Assembly: GCF_024055725.1 (NCBI RefSeq)
Contig: NZ_JAMXMX010000005.1
Location: 248,001-312,000, forward strand
Reading direction: 5' to 3'
Origin: Actinoallomurus spadix
GTDB taxonomy: Bacteria; Actinomycetota; Actinomycetes; Streptosporangiales; Streptosporangiaceae
Length of the DNA stretch: 64,000 nt
Made by a program: the position numbers and the translations under genes. The stretch's first letter is position 1. Each line of letters opens with the position of its first letter. Positions 1-64,000 of this stretch are shown one piece after another. The notes under the pieces are model-generated. The model was given only the letters and a program-made list of their open reading frames with translations, had not been told where the DNA came from and made no database searches.

Positions 1-21
1 AGCGACGTCAACTTCAGCTGA
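1..21 (+). CDS. 3' tail of a gene entering from the left (partial)
   Basis: The window opens with codons reading S-D-V-N-F-S followed by TGA at 19-21. A strong terminator-like inverted repeat follows at once, which supports a real gene end. Nothing can be said of its function from six residues. Confidence 0.35.
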   Translation, partial: SDVNFS

Positions 22-31
22 TCCTCGCCTC

Positions 32-72
32 CCGGCCGCGGGTCACCGCCTCCGGCTCCGACCCGCGGCCGG
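32..72 (+). terminator. Terminator-like inverted repeat
   Basis: Perfect 13-bp GC-rich arms at 32-44 and 60-72 flank a 15-nt loop. There is no T-run, as is common in high-GC actinomycetes. It sits just after the stop codon at 19-21 and before the pptH leader, so it probably ends the upstream transcript. Confidence 0.55.
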
Positions 73-188
73 TCCCCTCCCGTCCAGTCTCCGGCGGGGC
101 GCCCGGAAAATGAGCGATCGCAGGGGTCCGCTCCGGCAAGATCCGCCGTAGCATCACGAATGTGATCCGCACGCCTGGAGACGACGCG

Positions 189-1007
189 ATGCTCCTCGCC
201 CTCAGCGACCTTCACGTCTCCTACACGGAGAACCGGAAGCTCGTCGAGTTACTGCGCCCGGGTTCCGATGACGACTGGCTGCTCATCGCCGGCGACGTCG
301 GCGAGTCGATCGACGACATCGTCTGGGCGCTCGACACCCTGCGACGACGCTTCGCGAAGGTCGTATGGGCGCCCGGCAACCATGAGCTGTGGACACGCCG
401 GGACGACGCCTCCGCGCTGCGCGGCGAGGCCAAGTACTCGCGGATCGTCGAACTGTGCCAGGCCATGGGCGTCCTCACGCCGGAGGACCCGTACCCGGTC
501 TGGCGGGGCCCCGGCGGCCCGGCCGTCATCGCGCCGCTCTTCCTCCTGTACGACTACACGTTCCGCCCCGACGGCGTCACCACCCAGGAGGCCGCGCTCG
601 CGCAGGCGTACAAAGAGGGCGTCGTCTGCACCGACGAGTTCCTCCTGCACCCGGACCCGTACCCCACCCGCGAGGCGTGGTGCCGGGCCCGGCTCGCGGC
701 GACCGAGCAGCGCCTGGCGGCGCTGGACCCCGAGCTGCCGACCGTCCTGGTGAACCACTATCCCCTCGTCCGGGAACCGACCCGAATCCTGCGCTACCCG
801 GTGTTCGCCCAGTGGTGCGGCACCGAGCACACCGCCGACTGGCACCTGCGCTTCCGGGCGGCCGTGGCCGTCTACGGCCACCTGCACATCCCGCGGACCA
901 CCTATCACGACGGCGTGCGCTTCGAGGAGGTCTCGGTGGGTTACCCCCGCGAATGGCAGAAACGCCCGGCGCCACCCGCCCTGCGGCAGATCCTCCCGAC
1001 GCCGTGA
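189..1007 (+). CDS. pptH: Metallophosphoesterase, phosphopantetheinyl hydrolase PptH-like
   Basis: This 272-aa calcineurin-type phosphoesterase has the metal-binding blocks SDLH (near the N-terminus), GDVGE, GNHELW, NHYPL and GHLHIPRT. The ending around VRFEEVSVGYPREW is what I recall of mycobacterial PptH (Rv2795c), which removes 4'-phosphopantetheine from carrier proteins. Mycobacterial PptH is about 50 residues longer at the C-terminus. The ATG at 189 is chosen because GGAG lies 8 nt upstream; an in-frame GTG at 162 has no such site. Its stop overlaps the start of the next gene (GTGA), a PptT-type transferase, and this pairing is the strongest functional argument. It is probably a cytosolic enzyme opposing its neighbour. 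Confidence 0.85.
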   Translation: MLLALSDLHVSYTENRKLVELLRPGSDDDWLLIAGDVGESIDDIVWALDTLRRRFAKVVWAPGNHELWTRRDDASALRGEAKYSRIVELCQAMGVLTPEDPYPVWRGPGGPAVIAPLFLLYDYTFRPDGVTTQEAALAQAYKEGVVCTDEFLLHPDPYPTREAWCRARLAATEQRLAALDPELPTVLVNHYPLVREPTRILRYPVFAQWCGTEHTADWHLRFRAAVAVYGHLHIPRTTYHDGVRFEEVSVGYPREWQKRPAPPALRQILPTP

Positions 1008-1669
1008 TCGAGGAGTTGCTGCCGCCGGAGGCGGTGGGTGAGGAGGCGTACGAGGACGCGCCCGCGACGACGCTGTTCCCCGAAGAGGAGGCACTACTCG
1101 TCCGCGCCGTCGACAAACGCCGCAGGGAGTTCACCACCGTACGGGCGTGCGCGCGGGCGGCCTTCGCCCGGCTCGGCGTCCCCGCCGCACCCCTCCTTCC
1201 CGGCGAACGCGGCGCCCCCACCTGGCCCGAAGGGCTCGTGGGCAGCATGACCCACTGCGACGGCTACCGGGCGTCCGCGATCGGCCGGTCCCGCGACCTC
1301 CTGACCATCGGCATCGACGCCGAGCCGAACGGCCCGCTCCCCGACGGCGTCCTCGAACACGTCTCCCGTCCCGAGGAGCGCGTCTGGCTGGCCGACCTGC
1401 GCACCGCCGAACCCGGCGTGCACTGGGACCGGCTGCTGTTCAGCGCGAAGGAATCGGTCTACAAGGCATGGTTCCCTCTGACCCGGTGCTGGCTCGACTT
1501 CGAGGAGGCGAGCATCACCGTGAACCCGGAGGCCGGAACCTTCACCGCCGCGCTCACCGTCCCTCCCCCGCAGGTCGACGGCCGGCCGCTGACGGGCTTC
1601 ACCGGCCGCTGGCTCGCCCGCAAGGGCCTGGTCCTCACCGCCATCTCCGTCCCCCGCTCCCCCTCCTGA
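1004..1669 (+). CDS. pptT: 4'-phosphopantetheinyl transferase, PptT/Sfp type
   Basis: This 221-aa enzyme transfers phosphopantetheine from CoA to a serine of acyl or peptidyl carrier proteins, turning apo- into holo-carrier. Visible family signatures are SMTHCDGYRA, the magnesium-binding GIDAEP and the FSAKESVYKAW block with its catalytic Glu and Lys. The pattern is the EntD/PptT branch rather than the short AcpS. The GTG at 1004 overlaps the pptH stop by 4 bp, so the two are translationally coupled. Likely clients include the AcpP encoded at 50829 and any PKS/NRPS of the host; that part is inference. Confidence 0.9.
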   Translation: MIEELLPPEAVGEEAYEDAPATTLFPEEEALLVRAVDKRRREFTTVRACARAAFARLGVPAAPLLPGERGAPTWPEGLVGSMTHCDGYRASAIGRSRDLLTIGIDAEPNGPLPDGVLEHVSRPEERVWLADLRTAEPGVHWDRLLFSAKESVYKAWFPLTRCWLDFEEASITVNPEAGTFTAALTVPPPQVDGRPLTGFTGRWLARKGLVLTAISVPRSPS

Positions 1670-1689
1670 CCCGTGGCCCGGTGCCGCCT

Positions 1690-1729
1690 CTGCCGCCGTC
1701 GTTGACTGGTCGCCGCCGCTGTGGCCTAT
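1690..1729 (+). repeat. 20-bp-period repeat, locus 1 (two units)
   Basis: Two adjacent 20-bp units resemble the unit family CTTGCCGCCGCCGTTGACTG seen at 2636, 37174 and 54041. An inverted copy of the unit lies about 50 bp downstream (around 1757-1776), so the stretch can fold back on itself. It is the untranslated upstream region of the GNAT gene at 1827, and TTGACT at 1702 could also serve as a -35 box. Confidence 0.5.
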
Positions 1730-1826
1730 CGAATGACCGAACAGCCGGATTCGTCGCGCCGATGGCGGCGGCAAAGTGAGGTGCGACCGGTACCGCCGGG
1801 CGGCCGGGCCGTTCGATCATCGAGGC

Positions 1827-2555
1827 ATGACGCCGAATCTTCTGGAGCGGGCGGGTGAGCTGTGGGCGAGCCTGGCCGGGGTGCCGGTCGCCTTCCCTCC
1901 GTGTGGGGACGTCAGGGTCGTCGCCTCGCCCGAGTCGCGGATGTGCCCCCCGCGCTGGGCGGGCATCGTCGCATTGGGGGGAGGCGTCCTCGCCACCGTG
2001 CCGGCACCCGGCCTGATCGAGCCGGTGCGGTCCGCACTGCTCGGCCTCGGTCAGGAAGCCGACCTCGAGCCGGCCCGGCTCCGGTCGGCGCTGCCCGTCA
2101 TGGAGGCTCTCGGCCCGGCGACGTTGGCGTACCTCGACGGCTCCGACTTCACCGCGGTTCACAGGGACGCCGGGATCGACGTCCTCCCGCCGGGCCACCA
2201 AGACGTCCGCAGGTTCCTGGCCTCCGCCGTCGCACACGACTCGGAGGAGAGCGGACTGGCCGATGTCACCTCGGCCACCTTCGTCATCCGGCGGGGCCGC
2301 GAGGTGATCGCCGCCTCGGGGTACCGGCCCTGGGCGGGGATCGCGGCGCAGCTGTCGGTCCTGACCGCCCCCGAGCACCGCGGCCACGGCCTGGCGCGGA
2401 TCGTCGCCTCGAAGGCGGTGGCCGACGCGTCCGCGAGGGGCCTGTTGCCGCAGTGGAGGGCACGCTTCGAACCGTCACTGCGGGTCGCGCGGGCCCTGGG
2501 TTTCCGCGTCGTGGGCGCCCAGCTCAGCATCCGGCTCACCACCGAAGCCGTGTGA
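1827..2555 (+). CDS. GNAT-family N-acetyltransferase
   Basis: The 242-aa product carries a C-terminal GNAT fold: beta strands around residues 155-185 and the acetyl-CoA pyrophosphate loop in APEHRGHGLARIV, followed by the helix/strand ending ALGFRVVG. The N-terminal 110 residues are a divergent half, as in double-GNAT enzymes. The substrate cannot be told. ATG 1827 is preceded by GAGG; an upstream in-frame ATG at 1776 would run through the repeat element and is less likely. A decayed partial copy of this gene with its leader lies at 2716-2906. Confidence 0.8.
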   Translation: MTPNLLERAGELWASLAGVPVAFPPCGDVRVVASPESRMCPPRWAGIVALGGGVLATVPAPGLIEPVRSALLGLGQEADLEPARLRSALPVMEALGPATLAYLDGSDFTAVHRDAGIDVLPPGHQDVRRFLASAVAHDSEESGLADVTSATFVIRRGREVIAASGYRPWAGIAAQLSVLTAPEHRGHGLARIVASKAVADASARGLLPQWRARFEPSLRVARALGFRVVGAQLSIRLTTEAV

Positions 2556-2635
2556 CTCACCGCTCGCGCCGTAACACCCTGAGAGACGAGCACGCGGGTA
2601 CCCTACTCGCGGACGGCCTCCGCTCGCCGCAGCCG

Positions 2636-2715
2636 GTTCTCGCCGCTGACTGCGTGCCGCCCCTGCTGACTGCTTGCCGTCGCCGTTGACTGGTTGCCGT
2701 CGCCGTTGACTGGTT
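2636..2715 (+). repeat. 20-bp-period tandem repeat, locus 2 (four units)
   Basis: Units at 2676-2695 and 2696-2715 are identical 20-mers; 2656-2675 and 2636-2655 are diverged copies. Each contains a TTGAC or CTGAC core. An inverted copy lies at 2762-2781, making a fold-back of about 100 bp. The same arrangement precedes the intact GNAT gene at 1690. Confidence 0.7.
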
Positions 2716-2906
2716 GCCGCCGCTCTGGCCCATCAGATGGCCGAACAGTCGGATTCGTCGCGTCAATGGCGACGGCAAAGTGAGGCGCGGCCGGTACCGT
2801 CGGGCGACCTGCGGCCTGTTTCCTGGAGCGGGCGCGTGAGAGGGGGCGCGATCCGGCTCGGCTCCCGCCGGCGCTGCCCGTCATGGAGGCCCTCGGCCCG
2901 GCGCCC
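2716..2906 (+). pseudogene. Decayed, internally deleted copy of the GNAT gene and its leader
   Basis: From 2716 to about 2835 the sequence follows 1710-1860, the leader and first codons of the GNAT gene, with scattered substitutions and the start codon lost. It then jumps to a stretch at 2871-2904 that matches 2088-2120, inside the GNAT gene, with only a few changes. About 200 bp of coding sequence are missing between, and similarity ends after 2906. No open frame survives, so this is a dead duplicate of the gene just upstream. The remaining 2907-3002 shows nothing recognisable. Confidence 0.7.
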
Positions 2907-3002
2907 GCCGGAGGGGGCAGGCCATCGTCGTCATCGGTTCGGTGTTCGGACACCCGGACAACCCGCGGTGCGTCGAGCGTCGTCCGTTTCCGTTGGCGAT
3001 CT

Positions 3003-3395
3003 TCAGGCCGGGCCGAGCAGGTCCCAGCGGTTGCCCGCGATGTCGAGGAACACGGCGACCCGGCCGTAGGGCTCCGAGCGGGGTGCGGTCACGAACTCGA
3101 CCCCGGCCACGACCATGCGATCGTAGGCGGCGGCGAAGTCATCGACGCGGAGGAAGAAGCCCACGCGGCCGGCGACCTGGTTCCCGACGGCCGCGGCCTG
3201 CCGCTCACCGTCCGCGCGAGCGAGAAGGATGCCCGTCTCGGCTCCCGGCGGGCGTACGACGACCCACCGTTTCGGACGGCCGTCGTTCGTCCGCGACGGC
3301 GAGTCCTCGACCAGCTCGAAGCCCAGCACGCCGACGAAGAACTCGATCGCCGGGTCGTACTCCTCCACGACCAGCGTCACAAGGTCGACTCGCAT
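3003..3395 (-). CDS. VOC (glyoxalase/bleomycin-resistance fold) family protein
   Basis: This 130-aa single-domain protein has two beta-alpha-beta-beta-beta halves typical of vicinal-oxygen-chelate proteins. It begins with VDLVTLVVEEYDPAIEFFVGVLGF and ends with AVFLDIAGNRWDLL, which carries the usual final strand. Such proteins act on small molecules or sequester drugs; the substrate here is unknown. It stands alone on the minus strand between the GNAT remnant and a divergent P-loop gene. Confidence 0.85.
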   Translation of the reverse strand: MRVDLVTLVVEEYDPAIEFFVGVLGFELVEDSPSRTNDGRPKRWVVVRPPGAETGILLARADGERQAAAVGNQVAGRVGFFLRVDDFAAAYDRMVVAGVEFVTAPRSEPYGRVAVFLDIAGNRWDLLGPA

Positions 3396-3558
3396 GACCG
3401 GCAGTGTCTCAGCGCGCGTGCCGTCGGCGCTCGGCGAGGTGGCCGGTGATGGCGGTCGCGGGCCTCGACGAGGCAGGAACGTCAGGCACCAGTGAGCCGG
3501 ACGGCATCCGTCCAGTGCGGGACCGGCACGTTGCTCGATGCGGCACTAGAGTGGCGCG

Positions 3559-4047
3559 ATGAGCGATGCGCGGCTGTACCTGGTGTGCGGGCTGCCCGGA
3601 GCCGGGAAGACGACCCGCGCGCGGCAGATCGTCGAGGCCGAGAAGGCGGTGCACCTGAGCCCGGATGAATGGATCGTCGGGCTCGGCATCAGCCTCGTGG
3701 ACTACGAGTTCCGGTTCAAGCTCCAGGACTGCATGCTCAAGCACGCGGGCGACATCCTGCGCTGCGGCGCGAGCACCGTCGTCGAGTTCGGCTCCTGGTC
3801 CCGCGAGGAGCGCGAGAACATCCGGCGGGTCGCGGTGCGCGAGGGAGCCGCGACGGAGTTGCACTTCGTCGACGCTCCCCTTGACGAGCTCGTGCGGCGC
3901 GTTCGGGCGAGGGGCGGGCCGGATGCCGAGGCGCTCGCCTCTCAGGTGCTGCTCGGCACCTCCGACCGGTTCGAGCGGCCGGACCCGGAGGAGATCGCGC
4001 TGTTCGATCACTACGTCGGGCCCGACGACCCGTGGCCGCCTCGCTAG
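3559..4047 (+). CDS. P-loop ATPase / small-molecule kinase (AAA_33 type)
   Basis: This 162-aa protein opens with a Walker A motif, GLPGAGKTT (residues 11-19), followed by HLSPDEWI, and has an arginine-rich lid around RRVRARGG. That is the pattern of zeta-toxin/polynucleotide-kinase-like phosphotransferases. Proteins of this kind often phosphorylate a small metabolite, nucleotide or drug; the target is not visible. No partner antitoxin lies next to it, which argues against a zeta toxin. There is no good Shine-Dalgarno site before ATG 3559. Confidence 0.8.
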   Translation: MSDARLYLVCGLPGAGKTTRARQIVEAEKAVHLSPDEWIVGLGISLVDYEFRFKLQDCMLKHAGDILRCGASTVVEFGSWSREERENIRRVAVREGAATELHFVDAPLDELVRRVRARGGPDAEALASQVLLGTSDRFERPDPEEIALFDHYVGPDDPWPPR

Positions 4048-4126
4048 TGCCGTCGGAACAGAGGCGGAACCGAGGCGGAACAGCACTCCGAGGTGAGAGG
4101 CGTGCGCCCAGGTCAGCGGGTGGATG

Positions 4127-4517
4127 ACGGACGAGTCGGCCTGTAGGCCGGGTTCTGTGCCTCCGCTCGCGCGGAGCGACGGTCATCCATCTAGGGCCGC
4201 CGTTGCCGGCGGCCTCGAGCGGTCTACCCGCAGACTCGGACGGGCCGTCCTCGAACGCCTGCGCGGGCCCGCGGGGCGGGCCCTTCTTGACCTTGCTCCG
4301 GGTGGGGTTTGCCGAGCCGCCCCAGTCACCTGGGGCGCTGGTGGTCTCTTACACCACCGTTTCACCCTTACCTCCGCACGCGGAGGCGGTCTGCTTTCTG
4401 TGGCACTTTCCCGCGGGTCGCCCCGGGTCGGCGTTACCGACCACCCTGCCCGGTGGAGCCCGGACCTTCCTCGTCGGAGGGGAACTCCGACGCGACCGTC
4501 CGGCCGACTCGTCCGTC
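4127..4517 (-). ncRNA. rnpB: RNase P RNA, bacterial class A
   Basis: Read on the minus strand, this is the catalytic RNA of RNase P, which trims tRNA 5' leaders. The 5' and 3' ends pair perfectly (about 4502-4517 with 4127-4142). Hallmarks in order are GAGGAAGGTCCGGGCTCC near 4465-4482, ACAGAAAGCAGACCGCC, GGTAAGGGTGAAACGGTG, and the 3' universal block ACAGAACCCGGCCTACAG near 4135-4157. Length is about 391 nt. It lies a few bases downstream of rnhC on the same strand, so it may share its transcript or use a promoter inside rnhC. Ends are accurate to a few bases. Confidence 0.95.
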
Positions 4518-4528
4518 GTTCACCGACT

Positions 4529-5659
4529 TTACCAAAAACCCGCTTCGGCGCCCTCACGCAGATGGTGAGTGTCGTTGAGGGAGCGTACGACGGCGGGGCC
4601 GTCGGCGTACCAGTCGACGACCGACAGCGATCCGACGTCCAGGTGCATTCGGTACAGGGCGGAGGGTGGGGCGTCCAGCGCCAGGCGCAGGAGCGTCTTG
4701 ATCGGTGTGACGTGCGACACGACGAGGATCTTTTGCTTCCGGAACCGGACGAGCAGTTTGTCGCGGGCGGTCTGGACGCGCTTGAGGGTGGCCGCGAAGC
4801 TCTCGCCGTAAGGCGGCGCGACGGAGGGGTCGGCGAGCCAGGCGTCCAGCTCGGCGGGCCAGCGTTCGCGCACCTCGGCGAAGGTGTAGCCCTCCCAGTC
4901 GCCGAAGTCGGTCTCGCGCAGGTCGTCCTCGACGCGGACCGGGACGTCGAGGACCTGGGCGACCTCCTGGGCGGTCTGCCGCGTGCGCTTGAGCGGCGAG
5001 GTGACGATCGCCTCGACGCCGCGGCCGGCGAGCGCCTCCCCCGCGGCGCGGGCCTGGGCCAGGCCGGTGTCGGTCAGGGGGATGTCGCCGACGCCGGCGA
5101 ACCGCCGCTCCCCGGAGTACGGCGTCTCGCCGTGCCGGAGCAGCAGCGTCCTCGTCGGATCCGTGGTCGGTGGCCCCCACCCGGTGGTGGCGGTGGCGGT
5201 GGGCGGGTCCGGCTCGTCCTCCGCGGCGGCGGGCGGCGCCCAGATACGGCCCTCGGCGGCGGCGTCCATGGCCTCGTTGGCGAGCCGGTCGGCGTGCTTG
5301 TTGCGCTCCCGGGGGATCCACGTGTAGCGGACCGAGCGGAACCGCGAGGCCAGCCGCTGCGCTTGGAGGGCGAGCGGCTTCATGTCCGGATGCTTGATCT
5401 TCCAGCGGCCGGACATCTGCTCGACGACGAGCTTGGAGTCCATCCGGACCTCGAGGTCGGCGTCCGGGGTGAGCTCGGCCGCGGCCTCCAGGCCCGCGAT
5501 GAGGCCGCGGTACTCGGCGACGTTGTTGGTGACCACGCCGAGGGACTCGGCCCGCTCGGCGAGGACCTGGCCCGTGAGGGCGTCGCGGACGACGGAGCCG
5601 TACCCGGCCGGGCCGGGGTTGCCGCGCGACCCGCCGTCGGCCTCGACGATCAGCTTCAC
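4529..5659 (-). CDS. rnhC: Bifunctional RNase H / acid phosphatase
   Basis: The 376-aa protein fuses an N-terminal RNase HI domain (residues 1 to about 130) to a C-terminal histidine-phosphatase domain (from about residue 170). RNase H residues are visible in VEADGGSRG, NNVAEYRGL, VRMDSKLV and RNKHADRLANEAM. The phosphatase shows LLLRHGETPYS and VVSHVTPIKTLL. In mycobacteria this fusion is RnhC (Rv2228c), which removes RNA from RNA:DNA hybrids; its phosphatase half resembles CobC. A Pro/Glu/Thr-rich linker joins the halves. GTG 5659 overlaps the stop of the upstream zinc-ribbon gene (GTGA). Confidence 0.92.
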   Translation of the reverse strand: MKLIVEADGGSRGNPGPAGYGSVVRDALTGQVLAERAESLGVVTNNVAEYRGLIAGLEAAAELTPDADLEVRMDSKLVVEQMSGRWKIKHPDMKPLALQAQRLASRFRSVRYTWIPRERNKHADRLANEAMDAAAEGRIWAPPAAAEDEPDPPTATATTGWGPPTTDPTRTLLLRHGETPYSGERRFAGVGDIPLTDTGLAQARAAGEALAGRGVEAIVTSPLKRTRQTAQEVAQVLDVPVRVEDDLRETDFGDWEGYTFAEVRERWPAELDAWLADPSVAPPYGESFAATLKRVQTARDKLLVRFRKQKILVVSHVTPIKTLLRLALDAPPSALYRMHLDVGSLSVVDWYADGPAVVRSLNDTHHLREGAEAGFW

Positions 5660-6399
5660 AGGCCGGATTCCGGGGTGCGGACGAGGATCCGGCGGCACTC
5701 CTCGCAGCGGATGACGTCGTCCTCGGCGGCCGCGCGGATGGCGTTCAGCTCGACCGTGTTGAGCTGCAGGTGGCAGCCCTGGCACTGGCCGCGCAGCAGG
5801 GGCGCGGCGGCGACGCCCCGCTGCTGCTCGCGCAGCTTCTCGTACAGCTTGAGCAGGTCACCGGGGATGTCGCCGGCGACCCCGGCCCGCGCGGTGCGGA
5901 CCAGCTCGGCCTCGCCGTCGATCTCGCGGTAGGCGGCGTCGCGGCGCTCGGTCAGCTCGGTCAGCTCCTTGTCGGCCGCCTCCTTGTCGGCCTCGACGGT
6001 CCGCAGGCGGTTCTCGGCCTCCTCGCGGCGTTCCATCACCTCGAGCACGATGTCCTCGAGGTCGGCCTGCCGCTTCTGCAGGGACACGATCTCGGACTGG
6101 AGGTTCTCCAGGTCACGGGCCGAGGACACCTGGCCGGAGTCGAGACGCTTCTGGTCCCGGTCCGCGCGGGCGCGTACCTGCTCGACGTCCTGCTCGGCCT
6201 TCTTCTGTTCCCGGTCGATGTCGCTGATCTCGGTCTGCGCGGCGACGAGCGCGTCGCCGACCCCGCCGAGGCGCTCCTCGACCTTCGTGATCTCGGCGAG
6301 CTCCGGCAGGGTGCGCCTGCGGTGGGCCAGCCGGTCCAGCCGGGTGTCCAGCTCCTGCAGGTCGAGGAGGCGCATCTGGGCTTCAGGTGCTGCTTTCAC
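5656..6399 (-). CDS. Coiled-coil protein with C4 zinc ribbon (Rv2229c/MSMEG_4306 family)
   Basis: The 247-aa product is mostly a long antiparallel coiled coil (about residues 10-180, Leu/Glu/Arg heptads). It ends in a zinc ribbon with cysteine pairs in CQGCHLQL and CEECRRIL. Actinobacterial members sit between a Nif3-like gene and rnhC exactly as here, and the precise role is not established; nucleic-acid binding is usually assumed. It overlaps both neighbours by 4 bp, so the three are one operon. Confidence 0.88.
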   Translation of the reverse strand: MKAAPEAQMRLLDLQELDTRLDRLAHRRRTLPELAEITKVEERLGGVGDALVAAQTEISDIDREQKKAEQDVEQVRARADRDQKRLDSGQVSSARDLENLQSEIVSLQKRQADLEDIVLEVMERREEAENRLRTVEADKEAADKELTELTERRDAAYREIDGEAELVRTARAGVAGDIPGDLLKLYEKLREQQRGVAAAPLLRGQCQGCHLQLNTVELNAIRAAAEDDVIRCEECRRILVRTPESGL

Positions 6400-7211
6400 G
6401 TACTTCCTTCATGGGATCGAAAGGTCCACGCGTCGGTCACGACGGCGGAGATCCGGGTCTCCACGCCAGTCTGGCGCACCAGGGCCGCTGCGTCGCCGAG
6501 CCACGGCCATTCCGTCGCCCAGTGCGCGGCGTCGACGAGTGCGGTACTCCCATTCTCCCGGAACTCCGACGCCGGATGGTGGCGGAGGTCGGCGGTGAGG
6601 TAGACGTCCGCGCCCACGGCGCGGGCGGCGTCGAGCAGGGAGTCACCGGCCCCGCCGCAGACCGCGACCGTACGGACCGGCGCCTCCGGGTCGCCGGCGA
6701 CGCGCAGACCGGCGGCGGTGGCGGGCAGGCCCTTGGCCGCGGCGTCCGCGAACTCCCGCAGCGTGACGGGTACGGGCAGTTCGCCGACGCGGCCGAGGCC
6801 CCGGCGCGGGTCGGCGGCGGACGGGCTCAGCGGCCGCAGGGGCCCGGAGAGCCCGACGGCGCGGGCGAGTGCGTCGGAGACCCCGGGATCGGCGACGTCG
6901 GCGTTGGTGTGCGCGGTGTACAGGGCGGTGCCGGCGGTGATCAACCGGTGCACGGCGCGGCCCTTCGCGGTGGTGGCCGGCACCCCGTGCACGGGCCGCA
7001 GCAGGAGCGGGTGATGGGTGACGATCAGGTCGGCGCGCCAGTCCAGGGCCTCGTCGACGACGTCCCGCACCGGGTCCACGGCGAACAGGACACGGCGGAC
7101 GACGGCCTCCGGATCACCGCAGACCAGGCCGACGGCGTCCCAGGACTCCGCCCAGGCGGGATCGTAGTGATCTTCCAGGATCGTGGTGATGTCGGCCAGT
7201 GTGGTGGGCAC
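6396..7211 (-). CDS. Nif3-like dinuclear metal centre protein
   Basis: The Nif3/YbgI (DUF34) family forms hexameric toroids with a two-metal site and is linked to GTP cyclohydrolase-like folds; its physiological reaction is unsettled. Metal ligands are seen in THHPLL and TNADVADPG, and near the C-terminus in a DAAHWATEW block. The start is uncertain. Homologues begin at V-P-T-T-L-A-D (GTG 7211), but GGAGG there abuts the start codon; an in-frame ATG at 7274 would add 21 residues. First gene of the Nif3/zinc-ribbon/rnhC operon. Confidence 0.88.
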   Translation of the reverse strand: MPTTLADITTILEDHYDPAWAESWDAVGLVCGDPEAVVRRVLFAVDPVRDVVDEALDWRADLIVTHHPLLLRPVHGVPATTAKGRAVHRLITAGTALYTAHTNADVADPGVSDALARAVGLSGPLRPLSPSAADPRRGLGRVGELPVPVTLREFADAAAKGLPATAAGLRVAGDPEAPVRTVAVCGGAGDSLLDAARAVGADVYLTADLRHHPASEFRENGSTALVDAAHWATEWPWLGDAAALVRQTGVETRISAVVTDAWTFRSHEGST

Positions 7212-7250
7212 CCTCCGCAGGGTACCGCCCGAGATCGCCGTGACCGCGCA

Positions 7251-7279
7251 TTCAAGATTCCCGAAATCGCGCATAACAT
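7251..7279 (+). promoter_or_regulatory. Possible promoter for the 7332 gene
   Basis: TTCAAG at 7251 and TAACAT at 7274 are 17 bp apart and lie in the divergent gap, 50-80 bp before the GTG at 7332. The -35 box is a weak match, so this is a suggestion only. Confidence 0.3.
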
Positions 7280-7331
7280 CTGCGGGGCGCCGGTGCGGAA
7301 TCATGGCACTCGGCCGATCGTTGGAGGTTGC

Positions 7332-7682
7332 GTGAAATCACCGTTTCGACGGCGCCCTAGGCGTCCGCGTAAGCGCCCCGCCGCCGCTCCCGAGCCGGAG
7401 GTCATCGACTGGCCGAAGGACGGCAACGGCGGGGGCGGCGGGCTGATGTCGGCGATCCGGGGCGATTCGTCGTCCGGCGCCGGGTTCGGGCCTGGAATGT
7501 TCGCGGACCTGCAGGCCGCGTTCGGTGGTGCGGGTAAGCAGATCCAGCTCGAGGAGCAGGAGAAGGAGAAGACGCGCCGCCATGAGTTGCACACGAACAG
7601 TGCCGGCGGACGCGACAACCTCGACTCCGGCACGATCAGGATCACGAAGCGCCGCGATCCGGACGATGATGAGAAGAAGTAG
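7332..7682 (+). CDS. Small charged protein of unknown function
   Basis: I do not recognise this 116-aa protein. It has a very basic N-terminus ([15 protein letters not shown]), a glycine run (about residues 37-42), a middle with MFADLQAAF, a charged helix (QLEEQEKEKTRRHEL) and an acidic tail DPDDDEKK. There is no signal peptide or membrane segment. GTG 7332 is preceded by GGAGG 4 nt away. It diverges from the Nif3 operon; the alternating charge suggests a nucleic-acid or ribosome-associated protein, which is a guess. Confidence 0.6.
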   Translation: MKSPFRRRPRRPRKRPAAAPEPEVIDWPKDGNGGGGGLMSAIRGDSSSGAGFGPGMFADLQAAFGGAGKQIQLEEQEKEKTRRHELHTNSAGGRDNLDSGTIRITKRRDPDDDEKK

Positions 7683-7709
7683 GCCGGAGCGGTAGTTTCC
7701 CCTGACGAC

Positions 7710-8078
7710 GTGACCGCGTACGTGCCGCCCGGCTGGCCTTCGGGAGTGCATCCGCCGGGTACCGAGAGATTCGAGGACACGGCGGTGGCTTGGCTCTTCG
7801 ACCTGGTGCCGACCGAATACCGCCGGTACGGCGTGCTACGACGCTACCCGACCGTCCTGTCGCGGATGGCCCGTCTCCACGTCGCCGCCGACCTGGAGGC
7901 CGCGCGGGAGGGGTTCCGCACCGCCCGGGCCGAGCTGGCGGACACGGTCCCCGCCCATGGCCTCGAGGCGGTGCTGGAGATCTACCGCCGGGAGGGCACT
8001 CGTCTGGCGGCCGTCGCCCGGGCCGTCGAACTCGTCGACACCGGCCTGCGCGGCGGCTCGTTCACCCCCAGCCTCTGA
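7710..8078 (+). CDS. Conserved-looking helical protein, unknown function
   Basis: This 122-aa protein is all-helical by composition and cytosolic. An N-terminal PPGWPSGVHPPGTERFEDTA segment leads into VAWLFDLVPTEYRRYGVLRRYP and then amphipathic helices. No catalytic motif is evident. It follows the 7332 gene by 27 bp on the same strand and may be co-transcribed. The start is GTG with no strong ribosome-binding site. Confidence 0.65.
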   Translation: MTAYVPPGWPSGVHPPGTERFEDTAVAWLFDLVPTEYRRYGVLRRYPTVLSRMARLHVAADLEAAREGFRTARAELADTVPAHGLEAVLEIYRREGTRLAAVARAVELVDTGLRGGSFTPSL

Positions 8079-8171
8079 CCGCCGGCTCCCCGGCTCCGGC
8101 CGCCCGCTCCCGAGCGCCGGCCTTCCATCTCCGGGCTCCGGCCGCCCGTTCTCAGCCCCAGGCCGGCCGGG

Positions 8172-11039
8172 TCAGCGGGAGGCTCGGAAGAGGTGGGCGG
8201 CGGCGCCCCGGTTCGGCACCCCGAGCTTGTGCAGGATGCGGGAGACGTGGACGCCGACGGTCCGTTCACTGATGAACAGCGTCTCCGCGATCTGCCGGTT
8301 GGTCCGCCCGCTGCTCAGTAGCGCGAGCACCTCGGCCTCCCGGGCGGTGAGCCCGGGCACCGGCTCCTCCACCGGTGCGGGCTCCTCAGCCGGGACGAGG
8401 CCGAGCCGCGCCCGCCGGGCCAGGCTCTCGATCTCCGGCCGCAGCGCGTCGGCGCCGAGGGCGTCGGCGGTGGCCCACGCGGCGCGCAGCGCCTCGACCG
8501 CGCCCTCGCGCGGACCGCGGGCGGCGAGGATCGCCTCGGCCTCGCGGGTCCGGCAGTACGCCGCCCGGTAGGTCTCGCCGAGTTCCTCCCAGGCCGCGGC
8601 CGAGGAGCGCCAGAGGGCCGGATCCGGCTCCGCCATCTGGGTCGCCTCCGCCTCGGCCTGGAGACCGTACGCCTCCGACTCCGCCATCTCGGGCATCGCA
8701 TCGAGCATCGCGCGGCACTCCTCCAGGAGCGGTGCCGCGTCGCCGCGCAGCCCCACCTCCGCCCGGATTCCCGCGGCGCACAGCTCCGGCCCGATCCGGA
8801 TGAACTCGCTGCCACGGATGACGTCGAGGCCCGCTCGTACGTGGCCGCGCGCGGCCGCCAGGTCGTGCTCGAGGATCGCCAGGCGGGCCCGGCAGGCATG
8901 GTAGGAGCTGGCCAGGTCGAGGTCGTCGGTCCGGTCGACGACCTCGGCGAGGCTGGTGAGGTGACGTCGGGCGCCGTCGGAGTCGCCCCGCCGCAGGTGC
9001 AGCTCGGCCATGGCGAGCGTCACGCCCCAGCGCTGCCACGGCGGCGCCTCGATGTCCAGGACCTCGTCGACGAGCCGGTCCGCGTCGGACCAGCGTCCCA
9101 GCCGGATCAGCGCGGAGAGCGTGTTGCCGGCGGCGCACATGCAGGTCGTCCGGCCGTAGCCGAGACGCCGGCAGATGCCCACGCCCTCCATGCCGAGTTC
9201 GGCGGCCTTGGCCCAGTCGCCCGCCCACAGCAGCGCCTCGGTGTAGTTGACGTACGCGCGCCCGAGTTCCCAGGCGTCGTCGCGTTCCTTGGCGCTGCGC
9301 AGGGCCTCGGCGAGTTCGGCGAGGCCGGCGTTCATCTCGCCGAGCATGGCGAGGCTGACGCCCATGGTGTTGCGGGCGTGCCCCTCGATGTCGTGAGCGC
9401 CGACGGTGACGGCCGCCTCGACGGCCTCCCGGCAGGCCGCGACGGACTCACGGAAATGGCATTGGATCATCAGCGCGTGCCCTTGCAGCCCGCGGACGCG
9501 GGCGCGTTCGCGGGCGGACACCTCGGCGGGCAGCAGCGCGATCGCCTCGTCGTACGCCGCGCAGGCGGCGGCGAGGTCCCCGGCCACCCAGCGGATCCGG
9601 CCGACCATGGTCCACAGGCTCGCCGCGCGCGTCGGCTCGGCCGCCTCGTCGACCTCGCTCATCGCCTCTTCGGCGAGCCGTGCGGCCCGGTCCACCTCGC
9701 CCGCCGCGGTCGCGGCCTCGGCGGCGCGGCCCAGCAGTTCGGCGTGCGGCATTCCGGTGCGGGACTCGGGGTCGGGCACCTCCGGCCACAGGCGGAGAGC
9801 CCGCTCGTAGTGCGCCAGCGCGACGGCCCAGGCGTAACTGGCCTGTGCGGCCGCGGCCGCGGCCACGAAGCCGCTGAGCGCCCGGTCCGCGTCTCCGGCG
9901 GCGTGCCAGTGGCGGGCGAGTTCCGCGGACGGCCCGCGTTTCTCCAGCGCCGCCGCGACGGCGACGTGCAGCCGGCTGCGTTCGCCCGGCAGCAGTTCGG
10001 TGTACAGGGCGTCGCGCAGGAGCGCGTGACGTACGTCGTATCCGTCGTCCGTGACGACGAGGAGCCGGTGGGCGACCGCCTCGTGCAGCGCGTCGTTCAG
10101 CGCCTCGGGCGACAGCCCGGTCACCTCCGCGATCAGCTCCTCGTCGCCGACCCGGCCGATCGTGGCGACGGCGCGCAGGACCCGCCGGGTCTCGGGGGCG
10201 AGACGTTCGACGCGGGTCAGCAGCACCTCGCGGAGGCTGGCGGGCACCTCCTTCGTGGTGGGCCCGGCCGCGACCAGTTCCTCGACGAAGAAGGGGTTCC
10301 CCTCCGTCCGGGCGAACAGCGTGCCGACCTGACGGTCGGCGGGGCGGATGCCGAGGATGCCGGCCACCTGGGCGGCCACCTCCTCGCGGGAGAGGCCGGA
10401 CAGCTCGATGCGCTCGGCCCGTCCCGAGCGTTCCAGCTCCAGGACGGTGCCGTGCAGCGGATGGCCGCGCACCACTTCGTCGCTGCGGTACGTACCGACG
10501 ACGAGCAGACCGGCTCGGCGCAGGTTCGCGCCGAGCAGCGCCAGCAGGTCGGCGGAGGCCGGGTCGATCCAGTGCAGGTCCTCGAGGATCAGGACGGCGG
10601 GGCGCAGCGCGGCCATCCGCTGGAACAGCCCGAGGGCGAGTTCGTACAGCCGGCCGCGTTCGGCGCCGTCCCGCCGGGCCGGCGGCCGTCCGCACAGCTC
10701 GGGGAGGAGGGCGCCGAGTTCGCGCGGCGCCTCGCCGAGGACGTGTCCCAGTTCCTCGGCGGTGAGCTCGTCGGCCAGCGGCCGGAGCGCGGCGACGAAC
10801 GGCGCGTACGGCGCGGCGCCCTCGGCCAGGTCGAGGCAGCCCCCCGTGAACACCAGGGCGTCACGCCGCCGTGCGTGCTCGGTGAAGGTGGTGACCAGCC
10901 GAGACTTGCCGATCCCGGCGTCGCCCGAGACGAAGAGCAGGACGGACGAACCACCCTGCGCCTGGGTCAGGGCGGCGTCGAGTCGGTCGAGTTCAGCGGC
11001 ACGGCCGATGAGCGTGGGACACGAAACCCGCCTTGTCAC
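8172..11039 (-). CDS. LuxR-family regulator with AAA ATPase domain (LAL type)
   Basis: The 955-aa protein is a large ATP-binding LuxR regulator of the MalT/LAL class. Residues about 10-190 form an AAA domain with Walker A GDAGIGKSR and Walker B LILEDLHW. Residues about 330-880 are TPR-like helical repeats. The last 65 form a LuxR helix-turn-helix (LTAREAEVLALLSSGRTNRQ). Such proteins switch on neighbouring metabolic or antibiotic genes in response to an inducer that binds the repeats. The nearest candidate target is the divergent methyltransferase at 11166. The GTG start has no clear ribosome-binding site. Confidence 0.9.
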   Translation of the reverse strand: MTRRVSCPTLIGRAAELDRLDAALTQAQGGSSVLLFVSGDAGIGKSRLVTTFTEHARRRDALVFTGGCLDLAEGAAPYAPFVAALRPLADELTAEELGHVLGEAPRELGALLPELCGRPPARRDGAERGRLYELALGLFQRMAALRPAVLILEDLHWIDPASADLLALLGANLRRAGLLVVGTYRSDEVVRGHPLHGTVLELERSGRAERIELSGLSREEVAAQVAGILGIRPADRQVGTLFARTEGNPFFVEELVAAGPTTKEVPASLREVLLTRVERLAPETRRVLRAVATIGRVGDEELIAEVTGLSPEALNDALHEAVAHRLLVVTDDGYDVRHALLRDALYTELLPGERSRLHVAVAAALEKRGPSAELARHWHAAGDADRALSGFVAAAAAAQASYAWAVALAHYERALRLWPEVPDPESRTGMPHAELLGRAAEAATAAGEVDRAARLAEEAMSEVDEAAEPTRAASLWTMVGRIRWVAGDLAAACAAYDEAIALLPAEVSARERARVRGLQGHALMIQCHFRESVAACREAVEAAVTVGAHDIEGHARNTMGVSLAMLGEMNAGLAELAEALRSAKERDDAWELGRAYVNYTEALLWAGDWAKAAELGMEGVGICRRLGYGRTTCMCAAGNTLSALIRLGRWSDADRLVDEVLDIEAPPWQRWGVTLAMAELHLRRGDSDGARRHLTSLAEVVDRTDDLDLASSYHACRARLAILEHDLAAARGHVRAGLDVIRGSEFIRIGPELCAAGIRAEVGLRGDAAPLLEECRAMLDAMPEMAESEAYGLQAEAEATQMAEPDPALWRSSAAAWEELGETYRAAYCRTREAEAILAARGPREGAVEALRAAWATADALGADALRPEIESLARRARLGLVPAEEPAPVEEPVPGLTAREAEVLALLSSGRTNRQIAETLFISERTVGVHVSRILHKLGVPNRGAAAHLFRASR

Positions 11040-11048
11040 ATGGCGAGT

Positions 11049-11074
11049 ATGTAGTAAATAACCCCTACATGTAG
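11049..11074. promoter_or_regulatory. Inverted repeat in the divergent LAL/methyltransferase region
   Basis: ATGTAG at 11049 is mirrored by CTACAT at 11065, and CTACATGTAG at 11065-11074 is itself a perfect 10-bp palindrome. It lies in an unusually A+T-rich gap immediately upstream of the LAL start. It is a good candidate operator or promoter core, but the binding protein is unknown. Confidence 0.45.
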
Positions 11075-11165
11075 TTGAAAAGTAAGCAATTATGCTGATG
11101 CATCCCGATGGGCCGCGTCATGATCATGGGGCCATCGGCCGGCAGTCGACACGGAGGACGCGACG

Positions 11166-11933
11166 ATGGGGACCGTACAGGTCCGTCAGCACCGCGGCAC
11201 CCCCTGCACGCGCGTGCGTGAGGAGCAGGTCCGCCCCCTCTACGCCGCGGCCATCGCGGCGCTGGAGCCGCAGCCCGGCACCCGCCTGCTGCACGTCGGC
11301 TGCGGAACCGGAACGGCCCTGGCCCTCGCCGCCTTCACCGGCGCCGACCTCGCCGGCCTGGATCCCTCCCCCGACCTGCTGGCGTACGCGCGGGACCGGC
11401 TGCCGGACGCGGACCTGCGCGCCGCCGAGACCACCGAGCTGCCCTACGACCGTGGCTGCTTCGACCAGGTGATGGCGTTCGATGCCGTCCAGTACGCGGC
11501 GGCGCCCGCGGCGGCCGTCGCGGAGCTGGCCCGTGTCACCCGGCCGGGCGGCGTCGTCGCCATCGGCCTGTGGCACAACTGGTCCGGCCGCGAGGCGAGC
11601 GCCTTCCTCAGCGCCGTACGGGGCCGGGTGCCCACGCCGCCCACGGACGGCCCGCCCGTGCACGATCTGTTCCGGCTGCGCGAGGTCATGGTGGAGGCGG
11701 GACTCGACGTCTTCGCCAGCGCGGAGGTCACCCATCGGCACGACTTCGCCTCCCTCGACCACGCGTGGGAGTCCATGACGACCTCACCCAATGTCGCCCG
11801 CGCGATCGACGTCATGGGCGTGGAGGCCGCGCACGAGATCTTCGTCGCCAACTTCGCGACCATGCAGCGCGCCGACGGCTCCATCCAGCAGGAGCACCTC
11901 TACCAGTACGCCCTCGGCCGCGCCACGAGCTGA
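11166..11933 (+). CDS. Class I SAM-dependent methyltransferase
   Basis: The 255-aa protein has the Rossmann methyltransferase signature. Motif I is LLHVGCGTGTALALA (about residues 41-55), the acidic ribose-binding loop is LAGLDPSPDLL, then ELPYDRGCFDQVMAFDAVQY and a post-III loop RVTRPGGVVAI. This is the UbiE/Methyltransf_11 pattern that usually methylates small molecules. ATG 11166 has GGAGG 8 nt before it. It is transcribed away from the LAL regulator, which may control it. Confidence 0.85.
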   Translation: MGTVQVRQHRGTPCTRVREEQVRPLYAAAIAALEPQPGTRLLHVGCGTGTALALAAFTGADLAGLDPSPDLLAYARDRLPDADLRAAETTELPYDRGCFDQVMAFDAVQYAAAPAAAVAELARVTRPGGVVAIGLWHNWSGREASAFLSAVRGRVPTPPTDGPPVHDLFRLREVMVEAGLDVFASAEVTHRHDFASLDHAWESMTTSPNVARAIDVMGVEAAHEIFVANFATMQRADGSIQQEHLYQYALGRATS

Positions 11934-12054
11934 ACCGCGGCGCCGCCCGTGTGGTCGGACGCGGGGCCGGCCCATCGAGCGTGTCGGCCGGGGCCACCGG
12001 CGCTATGGTTACCTCTCGCGTGACCGACGGTAAGAGCGGGAGGAGGACGGCCAG

Positions 12055-13800
12055 ATGCCCGAGGGTCATCCGCTGCGACCGGGCGATCCCACGCGGCTCG
12101 GGACGTACCACCTCGTAGGACGCCTCGGCGAGGGCACGCAGGGAGTCGTCTACCTCGGCCGCGACGACGCCGGGACACACGTGGCGATCAAACTCCTGCA
12201 CGCCCGCATGGCGGCCCATCCGCACGCGCGCGACCGGTTCGTCCGGGAGCTGGACGCCGCCAAGAAGGTCGCGCGGTTCTGCACCGCGCAGGTCCTCGCC
12301 GCCGACCTCGCCGGCGACCGGCCGTACATCGTCAGCGAGTACGTCGAGGGCCGGTCGCTGCGATCGCAGATCCTCACCGACGGCCCCCGGTCCGGCGGCG
12401 CCCTGGAACGGCTGGCGATCAGCACGCTGACCGCCCTCGCCGCGATCCACAAGGCCGGGATCGTGCACCGGGACTTCAACCCGCAGAACGTCCTGCTCGG
12501 CGAGGACGGTCCCCGGGTCATCGACTTCGGCATCGCCCGTGCCCTCGGGACCACCCGCCGGAACGAGAGCAACACCCTCGGTACGCCCGCGTACATGGCC
12601 CCCGAACAGATCACGGGCGGCGAGCTCGGCCCGCCGGTCGACATGTTCGCCTGGGGCGGCACGATCCTGTTCGCCGCGACCGGCCGCCCGCCGTTCGGCA
12701 ACGACTCGGTGTCCACGGTGATGGACCGGATCGTGCGCACCGACCCGGACCTCGGCCCGCTGCCGGAGCCGCTGCGCTCCGTCGTCGCCGCCTGCCTGGC
12801 CAAGGACCCGGCGCGCCGGCCCACCGCCCAGGACGCCCAGGCCGCGCTGCTCGGGCAGGAGCCCGTCGGCGCGCTTGCGATCCCGACCGCGTACGAGCCC
12901 CCGAACCCGGACCCGCCGGCGCACGAACCCCCGGGATCGGGCCCGTGGGCGTTCGGGCCGTCGGCGCCGAACCCCGGGGGCGGCCGGTCCGGCGGGACCT
13001 CCGCTCCGCACGCCGGGACCGCCGGGGCCCAGTGGACGGCCGGGCCCTTCGGAACCGCATCCGCATCCGCGGGAGCCTCCGGGATCGGTGGAATCCACGG
13101 GACCGGCGCCGGACCCGGGGCCGCGGGGACGGACGGGGGGCTCCGCGGCGGCGCGGAGCCCGTGTCCCGGCGCCCGACGGCGCGCTGGGCGGTCGGCGCG
13201 GGCGCCGCGACGGCCCTGGTGGCGCTCGTCCTCACGCTCTTGCTGTGGCCCGACGGCGACGGCGCGACCGGATCGCAGAAGGCGGCGGCCGTCGCCGCGA
13301 CGCCGTCGCCGCGGTCGTCGTCCCCGGCGCCGGGCACGTCCCCGGACGACACTCTGCGCCGGGGCGGGACGCCGGCACCGACCCCGACCCCCGGCAGGAG
13401 CAAGAAGAAGGGCTCAGCCGGGGCGAAGGCGGGCTGCCGCGACTACGCCCGCGCGTACGGGCTGCCCGGCACCGGAACGGTGATCTTCAAGGGCACGATC
13501 TGCCGGAGGGTCTACTCCGGAACGTTCGTCCTTGCCGACACGAAACCGAAGGACGGCTTCGAGGTCTGCGCCCAGCTGCGCGGTCACCTGACGGGGTCGC
13601 CGGGCGGTTTCATCAGCACCGCGCTGATCTCCTCCAGGACCCACGGTGTGCAGTCGGTCGACAACGGGCCGACCGTGCGGTTCGGCGCCAAGACCAAACG
13701 GACCGAGGACTGGGTCCAGGTGAACGCCGGTCGCTGCCGCCGCTCGGGCAAGACCCTCACCTCGTCCTGGCAGACCCACGAGCGGCTCGCCACCGGCTGA
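12055..13800 (+). CDS. Membrane-anchored Ser/Thr protein kinase with a variant catalytic loop
   Basis: The 581-aa protein has a Hanks-type kinase domain at about residues 16-275: GEGTQGVVY glycine loop, VAIK (Lys46), HRDFNPQN catalytic loop (Asp140) and DFG (Asp157). The lysine normally two residues after the catalytic Asp is Asn142 here. A Pro/Gly-rich linker (about 280-370) leads to one transmembrane helix near residues 379-398. The extracellular part has a Ser/Pro/Thr stretch and a small cysteine-containing domain, probably a sensor. ATG 12055 follows GGAGG. Confidence 0.88.
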   Translation: MPEGHPLRPGDPTRLGTYHLVGRLGEGTQGVVYLGRDDAGTHVAIKLLHARMAAHPHARDRFVRELDAAKKVARFCTAQVLAADLAGDRPYIVSEYVEGRSLRSQILTDGPRSGGALERLAISTLTALAAIHKAGIVHRDFNPQNVLLGEDGPRVIDFGIARALGTTRRNESNTLGTPAYMAPEQITGGELGPPVDMFAWGGTILFAATGRPPFGNDSVSTVMDRIVRTDPDLGPLPEPLRSVVAACLAKDPARRPTAQDAQAALLGQEPVGALAIPTAYEPPNPDPPAHEPPGSGPWAFGPSAPNPGGGRSGGTSAPHAGTAGAQWTAGPFGTASASAGASGIGGIHGTGAGPGAAGTDGGLRGGAEPVSRRPTARWAVGAGAATALVALVLTLLLWPDGDGATGSQKAAAVAATPSPRSSSPAPGTSPDDTLRRGGTPAPTPTPGRSKKKGSAGAKAGCRDYARAYGLPGTGTVIFKGTICRRVYSGTFVLADTKPKDGFEVCAQLRGHLTGSPGGFISTALISSRTHGVQSVDNGPTVRFGAKTKRTEDWVQVNAGRCRRSGKTLTSSWQTHERLATG

Positions 13801-13822
13801 TCTTGCCGCGGCCGGGCGGCGC

Positions 13823-14710
13823 TCAGCGCGCGTTCAGCAGCTCGGTGATCCTCATGAACCCGTCCGCGCCGTGCCCCTGCTCGATCACGCGGCGCGCCAG
13901 ATCCTGGACCACGCGCATCACACCGGCGTCGATGCCATGGGCTTCGGAGGCGTGCACGATGTGGGCGATGGACGACGCCGCCGACGTGATCGGGTTGATC
14001 TCGCCGGAGAACGTCTTGTCGTCCACGTCCTGGGCGAACCGCTCGAAGATCGATGGGAGGAAGGCGCTGATCCCCGCGGCGAACGGCGCCAGCTGGCGCG
14101 CGCCGATCCCTTCGGCCCGCGCCACCGCCAGCGCGTGCGCGTAGCCCGCCATCGTGGTCCAGAAGATGTCGAGCAACGCGAGGTCGTACGCGGCGGCCCG
14201 GCCGATCTCCGCGCCGAGGTAGGTGTGGGTGCCGCCCAGGCTCTCCAGCACCGGCTCGTGCCGCCGGTAGAGCTCCTCCGGACCGCTGTGGATGAACGCC
14301 GCGCCCGGCGTCCCGATCGTGGTGGCCGGGGTCATGATCGCGCCGTCCAGGTAGCCGATGCCGTGCTCGGCCGCCCACGCGGCGGTGTCCCGGGCCCGGT
14401 CGGGCGTGTCCGCGGTCAGGTTCACGACCGCGCGCCCCTTCAGCGCGTCGGCGACCGCGTCCCGCCGCAGGACGGCGTCCACCGCGCCGTAGTCGACCAC
14501 GCAGATCAGGGTCAGCCCGCTCGCGGCGACCGCAGCCTCGGGTGATGGGGCGCCGGCCGCGCCGCGCTCGGTCAGTTCCCGGTCCTTGCCGGCCGTCCGG
14601 TTCCACACCGTCGTGGGCAGGCCGGCGTCGAGGAGCGCGCCCGCCAGCGCGCGGCCCATCGGCCCGAGGCCGAGCACGGTGACGGCAGAATCCGTGGTGT
14701 TGGAAATCAT
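13823..14710 (-). CDS. NAD(P)-dependent imine-reductase-like oxidoreductase
   Basis: The 295-aa protein has an N-terminal Rossmann domain, VTVLGLGPMGRALAGALL with WNRT, which suits NADPH. The all-helical C-terminal domain contains ALLDIFWTTMAGY and EGIGARQLAPF and ends GHGADGF. That is the beta-hydroxyacid-dehydrogenase/imine-reductase architecture, reducing cyclic imines or related carbonyls. ATG 14710 has AGGAG 7 nt upstream. It diverges from an HxlR regulator with only 36 bp between start codons and a palindrome there, so it is very likely that regulator's target. Confidence 0.82.
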   Translation of the reverse strand: MISNTTDSAVTVLGLGPMGRALAGALLDAGLPTTVWNRTAGKDRELTERGAAGAPSPEAAVAASGLTLICVVDYGAVDAVLRRDAVADALKGRAVVNLTADTPDRARDTAAWAAEHGIGYLDGAIMTPATTIGTPGAAFIHSGPEELYRRHEPVLESLGGTHTYLGAEIGRAAAYDLALLDIFWTTMAGYAHALAVARAEGIGARQLAPFAAGISAFLPSIFERFAQDVDDKTFSGEINPITSAASSIAHIVHASEAHGIDAGVMRVVQDLARRVIEQGHGADGFMRITELLNAR

Positions 14711-14714
14711 GATT

Positions 14715-14728
14715 CGACTCCTGAGTCG
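14715..14728. promoter_or_regulatory. Palindromic operator between imine reductase and HxlR regulator
   Basis: CGACTC-CT-GAGTCG is a perfect 6-bp inverted repeat with a 2-bp centre. It overlaps the ribosome-binding site of the minus-strand gene and lies inside the 36-bp gap. HxlR proteins bind as dimers to such sites; assignment to this regulator is inference. Confidence 0.5.
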
Positions 14729-14746
14729 TCGATGGAGGGGATGACG

Positions 14747-15097
14747 ATGACGCGCAGCCGTGCACGGGACACCAATGTCTGCGGAGTGACCGCCGCGATC
14801 GCGGTGATCGACGGCAAATGGAAGACGATCCTGCTCTGGATACTGGAATCGCGTCCTCACCGTCCCGGTGAACTGCGCCGGCGGCTACCCGGCCTCACCG
14901 AGAAGGTGCTGACTCAGACGCTCCGGGAGATGGAGGCCGATGGTCTCGTCCACCGGGAGGTGCACGACGGGCGGCCGTTGAAGACCGTGTACTCCCTGAC
15001 CGAGTTCGGCCGTGATCTGTCCGAAGCGCTGACGCCGCTGTCCGACTGGGGCCACCGGCGTCTGGAGAAGCTCGCCGAATCCCAGCCGGTCCGCTGA
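14747..15097 (+). CDS. HxlR-family winged-helix transcriptional regulator
   Basis: The 116-aa protein matches the HxlR family: a conserved Cys near the N-terminus (DTNVCGVTAAIAVIDGKWK), then ILLWILESRPHRPGELRRRLPGLTEKVLTQTL and the wing REVHDGRPLKTVYSLTEFG. These regulators sense aldehydes, quinones or oxidants, often through that cysteine, and usually control a divergent oxidoreductase, as here. Three in-frame ATGs (14732, 14741, 14747) exist; GGAGG at 14735 is best placed for 14747. Confidence 0.88.
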   Translation: MTRSRARDTNVCGVTAAIAVIDGKWKTILLWILESRPHRPGELRRRLPGLTEKVLTQTLREMEADGLVHREVHDGRPLKTVYSLTEFGRDLSEALTPLSDWGHRRLEKLAESQPVR

Positions 15098-15136
15098 TAC
15101 ATCGCCGTCCCTCCGCGTCATTTCTCGCGGCCGTTT

Positions 15137-15164
15137 CCCCGGACAGGACGATTCCTGTCCGGGG
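15137..15164 (+). terminator. Hairpin terminator after the HxlR gene
   Basis: A perfect 12-bp stem (15137-15148 with 15153-15164) with a 4-nt loop lies 39 bp after the HxlR stop. There is no T-run. It is the clearest terminator-shaped element in this gap. Confidence 0.65.
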
Positions 15165-15219
15165 TCATGCCGTGGAACATCCAGGACCAAGCTTCGGGTA
15201 ACCCAATTCCGCCGACAAG

Positions 15220-15239
15220 TACCCACAAAAAGGTGGGTA
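15220..15239. promoter_or_regulatory. Inverted repeat upstream of the PhoD-like gene
   Basis: TACCCAC at 15220 pairs with GTGGGTA at 15233 across six bases. It lies about 150 bp before the PhoD-like start. It could be an operator or a second, weak terminator. The rest of the 290-bp gap shows nothing else. Confidence 0.3.
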
Positions 15240-15387
15240 TCCGGAAGCGCCGTGGTGCGGCGAGAGAGCCGGTTCCTCTCACACGGCGCTCGGGCGGGCG
15301 ACGGGGTCACACTGCGTCCACCGAATGTTGACCGGCCGGTCAGCGGCACGTCTCACCGCCCTCAGCGACGCGATCTGAACTGAGGGC

Positions 15388-16965
15388 GTGGATCTGACAC
15401 GCCGGAGCCTCCTGATCGGCGCGGCCGGGCTCCCGCTGGCCTCGCGGACGACGGGCGACCCCTTCACGCTGGGTGTCGCATCGGGTGATCCCACGGCCGA
15501 CGGCATCGTCCTGTGGACCCGCCTGGCGCCCCGGCCGCTCGCCGACGGCGGCCTCGGGGGCATGCCGGACCGTGACGTCGACGTCGAGTGGCAGCTCGCC
15601 GAGGACGAGCGGTTCACCCGCGTCGTACGGTCCGGCACCGCCACCGCGCGGCCGTCGTGGGCGCACAGCGTGCACGTCGAGCCCGCGGGGCTGCGGCCGG
15701 GCCGGGAGTACTTCTACCGGTTCCGCACCGGCGGCCACCTCTCGCCGACGGGCCGGACGCGAACCGCCCCCGCCCCGGGCACGGCACCGGACCTGGCGTT
15801 CGGCGTGGTGTCGTGCTCCAACTACGAACACGGCTATTTCACCGCCTACCGGCGCCTCGCCGACCAGCAGCCGGACCTCGTCCTGCACCTCGGCGACTAC
15901 ATCTACGAGTACGGGCCCGGCGGCTACGAGAACTCGACCGGGACGATCGTCCGCTCCCATACCGAGCACCGGTGCCAGACGCTCGCGCAGTTCCGGCTCC
16001 GGCACGCGCAGTACAAGACCGACCCGGACCTGCGCGCGCTGCACGCCCTCGCCCCGTGGATCGCCGTCAATGACGACCACGAGGTCGAGAACGACTGGGC
16101 CGGCGCCCACCCGGGCACGTCCGGGCGGCCGCACTTCACTCAGCGCAAGATCGCGGGTTACCGCGCCTACTACGAGCACATGCCGCTACGCCGCTCCGCG
16201 CTGCCCCGTGGATCCGGCATTCGGCTCCACCGGCGGCTGGCCTGGGGAGACCTGGCGACGTTCCACGTCCTGGACACCCGGCAGTTCCGTGACGAACAGC
16301 CGTGCGACGACGGTCTGCGCGCCGGCTGCGCCGCCCGCCTGGCCCCCGGCCGGACGCTGGTCGGGTCCGCCCAGCGGGCCTGGCTCGCCGCCGGGCTGCG
16401 CGCCTCCCGGACCCGCTGGAACATGCTGGCCCAGCAGATCTTCATGGCCCAGCACGACTACCACCTCGGGCCGGGCAAGGAGGTGGTGGTCGACACCTGG
16501 GACGGGTACACCGCCGACCGGGACCGGGTCCTGGGCGACATCGCCGCCTCGGGCGCCCGGAATCCCGTGGTCCTGACCGGCGACATCCACTGTCACTACG
16601 CGAGCGACCTGCTCGCCGACTTCGACGACCTGGACTCGCGGCGGATCGGCGTCGAGCTGGTGACCACTTCGGTGACGAGCGACGGCGACGGCTACGACAC
16701 ACCGGCGGCCCTCGCGGCCGAACTCGCCGAGAACCCGCACATCGCCTACGCCGACCAGCGCCGTGGCTTCATCGCCGCCCGGCTGACGCCCACGGAACTG
16801 CGGGCCGACTTCCACACGCTCCCGTACGTGACGAAGCGGCACGCGCCCAGCACCGTCGCGGCGAGCTTCACCGTCGCCGACGGCACCCACCGCCTCTCCC
16901 GGTCCGCCGTGCCGGGCCGGCGTGCTCCCCAGGCCGCGGCGGCCGGGGCGCCTCGCCGTTCCTGA
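15388..16965 (+). CDS. Secreted alkaline phosphatase D-like phosphodiesterase (PhoD family)
   Basis: The 525-aa enzyme starts with a short twin-arginine-type leader, LTRRSLLIGAAGLPLAS, suggesting Tat export with bound metal. The PhoD N-domain shows ASGDPTADGIVLWTRLAP. The catalytic domain shows VVSCSNYEHGYFTAY, HLGDYIYEYG, VNDDHEVENDW and LTGDIHCHYAS, ligands of the iron/calcium centre in PhoD enzymes. It would release phosphate from phosphodiesters or teichoic acids outside the cell. No Pho box was recognised. The leader is shorter than usual and GTG 15388 is the only sensible start. Confidence 0.88.
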   Translation: MDLTRRSLLIGAAGLPLASRTTGDPFTLGVASGDPTADGIVLWTRLAPRPLADGGLGGMPDRDVDVEWQLAEDERFTRVVRSGTATARPSWAHSVHVEPAGLRPGREYFYRFRTGGHLSPTGRTRTAPAPGTAPDLAFGVVSCSNYEHGYFTAYRRLADQQPDLVLHLGDYIYEYGPGGYENSTGTIVRSHTEHRCQTLAQFRLRHAQYKTDPDLRALHALAPWIAVNDDHEVENDWAGAHPGTSGRPHFTQRKIAGYRAYYEHMPLRRSALPRGSGIRLHRRLAWGDLATFHVLDTRQFRDEQPCDDGLRAGCAARLAPGRTLVGSAQRAWLAAGLRASRTRWNMLAQQIFMAQHDYHLGPGKEVVVDTWDGYTADRDRVLGDIAASGARNPVVLTGDIHCHYASDLLADFDDLDSRRIGVELVTTSVTSDGDGYDTPAALAAELAENPHIAYADQRRGFIAARLTPTELRADFHTLPYVTKRHAPSTVAASFTVADGTHRLSRSAVPGRRAPQAAAAGAPRRS

Positions 16966-16985
16966 GCAGGCCGCTCCCGGGAGGC

Positions 16986-18359
16986 TCAGGAGACGGCGTA
17001 GCCCAGAAGGTCGCCCGCCGTGCCCGCCTGCACGGCGGTCGTCCGGGAATCCCGTACCAGGAACGCGGTGCCGCCGAAGTTGCCAGCGCCCGGCGCGCCG
17101 ATCAGCAGGTCCCGGCCCCGGATCGCCACGGACCACCCGAACTGGGCGGTGCGCCCGGCCGGGGAGGCGATCAGGGCACCGCGGCCCAGGCCCCGCCGGC
17201 GGCGGCCGTCGAGGATCTGTACGACGCCCCCGCCCGGAGCGCCCACCGCGAGGTCGGCCGTACCGTCGCCGGTCAGGTCGCCGGCCGCCAGCGCGGATCC
17301 CAGCCGGTCCGCGGGGCCGGGCCGGCGCAGCCCCCACACCTCCTCGTCTCCGGAGCCGTACAGGGCGTACACCGCGCCCCGCGCGTAGTTGTCCGGCAGC
17401 GCGGTGTCGTCCTCGCCCGGCACCCCGATGGCGAGGTCGTCGGTGCCGTCGTGATCGAAGTCGCCGGCGGCCAGTGCCGCGCCGAACTCGTCGTAGCGTT
17501 CCGGAACACCCCGTACTCCGGGTCCGCCCTCGGTGATCGACCGGGACCGGTGCGCGACCGGGTCGATGACGGTCACCGCGCCGGACGCCTCGACGCCGTC
17601 ACCGGGCGCGCCGACGGCGATCTGCGTCCGCCGGCCGCGGCCGAACGCACCGAACGCGCCGACCGCCAGAGCCGTGCCGAAGCCATCGGTCGGTCCGGCC
17701 GGCTGCCGTACCCAGGAGGTGCGCTGAGTGATCAGGCGGGCGGTACGGAGACCGCGGGTGAACAGGCCGACCCCGCCGCCGCCCGCGAGGCCGGGGACGC
17801 CGACCACGAGATCGTCCCGGCCGTCACGGTCCAGGTCCGCCGCCGCGAGGGCCGTGCCGAAGCGATCGCTCGCGGGCGTACGGCCGAGACTCCGCACGGT
17901 CAGGGTCATCCGCGGGCTCAGCCCGCCGGGTGAGCCGAAGTACACCGCCACGCTCCCCGTGCCATCGGCCCCGGGGCGCGTGCGTCCCTGATCGGAGGCG
18001 GCCACGGCCAGGTCATCGCAGTGGTCGCCGTCGAAGTCGCCGATGGCGAGCGTGCCGCCGAAGCCCGCCCCGGCCTGCGCGGGACTCGGCCGGAGCCAGG
18101 CGGTGCGCCCTCCGTAGCGGACGGCGACCGCTCCGGCTCGGCGGCGGCGGCCGCTCGTCGCGTACGGCGCGCCGACGGCCAGGTCACGGACGTCGTCTCC
18201 GTCGAAGTCCGGGGCGGCGCCGGCGTGGCAGCGCCGGGCCGGTTCGAGGACCGGGGCGGCGACCCGGGCGCCTGGACGCCGGGCGGGTGCCGGCACCGTT
18301 GCCGCGGCACAGGTGGGGAGCAGGACGACGGCGATCAGGCTCAGGCGGGCGATGCTCAC
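16986..18359 (-). CDS. Secreted FG-GAP/integrin-alpha-like beta-propeller protein
   Basis: The 457-aa protein has an N-terminal Sec signal (about residues 1-22, IARLSLIAVVLLPTCAAA) and about seven FG-GAP repeats. Each carries a calcium-binding DxDxDGxDDL-type loop (DFDGDDVRDLAVGAP, DFDGDHCDDLAVA, DLDRDGRDDLVVG, DFDHDGTDDLAIG, DLTGDGTADLAVG). This folds as an extracellular beta-propeller for binding or scaffolding and shows no catalytic motif. It converges on the PhoD-like gene with a 20-bp gap. Confidence 0.88.
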   Translation of the reverse strand: MSIARLSLIAVVLLPTCAAATVPAPARRPGARVAAPVLEPARRCHAGAAPDFDGDDVRDLAVGAPYATSGRRRRAGAVAVRYGGRTAWLRPSPAQAGAGFGGTLAIGDFDGDHCDDLAVAASDQGRTRPGADGTGSVAVYFGSPGGLSPRMTLTVRSLGRTPASDRFGTALAAADLDRDGRDDLVVGVPGLAGGGGVGLFTRGLRTARLITQRTSWVRQPAGPTDGFGTALAVGAFGAFGRGRRTQIAVGAPGDGVEASGAVTVIDPVAHRSRSITEGGPGVRGVPERYDEFGAALAAGDFDHDGTDDLAIGVPGEDDTALPDNYARGAVYALYGSGDEEVWGLRRPGPADRLGSALAAGDLTGDGTADLAVGAPGGGVVQILDGRRRRGLGRGALIASPAGRTAQFGWSVAIRGRDLLIGAPGAGNFGGTAFLVRDSRTTAVQAGTAGDLLGYAVS

Positions 18360-18370
18360 CTACGCACGGT

Positions 18371-18401
18371 GCCCGGAAGGCGGAACCACCGCCTTCCGGG
18401 C
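18371..18401 (-). terminator. Terminator between L,D-transpeptidase and FG-GAP genes
   Basis: Perfect 13-bp arms (18371-18383 and 18389-18401) enclose a 5-nt loop. It lies downstream of the transpeptidase stop and just upstream of the FG-GAP start, so it probably separates the two minus-strand transcripts. Confidence 0.65.
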
Positions 18402-18451
18402 GGATGACCATTCGCTGACTTCTGTCGGACGGTCCGTTGTCAGCGGTGTCG

Positions 18452-19657
18452 TCAGCGGTGCAGGGCGCTGCCCTTGAGCCACTTGCGCCACGGCATCTGG
18501 TAGAACGACCAGCCGTTGTCCGGTTCGACCTGGCGATCCGTCCCCGTGGCGATCACCGGGTCGCCGGGCTGGGAGTGCTTGTAGTACCAGATCGCGTCAC
18601 TGGCGGGCTGGCGGATGCAGCCGTGGCTGCAGTTGCGATTGCCGAGGCAGTCCTCCTCGCCCGGCGTCTGGTGGAGGTACTCCCCGGCGTTGGAGACGCG
18701 GACGGCGTAGTGGATCAGTTCGTGGTAGTAGCCGGCGTCACCGGGCCCGCGTCCCGGGGAGGTCATCCAGACGTCCTCGTCCTTCTCCATGTTGAGATGG
18801 ATCCCGCTGGTCGTGGTGTACTCGCGGGACTCCCCGTTGCCTGCGCTGATCGGGATGGTCCGCACCGGTTCGCCGTCCCAGTCGACGCGCATGTGGTGGC
18901 CCGCGATGTTCAGGTGGGAGATCTGTGCCTTCCCGATCCGGTACGTCCGCGTGAAGTCCTTGGTGCCGAAGGTGCCGTCCCCGAACGGAACGCCGGTGAG
19001 GTGGGCCACGAGTCGTATCGTCTGGTGGGCGGGCCAGAAGAACTTGGGCCGGTAGACGACCTGTTTCCCCTCGTCGAACCAGTGCCACGCGCCCTCGATC
19101 GGCTTGTCGGCGATCACCTGGAGCGCCTTCTCGACCGCCGCCCGATCCTTGATCGTCTTGTCGAAGTTCAGGATGATCGGGAGCCCGACACCGTAGGTCT
19201 CCTTGCGCCGCTCCTCCAGGATGGGGTCCTGGGACATCGTCACCGTGCTGGGCGTCCCCCCGGTGCGGAAGCCGCTCACCGCGGTGGTCGTTCGCCCGTC
19301 GGCGTTCCGTGCGACGGCGCGGACGCTGATCTGCGCCGCCGGTTCGAGCCCCCACCGGGATCGCCACTCCGTACGGTCCCTGCTGTAGTCACCGGGGACC
19401 CTCCGTCCGCCGCTCTCGAGGACGACGGCGGCCAGCCGGCCGCTCGTGGCGCGGACGATGACGGGCTGGTCGGGCCGCACGGCCGAGGTGCCGTTGCCCG
19501 GTGCGATCATCACGTGCGCCGCCGAGGCGGCGGCCTTGACCTTCTCGGCGCTCTCCCCGGCGGCCCGGTTGCCGCCACCGCAACCCGCGGTCATGACCAG
19601 GGCGGTCCCCGTGACCGCGCTGAGCGCCCAATGCGTTCGAATGGAATCGACGTGCAT
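18452..19657 (-). CDS. L,D-transpeptidase lipoprotein (YkuD domain)
   Basis: The 401-aa protein builds 3-3 cross-links in peptidoglycan. It has a lipoprotein-type signal ending TAGC-GGG (Cys about residue 27), two Ig-like domains (about 45-250, the Ldt fold of mycobacterial LdtMt2), then the YkuD domain. The catalytic motif SHGCIRQ with the preceding His block is intact. ATG 19657 is preceded by AAAGGG; upstream in-frame codons lack a site. It would sit on the outer face of the membrane. Beta-lactam class (carbapenem) sensitivity is expected of the family. Confidence 0.92.
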   Translation of the reverse strand: MHVDSIRTHWALSAVTGTALVMTAGCGGGNRAAGESAEKVKAAASAAHVMIAPGNGTSAVRPDQPVIVRATSGRLAAVVLESGGRRVPGDYSRDRTEWRSRWGLEPAAQISVRAVARNADGRTTTAVSGFRTGGTPSTVTMSQDPILEERRKETYGVGLPIILNFDKTIKDRAAVEKALQVIADKPIEGAWHWFDEGKQVVYRPKFFWPAHQTIRLVAHLTGVPFGDGTFGTKDFTRTYRIGKAQISHLNIAGHHMRVDWDGEPVRTIPISAGNGESREYTTTSGIHLNMEKDEDVWMTSPGRGPGDAGYYHELIHYAVRVSNAGEYLHQTPGEEDCLGNRNCSHGCIRQPASDAIWYYKHSQPGDPVIATGTDRQVEPDNGWSFYQMPWRKWLKGSALHR

Positions 19658-19847
19658 GTGCAGCCCTTTCAACGGCCCAGCCGACGGCAAAGATTGATCG
19701 CCTACGAGATACCCATCGGGGATCGGGAGAATGCAGGCGTGTTCGGCCGTCACCGCTGTGTCAGGGCGGAAAATGGTACGTCGCTGTCCGTTCTGAGCAG
19801 ATCACGACGCTGGAGCTTGAGGCGGTTTTACCCTTTGAAGACCTCCA

Positions 19848-20633
19848 TTACGGGATATTCACCGTGATTGCCCGATTTTCGTAACTGGCGTCGAACGCCC
19901 GCCGGAACAACTCCAGCGACCGGCGCACGGCCGACTCGACCTTCGCCTGCTCGGCCTCGTCCCGGACCGTCAGCTTGATCAGCTCGAACGCCTCCCGGGG
20001 ATGCGCGTCGTCGTACTCCGCGTGCTCGACCAGCCAGCGGAGGGCGGACGCGTCGTCTTCGCCGTACCTCTCCCGGAAGGCGGGCAGGATTAGGCGCGTC
20101 CACTCCCCCGTGGTCCCCTCGATCGCGTAGTTCACCGCTCCGAACGCCTCGGCCAGGCTCCCCCGATAGCAGACCGACCACAGGTAGTCGTACAGCGCGC
20201 CGACCTCCGGGCAGGGCCGGTGCGAGACGAGCTCCTCGAAGCCGATGCCGAGCGCGGCCGCCCAGTCGGCGTACCACTGGGCGTGCAGGGCCTCGGTCCG
20301 GATGTTCCCGATCAGCCAGTCGCGGGCGAGGTGGTCCCCCGGGATCTGACCGAACGTCGTCTTCGCCAGATAGACGCCCATGTATTTTGGAAACGCCTCG
20401 ACGACGCAGAAGAAATCAAGGACGATCCGCCGCCACGCGTCTTCGGGGAACGGCCCGCTCACCGTCTCGGTGAAGATCTTCGACTCGAGGACCGATGTCC
20501 AGTCCGGCCGGAGCGAATCGACCATCGACCGTGCCCAGACGGGATGCGGTGTCTCGGTGAGTTCGTTCTTCACCCTCCGGTGATGACGGGTCCGGGAGGG
20601 AACCTGAGAATGGCCGTCGGTAGTGATCGCCAT
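19848..20633 (-). CDS. TenA/PqqC-like heme-oxygenase-fold protein
   Basis: The 261-aa, nearly all-helical protein resembles the TenA/PqqC/iron-containing redox enzyme superfamily. Recognisable blocks are SKIFTETVSGPFPEDAWRR, FPKYMGVYLAKT, RTEALHAQWYADWAAALG, the NYAIEGTTGEW helix, and WLVEHAEYDDAHPREAFEL, whose Glu/His/Asp residues would bind metal. Members include thiaminases and diiron oxidases or decarboxylases in natural-product pathways. ATG 20633 follows GAGGAG. It diverges from an FAD oxygenase at 20742, suggesting a joint pathway. The exact reaction is unknown. Confidence 0.75.
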   Translation of the reverse strand: MAITTDGHSQVPSRTRHHRRVKNELTETPHPVWARSMVDSLRPDWTSVLESKIFTETVSGPFPEDAWRRIVLDFFCVVEAFPKYMGVYLAKTTFGQIPGDHLARDWLIGNIRTEALHAQWYADWAAALGIGFEELVSHRPCPEVGALYDYLWSVCYRGSLAEAFGAVNYAIEGTTGEWTRLILPAFRERYGEDDASALRWLVEHAEYDDAHPREAFELIKLTVRDEAEQAKVESAVRRSLELFRRAFDASYENRAITVNIP

Positions 20634-20741
20634 GATCCGACTCCTCACTCGTTCACCTGAGTATCGGCGCGCTCTTCACATAGGGTCAATATCCGCGTTT
20701 TCATATGATCCGTAGCTCACTCCCCCGCCCCGGAGACCTGA

Positions 20742-22091
20742 GTGAAACGCGAACACGCCATCGTCGTCGGTGGGAGCATGGCCGGCCTGCTCGCGGCCCG
20801 CGTCCTGACCGCCCATTTCGAACGGGTCACCCTCATCGAGCGCGACCGGTTCCCGGCCGGGCCCGTGTTCCGGCCGGGCGTGCCGCAATCCCGGCACCTG
20901 CACGTGCTGTGGACCCGCGGCCGGGAGATCGTCGAGCTGCTGTTCCCCGGCCTGGAGGACACGTTACGGGCGGCCGGCGCCGAGGAGGTGCGCGTCCCCG
21001 CCGACGTCCTCTGGCTGACCTCGGCGGGCTGGCGCGAACGCTTCGACGTGACGAGCCTGCTGACCTTCAGCCGCCCGCTCCTCGACCAGGCCGTACGGAG
21101 CCGGCTCACCGGACCGCCCGGCGGGGATCGCAAAGCCGTCGACGTCCTCGACGGACACCGCGTGACCGGTCTCATCCCCCGCGGCGGGGACGTCGCCGGA
21201 GTGATCCTCGGAGACGATGGTGAACTGCACGCCGACCTGGTCGTCGACGCCACCGGCCGGGCGTCGCGCGCGCCGGAATGGCTGGCCGCGCTCGGTCACC
21301 CGGCGCCGCCGGAGACGCGGGTCGACCCGCTCCTCGGGTACGCCAGCCGCTGCTACGCGATACCGCCCGGATTCGACCCCGGCTGGAAGGCTCTGTACAT
21401 CCAGGCCGACCCGCCCGCGACCCGGCGCACCGGCGGGCTGTTCCCCCAGGAGGGGGGCCGCTGGATCTGCAGCCTGTCCGGCGCGGGGCGTGACTACGGA
21501 CCGGTCGGGGAGACCGCGTTCCTGGACTTCGCCAAGGGGCTGCGCAGCCCCGTCCTCTACGAGGCCATCCGCGACGCCGAGCCACTGACCCCCATCGTCG
21601 CGTTCCGCCGCACGGCCAACCACCGCCGGCACTACGAGCGGCTGCCGTCCTGGCCGCAGGGGCTCGTCGTCACCGGAGACGCCGCGTGCGCCTTCAACCC
21701 CATCTACGGCCAGGGCATGAGCGTCGCCGCCGTCGCGGCCCTCGTCCTCGACCGCTGCCTGCGCGATCCCCGCCCCGGCTTCGAACGGCGCTTCCAGCGC
21801 GGTGCCGCCCGCAGCGCCGCCGGGGCATGGCTCGTCGCCACCGGCGAGGACCTGCGCTACCGGGAGACCGAGGCCGCGCCCGTACGCCTGCGGACCCGCC
21901 TGATCAACGCGTACGTCGACGAGGTCGTCGCCACCGCCAACGTCGACCGGCGGGTGTGCGAGCGCCTGGTCCACGTACTGGCGCTGATGGCCGCGCCGGC
22001 GTCGCTGTTCACCCCGGTCGTACTCGCGCGGGTCGCCGCGCGCCGCGTCCGCCGTCCCACCCCGGTGACCATGCCGGCCCGCCCGGCCTGA
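20742..22091 (+). CDS. FAD-dependent monooxygenase/oxidoreductase
   Basis: The 449-aa flavoprotein begins with the dinucleotide-binding motif AIVVGGSMAGLLAARVL and an acidic strand end LIERDRFP. It has DLVVDATGRAS in the middle and the second FAD motif VTGDAACAFNPIYGQGMSVAA. This is the PHBH/halogenase-like superfamily without the WxWxIP halogenase motif, so a hydroxylase or dehydrogenase is likelier. GTG 20742 has GGAG 6 nt upstream. It diverges from the TenA-like gene. Confidence 0.85.
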   Translation: MKREHAIVVGGSMAGLLAARVLTAHFERVTLIERDRFPAGPVFRPGVPQSRHLHVLWTRGREIVELLFPGLEDTLRAAGAEEVRVPADVLWLTSAGWRERFDVTSLLTFSRPLLDQAVRSRLTGPPGGDRKAVDVLDGHRVTGLIPRGGDVAGVILGDDGELHADLVVDATGRASRAPEWLAALGHPAPPETRVDPLLGYASRCYAIPPGFDPGWKALYIQADPPATRRTGGLFPQEGGRWICSLSGAGRDYGPVGETAFLDFAKGLRSPVLYEAIRDAEPLTPIVAFRRTANHRRHYERLPSWPQGLVVTGDAACAFNPIYGQGMSVAAVAALVLDRCLRDPRPGFERRFQRGAARSAAGAWLVATGEDLRYRETEAAPVRLRTRLINAYVDEVVATANVDRRVCERLVHVLALMAAPASLFTPVVLARVAARRVRRPTPVTMPARPA

Positions 22092-22115
22092 CCGGGCCCA
22101 TCCGGCCCACTTGAC

Positions 22116-24953
22116 CTATCTGTCGGACGACGGAGGGAAGCGACGGCGGAAACGTTCGAACGGCCCGGCCGCTCCGCCGGCGTCGTGCCCGGGCGGCGTG
22201 GGAGGAGACGGCGTCCGCTCGGCGTCGTTCGCGGGGTCACCGGCGGGTGAATCGCTCTCCGCCTCCGGTACGGGCCCCTGGGGCACACCCGGCACTCCCC
22301 TACCACCGGGAAGACCGCCGGGATCCGCCCCGCCCGGGAGGTACGAGCCGCCGGGCGCACCCGGCAGGCCGGGACCTCCGGGGAGACCCGGTGACGGGTA
22401 CGCCGCTCCCGTCTCCGGGCCGGCACCGGCCGGACCCGGGGCATGGAACGACGGCCCGCCGTACGCCGCGGAGGAGGGCGGGTCTCCCGCCGGTGGGTGC
22501 TGGGAGGTTCCGGAGCCCGGTACGGTGCCGGGGAACGTCGGCGGAGCAGGAGGCGCCGGCCGCTGACCCGGCGCCGGGGGAAACGGTGCCGGTCCGAGTG
22601 GATCGGCCGCCGCCGGGCCGGATACGCGCGGATCGGCCGGTCCCCGGCCGCCGCCGAGCGGGTCGGCCGGTGCCTGCGGGCGCAGGCGCGGATCGACGAA
22701 CGATCCGCCCGTCCCGAGCGGGTCACTCGTCCCCAGCGGGTCGCGCGTCCTGAACGAATCGTCCCTCCTCAGGGGGTCACCCGTCCCGAGCGGGTCACCT
22801 GTCCTGAGCGGATCGGTCAGCGGATCTCTCGGCTCCCTCCGGTCGGCCAACGGGTCACTCGGCGTTCGCGGATCGAACCCCGGGCCCGCCGGACCACGCG
22901 GATCGGCCGACGGGACGCTCACACCGCGTGGATCGGTCAATGGCCCGCCCGGGGTCCGCCCGTCGGCCGCCGGGCCGGTGGATCCGGAGGAGGCGACGGG
23001 CAGGTCGCTCGGTCTGCGCGGGTCGGTCGAGGGACCGGCCGGCGGCTCGACCACGGCATGCGGGCCGGTCTGCGGGCCGGTCTGGGCCTGCGGATCGGCG
23101 GCGTGCCGCGCGTGCCGCGCCGAGGTGGTGGATCCCAGACGGCCTTGGGTGAACTGCTCCACCTGGGCCTTGGCCTCGTCGGCCTCGGCCCGCGCGGCAT
23201 CGCGCTCGGCGATCATCGTGGCCAGCGCGGCGCGGAGCTGATCCAGCATGCTCGACCGCTCCTTGGCCTGCAGCTGGTACTGCGCCAGCCGGGACCGCGC
23301 CTCCTCCAGCTCACGGCGGACGGACTCGATCTCCTCGGTGAGCCGCGCGGCCTCCTCCAGCCGGGGCCGTGCCGCCTCGAGCTCTCCACGCGAGGTCTCC
23401 AGATCGGCCCGGACCGCCTCCAGCTCGCTTCGAACGCCCTCCAGTTCGGTACGGGTGCCGTCCAGTTCGCCACGGGTGCGGTCGAGCTCGGCGCGTACGC
23501 CGTCCGAGTCGCCGCGAACGTCCTCCGACTCGGCGCGGGTGCGGTCCAGCTCGGTCCGGGCCTCATCGCGCTCGGCCCTGGTCCGTTCGAGCTCGGCGCG
23601 GAGTTCTTCGACCTCGGCCCGCGCGGTGTCCCGCTCGCCGCCCACCTCATCGGCGTGCGCGCGTGCCTCGAGGGCCTGCCGGTCGGCGGCCGCCCGTGCC
23701 TGCTCGGCGGCCGCGCGGGCGCTCTGCGCGAGTTCGGCCGTGGTGCGCATCTTGTCCAGCTCGGACTCGGTGGCCCGGAGCTGCGAGCGCATCTCCTCCA
23801 CCGCCGCGGCCCGCTTCTGCAGCTCCTTGGCCTCGGCGAGCTCCGCCCGGTAGCGCGCGACCTCCTCGCGGGCCAGGTCCAGTGCCGAGGTCAGCTCGGC
23901 GATCCGGCTCGTCAGGCGGTCGCGTTCCTCGCGTACGGCCGTGGCCGCCTCGGTCGCCGCCTCCGCCGTCCGGGTCGCCTGGGTACCGAGGTCGCGTGCG
24001 GCGTCCCGTTCCGTACGGGCGGCCTCGAGCCGGGCGGTCAGCTCGGCGACGGCGGTCTCGGCCCGCTCGGCCCGGCGCCGTACGTCCCCCAGCCGGGCGA
24101 GCACCCGCTCGGCGTCCAGCCGGGCCGCCTCGCGGTCCCGCTGCGCCTCGGCGACGGCGGCGGCCGCCTCCGCCCTCGCGTCCGCGATCCGCCGCTCGAC
24201 GCCCGCGACGCTGAGATCCGCCGTCAGGGACATGGCCAGGAGCTCGGCGACGTCCTCCAGCCGTTCCACCATGTCCCAGGTCCGCGCGACCTGGCCGGCG
24301 AGGCCCGGGGAGTCCTGGTCACGCCGCCGCCGCTCGGCCGCCGCCCGGGCGCAGGCGCCGTCGTTGTCGAGGCAGTACCGCAGGACGGGTCCGGCCTCGC
24401 CCGGCTGCGGGATCGGGCGCCCGCAGTAGGCGCAGGGACGCGTCACGGCGTCGTCCCCGTCCTGCGGCGGGAGCGGAACCCGCCGCGTGGCCGACGAGGC
24501 GTCCGCCGGGTGGGCACCCGGGCCCGCATTGGGACCGCCGGGGACCCGGCCGTCCTCCTCCCCGCTCGCCGTGGGACCGTCGAGGACGTGGCCGTCCTCT
24601 CCGCCGTCCGCCGTGGGGCTTTCGGGGACCGGGCCGTCCTCCCCGCCGCCCGCCGTGGAACCTTCGGGGACCCGCTCGGTCTCTTCGCCATCCGTTGATC
24701 CGGGGTCCGCCTCCGGGAGGGGTTCGCCCGCTCCGGACGGATCGTCACGTACGCCGTCCTCCTGCGCCGGAGAATCCCCCTGAGGATCGCCGGCCGCGGG
24801 GACCGCGTCGGCGGAGACCGCCGGAGGAGCGGCCGTCTCGGCCGCCGGCCGGTCCGTACCGGGCGGGTCGGCAGGGCCCGGGGCATCGTCGCCGGAGGTC
24901 ACGGCGGCATCGGGCTCGGGCACGTTGTCGTCCGTCGGGCCGGACACGCTCAT
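22116..24953 (-). CDS. Large coiled-coil protein with zinc knuckle and low-complexity tails
   Basis: I do not recognise a named family for this 945-aa protein. Residues 1-165 are acidic and disordered and include about three 14-residue repeats ending in EDG. A four-cysteine knuckle follows (C174, C177, C194, C201; CAYCGRPI spacing). Residues about 255-625 are a long coiled coil rich in ELxxTRxE heptads. Residues about 640-945 are Pro/Gly/Asp-rich, with hexapeptide repeats of the type DPLGTG. There are no membrane segments. It looks like a cytoskeletal, polar-growth or chromosome-associated scaffold; that is inference. Confidence 0.8.
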   Translation of the reverse strand: MSVSGPTDDNVPEPDAAVTSGDDAPGPADPPGTDRPAAETAAPPAVSADAVPAAGDPQGDSPAQEDGVRDDPSGAGEPLPEADPGSTDGEETERVPEGSTAGGGEDGPVPESPTADGGEDGHVLDGPTASGEEDGRVPGGPNAGPGAHPADASSATRRVPLPPQDGDDAVTRPCAYCGRPIPQPGEAGPVLRYCLDNDGACARAAAERRRRDQDSPGLAGQVARTWDMVERLEDVAELLAMSLTADLSVAGVERRIADARAEAAAAVAEAQRDREAARLDAERVLARLGDVRRRAERAETAVAELTARLEAARTERDAARDLGTQATRTAEAATEAATAVREERDRLTSRIAELTSALDLAREEVARYRAELAEAKELQKRAAAVEEMRSQLRATESELDKMRTTAELAQSARAAAEQARAAADRQALEARAHADEVGGERDTARAEVEELRAELERTRAERDEARTELDRTRAESEDVRGDSDGVRAELDRTRGELDGTRTELEGVRSELEAVRADLETSRGELEAARPRLEEAARLTEEIESVRRELEEARSRLAQYQLQAKERSSMLDQLRAALATMIAERDAARAEADEAKAQVEQFTQGRLGSTTSARHARHAADPQAQTGPQTGPHAVVEPPAGPSTDPRRPSDLPVASSGSTGPAADGRTPGGPLTDPRGVSVPSADPRGPAGPGFDPRTPSDPLADRREPRDPLTDPLRTGDPLGTGDPLRRDDSFRTRDPLGTSDPLGTGGSFVDPRLRPQAPADPLGGGRGPADPRVSGPAAADPLGPAPFPPAPGQRPAPPAPPTFPGTVPGSGTSQHPPAGDPPSSAAYGGPSFHAPGPAGAGPETGAAYPSPGLPGGPGLPGAPGGSYLPGGADPGGLPGGRGVPGVPQGPVPEAESDSPAGDPANDAERTPSPPTPPGHDAGGAAGPFERFRRRFPPSSDR

Positions 24954-25246
24954 CCCCCTTGCGATCCGTGATCGGGATGATCTCGATTGTCAGCCCGAAG
25001 ACCGTATCTCCCTTCGTCCCCTCCGGGGAACGCAACGGCGAGGTTGAATGCCGGGACGTTCCGGCGGAGCCGACAGCGGTGGCGGGCCGGGTCCTCTCCT
25101 CCTGACGCGGAGACCTGCGAGGCGGCGAGCCGCCGGCCTTCCCGGCCGCGCGACGGGCGGGGGGCGTGAAGAAGAATCCGTCCTGGGACTGAGTACGGGT
25201 GACCGCCAGAACGCCTCGGAAAGGCCGCCATGACATGGAGCCACGA

Positions 25247-25849
25247 ATGACCGCCCCACCCGGCGTCGTCGACGCACGCGACGAGGACGCCACGGTGGTC
25301 CGGCGGTCGTGGCATGAGCCCGATCTGTTCACAGTGATCTACGACAGGTACTTCCCGCAGATCTACCGGTACGTGGCCGGGCGCCTCGGCCGTGACGTCG
25401 CCGACGACGTCGCGGCGGAGGTGTTCCTCACCGCGTTCCGTAAGCGCGACCGCTTCGACCCGGAGCGCGGTGCCGTACGCCCCTGGCTGTTCGGCATCGC
25501 CAACAACCTGGTCGGGCAGTACCGGCGCGACGAGAGCAGGCGCTACGCGGCGCTGGCCCGCCTGGGAGGTGACCAGGTGGGCGGGGAGCACGAGGAGCGG
25601 GTCACCGCCCGGGTCACCGCGGAGGGCATGCGGCCCCGGCTGGCCGAGGCGCTCGCGGCGTTGCCGGAGGGAGACCGGGACGTGCTGCTGCTCGTCGCGC
25701 TGGGCGGCCTCGGTTACCAGGAGGCCGCGCAGGCGCTGGAGATCCCGGGAGGCACCGTCGGATCGCGGCTGAGCAGGGCTCGGAAGAAACTGCGGAAGGC
25801 ACTGGGCGGGACCGACCCCATGTCCGCGAAGGAAGACTCACATGGATGA
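25247..25849 (+). CDS. ECF-type RNA polymerase sigma factor
   Basis: The 200-aa protein has sigma region 2 (FTVIYDRYFPQIYRYVAGRLG, then DVAAEVFLTAFRKRDRF) and region 4 (LAALPEGDRDVLLLVALGGLGYQEAAQALEI with the HTH in GGTVGSRLSRARKKL), without regions 1 or 3. Start choice: ATG 25247 has GGAG 6 nt before it; ATG 25235 and GTG 25199 are in frame but less well placed. It overlaps the next gene by 8 bp, the usual layout with a regulator of the sigma factor. The 293-bp gap to the divergent coiled-coil gene shows no clear element. Confidence 0.9.
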   Translation: MTAPPGVVDARDEDATVVRRSWHEPDLFTVIYDRYFPQIYRYVAGRLGRDVADDVAAEVFLTAFRKRDRFDPERGAVRPWLFGIANNLVGQYRRDESRRYAALARLGGDQVGGEHEERVTARVTAEGMRPRLAEALAALPEGDRDVLLLVALGGLGYQEAAQALEIPGGTVGSRLSRARKKLRKALGGTDPMSAKEDSHG

Positions 25850-26813
25850 CATTCGAGAGGTCTCTGCGCTGCTGGAGGAGGGCGACCCGTCGGCGGCGGT
25901 GATGGCGATGGGCCGCCGCCGTCTGCACGAGCTGATCCGTCAGGAACCGGCCGGCGCCCTCCGCGCGGTCCCGAGCGCGGTCCCGGGCGGCCGGACGAGG
26001 CGGGGGCGCCGCCGGCTCCGCTGGGCGCTGCCCGGGCTCGGCCTGGTCGCCGCCGGAACGGCCGCCGCGATCGCCCTCACGTCGACGTCGGCTCCGCCGG
26101 ACCGATCGCGCCCCCGCCCGACGCAGACGTCCCAGCGGCTGTCGGGCCGGGAAGTACTGCTGGCCGCCGCGTCGAGCGCGGAGACCGAACCGGCGACGAC
26201 CGGGAGATACTGGCACGTCCGATCGGTACGCATGATCTTCGCGGGCGGCCCGCCCGTGGGCAACGTGATAGAGATCTGGGCCGCCAAGGACGGCTGGTGG
26301 TACGAAGGCGATGCCACTCTGGAGGGCCGCGGCCTGGGGTTGATGAAGCACAAGAACAAGGACGGCAGGTCGTTCGAGCTGATAGATCACACGCTGTCCT
26401 TCGACGAGCTCCAGCGGCTGCCGGCCGACCCGCGGCGGCTCACCGCTTGGGCGCTCTCGTACGCCCACAAGATCAATCCGCACTGGCGGAAGAAGGACAT
26501 GGAGGATTCGGCCACCAGCACGCTGAGCGCGCTGCTGTACGCGGTCCCCGTGTCTCCCAAGGTGCGAGCGGCCGCCTTCCGGGCGCTCGCCCGGCGACCC
26601 GACGTCACGAGCGAGGGCCCCGTCAAGGACGCTCGGGGACGTATCGGGCAAGGAGTCACGATCGGAGGAGCGTTCCACCTGATCATCGATCCGAAGACCG
26701 CCTTCGTCCTGCAGGAGACGGCGGGGACGGTGAAGGGTCCAAAGCGGGCCTCGACGCTCTACTACGAGGTCGGCTGGACCAACGCCGCACCGCACGTGCC
26801 CGGCCCTGCCTGA
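25842..26813 (+). CDS. CU044_5270-family membrane protein, probable sigma-factor partner
   Basis: The 323-aa protein has a short cytosolic N-terminus (DDIREVSALLEEGDPS), an arginine-rich stretch, one transmembrane helix (about residues 64-82, LPGLGLVAAGTAAAIALTS) and an extracellular domain of about 230 residues. The layout is that of actinobacterial CU044_5270 proteins encoded after ECF sigma genes, thought to act like anti-sigma or sensor proteins, although no ZAS zinc motif is visible. It is translationally coupled to the sigma gene. Confidence 0.82.
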   Translation: MDDIREVSALLEEGDPSAAVMAMGRRRLHELIRQEPAGALRAVPSAVPGGRTRRGRRRLRWALPGLGLVAAGTAAAIALTSTSAPPDRSRPRPTQTSQRLSGREVLLAAASSAETEPATTGRYWHVRSVRMIFAGGPPVGNVIEIWAAKDGWWYEGDATLEGRGLGLMKHKNKDGRSFELIDHTLSFDELQRLPADPRRLTAWALSYAHKINPHWRKKDMEDSATSTLSALLYAVPVSPKVRAAAFRALARRPDVTSEGPVKDARGRIGQGVTIGGAFHLIIDPKTAFVLQETAGTVKGPKRASTLYYEVGWTNAAPHVPGPA

Positions 26814-26856
26814 TCCGCCGGCTAGGACGTCCCGTGGCGATGACCGTCCAGAACAC

Positions 26857-26896
26857 GGCGGCCGGGGTGCCCCACTCGTGGGGTGCCCCGGCCGCC
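26857..26896. terminator. Bidirectional terminator between convergent genes
   Basis: Arms of 18 bp (26857-26874 and 26879-26896), with a 2-bp internal mismatch and a 4-nt loop, form a very stable hairpin. It lies between the end of the CU044 gene (+) and the end of aceE (-), so it can serve both. Confidence 0.75.
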
Positions 26897-26910
26897 GGGT
26901 TCTCGGTATC

Positions 26911-29697
26911 TCAGCCGGCGGTCATGCCGCCGGTCTCGCTCTCCGGCGGGGTCTTCCCGGCGCCGACGACGACCTCGGCGCCCGCGCCGAGCTGGTAGCG
27001 GTCGATGGCCTTCTGCAGGAGCTCCTGCTTGATCTCGCCGCGCCGGGCGAGCCGGGTCAGCACGGCGAGGGTGATGGACGCCGCGTCGACGTGGAAGAAG
27101 CGGCGGGCGGCGGCGCGGGTGTCGGAGAAGCCGAATCCGTCGGTGCCCAGCGAGGACCAGTCGCCCGGCACCCACGGCGCGATCTGGTCCGGGACCGCGC
27201 GCATGAAGTCGCTCACCGCGACGACCGGGCCGGGCTGGCCGTCGAGCGTGCGGGTGACGTACGGGACGCGCTGCTCGCCGTCGGGGTTCAGGAGGTTCCA
27301 CTCGTCGCAGGCGACGGCCTCACGGCGCAGCTCCGTCCACGACGTGGCCGACCAGACGTCGGCGGCGACGCCCCACTCCTCGGCGAGCATCCGCTGGGCC
27401 TCCAGGGCCCACCGGACGCCGACGCCGGAGGCGAGGATCTGCGCGCCCGGCGCCTCGCCCTCGACCTGCGGCGCCTCGGCGTAGCGGTACAGGCCCTTGA
27501 GCAGGCCGCCGACGTCGAGGTCGGCGGGCTCGGCGGGCTGCTGGTACGGCTCGTTGTAGACGGTGAGGTAGTAGAAGACGTCCTCGCCGTCGGGGTGCTC
27601 CTCACTGGAGCCGTACATGCGCCGCAGCGCGTCCTTGATGATGTGGGCCAGCTCGAACGCCCAGGCCGGGTCGTAGTAGACGCACGCCGGGTTGGTCGCG
27701 GCGAGCAACGGCGAGTGGCCGTCGTTGTGCTGCAGGCCCTCGCCGGTGAGGGTGGTGCGGCCGGCGGTGGCGCCGAGCAGGAAGCCGCGGCTCATCTGGT
27801 CGCCCATCGCCCAGATGCTGTCACCGGTGCGCTGGAACCCGAACATCGAGTAGAAGATGTAGACGGGGATCATGTGCACGCCGTGCGTGGCGTACGCCGT
27901 GCCGGCCGCGATGGCGGAGCCGACGGCGCCCGCCTCGCTGATGCCCTCGTGCAGCATCTGGCCCTGCTCGGACTCCTTGTAGGACAGCAGCAGCTTGCGG
28001 TCGACGGCCTCGTACGTCTGCCCGTGCGGCGAGTAGATCTTCGCCGAGGGGAAGAGCGAGTCCATGCCGAACGTGCGGTACTCGTCCGGGGCGATCGGCA
28101 CGAACCGGGCGCCGATGTTCTCGTCCTTGATCAGGTCCTTGAGCAGCCGGACGAACGCCATCGTCGTGGCGACGTTCTGCTTGCCGGAGCCCTTCTTCAG
28201 CTCGGCGTAGACGGGGTCCCCGGGCAGCTTGAGGGCCTTCGCCCGGTTGAGCCGCTTGGGCAGGTAGCCGCCGAGGGCCATGCGCCGCTCGCGCATGTAC
28301 TGCACCTCGTCGGAGTTCTCGCCCGGGTGGTAGTACGGCGGCAGGTCCGCCTCGAGGGCCGAGTCGGGGATGTCGAGGTAGAGCCGGTCGCGGAACTCCT
28401 TCAGCTCGGCCTTGGTGAGCTTCTTCATCTGGTGCGTGGCGTTGCGCGCCTCGAAGTCCGGCCCGAGCGTCCACCCCTTGATCGTGTGGGTGAGGATGAC
28501 GGTGGGCTGGCCGACGTGCTCGCGGGCGGCCTTGAACGCGGCGTACAACTTGCGATAGTCGTGTCCGCCGCGCGACAGCTTGCGGATGTCGTCGTCGGAC
28601 ATGTGCTCGACCATCTTGCGCAGCCGCGGGTCGTCGCCGAAGAAGTGCTCGCGGATGTACTCGCCGGTCTCGACGGTGTAGGTCTGGAACTGGCCGTCGG
28701 GGGTGGTGTTCATCTTGTTGACGAGCACGCCGTCGACGTCCTGGGCGAGCAGCGGGTCCCAGTCGCGGCCCCAGATGACCTTGATGACGTTCCAGCCGGC
28801 GCCGCGGAAGTACGACTCCAGTTCCTGGATGATCTTGCCGTTGCCGCGGACCGGCCCGTCGAGCTGCTGCAGGTTGCAGTTGATGACGAAGGTGAGGTTG
28901 TCGAGCTCCTCGCGGGCGGCGAGGCCGATCGCGCCGAGCGACTCCGGCTCGCCCATCTCGCCGTCGCCGAGGAACGCCCACACGTGCGACCGGGAGGTGT
29001 CCTTGATCTTCCGGTTGTAGAGGTAGCGGTTGAACCGGGCCTGGTAGATCGAGTTGATCGCGGTGAGGCCCATGGACACCGTGGGGAACTCCCAGAAGTC
29101 CGGCATCAGCCGCGGGTGCGGGTAGGACGACAGCCCGCCGCCCGGGTGGGAGATCTCCTGGCGGAACCCGTCGAGCTTGTCCTGGGGCAGCCGGCCCTCG
29201 AGGAACGCGCGGGCGTAGATGCCGGGCGCGGCGTGGCCCTGGATGAAGACCTGGTCGCCGGACTCGCCGTGGTCCTTGCCGCGGAAGAAGTGGTTGAACC
29301 CGACCTCGTACAGCGACGCGGCGGAGGCGTAGGTCGCGATGTGGCCGCCGACCGACAGTTCGGGGCGGTTCGCCCGCGAGACCATGATCGCGGCGTTCCA
29401 CCGGATATAGGCGCGGATGCGGCGCTCGACGTACTCGTCGCCGGGGAACCAGGGCTCGCGCTCCGGCGGGATGGTGTTGATGTAGTCCGTGCTGCGCAGG
29501 CCGGGCACGCCGACCTGCTGCTCGCGGGCCCGTTCCAGGAGCCGCAGCATGAGGTAGCGGGCGCGCGAGCGGCCCTCGGTCTTGATGACCGTGTCGAGCG
29601 ACTCCAGCCACTCCCGGGTCTCATCGGGGTCGATGTCCGGAAGCTGACTGGGGAGGCCGTCGCTGATGATCGAAAAGCGCTGGCGTCCGGAAGCCAC
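26911..29697 (-). CDS. aceE: Pyruvate dehydrogenase E1 component, homodimeric
   Basis: The 928-aa enzyme decarboxylates pyruvate with thiamine diphosphate and acetylates the E2 lipoyl group, feeding acetyl-CoA to the TCA cycle and lipid synthesis. It matches AceE over its full expected length. N-terminal blocks are [17 protein letters not shown] and STDYINTI; the TPP/Mg motif is [11 protein letters not shown]...NLTFVINCN; a transketolase-like pyrimidine domain and a C-terminal domain follow. GTG 29697 has GAAGGGGA just upstream. It is a single gene, with E2/E3 encoded elsewhere. Confidence 0.97.
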
Positions 29698-29896
29698 GGG
29701 TTCCCCTTCGCTTCGTGCCCACCCAGGTCAGGTGATGGATCGTTGTTGTCCCGACCATCGTCGTACGTCGGAACCGTTAACGCATCTCTACCACCCGGTA
29801 ACCGGTCGGTACGGCTTCCCATCGGCCTCGGAGCGTACGAGGCTGTGTGGAGAGCCACCGCTCAGGGGATACCCGCGGTCGGGAGGTGAAACGAGG

Positions 29897-30082
29897 ATGG
29901 AAGCGGCCGTTGGTGACCGGTTGCACGTCCACGGGAACACCGTCGGGCAGGCCGACCGGACCGGAAAGATCATTGAGGTACGCGGCATCTCCGGAGGACC
30001 GCCGTACCTCGTCCGCTTCGACGATGGGCACACGGGCCTGGTCTACCCGGGGCCGGATGCCGTGGTCGAACCGGAAGAGTAG
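29897..30082 (+). CDS. DUF1918 domain protein
   Basis: This 61-aa protein is almost entirely one DUF1918 domain: VGDRLHVHGNTVGQADRTG, IIEVRGISGGPPYLVRFDDG and HTGLVYPGPDAVV. The family is small, beta-rich, found in actinobacteria and of unknown role. ATG 29897 follows GAGG. It diverges from aceE across about 200 bp and may share a transcript with the YjbQ gene that follows 13 bp later. Confidence 0.88.
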   Translation: MEAAVGDRLHVHGNTVGQADRTGKIIEVRGISGGPPYLVRFDDGHTGLVYPGPDAVVEPEE

Positions 30083-30095
30083 ACATGTACGCATG

Positions 30096-30506
30096 ATGAG
30101 CAAAGTGATTACCGTGGCCACCGGGAGCAAGGAGGCCGTGCACGACATCACGGGCGAATGCCTCAGATTCCTGCGCGACATCGGGGCGTCGGATGGTTTG
30201 CTCAACCTCTTCGTTCCGCACGCGACCGCCGGCATCGCACTCATAGAGCTCGGCTCCGGCAGCGATCAGGATCTCTTGTCCGCGTTGGGCGAATTGCTGC
30301 CGGCCGACGACCGGTGGGAACACGCGCACGGATCCCGTGGCCACGGTCGCTCTCACGTGATGCCGGCGTTCATCGCGCCGTACGCCACGATCCCCGTGAT
30401 CGACGGGAAACCCGCGCTCGGCACCTGGCAATCGGTGGCTGTGGTCGACCTCAACGTGGACAATGTCGTGCGCAAGGTGCGACTCAGCTTCATCAGCGGG
30501 AGTTGA
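30096..30506 (+). CDS. YjbQ / UPF0047 family protein
   Basis: This 136-aa protein has the family pattern: VHDITGECLRFLR, LLNLFVPHATAGIALIELGSG, HGRSHVMPAFIAP and GTWQSVAVVDLN. Family members form trimers with a conserved metal-binding His/Asp cluster and show weak thiamine-phosphate-synthase activity; the true role is unclear. Adjacent ATGs at 30093 and 30096 are possible, and the ribosome-binding site is weak. Confidence 0.88.
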   Translation: MSKVITVATGSKEAVHDITGECLRFLRDIGASDGLLNLFVPHATAGIALIELGSGSDQDLLSALGELLPADDRWEHAHGSRGHGRSHVMPAFIAPYATIPVIDGKPALGTWQSVAVVDLNVDNVVRKVRLSFISGS

Positions 30507-30661
30507 GAGAAGTGGCCGGGTTCGCTCACTTGCGGGTCAGACACTTGCGCACGGGGTGGTCCGCCGTGTGAACTGTCCGGCAATGCCGCACCCGGAGGGG
30601 CGGGCGGTAAACAACATGGGCATGTTTGACAATCGCGGCCCACAACACAGGGAGGACGTTC

Positions 30662-31084
30662 GTGAGCGCGACCGCGGGTCAGGCGCAGAGCAGCCTGGCC
30701 GAACGGCTCGGCATCAAGCCGAACCAGGTGGTGCAGGAGATCGGCTACGACGCCGACACCGACGAGGAGCTGCGCAGCTCCATCGAGTCGGTCTCGGGTA
30801 ACGAGCTGGTCGACGAGGAATACGACGAGGTCGTCGACGTCGTGCTGCTCTGGTGGCGTGAGGACGACGGCGATCTGTTCGACGCCTTGTCCGACGCACT
30901 CACCGCACTGGCGGACGGCGGCCACATCTGGCTGCTCACGCCGAAGGCGGGGCGCGAGGGCCACGTCGAGCCGAGCGACATCCTGGAGGCCGCCCAGACG
31001 GCCGGGCTGTCGCAGACGAGCAGCATCAGCGCGGCCCGTGAGTGGTCGGGCACGCGCCTGGTGACGCCCAAGGCGCGGCGTTGA
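30662..31084 (+). CDS. DUF3052 family protein
   Basis: This 140-aa acidic protein matches DUF3052, an actinobacterial family: RLGIKPNQVVQEIGYDADTDEELR, VVDVVLLWWREDDGDL and HIWLLTPKAGREGHVEPSDI. The role is unknown; it commonly lies near aceE and a peroxiredoxin, as here. GTG 30662 has GGGAGG 6 nt before it; the ATG-like codon at 30626 has no site. Confidence 0.9.
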   Translation: MSATAGQAQSSLAERLGIKPNQVVQEIGYDADTDEELRSSIESVSGNELVDEEYDEVVDVVLLWWREDDGDLFDALSDALTALADGGHIWLLTPKAGREGHVEPSDILEAAQTAGLSQTSSISAAREWSGTRLVTPKARR

Positions 31085-31227
31085 CCTTCACCGCCGAGGC
31101 GCGGACCGTACGAGGAGGGGACTGACCGGCATGTGAGACGTGCCGGCCCCGGGGGCTCTCTCGATCCGTCGGAACGACGGGTGGCAGACTGACGTACGGC
31201 CAGACTCGGTGAGGAAGGGTGCTACCC

Positions 31228-31689
31228 ATGACGGTTGAGGTCGGCGACGCCGCACCGGACTTCGAGCTGAAGGACCAGCACGGCGCTCCCGTGCGCCTGT
31301 CGGACTTCCGGGGGAAGAAGACCGTCGTCCTGGTCTTCTACCCGCTGGCGTTCAGCGGCGTGTGCACGGGCGAGCTGTGCGCGATCCGCGACGAGCTGCC
31401 CACGCTGGGCGGCGACGACGTGCAGGTCCTGGCGGTCTCGGTGGACTCGATGTTCTCGCACCGGGCGTGGGCCGACCAGGAGGGCTACGAGTTCCCGCTG
31501 CTGTCGGACTTCTGGCCGCACGGCGCGGTGGCGAGGTCCTACGGGATCTTCGACGAGGACAGGGGCGTCGCGACACGCGGCACCTACATCATCGACAAGT
31601 CCGGTGTCGTGCGGTGGAAGGTGGAGAACGCCATCCCCGACGCCCGTGACCTCGACGAGTACCGCAAGGCGCTCGCCGACATCTCCTAG
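31228..31689 (+). CDS. AhpE-like peroxiredoxin with C-x4-C pair
   Basis: The 153-aa thiol peroxidase reduces hydrogen peroxide and organic or peroxynitrite substrates. The active-site block YPLAFSGVCTGELC carries the peroxidatic Cys46, and PLLSDFWPHGAVARSYG is the AhpE hallmark. Mycobacterial AhpE is a one-Cys enzyme, but here Cys51 sits five residues on, the position of the resolving Cys in PrxQ/BCP enzymes. ATG 31228 is preceded by GAGGAAGG. Confidence 0.92.
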   Translation: MTVEVGDAAPDFELKDQHGAPVRLSDFRGKKTVVLVFYPLAFSGVCTGELCAIRDELPTLGGDDVQVLAVSVDSMFSHRAWADQEGYEFPLLSDFWPHGAVARSYGIFDEDRGVATRGTYIIDKSGVVRWKVENAIPDARDLDEYRKALADIS

Positions 31690-31741
31690 TTCCTGTGGCC
31701 GGGCCCGCGCGGGCCCGGTCCCGGATCCCACCGGAGGCGCC

Positions 31742-32071
31742 ATGCCCTGCTACCGCTGCGGGGCCCGGCAGACGGACCCGGACCACGGCCCCAGTCCCTG
31801 GCGGCGTGGCGTCCGTTCGGACCGGCAGGTGCTGGTCTGCCCCGACTGCCAGCACGGCCGGGACTGGACCGCGGACCTCGATCACTGCACGTCCTGCGGG
31901 GCCACCGCGCTGGTGTGCCGTCTCGGCGAGGTCGAATGCCGTACCTGCGGGCGCGTACGGGCCACCGAGCGGATGGCCGAGCCACCGGCGCCCTCCGACG
32001 GTTCGGGGTTGTCGGAGGAGGTCGCCGCCGCGCTCAGCCGCGTGCTGGGCGGCGACGGCCTCGCCACCTGA
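31742..32071 (+). CDS. Multi-zinc-ribbon small protein
   Basis: This 109-aa protein has four CxxC knuckles, CYRC, CPDC, CTSC and CRTC, enough for two zinc ribbons in the first 80 residues, followed by a short helix (LSEEVAAALSRVL). It may bind nucleic acid or a protein partner; I do not know the family. ATG 31742 has GGAGG 5 nt before it. It follows the peroxiredoxin by 52 bp on the same strand. Confidence 0.75.
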   Translation: MPCYRCGARQTDPDHGPSPWRRGVRSDRQVLVCPDCQHGRDWTADLDHCTSCGATALVCRLGEVECRTCGRVRATERMAEPPAPSDGSGLSEEVAAALSRVLGGDGLAT

Positions 32072-32161
32072 GCCGACCAATTCCGGCGGAATGTGACCAA
32101 GACCCTAATGCTCCCCAATTAACGGAATGTCAACCCACGGTGTGACATGATCCTTCACGCT

Positions 32162-32182
32162 CCTGCGACGGGCGCTCGCAGG
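32162..32182. promoter_or_regulatory. Inverted repeat in the PIG-L leader
   Basis: CCTGCGA at 32162 and TCGCAGG at 32176 are perfect 7-bp arms spaced by 7 nt, ending 17 bp before the GTG. It may be an operator or leader hairpin. The upstream 32080-32150 is A+T-rich and probably holds the promoter. Confidence 0.35.
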
Positions 32183-32199
32183 GCTGAAGGGGAGCGAGC

Positions 32200-34311
32200 G
32201 TGGCGGGACGCCCTGCGCGGACGATCGCCGGCCTGGCGGCCGCGGCGACATGTGCCGGACTTCTCGGACTCACCGGCCCGGCACGGGCCGCCGGGCAGCA
32301 GGCCCTCCCGGTCCAGGCCGGATTCGTCCAGGTCGTCGCCCACCCCGACGACGACCTGCTGTTCATGTCGCCGGACCTGGCCAACGACATCCGGCGCGGG
32401 GAAGCCGTCACGACGGTCGTGCTCAGCGCCGGCGAAGGCCACGCCGGGATGGGGGACGCCCACGACCCCCTCGCCTATGTCGCGCAACGCCGCCAGGGAC
32501 TGCACTCGGCGTACGCCGCCATGGCCGGGGTCACCGACGGCTGGCGGGTCGAGACCGTCCGTTCCGGGCGGGTGAACATCGAAGTTCACACGCTGACGGC
32601 GCGCCCGAACATCCACCTGGCGTTCCTCAGCCTTCCCGACGGCCGTGACCCGCGCGTCCACGTCGGCAGGCGGGCGATCGCGCAGCTGCGGGCGGACCGC
32701 CGCTCGGCCAAGTGCTCGCCGACCGTGACGCCGCCGCTGTCGCCGTACGCCCACTGCTACACCCACGCCGACGTCGTCCGCGCCCTCGTGACCCTGTTCA
32801 CGCTCTACCGCCCCACGGTCGTACGGACGCAGGACCCCTCTCCCGACCGGCGCTACACCACTGACCACACCGACCACAGGGCGACGGCCCAGTTCGCGAC
32901 CGAGGCGGTCGCCGCGTACGGCCGGCCCGTGGCCCAGGTCGACTACCGCGACTACAACCTCGGCGACACGCCGGTCAACCTCCGCCGGACCGAGTCGGCC
33001 GCCAAGCAGCGCGTCTTCGCCGACTACCGCGCCAACGACTACCGGATCAACCCCGAGGCCCGGAACTTCGCCTCCTGGCAGCTCCGCATGCGCTACCGGT
33101 GGCCCCGGGGAGCCTCCTGGACGACCCGCGCCGCAGGCGGACGGCTCCAGGCATTCGCCGTCCTGTCCGGCCGGCTGTACACGTGGTGGCAGACGCCCAC
33201 CGGCTGGTCCGGCCCGGCGTCACTCGGCGGCAGCGGCCTCGCGCCCTCCCTCACCACCGCCGGCGGCCAGGTCTTCGCCCGCCGCGGCGGCGATCTCGTC
33301 GCCGCCCGCCCCCGCTACGCCGGCGGGCGATGGACGGCGACCTGGACCGACCTCGGCCCCGCGACGGGCACCCCCCTCGCCGTGCCCGGCCGCACCGGCC
33401 GCCCCGCCGTGTTCGTCCGCGACGCCAAGGGCGGCGTCAGCGTGAAGTGTCAGGCCACCGACGGCTCGTGGACCCCGTGGCGGCAGCTGCGCGTCCCCGC
33501 TCCAAAGACCGCTCACCGGCGCGCCGCGAAACCCTCCTCCCCCAGGCCCCGGCCGACCGCCCCGAGCCGTACCCCGTCGGTGTCGCCCACCCCGAGCACG
33601 ACCCCCACCCCGAGCGCCACGCCGTCGGCACGACCGCCCGCCCTGCCGCCTCTGCCGCTGCCCCTGCCCCGCAAGAGCGGCACCCCGACCCCGAGCACCA
33701 CGCCGGCGACCCCGCGCACGACGCCGCGCGGCACCGCCTCCCCTCGGCCGACCACCACCCCGTCGCCGGGGAAGAAGGCCACCCGGGCGCCCGCCCGCAA
33801 ACGTCCCCGGGTGATCCCGCCCGCCCGGGACGTCCAGGACGGCATGGACGCCGTCGGCGGCAGCGCCGGAATCGAGCTGTTCGCCCCGACCCGCACCCAG
33901 GTGCTGCAGTGGCGGCAGGGCCAGGGCTGCTCGTTCGCGTACGCGGGCGCGGTCCCTGGCGTACGGCCGAACGGCCCCGTCACCGCGACCCGCGACGCCG
34001 GCGGCAACCCGACCCTCGTGTACGAGGAGGCCGATTCGACGGCGATCCGCCAGGCCAAGGAGACCGGCCGCGCGTGGAGCGGCCCCGCGACCCCGCTGCG
34101 GGCGGTGTTCCACGAGACCGGCGAGGCCCCGGTACCGACCGGCAGCCGCGTCCCGCCGCCCGCCCTGCCCCTTCCGGCGATCGGCGTCCCCATGGTCGCC
34201 ACCGACGGGACCGGCCGGGTGTACGCTCTGGCGCTGGCCGAGGACGGCCGCCTGTACGTCTCCTCGCGCGGCCCCGCCGGCATCTACGGCCCCTGGAGCC
34301 CCGCGGCCTGA
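32200..34311 (+). CDS. Secreted PIG-L family deacetylase with beta-propeller-like domain
   Basis: The 703-aa protein has a Sec signal (about residues 1-31, ending ARA). A zinc-dependent LmbE/PIG-L N-deacetylase domain (about 40-290) shows VVAHPDDDLLF and the His of the TDHTDHRAT region. Beta-rich repeats reminiscent of a carbohydrate-binding propeller (about 300-430) follow, then a long Pro/Thr/Ser linker (about 435-545) and a second beta-rich portion. It probably removes acetyl groups from sugars in the envelope or environment. GTG 32200 follows GGGGAG. Confidence 0.85.
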   Translation: MAGRPARTIAGLAAAATCAGLLGLTGPARAAGQQALPVQAGFVQVVAHPDDDLLFMSPDLANDIRRGEAVTTVVLSAGEGHAGMGDAHDPLAYVAQRRQGLHSAYAAMAGVTDGWRVETVRSGRVNIEVHTLTARPNIHLAFLSLPDGRDPRVHVGRRAIAQLRADRRSAKCSPTVTPPLSPYAHCYTHADVVRALVTLFTLYRPTVVRTQDPSPDRRYTTDHTDHRATAQFATEAVAAYGRPVAQVDYRDYNLGDTPVNLRRTESAAKQRVFADYRANDYRINPEARNFASWQLRMRYRWPRGASWTTRAAGGRLQAFAVLSGRLYTWWQTPTGWSGPASLGGSGLAPSLTTAGGQVFARRGGDLVAARPRYAGGRWTATWTDLGPATGTPLAVPGRTGRPAVFVRDAKGGVSVKCQATDGSWTPWRQLRVPAPKTAHRRAAKPSSPRPRPTAPSRTPSVSPTPSTTPTPSATPSARPPALPPLPLPLPRKSGTPTPSTTPATPRTTPRGTASPRPTTTPSPGKKATRAPARKRPRVIPPARDVQDGMDAVGGSAGIELFAPTRTQVLQWRQGQGCSFAYAGAVPGVRPNGPVTATRDAGGNPTLVYEEADSTAIRQAKETGRAWSGPATPLRAVFHETGEAPVPTGSRVPPPALPLPAIGVPMVATDGTGRVYALALAEDGRLYVSSRGPAGIYGPWSPAA

Positions 34312-34375
34312 TTCCGTTTCGCGAGCAGGGGGAAGATCCCGGTAGGCTGTGGCGCGCCGGGTCCTTCCCGGCAGC

Positions 34376-34448
34376 GGGCGCATAGCTCAGTGGTTAGAGC
34401 ACTGGTCTTACAAACCAGGAGTCGCTGGTTCGAATCCAGCTGTGCCCA
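34376..34448 (+). tRNA. tRNA-Val (anticodon TAC)
   Basis: A complete cloverleaf is visible. The acceptor stem GGGCGCA (34376-34382) pairs with TGTGCCC (34441-34447). There is a D-arm, an anticodon stem CTGGT/ACCAG around loop CTTACAA giving anticodon TAC (Val, GUA), and a T-arm CTGG-TTCGAAT-CCAG. The discriminator base is A and CCA is not fully encoded. Confidence 0.95.
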
Positions 34449-34466
34449 CCTCGGCGATCATTCGAA

Positions 34467-34504
34467 AACGGCGTCTGACCTGCGATCACAGGTCAGGCGC
34501 CGTT
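34467..34504 (+). terminator. Terminator of tRNA-Val
   Basis: A 16-bp stem (34467-34482 with 34489-34504, one T-G wobble) with a 6-nt loop starts 19 bp after the tRNA. Confidence 0.75.
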
Positions 34505-34538
34505 CGCATGACGTCCGACCGTTGGAGCCGTGGAAGCG

Positions 34539-35297
34539 ATGACGCGCATCATCACCGTGGTCACTCCGGTGCATCCGCAGAATGCGCCATTCTTGCGTGA
34601 GGCGTACGAATCGATACGAGCCCAGGTGCTTCCGGCCGGCTGGGATTGGCAGTGGGTCGTCCAGGAGGACGGCGACAGCGGGCTGGTCGAGTCGGCGCTT
34701 CCCGAGGACCCGCGCATCAGTTTCGGCACCGTTCGGGCCAGTGGGCCGGCGGTGACCCGTACGACCGCGTTGGCCCGCGCCGCCGGAGAACTCATCCGCA
34801 ACCTCGACTCCGACGACCGCCTGCTTCCCGGCGCGCTCTTCCGGGACATCGAACTGCTGGCGGGCGCACCGGAGATCGACTGGACCGCGTCGCGCGCCCT
34901 CGACCTCCTCCCCGACGGATCGACGAGAGGCCACGAGGCGAACGACCTTCCGGAGGGCGTCATCGAGCGTGGTGCGGTCCTTCGCACCTGGGAGGAGCAG
35001 GGGTGGATCCTCCCGCTGGTGCCGGGCACCCTCTGCATGCGGCGTCGCCTCCTGCTCGCGCTCGGCGGGTGGATGGCGCTCGACACCTCCGAGGACACCG
35101 GGCTGGTCATCGCCGCGAACGCCGTGGCCGACGGGTACTTCATCGGCGAGCCGAGCATGCTCTACCGCCGGCACCCGCACCAGACCACCGCTCAGGAGTT
35201 CCACACCGACGCCCGCAGGAGGCAGCGCAAGCGCTCGCTCATCATCGAGCGAGCACAGGCGCTCGCCTCGCTCGGCAACGGACCTCTCCGGCCGTAG
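34539..35297 (+). CDS. Family 2 glycosyltransferase
   Basis: The 252-aa protein has a GT-A fold: IITVVTPVHPQNAPFLREAYESI, then the DXD-type motif LIRNLDSDDRLLPGAL (about residues 89-105) and an acceptor region with DTSEDTGLVIAANA. It has no transmembrane helix, so it is a cytosolic sugar transferase with unknown donor and acceptor. The strand of conserved GEPSMLYRRHPHQTT resembles capsule/teichoic-type enzymes. ATG 34539 is preferred over GTG 34530, which overlaps the ribosome-binding site. Confidence 0.85.
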   Translation: MTRIITVVTPVHPQNAPFLREAYESIRAQVLPAGWDWQWVVQEDGDSGLVESALPEDPRISFGTVRASGPAVTRTTALARAAGELIRNLDSDDRLLPGALFRDIELLAGAPEIDWTASRALDLLPDGSTRGHEANDLPEGVIERGAVLRTWEEQGWILPLVPGTLCMRRRLLLALGGWMALDTSEDTGLVIAANAVADGYFIGEPSMLYRRHPHQTTAQEFHTDARRRQRKRSLIIERAQALASLGNGPLRP

Positions 35298-35344
35298 TCG
35301 ACGTGCCGGCGGCGGCCCGTCCGCTCCGGCGTGACAGGTGCTGC

Positions 35345-36385
35345 TCAACGGGAGTTCTCCGCGCGCCCGGCCGTCCTCCTCCCGTAGTGGTCGGCGAGCG
35401 CGGAGAACGCCGCCTTCGGCTCCCACGGCAGGCCCGTGAGGGTCCGGCCGTCGCCGTCCTCGATCACCTTCACGACGCCGTACGAGGCCAGGTCCAGGTC
35501 ATCCCGGAGATCGCCGCTCCGGTGCGGCAGGTGGTACTGCGCGAAGGTGTGAACGAAGGCACTGTCCACACCCTCGGCGTCGAAGATCTCCAGTAGTTCA
35601 CGCAGATGGGCCGCCTGTTCGGCCTCATCGCGCACGTAGTCGCCGTTCAGCCGGATCGGTGTGGCGCCCTCCCACTCGATGACGTCCCAGGCGATGGAGG
35701 ACCGGTCGGCCGCGCCCCGGTAGGTGGGGGCGCCGAACTCGGTGATCGCCACCGGCTTGCCCGCCTCGACGAGCGCGCGGACGCCCTCGGCGAACCCGGC
35801 CGCGATCTCCTTCGTCCGGTAGGAGTCGATCGAGACGAAGTCGAAGGGCGTCCAGTCGACCCCCTCGAGATGGACGGACGCATACGTGATCTTCCCGGTG
35901 AACCGGCGGCGGACGACGTCCACCGCCTTGGCGAGGAAGTCGTTCATGCGGCCGGGCAGCGCCGCCAGGGCCTCCCGATCGGGCCGCGTGAGCAGGGCGT
36001 CGATGCGGTCCATGCAGACGTCGCCGGGCAGGAAGCCCTTCGTGAACAGGCTCAGCTCCGCGCCGGTGACGAGCACGATCTCGGCGCCGCCCCGGCGCAG
36101 CCGCTCGGCCCGCTCGGCGCAGTCGGCCAGGACGTCCAGCAGCTCGTCCGTGCTCAGGTCGCAGGTGAAGGGCGAGAACCAGACCTCCAGGCCCGCCTCC
36201 GCGGCGAGGGTGGCGGCGAGCTCCAGCCGCTCCGGGTCGCTCCCGGTGACGCGCACGGCGTCGCAGTGCAGGTCCTCCCGGATGACGCGCATCTCGCGGC
36301 GGACCACCTCCGGGTCGAGCACCTGACGGGTGCTCACTCCGAGGTTGATGAAGCCCGTGTCGTACCCGATGCCGTACCGACGCAT
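35345..36385 (-). CDS. TIM-barrel glycoside-hydrolase-like protein (clan GH-A style)
   Basis: This 346-aa protein looks like a (beta/alpha)8 barrel: GIGYDTGF, DAVRVTGSDPERL, EVWFSP, IVLVTGAELSL, FDFVSIDSY and KPVAITEFGAP. Glutamates at the ends of strands 4 (TGAE) and 7 (ITEFG) are where clan GH-A enzymes keep acid/base and nucleophile. No signal peptide, so it is cytosolic. No substrate can be named. It diverges from a TetR regulator across a region with palindromic operators, so it is probably repressed by it. Confidence 0.65.
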   Translation of the reverse strand: MRRYGIGYDTGFINLGVSTRQVLDPEVVRREMRVIREDLHCDAVRVTGSDPERLELAATLAAEAGLEVWFSPFTCDLSTDELLDVLADCAERAERLRRGGAEIVLVTGAELSLFTKGFLPGDVCMDRIDALLTRPDREALAALPGRMNDFLAKAVDVVRRRFTGKITYASVHLEGVDWTPFDFVSIDSYRTKEIAAGFAEGVRALVEAGKPVAITEFGAPTYRGAADRSSIAWDVIEWEGATPIRLNGDYVRDEAEQAAHLRELLEIFDAEGVDSAFVHTFAQYHLPHRSGDLRDDLDLASYGVVKVIEDGDGRTLTGLPWEPKAAFSALADHYGRRTAGRAENSR

Positions 36386-36432
36386 TGCCAGCGCCCCCTT
36401 CTCGTCTCGCGGCCGGTCGGCCGCCTCTCGCT

Positions 36433-36504
36433 AAGGTACGAAACGTACCCTAAGTTCGCAACGTAGCAGGCGGCGACGAAGCACGATAAGGTACGAGCGG
36501 TATC
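36433..36504. promoter_or_regulatory. TetR-type operators between TIM-barrel gene and tetR
   Basis: A perfect inverted repeat GGTACG-AAA-CGTACC lies at 36435-36449. A second, imperfect copy AAGGTACG-AGC-GGTATC lies at 36488-36504, close to the tetR start. Two similar palindromes in a 137-bp divergent gap point to autoregulated TetR control of both genes. Confidence 0.7.
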
Positions 36505-36522
36505 GAGCCTGCCGAGGAGAGC

Positions 36523-37140
36523 ATGAGCGGCGAGCAGACGGTTCCGGGCTCCCCCGGCCCATCGAGGCGGCGTGGGGCCGTGCTGGAGGAGGCGATCCTG
36601 CGCGCCGCGGCCGACGAGCTCCTCGAGTCCGGCTACCCGGGGCTGACGATGGACCGCGTGGCCAAGCGGGCCGGCACGAACAAGAACGCCATCTACCGCC
36701 GGTGGCCGAACCGCGCGGCGCTCGGCGTCGCCGCCTACAGCCGGCTGGTCAAGGCACAGACGCAGCCACCCGACACCGGCACGCTGCGCGGCGACGTCCT
36801 GGCGCTGCTCCGCCGCATCAACTGCGACCAGGCATCACCCACGGGCGAGATCCTCCGAAGCCTGCTCGCCGGTGTCGGTGACGAGCCGGAGCTGCTCGCG
36901 GAGCTGCAGAGCCAGGTCGGCGACGGCGGGTCCGCCACCTGGCTGACCGTGCTCGGTCGCGCGGTCGCCCGCGGCGAGGCGCCGCCCAAGGCACTGCACC
37001 CCAGGGTCGCCACGGTGGCGCTCACCCTGCTGCGGAACGAGTACGTCACCCAAGGGCTCAGCAGAATCCCCGACACCGTCATCACCGAGATCGTCGACGA
37101 GGTCTACCTGCCCCTGATCCGCGGCCGCGCGACGGGCTGA
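36523..37140 (+). CDS. TetR/AcrR-family transcriptional regulator
   Basis: The 205-aa protein has an N-terminal HTH (EEAILRAAADELLESGYPGLTMDRVAKRAGTNKNAIYRRWPNRAAL, about residues 21-66) and a C-terminal TetR_C ligand domain ending VITEIVDEVYLPLIRG. It probably represses itself and the divergent TIM-barrel gene through the palindromes at 36435 and 36488. ATG 36523 follows GAGGAG. A 52-bp near-copy of its 3' end recurs at 38225. Confidence 0.92.
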   Translation: MSGEQTVPGSPGPSRRRGAVLEEAILRAAADELLESGYPGLTMDRVAKRAGTNKNAIYRRWPNRAALGVAAYSRLVKAQTQPPDTGTLRGDVLALLRRINCDQASPTGEILRSLLAGVGDEPELLAELQSQVGDGGSATWLTVLGRAVARGEAPPKALHPRVATVALTLLRNEYVTQGLSRIPDTVITEIVDEVYLPLIRGRATG

Positions 37141-37173
37141 CCCGGCCGGCCCGCGCCCGGCCTCGCGCGCTTG

Positions 37174-37213
37174 CTTCGCCGCCGCCGTGGTCAGCGCGCC
37201 GTCGCCGTTGACG
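37174..37213 (+). repeat. 20-bp-period repeat, locus 3 (two units)
   Basis: Two 20-bp units (37174-37193, 37194-37213) match the family at 2636 and 54041. They sit in the 308-bp gap after tetR. The rest of the gap (37214-37448) encodes no forward gene; on the minus strand about 37230-37410 reads as a protein-like fragment (DQHIRMVTATARLLHALAL) without proper ends. Confidence 0.55.
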
Positions 37214-37448
37214 GATCGACGACCGATTCGCCGGTTCCAGCACGTCAATCGCGACGTCAAGGCGCACGCCCAGGGGCGATGATCGGGATCGGCCGCCGCG
37301 ATGTAGGGCCAGCGCGTGAAGGAGTCTGGCCGTGGCGGTCACCATGCGGATGTGCTGATCCTCGGTGAGCATGATCGCGCGGGTTCGGGCGTGACGCGCC
37401 TGACCAACCATCTGCCGAACTCCACGGAATGAACCTAGACTCAATCGC

Positions 37449-37796
37449 ATGACGGCCCAGCCGGTGGAGCAGTACGAGGACCCGCACGACCCACAGGTCA
37501 TTCTCGGCGACCTGCCGCGGCGCGAGCACCCCCTTTTCCTGAAGCAGTACCACGAGGCGGTCGACGCGGCGCATGACCCGGCCGGATACAAGCGCCTCCA
37601 GGCCGTTCTCCGTCACTGGTCGATCACGGCCCGCGCGCTGAACAAGGCACTCAAAGAGAACCCGAACTACTACGAGGACCTCGCAGCCGAGGTCGAAGGC
37701 GTCCGGAACGGCACCGTCCAAACCGTGCCGCTCGATGTTGTCATCCCTGACCGGGCGGAACGCGTCGCCGAAGAGCGAAGGCACCGTTACCGTTAG
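37449..37796 (+). CDS. DUF6247 family protein, candidate antitoxin
   Basis: The 115-aa acidic protein matches my memory of DUF6247 proteins: DPQVILGDLPRREHPLFLKQYHEAVDAAHDPAGY followed by LQAVLRHWSITARAL. They are small helical actinobacterial proteins often found before a short ORF. It is followed after 5 bp by a RelE-like short protein, giving the size and order of a type II antitoxin-toxin pair. The C-terminal tail is charged and probably flexible, as in antitoxins. Confidence 0.75.
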   Translation: MTAQPVEQYEDPHDPQVILGDLPRREHPLFLKQYHEAVDAAHDPAGYKRLQAVLRHWSITARALNKALKENPNYYEDLAAEVEGVRNGTVQTVPLDVVIPDRAERVAEERRHRYR

Positions 37797-37801
37797 TTGC
37801 C

Positions 37802-38050
37802 GTGGCCCTCCGCGTCGAGTTAGTCCCTCCTTCAGACGAGCAGCTCCACGGCCTCCCGGAAGCAACCAAGAAGGAGCTCATCGAGACGCTGCTGGTCTTG
37901 ATGGAGGAGCCCCGCCATCCGGACCTCGTTGCACCATCCGATGATCCTCGCCGCCTGCGCGCGCCGTTCGGTGACTTCGGGATCGTCGAGTTCCAGCCGC
38001 GGGAGGAGATAGGGGCCCTCATCGTGCACCGCGTCATCTGGGCGGACTGA
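37802..38050 (+). CDS. Small RelE/ParE-like protein, candidate toxin
   Basis: The 82-aa protein has two N-terminal helices (LPEATKKELIETLLVLMEEPRHPDL) and a C-terminal beta-sheet: RRLRAPFGDFGIVEF and ALIVHRVIWAD. That order is typical of RelE/ParE toxins, which cut ribosome-bound mRNA or poison gyrase. The usual catalytic Arg/Tyr/His set cannot be confirmed. GTG 37802 starts 5 bp after the DUF6247 stop. Assignment as a toxin is inference from layout and fold pattern. Confidence 0.6.
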   Translation: MALRVELVPPSDEQLHGLPEATKKELIETLLVLMEEPRHPDLVAPSDDPRRLRAPFGDFGIVEFQPREEIGALIVHRVIWAD

Positions 38051-38224
38051 CCCAGCCAGTTCCGCGGCGGCCTCCTGCCGCCATGTCCGCCAAGCAGCAC
38101 ACGACTGCTCAGTCACTCCCCTCGACGATCGGCAGATCGGCGTCGTCCCGGTCCACGACATGGATGAACTCACTGGGTCAACGAGGCCGGCATGGATTCG
38201 TTACAGGCGCACAGTTCTCGACGA

Positions 38225-38276
38225 AATCCCCGACGCCGTCATCACCGAGATCGTCGACGACGTCTCCTCACCCCTG
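38225..38276 (+). pseudogene. Fragment duplicating the 3' end of tetR
   Basis: 38225-38276 matches 37065-37116 inside tetR at about 46 of 52 positions, encoding IPDAVITEIVDDV where tetR has IPDTVITEIVDEV. Upstream, 38190-38224 shows weaker, frameshifted similarity (FVT). No start or full domain is present. The 362-bp gap 38051-38412 also holds, on the minus strand near 38118-38180, a short protein-like tail (HVVDRDDADLPIVEGSD). The whole stretch looks like gene debris. Confidence 0.65.
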
Positions 38277-38412
38277 TTCCGCCGCCTCGCACGGTGGCTT
38301 CGCCAGCCGGCGTACGGTCGATGGGGCCCACGGAACGTCTGACTTGAAGTCAGAACTGTCCGGAAGTGGACATGGCGTGATCTTTTCGCGGTCTCGGAGC
38401 GTCGTAGTTCTT

Positions 38413-39126
38413 GTGAAGAAGCTTCTCGCCGCCACGGCCGTGTCCGCAGCGGTCGCCGCCGTGCCCGCCGTCGCGTACGCAGGAGACGGCGGCAAGCTGC
38501 CGACCTGCACCGCCACGTTCGTGGACCACCCTGAGAACGCCTCGCCCGCGTGGGCGCTCGACGACTTCACGCGGACGACGACGTTCGCCCCCGGGGACAC
38601 CGACGGGACGTGGAAGGTCCACATCCACGATGAGGGACACTTCACGACGATCCCCGGGACCACGTCCGACAGCGGCGACCCGATCCAGCTGAAGGTGACG
38701 GGGTCGTTCGACGGTGACGGCGACTACACGGTGACGAGCACGACCGGACCGCAGTGCGGCGACGCGGAGCAGTACACGGGCACCGGCGCTCCCGCGACCG
38801 CGAAGTGGCCGTTGCACTACTTCCCGGCGGACGCCGACGCCACCACGAGCGACATCGACCCGTGGCGGTGGGTGTACCAGACGTACTGCGAGAAGATGGT
38901 GGAGGACAGCCGGTACGCCAAGGTGGACGGCCACCTCACCGGCAAGGACTGCCCGACCCCCACGCCGACGCCCACGGATTCCGCTCCGGAGCCGGACCCC
39001 TCGTCCTCGGCGGACCCGGAGCCGTCGGCGAGTGAGACGACGCCGAGCCCGGAGACCACGGCCTCGCCGGCGGCCGAGGCCTCCCCGGCGACACCGGTGA
39101 AGGCCCAGCCGCACTTCACCGGCTGA
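38413..39126 (+). CDS. Secreted protein with Pro/Thr/Ser tail, unknown function
   Basis: The 237-aa protein has a clear Sec signal (about residues 1-23, VKKLLAATAVSAAVAAVPAVAYA). A beta-rich domain of about 140 residues with four cysteines (likely two disulfides) follows: CTATFVDHP, PQCGD, YQTYCEK and GKDC. It ends in a low-complexity Pro/Thr/Glu/Ser tail from about residue 180. No family recognised and no LPXTG motif. GTG 38413 has only a distant GGAG, so the start is the least certain part. Confidence 0.75.
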   Translation: MKKLLAATAVSAAVAAVPAVAYAGDGGKLPTCTATFVDHPENASPAWALDDFTRTTTFAPGDTDGTWKVHIHDEGHFTTIPGTTSDSGDPIQLKVTGSFDGDGDYTVTSTTGPQCGDAEQYTGTGAPATAKWPLHYFPADADATTSDIDPWRWVYQTYCEKMVEDSRYAKVDGHLTGKDCPTPTPTPTDSAPEPDPSSSADPEPSASETTPSPETTASPAAEASPATPVKAQPHFTG

Positions 39127-39160
39127 GCCGGCGCGGCCGGCGGCCGATCCGCGGCTCCGG

Positions 39161-39856
39161 TCAGTCGACGCGGAGGGCGGCGGCCAGGAGGTCGGTGACG
39201 TTGGGGGTCGCGCGGGAGTAGTCGCGGGGCGGCGCGATCTCCTCCAGCAGCGCGGCCTCCCGGATGCGGTCGATCCGGAAGATCCGGGGCGCGTCGCGGA
39301 GCCGGCACCAGCCGATGAGGTGCCAGTCCCGGGCGCCGGTGACGAAGGCGACCGGCTCGACCTCGCGTTCGGTGCGCGTGCCGTCGCGGCCGGCGTAGGC
39401 GAACCGTACGACCCTGCGGGTGGCGACCGCCTCCTCGACGACCGCCGCGGCGGGGACCTCCTGGGCGCCGTCGGCGAGGAGGAGCGCGCGGATCCGCTCG
39501 GCGAGCCGCCGGTCCTCGGGGCTGTCCGCCGCGGCCATCGCTCCGATGACCTTGAGCAGGGCGGTACGCCCGGAGGAGGCGAAGGGCGACGCGCCGTCGC
39601 GGCCGACGGCGGTGGCCAGGGCCACGGCCTCGACCGGAGACAGGACGATCGGTGGCAGGGTCCCGGCGGTGTCCAGGAACCAGCCGGCCCCGTCGGCCTT
39701 GATGGGGACGCCGGCCTCGCGCAGGTCCTCGAGGTCCCGCTCGATGGTCCGCTCGCCGACCCCGAGGAGGGCGGCCAGCTCGCCGGTGGCACAGGGCCGG
39801 GGGGCGCCCGCACGCAGCTCCTCCACCAGGGCGAGCAAGCGGTCCGTACGGGTCAC
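39161..39856 (-). CDS. YafY-type HTH/WYL-domain transcriptional regulator
   Basis: The 231-aa protein has an N-terminal HTH_11 domain (TRTDRLLALVEELRAG, LGVGERTIERDLEDLREAGVPI) and a WYL-type domain (VRFAYAGRDGTRTEREVEPVAFVTGARDWHLIGWCRLRDAPRIFRIDRI). WYL domains sense nucleic acid or other ligands. Its target may be the divergent CopD-like gene at 40031. The start is a GTG at 39856. Confidence 0.9.
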   Translation of the reverse strand: MTRTDRLLALVEELRAGAPRPCATGELAALLGVGERTIERDLEDLREAGVPIKADGAGWFLDTAGTLPPIVLSPVEAVALATAVGRDGASPFASSGRTALLKVIGAMAAADSPEDRRLAERIRALLLADGAQEVPAAAVVEEAVATRRVVRFAYAGRDGTRTEREVEPVAFVTGARDWHLIGWCRLRDAPRIFRIDRIREAALLEEIAPPRDYSRATPNVTDLLAAALRVD

Positions 39857-40030
39857 GAAACCGACCGTAGATCATCAATCGCCTGATTCAAGGTGACGCG
39901 CCGGTTCGGTCACGCTAACGCCAAGGTCTCACGGGCCGGCGCGTCATCGGCGCAATGGCGGCCCCGGTGCGGGCTCGCCCGGGCGTACCGGAATGATCTG
40001 AACCGTTCCCCGAGAGAGAGGTGAAGGACG

Positions 40031-40423
40031 TTGCTCGCGGTATCGATGGACACGGTCCGGGTGTTCCTGCATGTTCTGGCGGCGACCGTCTGGGTCGGCG
40101 GCCAGCTGACCCTGGGCGCGCTGGTTCCCGCCCTGCGCGGATACGAGGGGGTGACCAAGGTCGCGGCGCGCCGGTTCAACGTGGTGGCGTGGCCCGCGTT
40201 CGCGGTGCTCGTCCTCACGGGGGTCTGGAACATCGTCGCTCTCGACCACCCGAGCGACGCCTACCGGATGACGCTGAACGTCAAGATGGTCTTCGTGCTG
40301 CTGTCCGGAGTGGCGGCGTTCCTGCACATGCGGGCCACCACCAAGCGGGGGCTGGCGATCTGGGGCGCCCTCGGGGCGCTCGGCGCGCTGGTCGCGCTGT
40401 TCTTCGGCGTCCAGCTCGGCTGA
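40031..40423 (+). CDS. Small membrane protein, CopD-like
   Basis: The 130-aa protein has four predicted transmembrane helices: RVFLHVLAATVWVGGQLTLGAL, FNVVAWPAFAVLVLTGVWNIV, VKMVFVLLSGVAAFLHM and LAIWGALGALGALVALFFG. The His and Trp in the first helix (FLHVLAATVWVGG) resemble CopD/DUF2269 proteins tied to copper or heme. TTG 40031 follows AGGTGAAGG; the alternative ATG 40046 would drop five residues. Confidence 0.75.
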   Translation: MLAVSMDTVRVFLHVLAATVWVGGQLTLGALVPALRGYEGVTKVAARRFNVVAWPAFAVLVLTGVWNIVALDHPSDAYRMTLNVKMVFVLLSGVAAFLHMRATTKRGLAIWGALGALGALVALFFGVQLG

Positions 40424-40449
40424 GACTCTCCCCCGCGGTCACCGCCCGG

Positions 40450-41451
40450 TCATCGTTCGCCCGCCGCCCAGTGGTACGGCGGGCGGCCGTACCGTTCGAT
40501 CACGCGACGGCGCAGGCCGGGGTCGTCTCGCGGCACCGGCTCCAGGAAGACCTCGTAGACCTCCGGGTGGTTCGCGCGGAGCTCCTCGCTGAGGCGTACG
40601 CAGGCGCGTTCGACGTCGGCGGCGCCCAGGTCGTCGCGGAAGTCCAGCCGGGCGCAGACGAGCACCTCGCCGGTGCCGACGGTCATGGTCATCAGGTCGA
40701 CCAGCGCCTCGACCTCCGGCGCGGCGGTGACGACGCGCTTGACGCCCTCCAGGATCCTCGGCTGGGCCTGCCGGCCGATGAGCAGGTCAAGGTTGGTGCG
40801 GCCGAGGAGGAACGCCGCGATCGTCAGCACGACCCCGATGAGCAGCGAGGCAACGCCGTCCCAGACCGCGGAGCCGGTCGCCTGGTGCAGGCCGAGGCCG
40901 GCGGCGGCGAGGGCCAGGCCGATCAGCGCCGCCGAGTCCTCGAAGAGCACCGACTTGGTGGTCGGGTCGTCGGTGCTGCGCAGGAACGCGAGGATCGACT
41001 GCCCGTCCGCGCGGGCCTCCTGGCGGGTCTGCCGGAACGCCTGCCGCCACGAGACGGATTCCAGCACCGCCGACACGGCCAGCACGAGGTAGCCGACGAG
41101 CGCGCTTTTGCGCTCGGTCTCCCCGCTCAGGATCGCCTGCGCTCCCTGGACGAAGGCGAACAGCGCGCCCATGCCGAAGATGCACACGGCGACGAGGAGC
41201 GACCAGATGTAGCGCTCGGTGCCGTGGCCGAACGGGTGCCGCCGGTCCGCGGGGCGCCTGCTGCGGCGCAACGCGGTGAGCAGCAGGACCTCGTTGGCGG
41301 TGTCGGCGAAGGAGTGCCCCGCCTCCGAGGCCATCGACGCCGATCCGGTGATCACCGCGGCGACCGTCTTGGCGAGCGCGATGCCGAAGTTCGCGGCGAG
41401 CGCGAGGACGACGGTGAGGCGGCTCTCCTGCTGTTCCTGTTCCCCGACCAC
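40450..41451 (-). CDS. Cation diffusion facilitator family transporter
   Basis: The 333-aa protein has about six transmembrane helices with the CDF metal site residues ASEAGHSFADTANEVLL in TM2 and the DRRHPFGHG motif in the first loop. A cytosolic C-terminal domain (VEALVDLMTMTVGTGEVLVCARLDF) follows. It exports Zn2+ or another divalent cation using the proton gradient. It is the last gene of the PHP/ACT/CDF minus-strand run, with a 48-bp gap before it. Confidence 0.9.
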   Translation of the reverse strand: MVGEQEQQESRLTVVLALAANFGIALAKTVAAVITGSASMASEAGHSFADTANEVLLLTALRRSRRPADRRHPFGHGTERYIWSLLVAVCIFGMGALFAFVQGAQAILSGETERKSALVGYLVLAVSAVLESVSWRQAFRQTRQEARADGQSILAFLRSTDDPTTKSVLFEDSAALIGLALAAAGLGLHQATGSAVWDGVASLLIGVVLTIAAFLLGRTNLDLLIGRQAQPRILEGVKRVVTAAPEVEALVDLMTMTVGTGEVLVCARLDFRDDLGAADVERACVRLSEELRANHPEVYEVFLEPVPRDDPGLRRRVIERYGRPPYHWAAGER

Positions 41452-41499
41452 CCGTTCAGGGTGTCACGGCGCGGCTCGCGTCACGGCACCGGCCGTCCG

Positions 41500-42123
41500 T
41501 CACACCGACGTCCCCACGCCGAGGACCGCCTCGGCCGCGGTGGCGAGCTGGATGAGCCGTTCGAGCTCGGTGCGGTGGAACGGCGGGGCGGCCACGCGCG
41601 CGAGCAGCAGCGTCTGCCGGGACCGGCCGACCGGGACGGAGGCGTAGCGGATCCCGTCCTCGCCCGTGAACGCGCGGGCGCCGGACGCGGGGATGACCGG
41701 GAGCGTGAGCGGATCGGGGGCCTGCCAGCTCGCGTGGACGACGATCCCGTCCCGGCCCAGCATCGCGGCCCAGTCGCCGCCGAAGATCTTGGGGACCGCC
41801 TCGACGAGGGCGATGACCCCGTTCGGCGGGTTGGCGGCGATCTGGCCGACGACCTCCACGTCGGAGAAGACGCCGGGCGCCTCGTGGGTCTGCCAGACGC
41901 CGTCGATCTCGACGCCGCGGACCGAGGCCAGGGCGTCGCAGAGGACGTCGAGGGACGCGCCTTGGGGCCACGAGACGGTGATGTCGTCCACCGCCCGTCC
42001 TCCGGAACGTTCCAACACGACGACCTGCACGATGTCGGCGCCCGCGGCGCCCAGCGTCCGAGCGACCGTGCCGAGCGAGCCGGGACGGTCCGGCAGCCTG
42101 AGTCGCACCCGCAAAAGCGGCAT
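41500..42123 (-). CDS. ACT-domain amino-acid-binding protein
   Basis: The 207-aa protein starts with an ACT domain (LRVRLRLPDRPGSLGTVARTLGAAGADIVQVVVLER, about residues 3-45). A second half begins around residue 85 and contains GARAFTGEDGIRYASVPVGRSRQTLLLAR. ACT domains bind amino acids and regulate metabolism, but no enzyme is fused. ATG 42123 has AGGAGG 8 nt before it; GTG 42132 overlaps that site and is rejected. Confidence 0.82.
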   Translation of the reverse strand: MPLLRVRLRLPDRPGSLGTVARTLGAAGADIVQVVVLERSGGRAVDDITVSWPQGASLDVLCDALASVRGVEIDGVWQTHEAPGVFSDVEVVGQIAANPPNGVIALVEAVPKIFGGDWAAMLGRDGIVVHASWQAPDPLTLPVIPASGARAFTGEDGIRYASVPVGRSRQTLLLARVAAPPFHRTELERLIQLATAAEAVLGVGTSV

Positions 42124-42211
42124 ACCGCTCACCTCCTGGACGAAAAGGCTGCCATAGCAACGTTTCAGGCATGTTGCCGGGCGATGTCGACCCCCGTCGC
42201 CGGCGAGGACG

Positions 42212-43234
42212 TCACCTACCGGCCCAGGCGAGGAGGTCGTCCGCGGTCAGGGTGTTCACGATCCGCTCCGGGCCGACGCCGCAGCGGGCGGCCCGCTCGC
42301 ACCCGTACGGCTGCCAGTCGAGCTGACCGGGCGCGTGCGCGTCGGAGTCGATCGAGAACCGGCACCCCGCCTCCACCGCCAGGCGCAGCAGGCGCTTCGG
42401 CGGGTCGAGACGCTCCGGCCTGCTGTTGATCTCCACGGCGGTGTCGTTCGCGGCGCACGCGGCGAACACGCGCTCGGCATCGAACTCCGACTCCGGCCGT
42501 TTGTTCCCGCGCCGTCCGCCGCCCCGCACGATCCGCCCGGTGCAGTGCCCGAGCACGTTGACCCAGGGGTTCGCGACGGCGGCGAGCATCCGGCGCGTCA
42601 TGTCCGGGCCCGGCATCCGCAGCTTGGAATGGACGCTCGCCACCACGACGTCCAGCTCGGCCAGCAGCGCCGGATCCTGGTCGAGCGACCCGTCGTCGAG
42701 GATGTCGACCTCGATGCCGGTGAGGACGCGGAACGGCGCGAGCCGCTCGTTCAGCGCGGCCACGATCTTCAGCTGCTCGCGCAGGCGGTCCGGGGACAGC
42801 CCGTTCGCGACCTTCAGGCGCGGGGAGTGGTCGGTGAGCGCGATGTAGTCGTGGCCGATGCCGATCGCCGCCTCGGCCATCTCCTCGATCGGCGAGCCCC
42901 CGTCGGACCAGTCCGAGTGCGTGTGCAGGTCGCCGCGGAGCGCCGCGCGCAGGGCGGCGGCCGCCTCGTCGATCGGGGTTCCCTCGGTGGCCTCCAGACG
43001 GCGCAGGTAGGTGGGCGTCTCTCCGCGCAGCGCCTCCTCGACGACCAGCGCCGTGACCTTGCCGACGCCGGGCAGCGCCTCCAGGGTTCCAGCCCGCGCG
43101 CGGGCGGTCAGCTCGTCGGCGGAGGTCCGCTCGACGGTCTCCGCGGCCCGCCGGAACGCCCGCACGCGGTAGGTCGCCTCGTGCGACCGCTCCAGCAGGA
43201 ACGCGATGCGCTTCAACGCCTCGATCGGCTCCAT
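42212..43234 (-). CDS. PHP-domain phosphoesterase with helix-hairpin-helix (PolX C-terminal-like)
   Basis: The 340-aa protein has an N-terminal helical/HhH region (LEALPGVGKVTALVVEEALRG, about residues 50-70) and a PHP domain: GDLHTHSDWSDG, YIALTDHSPRL, TGIEVDIL, VASVHSKLRMP, LGHCTGRI, EINSRPERLDPP and DSDAHAPGQLDW. These are the metal ligands of PHP enzymes such as the PolX exonuclease domain. The polymerase beta domain is absent, so it is probably a stand-alone 3'-5' exonuclease or phosphoesterase. Confidence 0.85.
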   Translation of the reverse strand: MEPIEALKRIAFLLERSHEATYRVRAFRRAAETVERTSADELTARARAGTLEALPGVGKVTALVVEEALRGETPTYLRRLEATEGTPIDEAAAALRAALRGDLHTHSDWSDGGSPIEEMAEAAIGIGHDYIALTDHSPRLKVANGLSPDRLREQLKIVAALNERLAPFRVLTGIEVDILDDGSLDQDPALLAELDVVVASVHSKLRMPGPDMTRRMLAAVANPWVNVLGHCTGRIVRGGGRRGNKRPESEFDAERVFAACAANDTAVEINSRPERLDPPKRLLRLAVEAGCRFSIDSDAHAPGQLDWQPYGCERAARCGVGPERIVNTLTADDLLAWAGR

Positions 43235-43268
43235 GCCCGACTCCTACCCGCTCCGCGGCGGCCACCCC

Positions 43269-43280
43269 ATACCTGGGTAT
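43269..43280. promoter_or_regulatory. Palindrome in the PHP / histidine-kinase divergent gap
   Basis: ATACC-TG-GGTAT is a perfect 12-bp inverted repeat midway between the start codons at 43234 and 43342. It may be an operator for either gene; no regulator can be assigned. Confidence 0.35.
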
Positions 43281-43341
43281 CATCCGCGAATCGGTCTAGA
43301 GAGGTACGAGGCGGGCCTTCCCTGCCCCGTACGCTCGGCCC

Positions 43342-44598
43342 ATGACCGATGGACGGCAGGGAGGGCTCCGCGAGTCCCTGCGCCCGATGCTCGCCGTTGT
43401 CGTCGGAGGACACACCGACCCTCCATGGCCCAGACGCCGCCGCCGGACACGGTTCGGCTCGATCGACCTCCGGAGCGCGGGAGACCCCCTCCTGGCGTCG
43501 ATCCTCGCCTTGGCCGGGTACTCGCAGATGGACACACCGCATCCCGACCTCGGTGGCCCGTTCTCTCGCACTCTCCTGCTGCTGGCCGCCTGCGGTGGTG
43601 TCGCCCCACTGCTACTGCGCCGCAGCCGCCCGCTGGTCGCCTGGCGGCTGTCCGCACTGGTGATGGTGATCTCGTCGATCGTGGTCAGCCCGCGCTCGAC
43701 CCTCGGCACGCCGTACGTGCCGACGTTCGGCATCGTCTACCTGCTGTGCCTGTACTCCCTGGCGGTGCGCTGCGAACGTACGGTGACCATCGGCGCCATG
43801 GTGGTCTCGACGCTCGGATGCGTCATCCTCGACCCGCCGACCAAGGCGTTCGCGCTGCTGTGCGCCGTGCCGCTCCTCCTCGGCCACGCGGTGCGGCTCC
43901 GGCGTACGACCAAGCAGGAACTCGCCGAGCAGGAGGCCCGGCACGAGGCGGAGACCGCCGTGCTCCAGGAGCGGCAGCGGATCGCGCGGGAGCTGCACGA
44001 CGTCGTCGCCCACCACATGTCGGTGATCGCCATCCAGGCGGAGGCCGCGCCGTACAAGGTCGCCGACCCGCCGCCGGAGCTGGCCGAGAGCTTCGCAGAC
44101 ATCCGCGCCAGCGCCCTCGAAGGGCTCACCGAGCTGCGCCGGATCCTCGGCGTGCTGCGTACCGACCCATCGGCGCAGACCGCGCCGCAGCCGGGCCTCG
44201 AACGCCTGGAGGAGGTCGTCGCCTCCGCCCGCGCCGGCGGGCTGAGCGTCGAGACGTCCGTGACCGGGGAGCCGCCGGTCCTGCCCGGTGGTGTCGGGCT
44301 GTCGGCCTACCGGATCCTGCAGGAGTCGCTGAGCAACGCGATGCGGCACGCCCCGGGCGCGGCGGTGCGCGTGGACATCGCGTATGAACCGGACGCGCTG
44401 CGGCTGCGGGTGCACAACGGGCCGGGGAACGAGCCGGACCGAGTCGTACGCGCGGGCGGCGGCCATGGCCTGGTCGGCATGCGGGAACGCGCCGCGATGC
44501 TCGGTGGCGAGCTCAGCGCGGAGCCGACCCACGACGGCGGCTTCGTCGTCGTCGCGACCCTCCCCCTGGGCCCCGAGGCCCTCGCACCGACCGCCTGA
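43342..44598 (+). CDS. Sensor histidine kinase (NarL/DesK type)
   Basis: The 418-aa protein has several N-terminal membrane helices (about residues 45-185), a HisKA_3 dimerization domain with the phosphorylated His219 in ARELHDVVAHHMSVIAIQAEAAPY, and a HATPase_c domain (LQESLSNAMRHAPG; GGHGLVGMRERAAMLGG). It senses an unknown envelope signal. The response regulator follows 37 bp later. ATG 43342 lacks a ribosome-binding site and could be leaderless. Confidence 0.93.
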   Translation: MTDGRQGGLRESLRPMLAVVVGGHTDPPWPRRRRRTRFGSIDLRSAGDPLLASILALAGYSQMDTPHPDLGGPFSRTLLLLAACGGVAPLLLRRSRPLVAWRLSALVMVISSIVVSPRSTLGTPYVPTFGIVYLLCLYSLAVRCERTVTIGAMVVSTLGCVILDPPTKAFALLCAVPLLLGHAVRLRRTTKQELAEQEARHEAETAVLQERQRIARELHDVVAHHMSVIAIQAEAAPYKVADPPPELAESFADIRASALEGLTELRRILGVLRTDPSAQTAPQPGLERLEEVVASARAGGLSVETSVTGEPPVLPGGVGLSAYRILQESLSNAMRHAPGAAVRVDIAYEPDALRLRVHNGPGNEPDRVVRAGGGHGLVGMRERAAMLGGELSAEPTHDGGFVVVATLPLGPEALAPTA

Positions 44599-44635
44599 GC
44601 ACGCCCCGAGCGGACCGCCCCGAAGAAAGGGACCC

Positions 44636-45295
44636 ATGAGCATCCGCGTAGTCATCGCCGACGACCAGGGAATGGTGCGGTCCGGCTTCTCGATCCTGTT
44701 GAACGCCCAGCCGGACATCGAGGTCGTCGGCGAGGCCGTCAACGGGGAAGAGGCCGTGTCCAAGGCCGACGGCCTGCGGCCCGACGTGGTGCTGATGGAC
44801 GTGCGGATGCCGGTCCTCGACGGCCTCGCCGCCACCCGCCGCATCACCGAGCGGCCGGACCACCCCGCCGTACTCGTGCTGACCACCTTCGACCTCGATG
44901 ACTACGTGTACGAGGCCCTGCGCGCCGGGGCCAGCGGATTCCTCCTCAAGGACGCCTCGGCGCGGGAATTGTCGGACGCGGTGCGCGTGGTCGCGGCGGG
45001 CGAGGCGCTGCTGGCGCCGACCGTGACCCGGCGGCTGATCGCGGAGTTCGCGCGCATGGGCGCGCCGAAGGCGCCCGACCGCCGGCGCTTGGACGGCCTG
45101 ACGGAACGGGAGACCGAGGTGCTCGGCCTGGTGGCCCGCGGCCTGTCCAACGCCCAGATCGCCGAGCACCTGGTCGTCGCCGAGCAGACGGTCAAGACGC
45201 ACGTCGGCCGCATCCTCATGAAGCTGGACCTGCGCGACCGCACCCAGGCCGTGGTCTACGCGTACGAGACCGGGCTGGTGCGCCCCGGCGAGTGA
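44636..45295 (+). CDS. LuxR/NarL-type response regulator
   Basis: The 219-aa protein has a receiver domain (IRVVIADDQGMVRSGFSILL; phospho-acceptor Asp55 in VVLMDVRMPVLDG; Lys in GFLLKDAS) and a C-terminal LuxR HTH (LTERETEVLGLVARGLSNAQIAEHLVVAEQTVKTHVGRILMKL). It is partner to the kinase just upstream. Likely targets are the hydrolase/acyltransferase pair downstream and its own operon. ATG 44636 follows GAAAGG. Confidence 0.95.
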   Translation: MSIRVVIADDQGMVRSGFSILLNAQPDIEVVGEAVNGEEAVSKADGLRPDVVLMDVRMPVLDGLAATRRITERPDHPAVLVLTTFDLDDYVYEALRAGASGFLLKDASARELSDAVRVVAAGEALLAPTVTRRLIAEFARMGAPKAPDRRRLDGLTERETEVLGLVARGLSNAQIAEHLVVAEQTVKTHVGRILMKLDLRDRTQAVVYAYETGLVRPGE

Positions 45296-45381
45296 CCGGG
45301 GAGATCATCCACCCCCTACCGGGGATGTACGCGGCAAGTACGGTCCTCAGGGGGACGCGGGCGACAACGGACGATTCGTAA

Positions 45382-45408
45382 CTTCCTGATCACTCGTTGA
45401 TCAGGAAG
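45382..45408 (+). promoter_or_regulatory. Perfect inverted repeat covering a ribosome-binding site
   Basis: CTTCCTGATCA (45382-45392) and TGATCAGGAAG (45398-45408) are perfect 11-bp arms with a 5-nt loop. The right arm contains the AGGAAGG Shine-Dalgarno of the hydrolase at 45418. As RNA it would hide that site; as DNA it would be an operator for a dimeric protein, perhaps the response regulator upstream. Confidence 0.65.
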
Positions 45409-45417
45409 GACGGGTCC

Positions 45418-46332
45418 GTGAACAAGCGCCGGGCAGCACTCGCCACCGCCATCACCGGCGGCATCATGCTCACGGCCGGGGCCGCCGGCGGCCGCCCCTC
45501 CGTGCCGCCACCGCCCGTACAGCCGCTGCCCGCGCTGACCGCACCGGCGCTCACCGCGCGGTACGCCGCGGAACGGCAGGCGATCGAGGCCGCCGCCCGG
45601 CGCGACCCCCGGCTGCGGCCGCTGGCCGCGCCCGGCCGGACCTTCGTCGCGTTCGACCCGCGCGGCCGTGCCGTCGAGGTCGTCGGCGACCTCGCCACGG
45701 CGCGGCGCGTGGCGATCCTCATCCCCGGCTCGGACACCACGCTGCACACCTTCGACTCCCGGGGCACCGCCTCCCCCGGCGGCGGAGCGCGGGCGGTGCT
45801 GGCCGAGGCCCGGCGGATCGACCCCCACGCCCGGCTCGCGGTCATCGCCTGGCTGGGCTACTCCGCGCCGAGCACCCTCAGCCTGGACGTCGCGACCACC
45901 GTCCGCGCCGACCAGGGCGCCCGGGCCCTGCGGCCGCTCGTCAACACCCTCGGCGCCCACGGCGTGGCGGTGAGCCTGCTGTGCCACAGCTACGGCTCGG
46001 TGGTGTGCGGGCGGGCCGCCCCCGACGTCGACGCGACCGACATCGCGGTCTTCGGCAGCCCGGGAATGGCCGTCTCGTCCGCGGCGGCGCTGCGCACCCG
46101 GGCGCGGGTGTGGGCGGGGCGCGGGTCCGGCGACTGGACGGCGTACGTGCCGAAGGTCCGGATGCTCGGGCTGGGCTTCGGCGCCGACCCGGTCGGCCGG
46201 GACTTCGGTGCGCGCGTCTTCGCGGCCGGTGACGGCGGCCACAGCGACTATCTCCGGCCGGACGGGATCGCCCTGCGGAACCTGGCCCTGATCGCCCTCG
46301 GGCGCGGCGCGGAGGTGTCCCGTGACCGCTGA
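45418..46332 (+). CDS. Secreted alpha/beta hydrolase, DUF1023-like
   Basis: The 304-aa protein has a hydrophobic leader (about residues 5-24, ALATAITGGIMLTAGAAGG) and an alpha/beta-hydrolase domain: VAILIPGSDTTLHTF, a nucleophile elbow CHSYGSVVCG, FGSPGM, and a late VGR/GHSDYL His block. It probably cleaves a lipid or ester outside the cell. GTG 45418 has AGGAAGGA upstream, inside the 45382-45408 hairpin. It overlaps the acyltransferase gene by 11 bp. Confidence 0.85.
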   Translation: MNKRRAALATAITGGIMLTAGAAGGRPSVPPPPVQPLPALTAPALTARYAAERQAIEAAARRDPRLRPLAAPGRTFVAFDPRGRAVEVVGDLATARRVAILIPGSDTTLHTFDSRGTASPGGGARAVLAEARRIDPHARLAVIAWLGYSAPSTLSLDVATTVRADQGARALRPLVNTLGAHGVAVSLLCHSYGSVVCGRAAPDVDATDIAVFGSPGMAVSSAAALRTRARVWAGRGSGDWTAYVPKVRMLGLGFGADPVGRDFGARVFAAGDGGHSDYLRPDGIALRNLALIALGRGAEVSRDR

Positions 46333-47557
46333 ACCGGTCCTGAGCCCACCCCCGGCGGCCCCGATGGATTCCGCGGCTCCGGCAGCTCCGGCGGCTCCGG
46401 CGGAGGTGACGCCGCGCGGGCGGATCCGCGCGCTGGCCCACCGCGTCGACGCGGCCACCCCGGAGCATCGCGACCGGGCCGTGGACGCGCTGCGGGCCTA
46501 CGCCATCCTCGGCGTCGTCCTCGGGCACTGGCTGGTCACCGCGCTCGTCGCCTCGGCGGGCCCGGACGGCGGCCGAGCGTGGAGCACGCGCAGCCCGCTG
46601 GCGTCCCTGCCGGCACTGGCCCCGGTGTCCTGGGCACTGCAGACGCTGGCGCTGTTCTTCTTCGTCGGCGGGTACTCCGCGGCCCGGAGCCTGCGCCGCC
46701 CGCGGAGCGCCGCCGGATGGGTCCGCGCCCGCGTGGTGCGGCTGTGCCGTCCGCCGGCCGTGCTGGTCGCGGCCTGGGCGCCCCTCACGCTCCTGCTCGC
46801 GGCGACGGGGACGGACCCGATGCCGCTGGTCCGTCTCATGTACAGCCCGCTGTGGTTCCTGTGCGTGTTCATCGGCCTGACCGCGCTCACGCCACTGCTC
46901 GTCCGCTACGGGCCGTACGCCGCGGCGGTGGCGGCCGCCGTCGTCGGTGGCGTGGACCTCGTCAGGTTCGGCCTGGACGGTCCCGCCTGGCTCGGCTGGC
47001 TGAACGTGCCCGCCGCGTGGGCGGTGCCGTACCTGCTCGGCGTCGCCTGGGCGAACGGCCGGCTCGGCTCCCGGCGTACGGCCCTGGCCCTCCTCCTCGG
47101 CGGGGCGGCGGCCGCGGCCGCGCTCGTGGCGTTCGCCGGATACCCGGCGAGCATGGTCGGCGTGCCGGGCGCGCGGGTGTCCAACCTCAGCCCGCCGACG
47201 GCGGCCGCGATGGCGTTCGGGCTCGCGCAGGTCGGCGCCGCGCTGCTGCTGCGGAACCGGCTGGCGCGCTGGATGCGGCGGCCTCTCGCCTGGGCCCCCG
47301 TGGCGCTCGCGAACCTCTCGGCGATGACCGTCTTCTGCTGGCACCAGACGTCGTTCATGCTGGTGACCTCGGCGATGCGGCCCTTCGGTAGGCTGCCCGG
47401 ACTGCTCGACGTCCCCGACCACTGGGGCTGGGTCGCGGCCCGGGTGGCGTGGCTGCCGGCGTTCGCGTCGGTGCTGGCCGGGTGCCTGGCGGTGTTCCGG
47501 AGGTTCGAGGGCACGAGCGTGAGACCCGGTCGGAGGCGGTGCGGCCGGCACGGCTGA
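46322..47557 (+). CDS. Membrane acyltransferase family 3 protein
   Basis: The 411-aa protein has about ten transmembrane helices. The acyltransferase_3 signature is near the start (DRAVDALRAYAILGVVLGHWL), with FFFVGGYSAARSL and SPLWFLCVFIG further on, and FCWHQTSFMLV late. It would transfer acyl groups to exported glycans or lipids. GTG 46322 overlaps the hydrolase end, so hydrolase and acyltransferase are coupled and may adjust acylation of the same envelope molecule. Confidence 0.88.
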   Translation: MTAEPVLSPPPAAPMDSAAPAAPAAPAEVTPRGRIRALAHRVDAATPEHRDRAVDALRAYAILGVVLGHWLVTALVASAGPDGGRAWSTRSPLASLPALAPVSWALQTLALFFFVGGYSAARSLRRPRSAAGWVRARVVRLCRPPAVLVAAWAPLTLLLAATGTDPMPLVRLMYSPLWFLCVFIGLTALTPLLVRYGPYAAAVAAAVVGGVDLVRFGLDGPAWLGWLNVPAAWAVPYLLGVAWANGRLGSRRTALALLLGGAAAAAALVAFAGYPASMVGVPGARVSNLSPPTAAAMAFGLAQVGAALLLRNRLARWMRRPLAWAPVALANLSAMTVFCWHQTSFMLVTSAMRPFGRLPGLLDVPDHWGWVAARVAWLPAFASVLAGCLAVFRRFEGTSVRPGRRRCGRHG

Positions 47558-47576
47558 TAGGTGGGAGGCTGTTCGC

Positions 47577-48752
47577 GTGCAGAAAGACCTCGACATCCGC
47601 GAACAGACCACTGAGCGGCTCGAACAGGCCATGGGTGCGCTGGGCACCGCCGCGACCGCCAGCATGGAGGAGCGCCTCCCGTGGTTCCGCGCGATGTCGG
47701 CGGAGTACCGCTCCTGGGTCGGTCTGGTCGCCCAGGCGGGCATCGCCGGGTTCGTCGAGTGGTTCAAGCACGAGGAGAAGATCCGGCCGGCCATCGCCGG
47801 CGAGGTGTTCGGCACCGCGCCGCGCGAGCTCATGCGGGCCGTGCGGCTCCAGCAGACCGTCGAGATCGTCCGGGTCGTCATCGACGTCGTCGAGGCCCAG
47901 GTGAACGAGCTCGCGGCGCCCGGCGGCGAGACGCAGCTGCGCGAGGCCATCCTGCGCTACACGCGCGAGGTCGCCTTCGGCGCGGCCCAGGTGTACGCGC
48001 GGGCCGCGGAGACGCGGGGTGCCTGGGACGCCCGGCTGGAGGCGCTCATCGTCGACGCGCTGCTGCGCGGCGAGGTCGACGAGTCGCTGCACTCGTGGGC
48101 CGCGGCACTCGGCTGGGCGTCGACGTCGGTGGCCGTGATGGCGGGCAACACCCCCGAGGACGAGCCCGAGGCCATCATCGACGACATCCGCATCGCGTCC
48201 CGCCGGGCGCGCGTCGACGTGCTCGCGGGAGTGCAGGGCAGCCGCCTCATCGTGATCGTCGGCGGTGTCGAGGACGACCCCCTCGCGGCGGCCAAGCCGT
48301 TCACCTCCAAGTTCGGCCCGGGCGCGGTGGTGATCGGGCCGCGCGTCGACGACCTGTACGCCGCCACGATGTCGGCGCGGGCGGCGCTGGCCGGGCTGCG
48401 CGCCGTGGCGGGCTGGCCGGACGCGCCGCGGCCGGTGTTCGCCGGGGACCTGCTCGCCGAGCGCGCCCTCGACGGCGACCCGGACGCGCGGGCGTTCCTC
48501 GTGGAGGAGGTCTACGAACCGCTGCGCGCGGCGGGGGCCCCGCTCCTCGACACGCTGACGACCTACCTGGAGCAGGGGTCGTCGCTGGAGGCCACCGCGC
48601 GGCTGTTGTTCGTGCACCCCAACACGGTGCGGTACCGCCTGCGCCGGGTCACCGAGCTGACCGGATACGTCCCCGCCGACGGCCGCGCGGCGTTCACTCT
48701 CCGCATCGCCCTGGTCCTCGGACGGTTCGCGGACCGGCCCGCTTCGCTCTGA
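47577..48752 (+). CDS. fasR: FasR-like PucR-family regulator of fatty-acid synthesis
   Basis: The 391-aa protein has an N-terminal helical region, a GGDEF-like middle (SRLIVIVGGVEDDPLAAAK) and a C-terminal PucR HTH (TLTTYLEQGSSLEATARLLFVHPNTVRYRLRRVTELTGY). The homologous gene directly upstream of fabD in Streptomyces is the activator FasR, and the same position is held here. It probably senses acyl-CoA or acyl-ACP. GTG 47577 begins 20 bp after the acyltransferase stop. Confidence 0.88.
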   Translation: MQKDLDIREQTTERLEQAMGALGTAATASMEERLPWFRAMSAEYRSWVGLVAQAGIAGFVEWFKHEEKIRPAIAGEVFGTAPRELMRAVRLQQTVEIVRVVIDVVEAQVNELAAPGGETQLREAILRYTREVAFGAAQVYARAAETRGAWDARLEALIVDALLRGEVDESLHSWAAALGWASTSVAVMAGNTPEDEPEAIIDDIRIASRRARVDVLAGVQGSRLIVIVGGVEDDPLAAAKPFTSKFGPGAVVIGPRVDDLYAATMSARAALAGLRAVAGWPDAPRPVFAGDLLAERALDGDPDARAFLVEEVYEPLRAAGAPLLDTLTTYLEQGSSLEATARLLFVHPNTVRYRLRRVTELTGYVPADGRAAFTLRIALVLGRFADRPASL

Positions 48753-48766
48753 TCCGTCACCCGTCG

Positions 48767-48787
48767 CCTTGTAGGACCCTCACAAGG
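48767..48787. promoter_or_regulatory. Inverted repeat upstream of fabD, candidate FasR site
   Basis: CCTTGT at 48767 and ACAAGG at 48782 are perfect 6-bp arms with a 9-nt centre, 56 bp before fabD. It lies between fasR and fabD, where a FasR operator is expected; it could instead be the fasR terminator. Confidence 0.45.
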
Positions 48788-48842
48788 CTCGCCGCCGGAG
48801 ATTCGTACCTCACCGCATGAACATGGTGGAGTCCTACAGTGC

Positions 48843-49787
48843 ATGGTTGAGTGCGTGCTCGTCATCGCCGCGCCCGGGCAGGGCGCCCAGACCCCGGGAT
48901 TCCTCAACGCCTGGCTCGAAGTGCCGGGTGTCGCCGACCGTCTCGCGTGGTGGTCCGCCGTCACCGGACTCGACCTGATCCGCTACGGCACCACCGCCGA
49001 CGCCGATGAGATCCGCGACACCGCCGTCGCGCAGCCTCTCCTGGTAGCCGCCGCGCTCGCGGCGTACGAGGCGCTGGGCATCACACCGGACGTGACGACC
49101 GGGCACAGCGTGGGCGAGCTCGCCGCCGCCGCGATCGCCGGTGTCATCTCCCCCGAGTCCGCCATGGTGCTCGTACGGGAGCGCGGCCGGGCGATGGCCG
49201 AGGCGGCCGCCGTCACCGAGACCGGCATGACCGCCGTGCTCGGCGGCGACGCCGAGGAGGTCCTCGCCGCGATCGAGAAGCACGGCCTCACCCCGGCGAA
49301 CGCCAACGGCGCCGGTCAGGTGGTCGCGGCCGGCACGAAGGAGCAGCTGGCCGCGTTCGCGGAGGAGCCGCCCGCCGGCGCGCGGCTGCGCCCGCTGTCG
49401 GTGGCCGGGGCCTTCCACACGCATCACATGGCCCCCGCGGTCGACACGCTGCGGCGGATCACTCCGGGCATGCCGGTGGCCGCCCCCGTCACCCGGCTGC
49501 TCTCCAACCGCGACGGCGCCGTCGTGGACCACGGCCCCGACTTCGTCGCCCGCCTCGTCGAGCAGGTCAGCGCACCGGTGCGCTGGGACTCCTGCATGGC
49601 GACGATGGCGGACCTCGGCGTCACGGCGATCATCGAACTGCCTCCGGCGGGCACTCTCGTCGGCCTCGTCCGGCGCGCGCTCCCCGGCGTCGAGCGGGTC
49701 GCGCTGAAGACGCCCGACGACCTCGACAAGGCGCGCGCCCTCATCGAGGAGACGCGCGCCGGCGACGACACCTTGGAGAACGCGTGA
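48843..49787 (+). CDS. fabD: Malonyl-CoA:ACP S-malonyltransferase
   Basis: The 314-aa enzyme loads malonyl units onto ACP. It has VIAAPGQGAQTPGFL near the start, the nucleophile elbow TGHSVGELAAAAIAG (Ser), the arginine in LVRERGRAMAEAA, and AGAFHTHHM with the catalytic His. It is the first enzyme of the FAS II operon; its stop overlaps fabH by 4 bp. Start codons at 48843 (ATG) and 48855 (GTG) are both possible; GGAG sits 11 nt before the ATG. Confidence 0.95.
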   Translation: MVECVLVIAAPGQGAQTPGFLNAWLEVPGVADRLAWWSAVTGLDLIRYGTTADADEIRDTAVAQPLLVAAALAAYEALGITPDVTTGHSVGELAAAAIAGVISPESAMVLVRERGRAMAEAAAVTETGMTAVLGGDAEEVLAAIEKHGLTPANANGAGQVVAAGTKEQLAAFAEEPPAGARLRPLSVAGAFHTHHMAPAVDTLRRITPGMPVAAPVTRLLSNRDGAVVDHGPDFVARLVEQVSAPVRWDSCMATMADLGVTAIIELPPAGTLVGLVRRALPGVERVALKTPDDLDKARALIEETRAGDDTLENA

Positions 49788-50749
49788 CGTCATTCCAGCT
49801 TCGTACCGGCGCCCCCGCGGCGCGCATCCTCGCGTTCGGCCACTACCAGCCGTCGAACGTCGTCACCAACGACGACCTCGCCAAGACGGTCGACACCAAC
49901 GACGAGTGGATCCAGAGCCGCGTCGGCATCAAGCAGCGCCGCATCGCGGGCCCGGAGGAGTCGGTCGTCGACATGGCCGTCCAGGCCGGCGGTAAGGCCC
50001 TGGCGAGCAGCGGCCTGTCCCCGGAGGACATCGACCTGGTCATCGTCGCCACCTGCACCCAGGAGGCGCAGATCCCCAACGCGTCGGCGAGCGTGGCCGA
50101 CCGGCTCGGCATCACCGCGCCCGGCGCGTACGACGTCAACGCGGCGTGCGCCGGCTTCTGCTACGCCCTGTCCAACGCCTCCGACGCGGTCCGCGCCGGC
50201 TCGGCGCGCAACGTGCTGGTCATCGGCGCGGAGAAGCTGTCGCAGTGGGTCGACTGGACCGACCGCTCGACCTGCATCATCTTCGCCGACGGCGCCGGCG
50301 CGGCGGTCGTGACCGGCTCCGACGAGGCGGCCGTCGGCCCCGTCGTCTGGGGCAGCGCCGGCGACATGGCGAGCCGGATCTACATCAAGGACCGGAACAG
50401 CTTCCTGTACCAGGAAGGACAGGCCGTCTTCCGGTGGGCGACCACGGCGCTGCACCCCATCGCCAAGGAGGCCTGCCAGCGCGCGGGCGTCGACCCGTCC
50501 GAGCTGGCCGCGTTCGTCCCGCACCAGGCGAACCTTCGCATCGTCGAGGCGATCGCGCGTAAGCTCAAGGCCGAGAACGCCATCGTCGCCGACGACATCG
50601 TGAACGCCGGCAACACCTCGGCCGCCTCGATCCCCCTGGCGCTGTCCCGCATGATCGAACGCGGTGACGTGACCTCCGGCGCGCCGGCCCTGCTGATCGG
50701 CTTCGGCGCCGGCATGACCTACGCCGCGCAGGTGGTCCGCGTCCCGTAG
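49784..50749 (+). CDS. fabH: 3-oxoacyl-ACP synthase III
   Basis: The 321-aa KAS III condenses acetyl- or branched acyl-CoA primers with malonyl-ACP. The Cys-His-Asn triad is intact: Cys122 in NAACAGFCYAL, His in VPHQANLRIVEA and Asn in NAGNTSAASIPL. It has the wider primer-binding style of actinomycetes, so branched primers are likely. It overlaps fabD by 4 bp (GTGA) and is followed by acpP after 79 bp. Confidence 0.96.
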   Translation: MTSFQLRTGAPAARILAFGHYQPSNVVTNDDLAKTVDTNDEWIQSRVGIKQRRIAGPEESVVDMAVQAGGKALASSGLSPEDIDLVIVATCTQEAQIPNASASVADRLGITAPGAYDVNAACAGFCYALSNASDAVRAGSARNVLVIGAEKLSQWVDWTDRSTCIIFADGAGAAVVTGSDEAAVGPVVWGSAGDMASRIYIKDRNSFLYQEGQAVFRWATTALHPIAKEACQRAGVDPSELAAFVPHQANLRIVEAIARKLKAENAIVADDIVNAGNTSAASIPLALSRMIERGDVTSGAPALLIGFGAGMTYAAQVVRVP

Positions 50750-50828
50750 GGCCGGGCCGTTCCCGCGCCGTCCCCCTGAACTCCCTTCGAAGCACACATC
50801 GCAACAACAGGAAATGGAGAAATACCCC

Positions 50829-51083
50829 ATGGCTCTTTCCGAGCAGGAGATCCTCGACGGCCTCGGCGAGATCATCGAGGAGATCGCGGGCGTCGACCCG
50901 TCCGAGGTCACCCCGGAGAAGTCCTTCGTCGACGACCTGGACATCGACTCCCTGTCGATGGTCGAGATCGCCGTCGCCGCGCAGGACAAGTTCGGCGTCG
51001 AGATCCCCGACGACGAGCTGAAGAACCTCAAGACGGTCAAGGACGTCGTCGTCTACGTGCAGAACAAGGGCGTCTCTGCCTGA
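50829..51083 (+). CDS. acpP: Acyl carrier protein
   Basis: The 84-aa acidic four-helix protein carries the growing chain on phosphopantetheine at Ser41 in DDLDIDSLSMVEIAVA. ATG 50829 has GGAG about 12 nt before it and gives the usual ACP start; an in-frame ATG at 50814 overlaps that site. It would be modified by the transferase at 1004. Confidence 0.97.
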   Translation: MALSEQEILDGLGEIIEEIAGVDPSEVTPEKSFVDDLDIDSLSMVEIAVAAQDKFGVEIPDDELKNLKTVKDVVVYVQNKGVSA

Positions 51084-51112
51084 AGTCGAGGAGCAAGGGA
51101 GAGCGTGACCAT

Positions 51113-52362
<1,250 letters not shown>

Positions 52363-52366
<4 letters not shown>

Positions 52367-53811
52367 CCGTTGTCGACAGCAGGTCCGCCACGCAGGCGCC
52401 CGAGCCCGCGCCGTCCCCCGAGCCCGTCGCGCCGGACCCGCGTGACCCGCGGGTCCGCCTGGAGGCGCTCTTCGACGAGGGGTCGCTGCGGCTCCTCACC
52501 GAGGAGGACACCAGCGGCGCCCTCGCGGGCGTCGGCCGGATCGAGGGCATCCCGGTCGTGGCGTTCGCCAGCGACCCGCGCGTGCAGGGCGGCGCGATGG
52601 GCTCGGAGGGTTGCGAGCACATCGTCCACGCCTACGACCACGCCGTACGGGAACGGCTGCCGATCATCGGCCTGTGGCACTCCGGCGGGGCGCGCCTCGC
52701 CGAGGGCGCGGCGTCCCTGCACGGGGTCGGGCGCATCTTCGCGGCCATGACCAAGGCGTCGGGCGTCGTCCCGCAGATCTCGGTCGTGCTCGGCGCCGCC
52801 GCCGGCGGGGCCGCGTACGGCCCGGCGCTGACCGACATCGTCATCCTGTCCGAGGGCGGCCGCATCTTCGTGACCGGCCCGGACGTCGTACGGTCGGTCA
52901 CCGGCGAGGACGTCGACATGGCGTCCCTCGGCGGGCCCGAGCCGCACAGCAAGCGCAGCGGCGTCGTGCACGTCGTGGCCAAGGACGACACCGAGGCTCT
53001 GCTCAAGGCCCGACGGCTCGCGTCCCTCCTCGGCCACCAGGGCCGCATGCGGCCGGAGGAGGTCGAGGAGGTCGACCTGGGCGGCGTGCTGCCCGACAAC
53101 CCCCGCCGCGCGTACGACGTGCACCCCATCATCAACAAGCTGCTCGACGACCCGGCGGAGGCCATCGAGCTGCACCCGAAGTGGGCGCCGAACATCGTCA
53201 CGACGCTCGGCCGTTTCGGCGGCCGTACGGTCGGCGTCATCGCCAACAACCCGATGCGGCTGGGCGGCTGCCTGGACTCCACGTCGGCGGAGAAGGCGGC
53301 GCGGTTCGTGCGGATGTGCGACGCGTTCGGCGTGCCGCTCGTCGTCATCGTGGACGTCCCCGGCTACCTGCCGGGCGTCGGCCAGGAGCACGACGGCGTC
53401 GTACGCCGCGGCGCGAAGCTGCTGCACGCGTTCGCGGAGGCGGTCGTGCCGCGCGTCACGCTCGTGACCCGCAAGTCGATCGGCGGCGCGTACATCGCGA
53501 TGAACTCCCGCGCGCTGGGCGCGACGCGCGTCTTCGCCTGGCCGACCGCCGAGATCGCGGTGATGGGCGCGGTCGCCGCCGTGCGCGTCCTGCACCGCCG
53601 CAAGCTGGCCGCCGTCCCGGAGGAGGAGCGGCACGCGCTGGAGCTGCAGCTCGCCGCCGAGCACGAGAAGATCTCCGGTGGCGTCCAGCGGGCCCAGGAC
53701 CTCGGCGTGATCGACGAGATCATCGAGCCGGCCAAGACGCGGCGCGCGATCGCGCAGGCCATCGCCGAGGCGACCCCCGCCCGGGGCGCCCACGGCAGCA
53801 TCCCCCTGTAG
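52363..53811 (+). CDS. accD: Acyl-CoA carboxylase beta subunit (carboxyltransferase)
   Basis: The 482-aa protein transfers carboxyl from biotin to acetyl- or propionyl-CoA, giving malonyl- or methylmalonyl-CoA. Both halves are present: LWHSGGARLAEGAASL with AAAGGAAYGPALTD in the N-half, and VDVPGYLPGVGQEHDGVVRRGAKLL with RKSIGGAYIAMNS in the C-half. Position after fabF matches accD6 in the mycobacterial FAS II operon. It ends the operon, before a terminator. Confidence 0.95.
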
Positions 53812-53831
53812 TTCGCCCGCGAGGACCCGAG

Positions 53832-53863
53832 CGCCCCGTCCAGGATCAGCCCTGGGCGGGGCG
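53832..53863 (+). terminator. Terminator of the FAS II operon
   Basis: A 13-bp stem (53832-53844 with 53851-53863, one T-G wobble) with a 6-nt loop lies 20 bp after the accD stop, followed by TTCGTC. Confidence 0.8.
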
Positions 53864-54040
53864 TTCGTCATCCCGCACGGCGCCTGGCCCCAGGGCCGCC
53901 CTCCCAGGAGTCAAGCCGCCGCCGAGCCCACCCGACCGGTGCCCCCGGAGCGGAGACGGCGCAGGCCGATGTGGCCGGTCCGAAGGGCTCCGCCAGGTTC
54001 CGGGACCTTCGAACCCGTGAAGTCCTTACCGAGACGCCCG

Positions 54041-54100
54041 CTTCGCCGCCGCACTAGCCACTTTGCCGCCGCGGGGGCCACCTTGCCGTCGCCGCAATCA
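54041..54100 (+). repeat. 20-bp-period repeat, locus 4 (three units)
   Basis: Three consecutive 20-bp units (54041-54060, 54061-54080, 54081-54100) share the C-T-T-Y-GCCG-Y-CGC core with the loci at 1690, 2636 and 37174. It lies in the 384-bp gap between accD and the cupin-like gene. Apart from this and the terminator, the gap holds nothing recognisable. Confidence 0.6.
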
Positions 54101-54195
54101 GGTCTCGCCCTATTCAGGCGTTCTGCCCGTCAACACCGACGACAATGCGCTCCGCCGCCGACGCGGAGCGACTCCGAGTGCTCCGCGGGCGCCTG

Positions 54196-54345
54196 TCACA
54201 CCGGAAGGAAGAGTGCCTCGAACGGCGGGGCGCCGACGGCCATGTGCGGCACCCCGTCGGCGACGTGCTGCTCGGCGAGCGCGATCTCCTTCTCCTCGAA
54301 GGCCGATCCGCCGTCCTCGGTACGGACGATCCGGGTGTAGCGCAT
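54196..54345 (-). CDS. Short cupin-like protein (49 aa)
   Basis: The frame starts at ATG 54345, overlapping the stop of the upstream SnoaL-like gene (TGATG), and ends at TGA 54196-54198. It reads MRYTRIVRTEDGGSAFEEKE and ends APPFEALFLPV, resembling the N-terminal strand region of small cupin-domain proteins. It is far shorter than a whole cupin (about 90 residues), so it is either truncated or a minimal member. The overlap suggests it is translated. Confidence 0.55.
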   Translation of the reverse strand: MRYTRIVRTEDGGSAFEEKEIALAEQHVADGVPHMAVGAPPFEALFLPV

Positions 54346-54779
54346 CAGCTCGCTCCGATGAACTGGTAGTCGGCGCGGATTCTGCCGTCGTCGTCCAGGG
54401 CCAGGACGTCCAGGCCGCCGCCGACGGCCTCACCGCTGCGCGTCGACGTCATCGACCACCGGACGCCGACCACGTTGGGCAGCAGGACGCTGGGCTCGGC
54501 GGCGGCCTCGAAGACGTACTCGCCGGGCGCGACGAACATCGCGTAGGCGCGGGACACCCGGGCGTCCATGGCGGCGTGACCGCGGACCTCCAACGACGGC
54601 ACCGGGAACGCGAGGTCCGTGGCGGCCTGGCGGATCTCCTCAGGTGGGTCGGCGAGAACCTGGAATCCGTCGTGCGCCCACAGGTCACGGATCAGCGCGC
54701 TGCGCGTCGCCGGGTCGGGCTCGTTCCACTGGGCGACATAGCGGCCGGCCAGTTCCCTTACATCGAGTTCGTTGCTCAT
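54345..54779 (-). CDS. SnoaL/NTF2-like protein
   Basis: The 144-aa protein has the NTF2-like cone fold pattern: an N-terminal helix ELAGRYVAQWNEPDPATRSALIRDLWAHDG, a buried beta-sheet with MDARVSRAYAMF and VLLPNVVGVRWSMT, and a final strand GGLDVLALDDDGRIRADYQFIG. Members are ligand-binding proteins or small cyclases/isomerases; the ligand is unknown. It is followed on the minus strand by the 49-aa cupin-like gene. Confidence 0.85.
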   Translation of the reverse strand: MSNELDVRELAGRYVAQWNEPDPATRSALIRDLWAHDGFQVLADPPEEIRQAATDLAFPVPSLEVRGHAAMDARVSRAYAMFVAPGEYVFEAAAEPSVLLPNVVGVRWSMTSTRSGEAVGGGLDVLALDDDGRIRADYQFIGAS

Positions 54780-54966
54780 GCACGGCAGTGTGGGCTGTCG
54801 ACCTGCGCCTCCGCGATTCCCCCGAGGGAATCACGCGGACACCGGATCGCCGCCCGAACCCGCTGGGCACATAAAAACGATTCCGCCGATCAAGCACTGG
54901 AAAATTTCGGAAAAATTCCGCTAGGTTGCCGTCTCTCGCCTATCGCAGCAGGAGGAGTGACAGCCA

Positions 54967-55914
54967 GTGAACACATTTCAGAAGACATTCCACGCTCTTG
55001 AGATCGGTGACGGCGGCGACGGACGATGGGCCGATCACACGCGGGCGCTCTGGCCGACCGCCGAGGGGTGGTTGACGGACGAGGGCCGGACGGAGGAGGG
55101 CGCTGCCAGGGCACGGACGCTGTTCGAGACGCATATGCCGGAACTCGTTCCCATCCTCGATCTGCTCGCCGGACGACTCGATCGGCCCGGCGGCGAGACG
55201 TTCCTCACCCACGCCGCCATCCGGCCGTTCTTCTCCGGCTGCACGCAGATCGGCGGAGGAGGTGTTCTGCTGCGCAATTATGATTTCGCGCCTGACCAAT
55301 GCGAAGGCACGATCGTCTCGTCCCGGTTCCTGCGGCCGGTGATCGGAACACAAGAGGCGGGATGGGGCCTGCTGGACGGAATGAACGACGCCGGACTCGT
55401 GGCCTCACTGACCTTTGGCGGGCGCTTCGTCCAGGGACCGGGTTTCACCATCCTCATCGCGCTGCGCTATCTGCTGGAGACCTGTGAGACCGTCGGCCAG
55501 GCGATCGGCCGGCTGCGCGAGCTCCCCATCGCCGTCCCGCAGAACGTCACCCTCGCCGACCACGACCGGGCGGCGACCGTGTACGTAGGACCAGACATCC
55601 CGCTGATCGAGGCGGCGGACGCCTGCGCCGCGAACCACCAGCACCTGCCGATGGCGCAGGACCAGGAGGCGTTCACCCGGACCCGCGAGCGGCTCGCCGC
55701 CGTTCGCGCCGCCGGCCCGGACGTCGCGGCGATGCTCCGGCCACCGCTGTACCAGACCGCCTACGAGGCGGGGCTGGGGACGGTCTACACGGCCCACTAC
55801 CGCCCGGCCGAGGGCCGGGTGACCTACCACTGGCCGGACGCCCGTTGGGAGCAGTCGTTCGACGACTTCACGCCCGGTCATCGCACCGTGGCCATCGGGC
55901 GATCCGGCGTGTGA
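54967..55914 (+). CDS. C45-family Ntn-hydrolase-like (acyltransferase/peptidase)
   Basis: The 315-aa protein resembles C45 peptidases related to penicillin acyltransferase. Candidate nucleophile Cys92 lies in IRPFFSGCTQI, where the precursor would self-cleave, and LRNYDFAPDQCEG follows, with DGMNDAGLVASLTFGG later. Such enzymes cut or transfer amides such as acyl-homoserine lactones or beta-lactam side chains; the substrate is unknown. GTG 54967 has GGAGGAG about 10 nt upstream. Confidence 0.8.
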   Translation: MNTFQKTFHALEIGDGGDGRWADHTRALWPTAEGWLTDEGRTEEGAARARTLFETHMPELVPILDLLAGRLDRPGGETFLTHAAIRPFFSGCTQIGGGGVLLRNYDFAPDQCEGTIVSSRFLRPVIGTQEAGWGLLDGMNDAGLVASLTFGGRFVQGPGFTILIALRYLLETCETVGQAIGRLRELPIAVPQNVTLADHDRAATVYVGPDIPLIEAADACAANHQHLPMAQDQEAFTRTRERLAAVRAAGPDVAAMLRPPLYQTAYEAGLGTVYTAHYRPAEGRVTYHWPDARWEQSFDDFTPGHRTVAIGRSGV

Positions 55915-55993
55915 GCGACAGGCCGGACGCGAACGGGCGCGGAGTTCCCGGGGCGGGAGACGGGCACGGCGCGGGGCATGGCCGGGCCCGGCC

Positions 55994-56040
55994 GGCGCGA
56001 TCCCGGTCGCGCGGCGCGATCCCGGTCGCGCGGCGCGGGA
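55994..56040 (+). repeat. 19-bp tandem repeat
   Basis: Two identical 19-bp units (55994-56012, 56013-56031) and the start of a third (to 56037) lie in the 226-bp convergent gap between the C45 gene and the DUF3145 gene. Confidence 0.6.
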
Positions 56041-56140
56041 CCACACGGTCAGCGCCGGCGGTCCGCCATCCTCGGCGGGGCATCGCGCGGGGAGCCCTCG
56101 CCGTGTTCCCGACCGGCGAGGGCTGCGAGGCGACCCCGGA

Positions 56141-56635
56141 TCAGCCCGCCGCGTGCAGCCAGCGGACGGGCGCGCCGTCACCGGCCCGGCGGAAGGGTTC
56201 GAGCTCGTCGTCCCAGGGCTTGCCGAGGAGACGGTCGACCTCGTGCTCGAACGTCGCCTTGCCGGCGAGCGCGTTGGCCATGGCGGCGCGGAGGCGGTCC
56301 TCAGGCACGTGGATGTCGCCGTTGGCGCCGATGACCGCCGCGAACACGCCGAGAGACGGCGTGAAGCTGTAGCGGACACCGTCGCAGCCCGGACTGGCGT
56401 CCTCGGTCGCCTCGAAGCGCAGCAACCGCCATTGGCGCAGCGCGGAGACGATGCCGGCCGCCGTGCCCGGCTGGCCCTCCCAGCACAGCTCGGCGCGCAT
56501 GGTGCCCGGCGCCGCGGGCTGATCGCTCCACGGCAGTGACACGGGCACGCCGAGTACACCTGCGGCGGCCCACTCGATATGCGGGCACAGCGCAGGTGGC
56601 GCTGAGTGGACGTAGAAAACGCCACGTGCGGACAC
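56141..56635 (-). CDS. DUF3145 family protein
   Basis: This 164-aa protein matches DUF3145 (GVFYVHSAPPALCPHIEWAAAGVLG, MRAELCWEGQPGTAAGIVSALRQW and GKPWDDELEPFRRAGDG). The family is actinobacterial and typically encoded just after the fab operon, as here. The function is unknown. GTG 56635 follows GGAGG. Confidence 0.92.
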   Translation of the reverse strand: MSARGVFYVHSAPPALCPHIEWAAAGVLGVPVSLPWSDQPAAPGTMRAELCWEGQPGTAAGIVSALRQWRLLRFEATEDASPGCDGVRYSFTPSLGVFAAVIGANGDIHVPEDRLRAAMANALAGKATFEHEVDRLLGKPWDDELEPFRRAGDGAPVRWLHAAG

Positions 56636-56859
56636 CGGACCTCCTGGGAACGTTGCGAGGTTCGTCTTCCCCTACGTCCTCGGCGCTCCAGGTAGATGAC
56701 CGCTTGGTTATTGTGCCTCATCGCCACCAGACGCACCAGCCCGTATCCCCTCCCCGGCCGGTCCCGGAGCGTTTGCTACTCGTTGGTAGGCTCGACGGCC
56801 GGGCGTGATCAACAGGCGCCATTACGTCGTTCGGTGATGACATTCGAGGAGGCCGCCGC

Positions 56860-57219
56860 ATGCGCGGAGCCCTGATCCTGGTCGCGACCGCAGGGCTCGT
56901 CGCGGGCTGCGGCGGTGAACACGGCGGCGCTCCCGCCGGACCGCCCGAAAAGGACGTGCGGCTCACCTCTTGTGTGCTCAGCCGGAAACTGCACGCCGGC
57001 CGCGTCCGCGGTGTGATCACGAACACGGCCGGCCGTACGGCGGGATACGTCGTCCAGATCGACATCCTCGACGGCGGCGGCAACCCCGTCGACACCGCGC
57101 TGCACGCCGAGACGGAGATCGCGCCCGGCGCGAAGGTCACGTTCTCCGCCGGCGGTGTGCAGACGTACAGCGGGAAGATCACCTGCCGCGTCGCCTCCGT
57201 ACGGCGAACCCTCCGCTGA
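56860..57219 (+). CDS. Small lipoprotein with FxLYD-like domain
   Basis: The 119-aa protein has a lipoprotein signal with lipobox LVAGC (Cys16), then a beta-rich domain of about 80 residues: VRGVITNTAGRTAGYVVQIDILDGGGNPV and APGAKVTFSAGG. This resembles FxLYD domains in cell-surface lipoproteins. Two extra cysteines (TSCVLS, ITCRV) may form a disulfide. ATG 56860 follows GGAGG. No function can be assigned. Confidence 0.82.
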   Translation: MRGALILVATAGLVAGCGGEHGGAPAGPPEKDVRLTSCVLSRKLHAGRVRGVITNTAGRTAGYVVQIDILDGGGNPVDTALHAETEIAPGAKVTFSAGGVQTYSGKITCRVASVRRTLR

Positions 57220-57343
57220 GCCGCGGCCCGCATGACCAGCAGGCCGGGCGCGACGGGAGATCCGGGCGCCGCGGCCTGTCCGGAAACACACGACCGTCCG
57301 GCGACGATGAGTAATCACACGGACACGCCGAGAAGGTGGCGGG

Positions 57344-58507
57344 ATGACGGATCAGGACGCACGGCTCGAACGCCTCCTCGCCCGCCACCGCGACGCCACG
57401 GTGGTCGAGGCGCTCCCCGGCCGCCCGGCGCTCGTCCGCCGCGACCAGATCCTCGTCGCGGCCCATGACGCGCCGGCGGTCGAGGACTCCGTACGACGCT
57501 GGTACGACACCCGGCACGACGGGCCGGGAGCGGCCCGCCTGCTGCTGCGCCCGGGCGCGAAGGTGGACGTGTGCGACCTGGCCGCCCGGCTGTCCGGCGG
57601 CGCGCCGCACCGGCGGCTGGCCGTCGCGCCCAACCATCTCGTCCACGGGCAGCCGATGTGGTGGAGCGGCCCGGCGGGGGCACCGCGCCCCGCGCCGGCG
57701 CTCGGCGCGCCGGTCGCCGACGGGACGGCCCGCCGCGCGGTCACGGTCGCCGTCCTCGACACGGGTCTGTCACCGCACCCGTGGTACTCCTCGGCAGCCT
57801 GGTACGCCGAGCAGCGCGAGGAGGTCACCGAGGTCTTGGACGCCGACCTGGACCACGAACTCGACGGGCAGGCCGGGCACGGCACGTTCATCGCCGGCGT
57901 GGTGCTGCGCCGCGCCCCGTCGGCGCGGATCCGCGCCAGGCGGGTGATCGGCGGCGACGGCGTGGGTGACGAGTTCGGCGTCCTGCACGCCCTCGCCTGG
58001 CTGGCCGGCCGGGGACACGCGGACGTCGTCAACCTGTCCTTCGGATGCCACACGTACGACGACCGCCCCTCGCCCCTGGTCTCCCGCGCCGTCGCCGCCC
58101 TCGGCCGCCGCGCGGTCGTCGTGGCCTGTGCGGGCAACCACGCGAGCGACCGGCCGTTCTGGCCTGCCGCCCTCAAGCAGGTGATCGCGGTGGCCGCGCT
58201 GGACGGCGACGAGCGCGCGGCGTTCTCCGGCTACGGCTGGTGGGTGGACGCCTGCGCGCCCGGCGTCGACGTCCACAGTTGCTTCGTCCGCTTCGACGGG
58301 CCCCGGCCGCGTGCCGGCGGGATCGACCCCGACGACTTCACCGGGTACGCCGTCTGGAGCGGCACGTCCTTCGCGGCCCCCGCCGTGGCGGGCGCGATCG
58401 CCGGGCTCGCCGCCGCCGAGGACCTGCCCGCCCCGGTCGCCGCCGACCGCCTCCTCGACCCGGCGGCCCACCGCGTTCACCCCGACCTCGGCGTGGTCGT
58501 CGCCTGA
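57344..58507 (+). CDS. Subtilisin-like (S8) serine protease without signal peptide
   Basis: The 387-aa protein has an N-terminal region of about 130 residues and an S8 domain with a complete triad: Asp139 (VAVLDTGLS), His179 (GHGTFIAG) and Ser342 (WSGTSFAAPAVAG), with oxyanion Asn265 in CAGNHAS. No Sec or Tat signal and no membrane helix are present, so it is predicted to be cytosolic, unlike most subtilases. Such S8 proteins often lie near the sigma/TPR-CHAT genes; that operon begins 1.2 kb downstream. ATG 57344 has AAGGTGG 6 nt before it. Confidence 0.9.
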   Translation: MTDQDARLERLLARHRDATVVEALPGRPALVRRDQILVAAHDAPAVEDSVRRWYDTRHDGPGAARLLLRPGAKVDVCDLAARLSGGAPHRRLAVAPNHLVHGQPMWWSGPAGAPRPAPALGAPVADGTARRAVTVAVLDTGLSPHPWYSSAAWYAEQREEVTEVLDADLDHELDGQAGHGTFIAGVVLRRAPSARIRARRVIGGDGVGDEFGVLHALAWLAGRGHADVVNLSFGCHTYDDRPSPLVSRAVAALGRRAVVVACAGNHASDRPFWPAALKQVIAVAALDGDERAAFSGYGWWVDACAPGVDVHSCFVRFDGPRPRAGGIDPDDFTGYAVWSGTSFAAPAVAGAIAGLAAAEDLPAPVAADRLLDPAAHRVHPDLGVVVA

Positions 58508-58584
58508 TCCGGCCGCCCCTCGGCCGCCCCTCCCGGCCTCCGGCGCCGCGGCCGCCGTGCCCGAGAGGCCCGCGGCCCCTCCCA

Positions 58585-58667
58585 CGCCACGGTCACCATG
58601 CCGAAGTGGCCCACGGCGGCTCCCCGCGCCACGGTCACCATGCCGGAGGGGCCGCGGCGGCTCTCCG
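58585..58667 (+). repeat. 42-bp tandem duplication
   Basis: Two copies of an about 42-bp unit, each beginning CGCCACGGTCACCATGCCG (58585 and 58627), lie in the 382-bp gap before the GH12 gene. The second copy differs by a few bases. The gap also carries the CebR-type box at 58812. Confidence 0.6.
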
Positions 58668-58811
58668 CGCCCCGTCGTGAAAGGACTTTCACCCTTCCGC
58701 CGGCCACGCGGAGCGATCGTGCCTTGTCGGCCCGCTGCGGCACGTCGACGCGCGCGTCACGCGAACCGCGAGCCGTGCGGCCCGTCCGGTGCCGGGCTAG
58801 CATCCCGAGGC

Positions 58812-58825
58812 TGAGAGCGCTCCCA
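58812..58825. promoter_or_regulatory. CebR-type operator upstream of the GH12 gene
   Basis: TGAGAGCGCTCCCA differs by one base from the streptomycete CebR consensus TGGGAGCGCTCCCA. CebR is the cellobiose-released LacI repressor of cellulase genes. It lies 65 bp before the GH12 start. Confidence 0.75.
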
Positions 58826-58889
58826 GCCCGGCTCGGCGCCCCGCGTCCGGCCGGGTTCCCGTACCCGCTCGCGACCCCCGGAGGTCACC

Positions 58890-59648
58890 ATGAGACGTCG
58901 AGCCATCGCGGTCGCCCTGGCGCTGGCCGGCTCGGTCCTCACCCCGGCGATGGCCGGCACCCCGGCACACGCCGACACCCAGATCTGCGCGCAGTACGGC
59001 TCGACCAAGATCCAGAACGGCCGGTACGTCGTCCAGAACAACAACTGGGGCGACAGCACGACGCAGTGCATCAACGTCACCGGCTCCGGCTTCTCGGTCA
59101 CCACCGCCAGCCACAACAAGCCGCAGAACGGCGCGCCCGGCTCGTACCCGTCGATCTACGCCGGCTGCCACTACGGGAACTGCTCCACCGGCAGCGGCCT
59201 GCCCCTGCGCGCCGACGACGGCCGGTTCAACACGATCCAGACCAGTGTGAGCATGTCCTACCCCGGCTCCGGGGTGTACGACGCGTCGTACGACGTCTGG
59301 TTCGACCCGACGGCCCGCACGAACGGCCAGAACACCGGCGCGGAGCTCATGGTCTGGCTGAACCACACCGGTTCGGTGCAGCCCGTCGGCTCCAGGGTCG
59401 CCACCGTCAGCCTCGCCGGCGGGACCTGGGACGTCTGGTACGGCAACAGCGGCTGGAACGTCGTGTCGTACGTGCGCACCTCCCCGACCTCCTCGATCTC
59501 CTTCCCGGTGCACACCTTCTACGACGACATGGTGCGACGCGGCTACGCGCAGCGCTCCTGGTACGTCACCAGCGTCCAGGCGGGATTCGAGCCGTGGGTC
59601 GGCGGCGTGGGCCTCGCCGTGAACAACTTCTCGTACAGCATCGGCTGA
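58890..59648 (+). CDS. Secreted endo-beta-1,4-glucanase, GH12
   Basis: The 252-aa protein has a Sec signal (about residues 1-28, ending AHA) and a complete GH12 jelly-roll: CAQYGSTKIQNGRYVVQNNNWG, YPSIYAGCHYGNCS, ELMVWLNHTG and VTSVQAGFEPWVGGVGLAVNNFSY. Catalytic glutamates are Glu152 (nucleophile) and Glu234 (acid/base). It would hydrolyse cellulose or beta-glucan outside the cell. There is no cellulose-binding module. The CebR-type box upstream fits cellobiose control. ATG 58890 has GGAGG 6 nt before it. Confidence 0.93.
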   Translation: MRRRAIAVALALAGSVLTPAMAGTPAHADTQICAQYGSTKIQNGRYVVQNNNWGDSTTQCINVTGSGFSVTTASHNKPQNGAPGSYPSIYAGCHYGNCSTGSGLPLRADDGRFNTIQTSVSMSYPGSGVYDASYDVWFDPTARTNGQNTGAELMVWLNHTGSVQPVGSRVATVSLAGGTWDVWYGNSGWNVVSYVRTSPTSSISFPVHTFYDDMVRRGYAQRSWYVTSVQAGFEPWVGGVGLAVNNFSYSIG

Positions 59649-59731
59649 TCGCACCGCCGGTCCCCCGGAGGGGCGGCGCCGCCGAAGCCGCCCCTCCTTC
59701 AACTCATCGTAGTCACTCAGATACTTTCCGC

Positions 59732-59737
59732 TAATAT
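59732..59737 (+). promoter_or_regulatory. -10 element for the sigma/CHAT operon (leaderless)
   Basis: TAATAT at 59732-59737 is a near-perfect -10 box and ends 8 bp before the GTG at 59746. The -35 region is weak (TAGTCA at 59710). A start point at about 59744-59746 would make a leaderless transcript. Confidence 0.5.
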
Positions 59738-59745
59738 TTCGGCGC

Positions 59746-60276
59746 GTGGACTGGAACGAGACCGGTGAACTGGTGAGACGGGCCCGGGCGGGTGACCCGG
59801 CGGCGTGGCGGGCCCTCGTCGACCGCTACTCCCGGCTGCTGTACGCGATCGCACGCTCGTACGGACTGGGTGGCGCGGACATCGATGACGTCGTGCAGAC
59901 GACGTGGCTGCGGCTGGTCGAGCGGCTGCCCCGGCTGCGCGACCCGGCGCGGGCGGGCGCCTGGCTGGCCGTCACCGCCCGCCGGGAGAGCCAGGCGGTG
60001 CTGCGGCGGCGCGGTCGCGAACGCCCCCTCACCGGTCACACGCCGACGGTGACCGGGCCGCACCACGCGGTGTTCGGGCGGGAGCTCGCCGGGTCGGTGG
60101 CCGCCGCGCTCGACACCGTGCCGCCCCGCTGCCGCGCGCTGCTCGAGCTGTCCATCGCCTCCCCGCGCCTCAGCTACGCGGAGATCTCGACGGCACTGGG
60201 CGTGCCGCTGGGCAGCGTCGGCCCGACCCGCACCCGCTGTCTCCTCCACCTGCGGCGCCGGCTCGGTGTGGCGTGA
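59746..60276 (+). CDS. ECF-like RNA polymerase sigma factor linked to CHAT protease
   Basis: The 176-aa protein has sigma region 2 (ARAGDPAAWRALVDRYSRLLYAIARSYGLGGADIDDVVQTTWLRL) and region 4 (VPPRCRALLELSIASPRLSYAEISTALGVPLGSVGPTRTRCLLHLRRRL). It overlaps the next gene by 4 bp. The upstream -10 box ends 8 bp before the GTG, suggesting leaderless translation. It probably drives its own operon when released by the two downstream proteins. Confidence 0.9.
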   Translation: MDWNETGELVRRARAGDPAAWRALVDRYSRLLYAIARSYGLGGADIDDVVQTTWLRLVERLPRLRDPARAGAWLAVTARRESQAVLRRRGRERPLTGHTPTVTGPHHAVFGRELAGSVAAALDTVPPRCRALLELSIASPRLSYAEISTALGVPLGSVGPTRTRCLLHLRRRLGVA

Positions 60277-60689
60277 CCGACGAGGAGCTGATCGAGCGGC
60301 TGCGCACGGCGTTCCCGCCGGTGCCGGGCCACCTGCTCGCCGTAGGGCTGGCCGCGTTCGGCTGGCTGGTCCCGGACGCGACGCTGGCGACGCTCGCCTA
60401 CGACGCGGCGGACACCCCGGCCGGAGTGCGCGGCGGCGAGCCGCGGACGCTGACGTTCGCCGGGCCGGACGTCCGCGTGGAGATCGAGATCTGCGGGCGG
60501 GAGATCGTGGGGCAGCTCGCGCCCGCGGCGGACGCGGAGGTGATCCTCCGGTCACCCGCCGGCGAGCGCGGCACCCGCACCGACGAGTCCGGCGGGTTCG
60601 TCCTGCCGGAGGTCCCGGCCGGCCTGGTCAGCCTCCTGTTCCGGCCGGCCGACGGCACGTCGATCGTGACGAGCTGGATTCATGTCTGA
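60273..60689 (+). CDS. Small beta-sandwich protein between sigma factor and CHAT protease
   Basis: The 138-aa protein has an N-terminal helical half (TDEELIERLRTAFPPVPG, GWLVPDATLATLAYDAADTP) and a C-terminal Ig/carboxypeptidase-regulatory-like half (AEVILRSPAGERGTRTDESGGFVLPEVPAGLVSLLFRP). No membrane segment. It overlaps the sigma stop by 4 bp and the CHAT start by 8 bp, so all three are coupled. By analogy with Csx30 in type III-E systems it could be an inhibitor of the sigma factor and substrate of the protease; this is untested. Confidence 0.75.
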   Translation: MTDEELIERLRTAFPPVPGHLLAVGLAAFGWLVPDATLATLAYDAADTPAGVRGGEPRTLTFAGPDVRVEIEICGREIVGQLAPAADAEVILRSPAGERGTRTDESGGFVLPEVPAGLVSLLFRPADGTSIVTSWIHV

Positions 60690-63225
60690 CCTCCTGGCGC
60701 TCGCGGCGCACGATCCGCGCGGCGTGTACGCCACCGCGTCGGAGCTGCGGGACACCGGCGACCCGGGGCAACGCGTGCTGGCGCTGCGGGCCCTCGGCCT
60801 GGCCGGCAAGGAGCTGGGCCGGCTCCGGGAGGGCATCGCGCACCTGCGTGAGGCCCTGCGCCTCGCCGAGTCGGCGCGGCTCGGCTACGCCGCCGCCCAG
60901 GTGCGGATGAACCTCGTCGGCCTGCTGGCCGCCGGCGGGGACATCGAGGGCGCGCTGGCCGCGGCGGACGCCGCGGCGCCGGTGCTGACCGGCGCCGACG
61001 CCGACCGGCTGCTGGCCAACCGCGCCTACCTCCTCGCCCGGAGCGGCCGCATCCGCGAGGTCGCCCGCATCGCCCGGACCTGCACCGACCCGGAGATCCT
61101 CGTGGGCCTGCGGATCAACACCGGGCTCGCGAAGGCGTACGCCGGCCGGCTCGGGCGCGGGGAGGCCGACCTGCGGGTGGCGCTCGCGGTCGCCGAACGC
61201 GCGGGTCTACGGCACCAGGCGGCGATGGTCCGGCACAACCTCGCGTTCGTCGCCATGCGCCGCGGTGACCTCCCCCGCGCGCTGGCCCTGTACGACGTGG
61301 TCGAGCCGGAGTTCGCCGGCGCGGAGGAGCGCCTCTGCCAGCTGCGCGTCGACCGGGCCGAGGCACTCATCGCCGCACGGCTGCCCGGAGAGGCCCGTGT
61401 CCTGCTGGCGGACACCGTCGACCGGCTGACGGCCGGCGGCTACCGGTGCGACACCGCCGACGCCCTCTTGCTCCTCGCGCACGCCGAACTCGCCGACGGC
61501 GATCCGGAGGCCGCCGCGGAGACCGCCCGGCGGGCCCGGGCGGAGTTCGCGGAGCGCACCGGATCCGCGCTCCTCGCCGAGCAGGTCGGCCTGCGCGCCC
61601 GCTGGGCGCACGGCGACCGGTCCGCCGCCCTGCTCGCGGCGGCCGAGCGGACGGCCGAACGGCTGGCGGCGTACGGCTGGGCCTCCGCCGCGGCGGACGC
61701 CCGTACGCTGGCGGCCCTCGTCGCCCTCAGCCGCGCGGACCCGGACCACGCCGAGCACCTCCTCTCCCGGGTCAGGGGCGGCACCGTGAGCACCCGGGTC
61801 GCGGCCCTGCACGCGACCGCGCTGCTCCGGCTCGCCCGCGGCGACCGGCCCGGCGCGTCCGCCGCCGTCCGCGCCGGACTGCGCGCCGCCGACGAGCATG
61901 CCGCCGCGCTCGGCGCGGTCGAGTTGCGCGGCCGCGCGGCGGGATGGGCGGCGGAGCTGGCCGACCTCGGGGTCCGGCTCGCTACCGGTCCCCGCGCCCT
62001 GCTGGTGGCGGCCGAGCGGGCACGGGCGATCGCCGGCCGCCCGCCCGCCGTACGCCCGCCCCGCGACCGGCGACTCGCCGGGCTGCTCGCCGAACTGCGC
62101 CGTGTCAGCGCCGAGGTTCCCGGCCGCCCGGAGCTGCAGGCAGCCCAGCGCCGTCTGGAGGGCGCCGTCCGCGCCCGGTGCCGCCACCTGTCCTCCAGCC
62201 GGGACGCGGTCGCCGGGTGGGGCTGGCTCGTCCCCGCCCTCGCCGAGGCGCTGGGCGACCGGATGCTCGTCGAATTCGTCCGTGTCGGTGCGGATCTCCT
62301 CGCCGTGACCCTGGCGGACGGACGCTGCCGCCGCCGCGTCCTCGGCCCGTACGACAAGGTACGGACCGACGTGCGCCTCGTGCGATTCGCCGTCTCCCGG
62401 CTGGCCCACGACCCCGGCAACGCGGCGGCGCGCGCCTCGCTCGCGGCCACCGCGGGTCGCCTGCACGCCCGGCTGATCGCGCCGCTGTCCGTCGGGGAAC
62501 GGCCGCTGGTCCTCGCACCGGTGGGGGCGCTGCACGGCCTGCCCTGGGCCGCCCTGCCCTCCCTGACGGGCCGCCCGGTGACGGTCGCGCCGTCCGCCGC
62601 GAGCTGGCTGCGCGCGATGCGGACACCGTCGGCCGGCGGGCACGTGACGCTCGTCGCCGGTCCCGATCTCACGCACGCGGACGAGGAGATCGGCGCCGTA
62701 CGCGCATCGCACCCGGAGGCTCGGGTCCTCACCGGCGCCGCCGCGACCGCCGAGAACGCCCGGTCCGCCCTCGACGGCGCCGCGATCGCCCACATCGCCG
62801 CGCATGGAGCCTTCCGATCAGGGAACGCCCTGTTCTCCGGCCTCCGTCTGGCCGACGGGCCCCTGTTCACCTACGACCTGGAGCACCTGGAGCGACCCCC
62901 GCGCCTGCTGGTCCTGTCCGCCTGCGACGCGGGTCGCGTGGAGATCTACGAGGGTGAAGCGGTCATCGGCATGGTCACCGCCGCCCTGGGCTTCGGCACC
63001 GCCACGGTCGTCGCCGCCGTCACCCCGGTCGGCGACGCCGCCGCCCGCGACCTGATGACGGGTTTCCACCGACGCCTCGCCGCGGGCGCGTCCCCCGCCG
63101 ACGCCCTCGCCACGGCCTCCGGGTCCCTGTCCGCCCTCGGCTTCGTCTGCTTCGGCGCCGGCCACGATGGGCACGCGTCGTCCGGATGTGACGATGGTCC
63201 CCGTCCAGGGACAGCGGCGCTTTGA
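60682..63225 (+). CDS. TPR-CHAT protease
   Basis: The 847-aa protein has an N-terminal array of TPR-like helical repeats (about residues 1-430, units of about 34-38 residues), a linker, and a C-terminal CHAT caspase-like protease domain (about 540-820). The catalytic dyad is His708 in AHIAAHGAFRSG and Cys748 in LLVLSACDAGRVE. CHAT proteases cleave partner proteins after a signal received by the helical part. The overlapping sigma and small-protein genes make them the likely partners. Confidence 0.92.
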   Translation: MSDLLALAAHDPRGVYATASELRDTGDPGQRVLALRALGLAGKELGRLREGIAHLREALRLAESARLGYAAAQVRMNLVGLLAAGGDIEGALAAADAAAPVLTGADADRLLANRAYLLARSGRIREVARIARTCTDPEILVGLRINTGLAKAYAGRLGRGEADLRVALAVAERAGLRHQAAMVRHNLAFVAMRRGDLPRALALYDVVEPEFAGAEERLCQLRVDRAEALIAARLPGEARVLLADTVDRLTAGGYRCDTADALLLLAHAELADGDPEAAAETARRARAEFAERTGSALLAEQVGLRARWAHGDRSAALLAAAERTAERLAAYGWASAAADARTLAALVALSRADPDHAEHLLSRVRGGTVSTRVAALHATALLRLARGDRPGASAAVRAGLRAADEHAAALGAVELRGRAAGWAAELADLGVRLATGPRALLVAAERARAIAGRPPAVRPPRDRRLAGLLAELRRVSAEVPGRPELQAAQRRLEGAVRARCRHLSSSRDAVAGWGWLVPALAEALGDRMLVEFVRVGADLLAVTLADGRCRRRVLGPYDKVRTDVRLVRFAVSRLAHDPGNAAARASLAATAGRLHARLIAPLSVGERPLVLAPVGALHGLPWAALPSLTGRPVTVAPSAASWLRAMRTPSAGGHVTLVAGPDLTHADEEIGAVRASHPEARVLTGAAATAENARSALDGAAIAHIAAHGAFRSGNALFSGLRLADGPLFTYDLEHLERPPRLLVLSACDAGRVEIYEGEAVIGMVTAALGFGTATVVAAVTPVGDAAARDLMTGFHRRLAAGASPADALATASGSLSALGFVCFGAGHDGHASSGCDDGPRPGTAAL

Positions 63226-63241
63226 GCCAGGCTTCACGGCA

Positions 63242-63565
63242 TCACCCGCGAGAAGGCCACAGCCCTGTCAGCACCTCGAAGTGCTGGACGGTGGGCACCG
63301 AATCCAGCAGGGTGGCGCGGGCGGGGGACGTCACCCGCTCGCGCTCGTGATCCTCACCCGCGAAGGCCTTGACCGCGTCCATCGACGTGAACAGGGTCAC
63401 GGTCCTGATCTCCACCGACGCCCCGGTGGGGCGCGCGAGCAGACAGGCGCCGCGGAAACCGGCGACGCCGCCGAGGGCCTCGAGGACCTCCGATTCGAAG
63501 ACCTCGTGATATCGCGCGGTCTCCCGCGGCCCACGCGTCCGAGCCTGCCAGCTTCTGGCGATCAT
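63242..63565 (-). CDS. Antibiotic-biosynthesis-monooxygenase (ABM) domain protein
   Basis: The 107-aa protein has the dimeric alpha+beta ABM fold: IARSWQARTRGPRETARYHEVFESEVLEALGGVAGFRGACLL, VEIRTVTLFTSMDAVKAFAG and a closing VQHFEVLTG. Members are heme-degrading enzymes, small oxygenases or ligand-binding proteins. It follows the AraC gene by 79 bp on the same strand and may be under its control. Confidence 0.82.
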   Translation of the reverse strand: MIARSWQARTRGPRETARYHEVFESEVLEALGGVAGFRGACLLARPTGASVEIRTVTLFTSMDAVKAFAGEDHERERVTSPARATLLDSVPTVQHFEVLTGLWPSRG

Positions 63566-63644
63566 GTGGCGTTCCCTTCGCTACGGTTCCGGTGACCCCA
63601 CGAGTCTCGGACCGGCGCGGCCGGCGGTGCTTGAACGTCATTGC

Positions 63645-64000
63645 TCATTTCGCCGCCGCGAACAACGCCCGCAGCTCTCGCGGCGAGTGACCGCACTCTT
63701 CCCGGACCGTCCTGGTCAGATGAGCGTGGTCGGCGAAGCCGAGCCGGGCCGCCAGGCCGGCCAGATCCCGCTCGCCCGCCTCGATCGCGTCCAGGGCGGA
63801 CAGGGCACGGACCCGGTTGCGATAGCGGGTCAGGGTCATCCCCGTCTCCCGGTGGAACACACGGCTCAGATGGTACGGAGAGCAACCGGCGTGCCGGGCG
63901 ATCCGGCGCAGCCCCACGGCGCACGGATCCTGGGCCAGGAGCTCCCGCGCGGACTCGACCAGCTCCCGCCGGGCGATCGCGGTCCCCGGACGGGCCCCGG
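63645..64000 (-). CDS. AraC-family transcriptional regulator, 5' end beyond the window
   Basis: At least 118 residues are visible. The reading frame stays open to the window edge, so the N-terminus is cut off. Two HTH motifs are present: LRRIARHAGCSPYHLSRVFHRETGMTLTRYRNRVR and ERDLAGLAARLGFADHAHLTRTVREECGHSPRELR. An internal GTG at 63917 could start a short form, but the upstream residues (RRELVESARELLAQ) belong to the domain. Probably regulates the ABM gene. Confidence 0.88.
   Translation of the reverse strand, partial: GARPGTAIARRELVESARELLAQDPCAVGLRRIARHAGCSPYHLSRVFHRETGMTLTRYRNRVRALSALDAIEAGERDLAGLAARLGFADHAHLTRTVREECGHSPRELRALFAAAK

Follow-up and report, generated by a model that had tools for sequence, protein, structure and literature searches.

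How is an ECF-type sigma factor controlled when its gene overlaps that of a small protein, which in turn overlaps the gene of a TPR-CHAT cysteine protease? The question arises from a stretch of 64,000 nucleotides of Actinoallomurus spadix DNA, the whole of which is called the window here. From the letters alone it had been suggested that the locus follows the logic of craspase with no CRISPR: the protease would cut the small protein, and the sigma factor so released would transcribe its own leaderless operon. The locus was compared with its relatives across the Actinomycetota and with known protease-sigma systems.

Genes and proteases of the locus

The features of the locus are collected in Table 1. 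The overlaps were confirmed from the coordinates as 4 bp between the sigma and small-protein genes and 8 bp between the small-protein and CHAT genes. A GH12 gene, absent from the sequence-only reading, sits between the subtilase and sigma genes; among the module loci searched, it was found at the window's own locus and in A. soli (L002) only.

Table 1. Coordinates of the module and adjoining features in the window.
Feature	Position	Strand	Basis or remark
S8 subtilase, cytosolic, 387 aa	57344..58507	+	Pfam Peptidase_S8 2.2e-28
GH12 glycosidase gene	58890..59648	+	Pfam 5.6e-44; outside module
TAATAT, candidate -10 element	59732..59737	+	sequence and relatives
ECF-type sigma factor, 176 aa, GTG start	59746..60276	+	Sigma70_r2 1.5e-14, TIGR02937 8.3e-19
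Small protein, 138 aa, GTG start	60273..60689	+	predicted soluble anti-sigma factor
Arg53 codon of small protein, candidate P1, context V-R-G	60429..60431	+	conservation among relatives
TPR-CHAT cysteine protease, 847 aa	60682..63225	+	Pfam CHAT 7.6e-36
Catalytic His708 codon of CHAT protein	62803..62805	+	kept in relatives
Catalytic Cys748 codon of CHAT protein	62923..62925	+	kept in relatives

The CHAT domain scored 124.5 bits against a Pfam cut-off of 24, and its dyad of His-Gly and Cys lies where the sequence-only reading had placed it. In an alignment of 134 rows, including the window's own copy and two truncated sequences, His was found at position 708 and Cys at position 748 in 131 of the 131 relatives that reach these sites. 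The AlphaFold2 model of the protein (pLDDT 94) matched the folds of separase, DdvA and Csx29. Separase gave the best matches (TM to 0.46-0.55 of the query) and, like the CHAT protein, combines a superhelix with a clan CD protease domain.

The subtilase triad (D139, H179 and S342, the last residue of a GTS motif) was also as previously described, and it is intact in all 118 relatives aligned (119 rows, one being the window's copy). The protein has no strongly hydrophobic stretch; the top 19-residue mean was 1.43, at residue 245 and not at the N-terminus. A defence-system label for the two proteases was rejected, with PADLOC giving BovA at 0.003 for the CHAT protein and 'subtilase' at 6e-11 for the S8 protein. 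A search of plasmids for the CHAT protein (E 1e-30) gave no match.

Conservation of the sigma, small-protein and CHAT genes

Linkage in relatives, whose absence had been set beforehand as a refuting test, proved strong, as did co-occurrence. In 296 genomes of the class, inferred to belong to a larger set of 394, the small protein and the CHAT family were both present in 100 and both absent from 193, with two genomes holding the small protein only and one the CHAT family only. Genomes were counted as CHAT-positive at E < 1e-40, a threshold chosen after a gap was seen between the best E of the weakest genome counted (3.8e-61) and that of the strongest one left out (2.6e-32). Had the 1e-20 limit of the search itself been applied, the CHAT-only group would have grown by 16 genomes. 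The co-occurrence also holds where the module is split between separate loci of the same genomes, with sigma and small protein at L147, L148, L152, L156, L163, L166 and L154 and CHAT with subtilase at L184-L190.

Gene order was read from fetched loci, a hand-picked spread of matches and not a random sample. The sigma gene lies directly upstream of the small-protein gene on the same strand at 77 of 84 places in the order (own locus included), at 36 of 38 in the class outside the order, at 2/2 (L182, L183), and at 17 of 21 in other classes. A 4-bp overlap of the two genes was present at 38 of the 84 order places when the start closest to the sigma stop was taken. The alignments consisted of the window with 73 of the other 83 order small-protein places, 10 near relatives being omitted (A1); the window with 91 relatives, 16 named loci and short pieces being omitted (A2); 20 of 22 places (A3 and A4); and the window with every second place, 57 of 113 (A5). 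Since no other CHAT gene was found in the window's genome and this linkage is repeated in relatives throughout the phylum, the grouping goes beyond chance. The set of sigma factor, small protein and CHAT protease is a conserved module of the Actinomycetota.

Counting the window's own, 66 of the 84 order places have the subtilase inside the fetched stretch. Eighteen genomes of the window's own family were searched for it. In 13 of them, the fetched locus carries the sigma, small-protein and CHAT genes and lacks the subtilase; the other five (G005, G008, G010, G017, G040) are congeners added without viewing the locus, and three order loci without S8 (G031, G052, G095) fall outside this test. No module-type subtilase was found anywhere in the genome in 13 of these 13. 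As the trio persists without it, the subtilase belongs to the module as an accessory, a status shown in one family, and its role as the essential protease was rejected. The upstream subtilase of the sequence-only reading thus turned out to be more than a neighbour.

Partial distance correlations over 88 loci, computed without correction for the species tree, were highest of the six pairs for sigma-small (0.46), followed by small-CHAT and CHAT-S8 (0.40 each), sigma-CHAT (0.30), sigma-S8 (0.19) and small-S8 (-0.11). The set excluded five named loci in which module genes are repeated, as well as every locus missing any of the four genes. The correlations place the parts in the order subtilase–CHAT–small–sigma.

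The small protein and its linker arginine

The AlphaFold2 model of the small protein (pLDDT 90.7) has two N-terminal helices, at residues 3-13 and 19-30, plus beta-strands that form a beta-sandwich. Pfam scans recognised no anti-sigma domain in its 138 residues; the sole match was CarboxypepD_reg, sub-threshold at 2.9e-4, and the idea of an enzyme was rejected. The best PDB match by sequence was not significant (E 0.35), and a fold search of the PDB gave generic Ig-like matches among the best 50 of 868. Orthologues of a Rubrobacter-like type, aligned by hhalign with the window's small-protein family (probability 97.7, E 1.8e-12), were more informative. Of 20 N-terminal domains of these proteins, 18 match the NCBIfam 'anti-sigma factor' model (best 2.3e-6), 12 match zf-HC2 (best 9.4e-4) and five match RskA_N, all below the curated cut-offs, and a PDB profile search with the domain gave E 0.15-0.19 at best. 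All of these matches come from one distant order. Because the domain, weak as it is, recurs among these orthologues, the most likely role of the small protein is that of a soluble anti-sigma factor; its predicted inhibition of the sigma factor has independent but weak backing from this source. Its gene also adjoins and overlaps the sigma gene, as class I anti-sigma factor (ASD) genes do.

Between the helices and the beta-sandwich lies a linker with an arginine, Arg53. With the window's copy and three duplicates set aside, 160 of 162 distinct relatives have this residue. The linker around it varies in sequence and in length, with 8-21 residues from L41 to R53 and 7-24 from R53 to F62. The context is mostly V/L-R-G/S, and the pattern [VLIMTA]R[GSADTE] holds at the arginine in 153 of the 160; anywhere in the linker, it occurs in 156 of 162 relatives versus 47.5% of shuffled linkers. 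R58 is also conserved (140/162), and the residues flanking R53, at positions 52 and 54, exceed the median conservation. R53 is kept at 20 of 20 loci with no subtilase in the fetched stretch. Both exceptions (n = 2) are in genomes without the CHAT family, and one of them (L203) retains an arginine in a shortened linker. Separase, which cleaves cohesin in eukaryotes, takes Arg at P1. Arg53 is a candidate for a separase-like cleavage site; it could instead be structural or serve in sigma binding. We know of no separase-homologous substrate of the module. The proposed action of CHAT on the small protein is backed indirectly, by the nearly invariant linker arginine together with the distance correlations.

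From these comparisons we favour, with a probability of about 0.6, a cytosolic regulated-proteolysis switch that is free of CRISPR, in which the CHAT protease would cut the small protein as an anti-sigma factor and free the sigma factor. The small protein would bind the sigma factor through its N-terminal helical part, the TPR superhelix would read a signal, and the CHAT protease would then cut after Arg53, in the linker, and so release the sigma factor. The subtilase would be an accessory, probably a sigma-controlled output or a feedback protease at the level of CHAT.

Several loci of the module have no adjacent sigma gene (L056, L064, L068, L157 and L164; at L107 the sigma gene is convergent), so the proteases may be a further target of the small protein. 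It is conceivable, if unlikely, that the small protein is a protease adaptor or inhibitor, scaffolding sigma factor and CHAT or holding CHAT off, with a conformational release that needs no cleavage at R53. The four loci L056, L064, L068 and L157, where CHAT, subtilase and small protein stand together, and the small-CHAT correlation would suit such a role, whereas the unbroken retention of the CHAT catalytic residues and the conservation of R53 within a linker of variable length argue against it.

A TGTATCA-N16-CTC element precedes the subtilase-sigma-small operon in many other families, and in some it also precedes a neighbouring AAA-ATPase-like gene. Under the favoured switch, the freed sigma factor may in those many families transcribe this promoter, giving positive feedback, and in some it may also drive the AAA-ATPase-like gene through the same element. 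The motif enumeration mixed related loci and coding sequence and served as a lead only. Sites of the form TGTATCA-N16-CTCY are barely more numerous per genome than those of a reversed-pattern control (20 vs 15 in 10 genomes), so that their positions alone are informative and not their counts per genome. The element is absent upstream of the module in the window and its clade, and autoregulation through it was rejected there. The proposal that the sigma factor transcribes its own leaderless operon found no support in the window, although the TAATAT, which ends 8 nt before the sigma GTG, with the same spacing in L002 and L003, fits a leaderless transcript.

Known protease-sigma systems

The gene context of the module is already in print as that of ECF54. 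In the ECF54 passage of a 2022 review (PMC8999054, citing Casas-Pastor et al. 2021 and Huang et al. 2015 for the group and its context), the context consists of conserved carboxypeptidase, subtilase and CHAT proteins, the sigma factor is assumed to have no anti-sigma factor, and regulation by proteolysis is proposed. The module shares this context, since its ECF sigma factor stands with subtilase, CHAT and 'carboxypeptidase' (regulatory-like) proteins, and by genomic context the sigma factor of the window is probably ECF54-like. We infer that the 'carboxypeptidase' of that passage is the small protein of the module. Here it is reinterpreted as an anti-sigma factor, soluble and with a conserved linker that resembles a cleavage site; two further differences from the review are the finding that the subtilase is accessory and the proposal of a promoter element. 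What we newly propose is the small protein as a brake with a nearly invariant candidate cut site.

If the published view holds as it stands, the proteases would degrade the sigma factor itself and in this way hold the system off, with the 'carboxypeptidase' among the proteolytic partners. The conserved context described in that passage agrees with this; the small protein, however, if it is the protein meant, has 137-179 aa and no peptidase match, only a beta-sandwich like that of carboxypeptidase-regulatory domains. The anti-sigma-like domain of distant orthologues and the top rank of the sigma-small correlation also tell against this view, and we consider it improbable. A two-step cascade, in which CHAT activates the subtilase and the latter cuts the small protein, would make use of the two proteases per module (often divergent or in one operon) and of the CHAT-S8 correlation, but it is very improbable given the 13 of 13 tested genomes that keep the trio without a module-type subtilase, the persistence of R53 at loci without subtilase and the negative small-S8 correlation.

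The CHAT-mediated switch resembles the type III-E Craspase/CASP system, with its TPR-CHAT protease Csx29, Csx30 and CASP-sigma, in which a protein restrains an ECF sigma factor (PMC10028731). The module likewise has a TPR-CHAT protease with catalytic His and Cys, and its CHAT protein matches Csx29 in fold (e.g. 8eey_B, E 2.7e-13, TM 0.39/0.44) and by sequence profile (1.4e-6). According to PMC10028731, the cut in Csx30 falls within a loop of the C-terminal domain, and no single residue of Csx30 proved essential for it; in contrast, the module's small protein has a nearly invariant linker arginine. The small protein also had no significant sequence match in the PDB, which includes a Csx30 complex. 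No CRISPR-like array was present among the direct repeats of the window and of L074 (reaching 7 kb past the window), and no Cas7-11 was seen by eye among the ORFs listed; with no array in the window, a CRISPR-associated system was rejected. The idea of craspase-like logic without CRISPR is supported in outline; transcription of the sigma factor's own operon is the part that found no support here.

In Myxococcus xanthus, the ECF sigma factor DdvS is controlled by DdvA, an anti-sigma factor with a CHAT domain of its own (PMC4374960; 8rot, 8rw5, 8rlz). The CHAT protein matches DdvA by profile (5.5e-12) and in fold (1.9e-14, with a low TM of 0.26), and the anti-sigma profile from the Rubrobacter-like orthologues reaches DdvA with E 0.15. 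Going by the PDB title, DdvA is one transmembrane polypeptide, whereas in the module the predicted anti-sigma factor and the CHAT protease are separate and soluble, with an accessory subtilase. The EACC2-caspase systems, as outlined by Kaur et al. 2021 (PMC8195603), comprise a caspase-fold protease, an ECF sigma factor and a DUF1822 TPR protein; the EACC2 and caspase domains are constant in that outline, whereas Pfam scans of the module reported neither.

The widest form of the claim, a phylum-wide, CRISPR-free, separase/caspase-like switch in which soluble TPR-CHAT proteases would control ECF sigma factors by cutting soluble anti-sigma factors, a family so far unrecognised, at one nearly invariant linker arginine, we judge evenly balanced. 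If it is true, craspase would be a CRISPR-wired instance of an older protease-anti-sigma-sigma circuit, and the R53 linker would be a genetically encoded cleavage reporter for the module's signal. The favoured switch makes the general suggestion of proteases around ECF54 specific and testable, naming the residues H708/C748 and R53 and, for sister families, a promoter-like sequence. Linker cleavage would offer a simple handle for finding the signal. In a phylum to which the main antibiotic producers belong, the module would stand as a counterpart of craspase that is chromosomal and independent of CRISPR.

Composition and gene order of the module

The sigma factor, small-protein and CHAT genes overlap by exactly the 4 and 8 bp of the sequence-only reading, as their coordinates confirm. 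In Pfam, region 2 of the sigma factor was clear and region 4 sub-threshold, and the protein matched the generic ECF model at 8.3e-19. The small protein was predicted with good confidence (pLDDT 90.7) as two N-terminal helices followed by beta-strands; its sole Pfam family signal was a sub-threshold CarboxypepD_reg, which appeared at E up to 1 in 41 of 74 family members. In PDB fold matches of the CHAT protein model (pLDDT 94), separase took ranks 1-3 and DdvA rank 4 with a low TM of 0.26, and Csx29 appeared from rank 11. DdvA is described as an anti-sigma factor in PMC4374960 and in PDB titles. The subtilase has its triad and is without a strongly hydrophobic stretch. Among the module loci searched, the GH12 gene was common only to the window and A. 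soli (96% identical), and was not found in the others, the related locus L003 included.

Features located in the window and in loci of relatives (L-numbers; L074 is the window's region with 7 kb beyond)
Feature	Sequence	Position	Strand	Remark
Short direct repeat array	window	22708-22815		18-nt period; away from the module
Subtilase (S8)	window	57344-58507	+	
Three imperfect 31-nt direct repeats	window	58540-58653		spacing 41-42 nt; in the subtilase-GH12 interval
GH12 glycosidase gene	window	58890-59648		between subtilase and sigma gene
ECF sigma factor	window	59746-60276	+	
Small protein (138 aa)	window	60273-60689	+	
TPR-CHAT protease	window	60682-63225	+	
Phosphatase-like and possible acetyltransferase-like genes	L074	15554-18984		few kb 3' of the window's module
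Matrixin-type M10 peptidase	L036	6516-8339		behind TGTATCA element
Sub-threshold trypsin match	L228	8863-10341		behind TGTATCA element
AAA-ATPase-like gene	L257, L261, L265, L267, L269, L273; L099, L113			34-35 nt after TGTATCA-N16/17-CTC

Of the genomes sampled, the small protein was matched in 159 of 200 at the level of the order, 131 of 394 at that of the class and 33 of 296 at that of the phylum, the three samples overlapping. A sigma gene lay directly 5' of the small-protein gene at 77 of 84 places in the order (the window's own counted), 36 of 38 in the class outside the order, both of the loci L182 and L183, and 17 of 21 in other classes. Within the same fetched stretches, the CHAT gene was present at 79, 27, 2 and 14 of these places, respectively, and the subtilase at 66, 29, 0 and 13. 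The order S8-sigma-small-CHAT occurred at 28 of the 84 places in the order, CHAT divergent from S8-sigma-small at 25, and sigma-small-CHAT at 16, with further arrangements besides; sigma-small-S8-CHAT and more were seen outside the order. That the module persists despite rearranged order and orientation argues for function and not for inheritance as a block. Five loci (L056, L064, L068, L157, L164) hold the subtilase and small protein, and all except L164 also CHAT, without an adjacent sigma gene; some of them are in genomes with several module copies.

Six loci of the family f21 (L147, L148, L152, L156, L163, L166; L158, a short contig, is kept apart) and L154 carry sigma and small-protein genes, with neither CHAT nor subtilase in the stretch fetched. 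All seven genomes have CHAT elsewhere, with the subtilase divergent beside it (L184-L190). Across 296 class genomes, counted without regard to kinship, the small protein and the CHAT family were both present in 100, the small protein only in 2 (one of them 75% complete), CHAT only in 1, and neither in 193. In 13 own-family genomes with an S8-less sigma-small-CHAT locus and in 5 congeners, no module-type subtilase was found anywhere: best matches were 1e-22 to 1e-31 or none, compared with 8e-82 to 2e-130 in five genomes having it and 1e-27 to 3e-43 in seven module-less genomes, the search model being biased to near relatives so that a very diverged copy could escape. The constant trio is sigma, small protein and CHAT; the subtilase behaves differently. 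The f21 pair is surrounded by genes that we take to be SepH-like, acetyltransferase, phosphatase-like and thymidine-kinase-like, housekeeping in look. Genes similar to two of these in L074 (see table) suggest that the f21 pair's site and that of the window's module are one ancestral site.

The small protein and its linker arginine

Family f60, of a Rubrobacter-like order, has a small-protein orthologue of ~200 aa with an extra N-terminal domain. Among 20 such domains, an NCBIfam anti-sigma model matched 18 (best 2.3e-6), zf-HC2 12 (best 9.4e-4), RskA_N 5 and a putative anti-sigma-E model 5, all below curated cut-offs. A PDB profile search with the domain returned DdvA (E 0.15), RskA (0.19) and an MHC chain (0.28). 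The remainder is firmly homologous by sequence to the window's small-protein family (hhalign probability 97.7, E 1.8e-12, from residue 15 on), with two linker arginines in register. We infer that the helices of the window's small protein may be the remnant of an anti-sigma domain.

The linker between helices and sandwich falls where confidence in the model is lowest (block of residues 51-60, pLDDT 73), and its length varies over 8-21 residues between L41 and R53 and over 7-24 between R53 and F62. Its arginine R53 was kept in 160 of 162 relatives, counted after removal of three duplicates and of the window's protein, among them 20 of 20 Rubrobacter-like proteins; R58 was kept in 140 of 162, and every other arginine position in 95 or fewer. 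Around R53, positions 46-48, 55 and 56 count among the variable sites (0.9-1.2 bits, ranks 6-31 of 138), conservation is intermediate at 49-51 and 57, and it exceeds the median at 52 and 54 (2.5 bits), as expected of a P2/P1' preference. The pattern [VLIMTA]R[GSADTE] stood at R53 in 153 of 160; over the whole linker, 156 of 162 contained it, versus 47.5% of shuffled linkers. Arginine at P1 is a common requirement among clan CD proteases such as separase, and R53 is probably the P1 residue of a candidate cleavage site. This CHAT family was not found in the genomes of the two exceptions, L061 and L203 (98% and 96% complete); since L203 has a shortened linker that still includes an arginine, the absence of CHAT in both is suggestive only.

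Promoter-like elements

TGTATCA occurred 59 times within 500 nt 5' of module genes (6.9% of fetched sequence), where 6.7 were expected, and 38 times in the remainder, related loci not being independent; 42 and 14 of these sites, respectively, had CTC 16 nt later. Within 700 nt, it lay before the subtilase in 43 cases, before the sigma gene in 17 and before the small-protein gene in 1. The number of strict sites in ten Streptomyces-like module genomes was hardly raised (20, versus 15 for the reversed-pattern control). Seven of these sites precede the module subtilase; behind six, an AAA-ATPase-like gene begins after exactly 34 nt, ~2 kb past the CHAT gene end. One of the six, profile-scanned, gave a sub-threshold AAA_16, the piece being cut by the locus end; the L113 protein encoded after such a site, which resembles the others by eye, matched AAA and LuxR-HTH. 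Five module-less Streptomyces-like genomes had two TGTATCA-type sites in all. The proteases behind the element in L036 and L228 are further possible sigma targets.

The element was not found 5' of the module in the window, the two named relatives or the nearest genera read, and the two sites of the window's genome are both on other contigs. In the same set, TAATAT stands eight bases 5' of the sigma GTG. This agrees with a leaderless transcript, as in the earlier suggestion that the sigma factor transcribes its own leaderless operon, but not with self-activation by the TGTATCA element. On the CHAT side of divergent CHAT/S8 regions, a GTCTAACATC-like element recurs by eye (L038, L040, L044, L045, L052, L092, L184, L185, L187); its TAACAT is similar to a vegetative -10, which would suit CHAT expression that does not depend on the module's sigma factor.

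Proposed order of action and earlier proposals in print

Partial distance correlations, calculated from 88 loci in which all four genes are present, were 0.46 for sigma-small, 0.40 for small-CHAT, 0.40 for CHAT-S8, 0.30 for sigma-CHAT, 0.19 for sigma-S8 and -0.11 for small-S8, uncorrected for the species tree, an effect that should raise all pairs about alike. The simplest chain these would support is S8-CHAT-small-sigma.

For the sigma group ECF54, control by proteolysis and without an anti-sigma factor has already been proposed because its context has conserved carboxypeptidase, subtilase and CHAT proteins, according to a 2022 review citing Casas-Pastor 2021 and Huang 2015 (PMC8999054). That review alone was found on ECF54, and the literature matches listed included no experimental study of the sigma-small-CHAT module, subscription papers being outside the scope of both searches. 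Comparisons with Craspase and with the EACC2-caspase system were drawn from PMC10028731 and PMC8195603, respectively. The craspase-like logic first suggested for the window is correct in its outline and applies more generally than was supposed, but the module context was already on record as ECF54. Our own proposals are the reading of the small protein as an anti-sigma factor, the conserved arginine in its linker, the evidence for a constant trio and a split module, and the promoter-like element in sister families. In the proposed circuit, the small protein would bind the sigma factor, and its cleavage by CHAT upon a signal would release the sigma factor.
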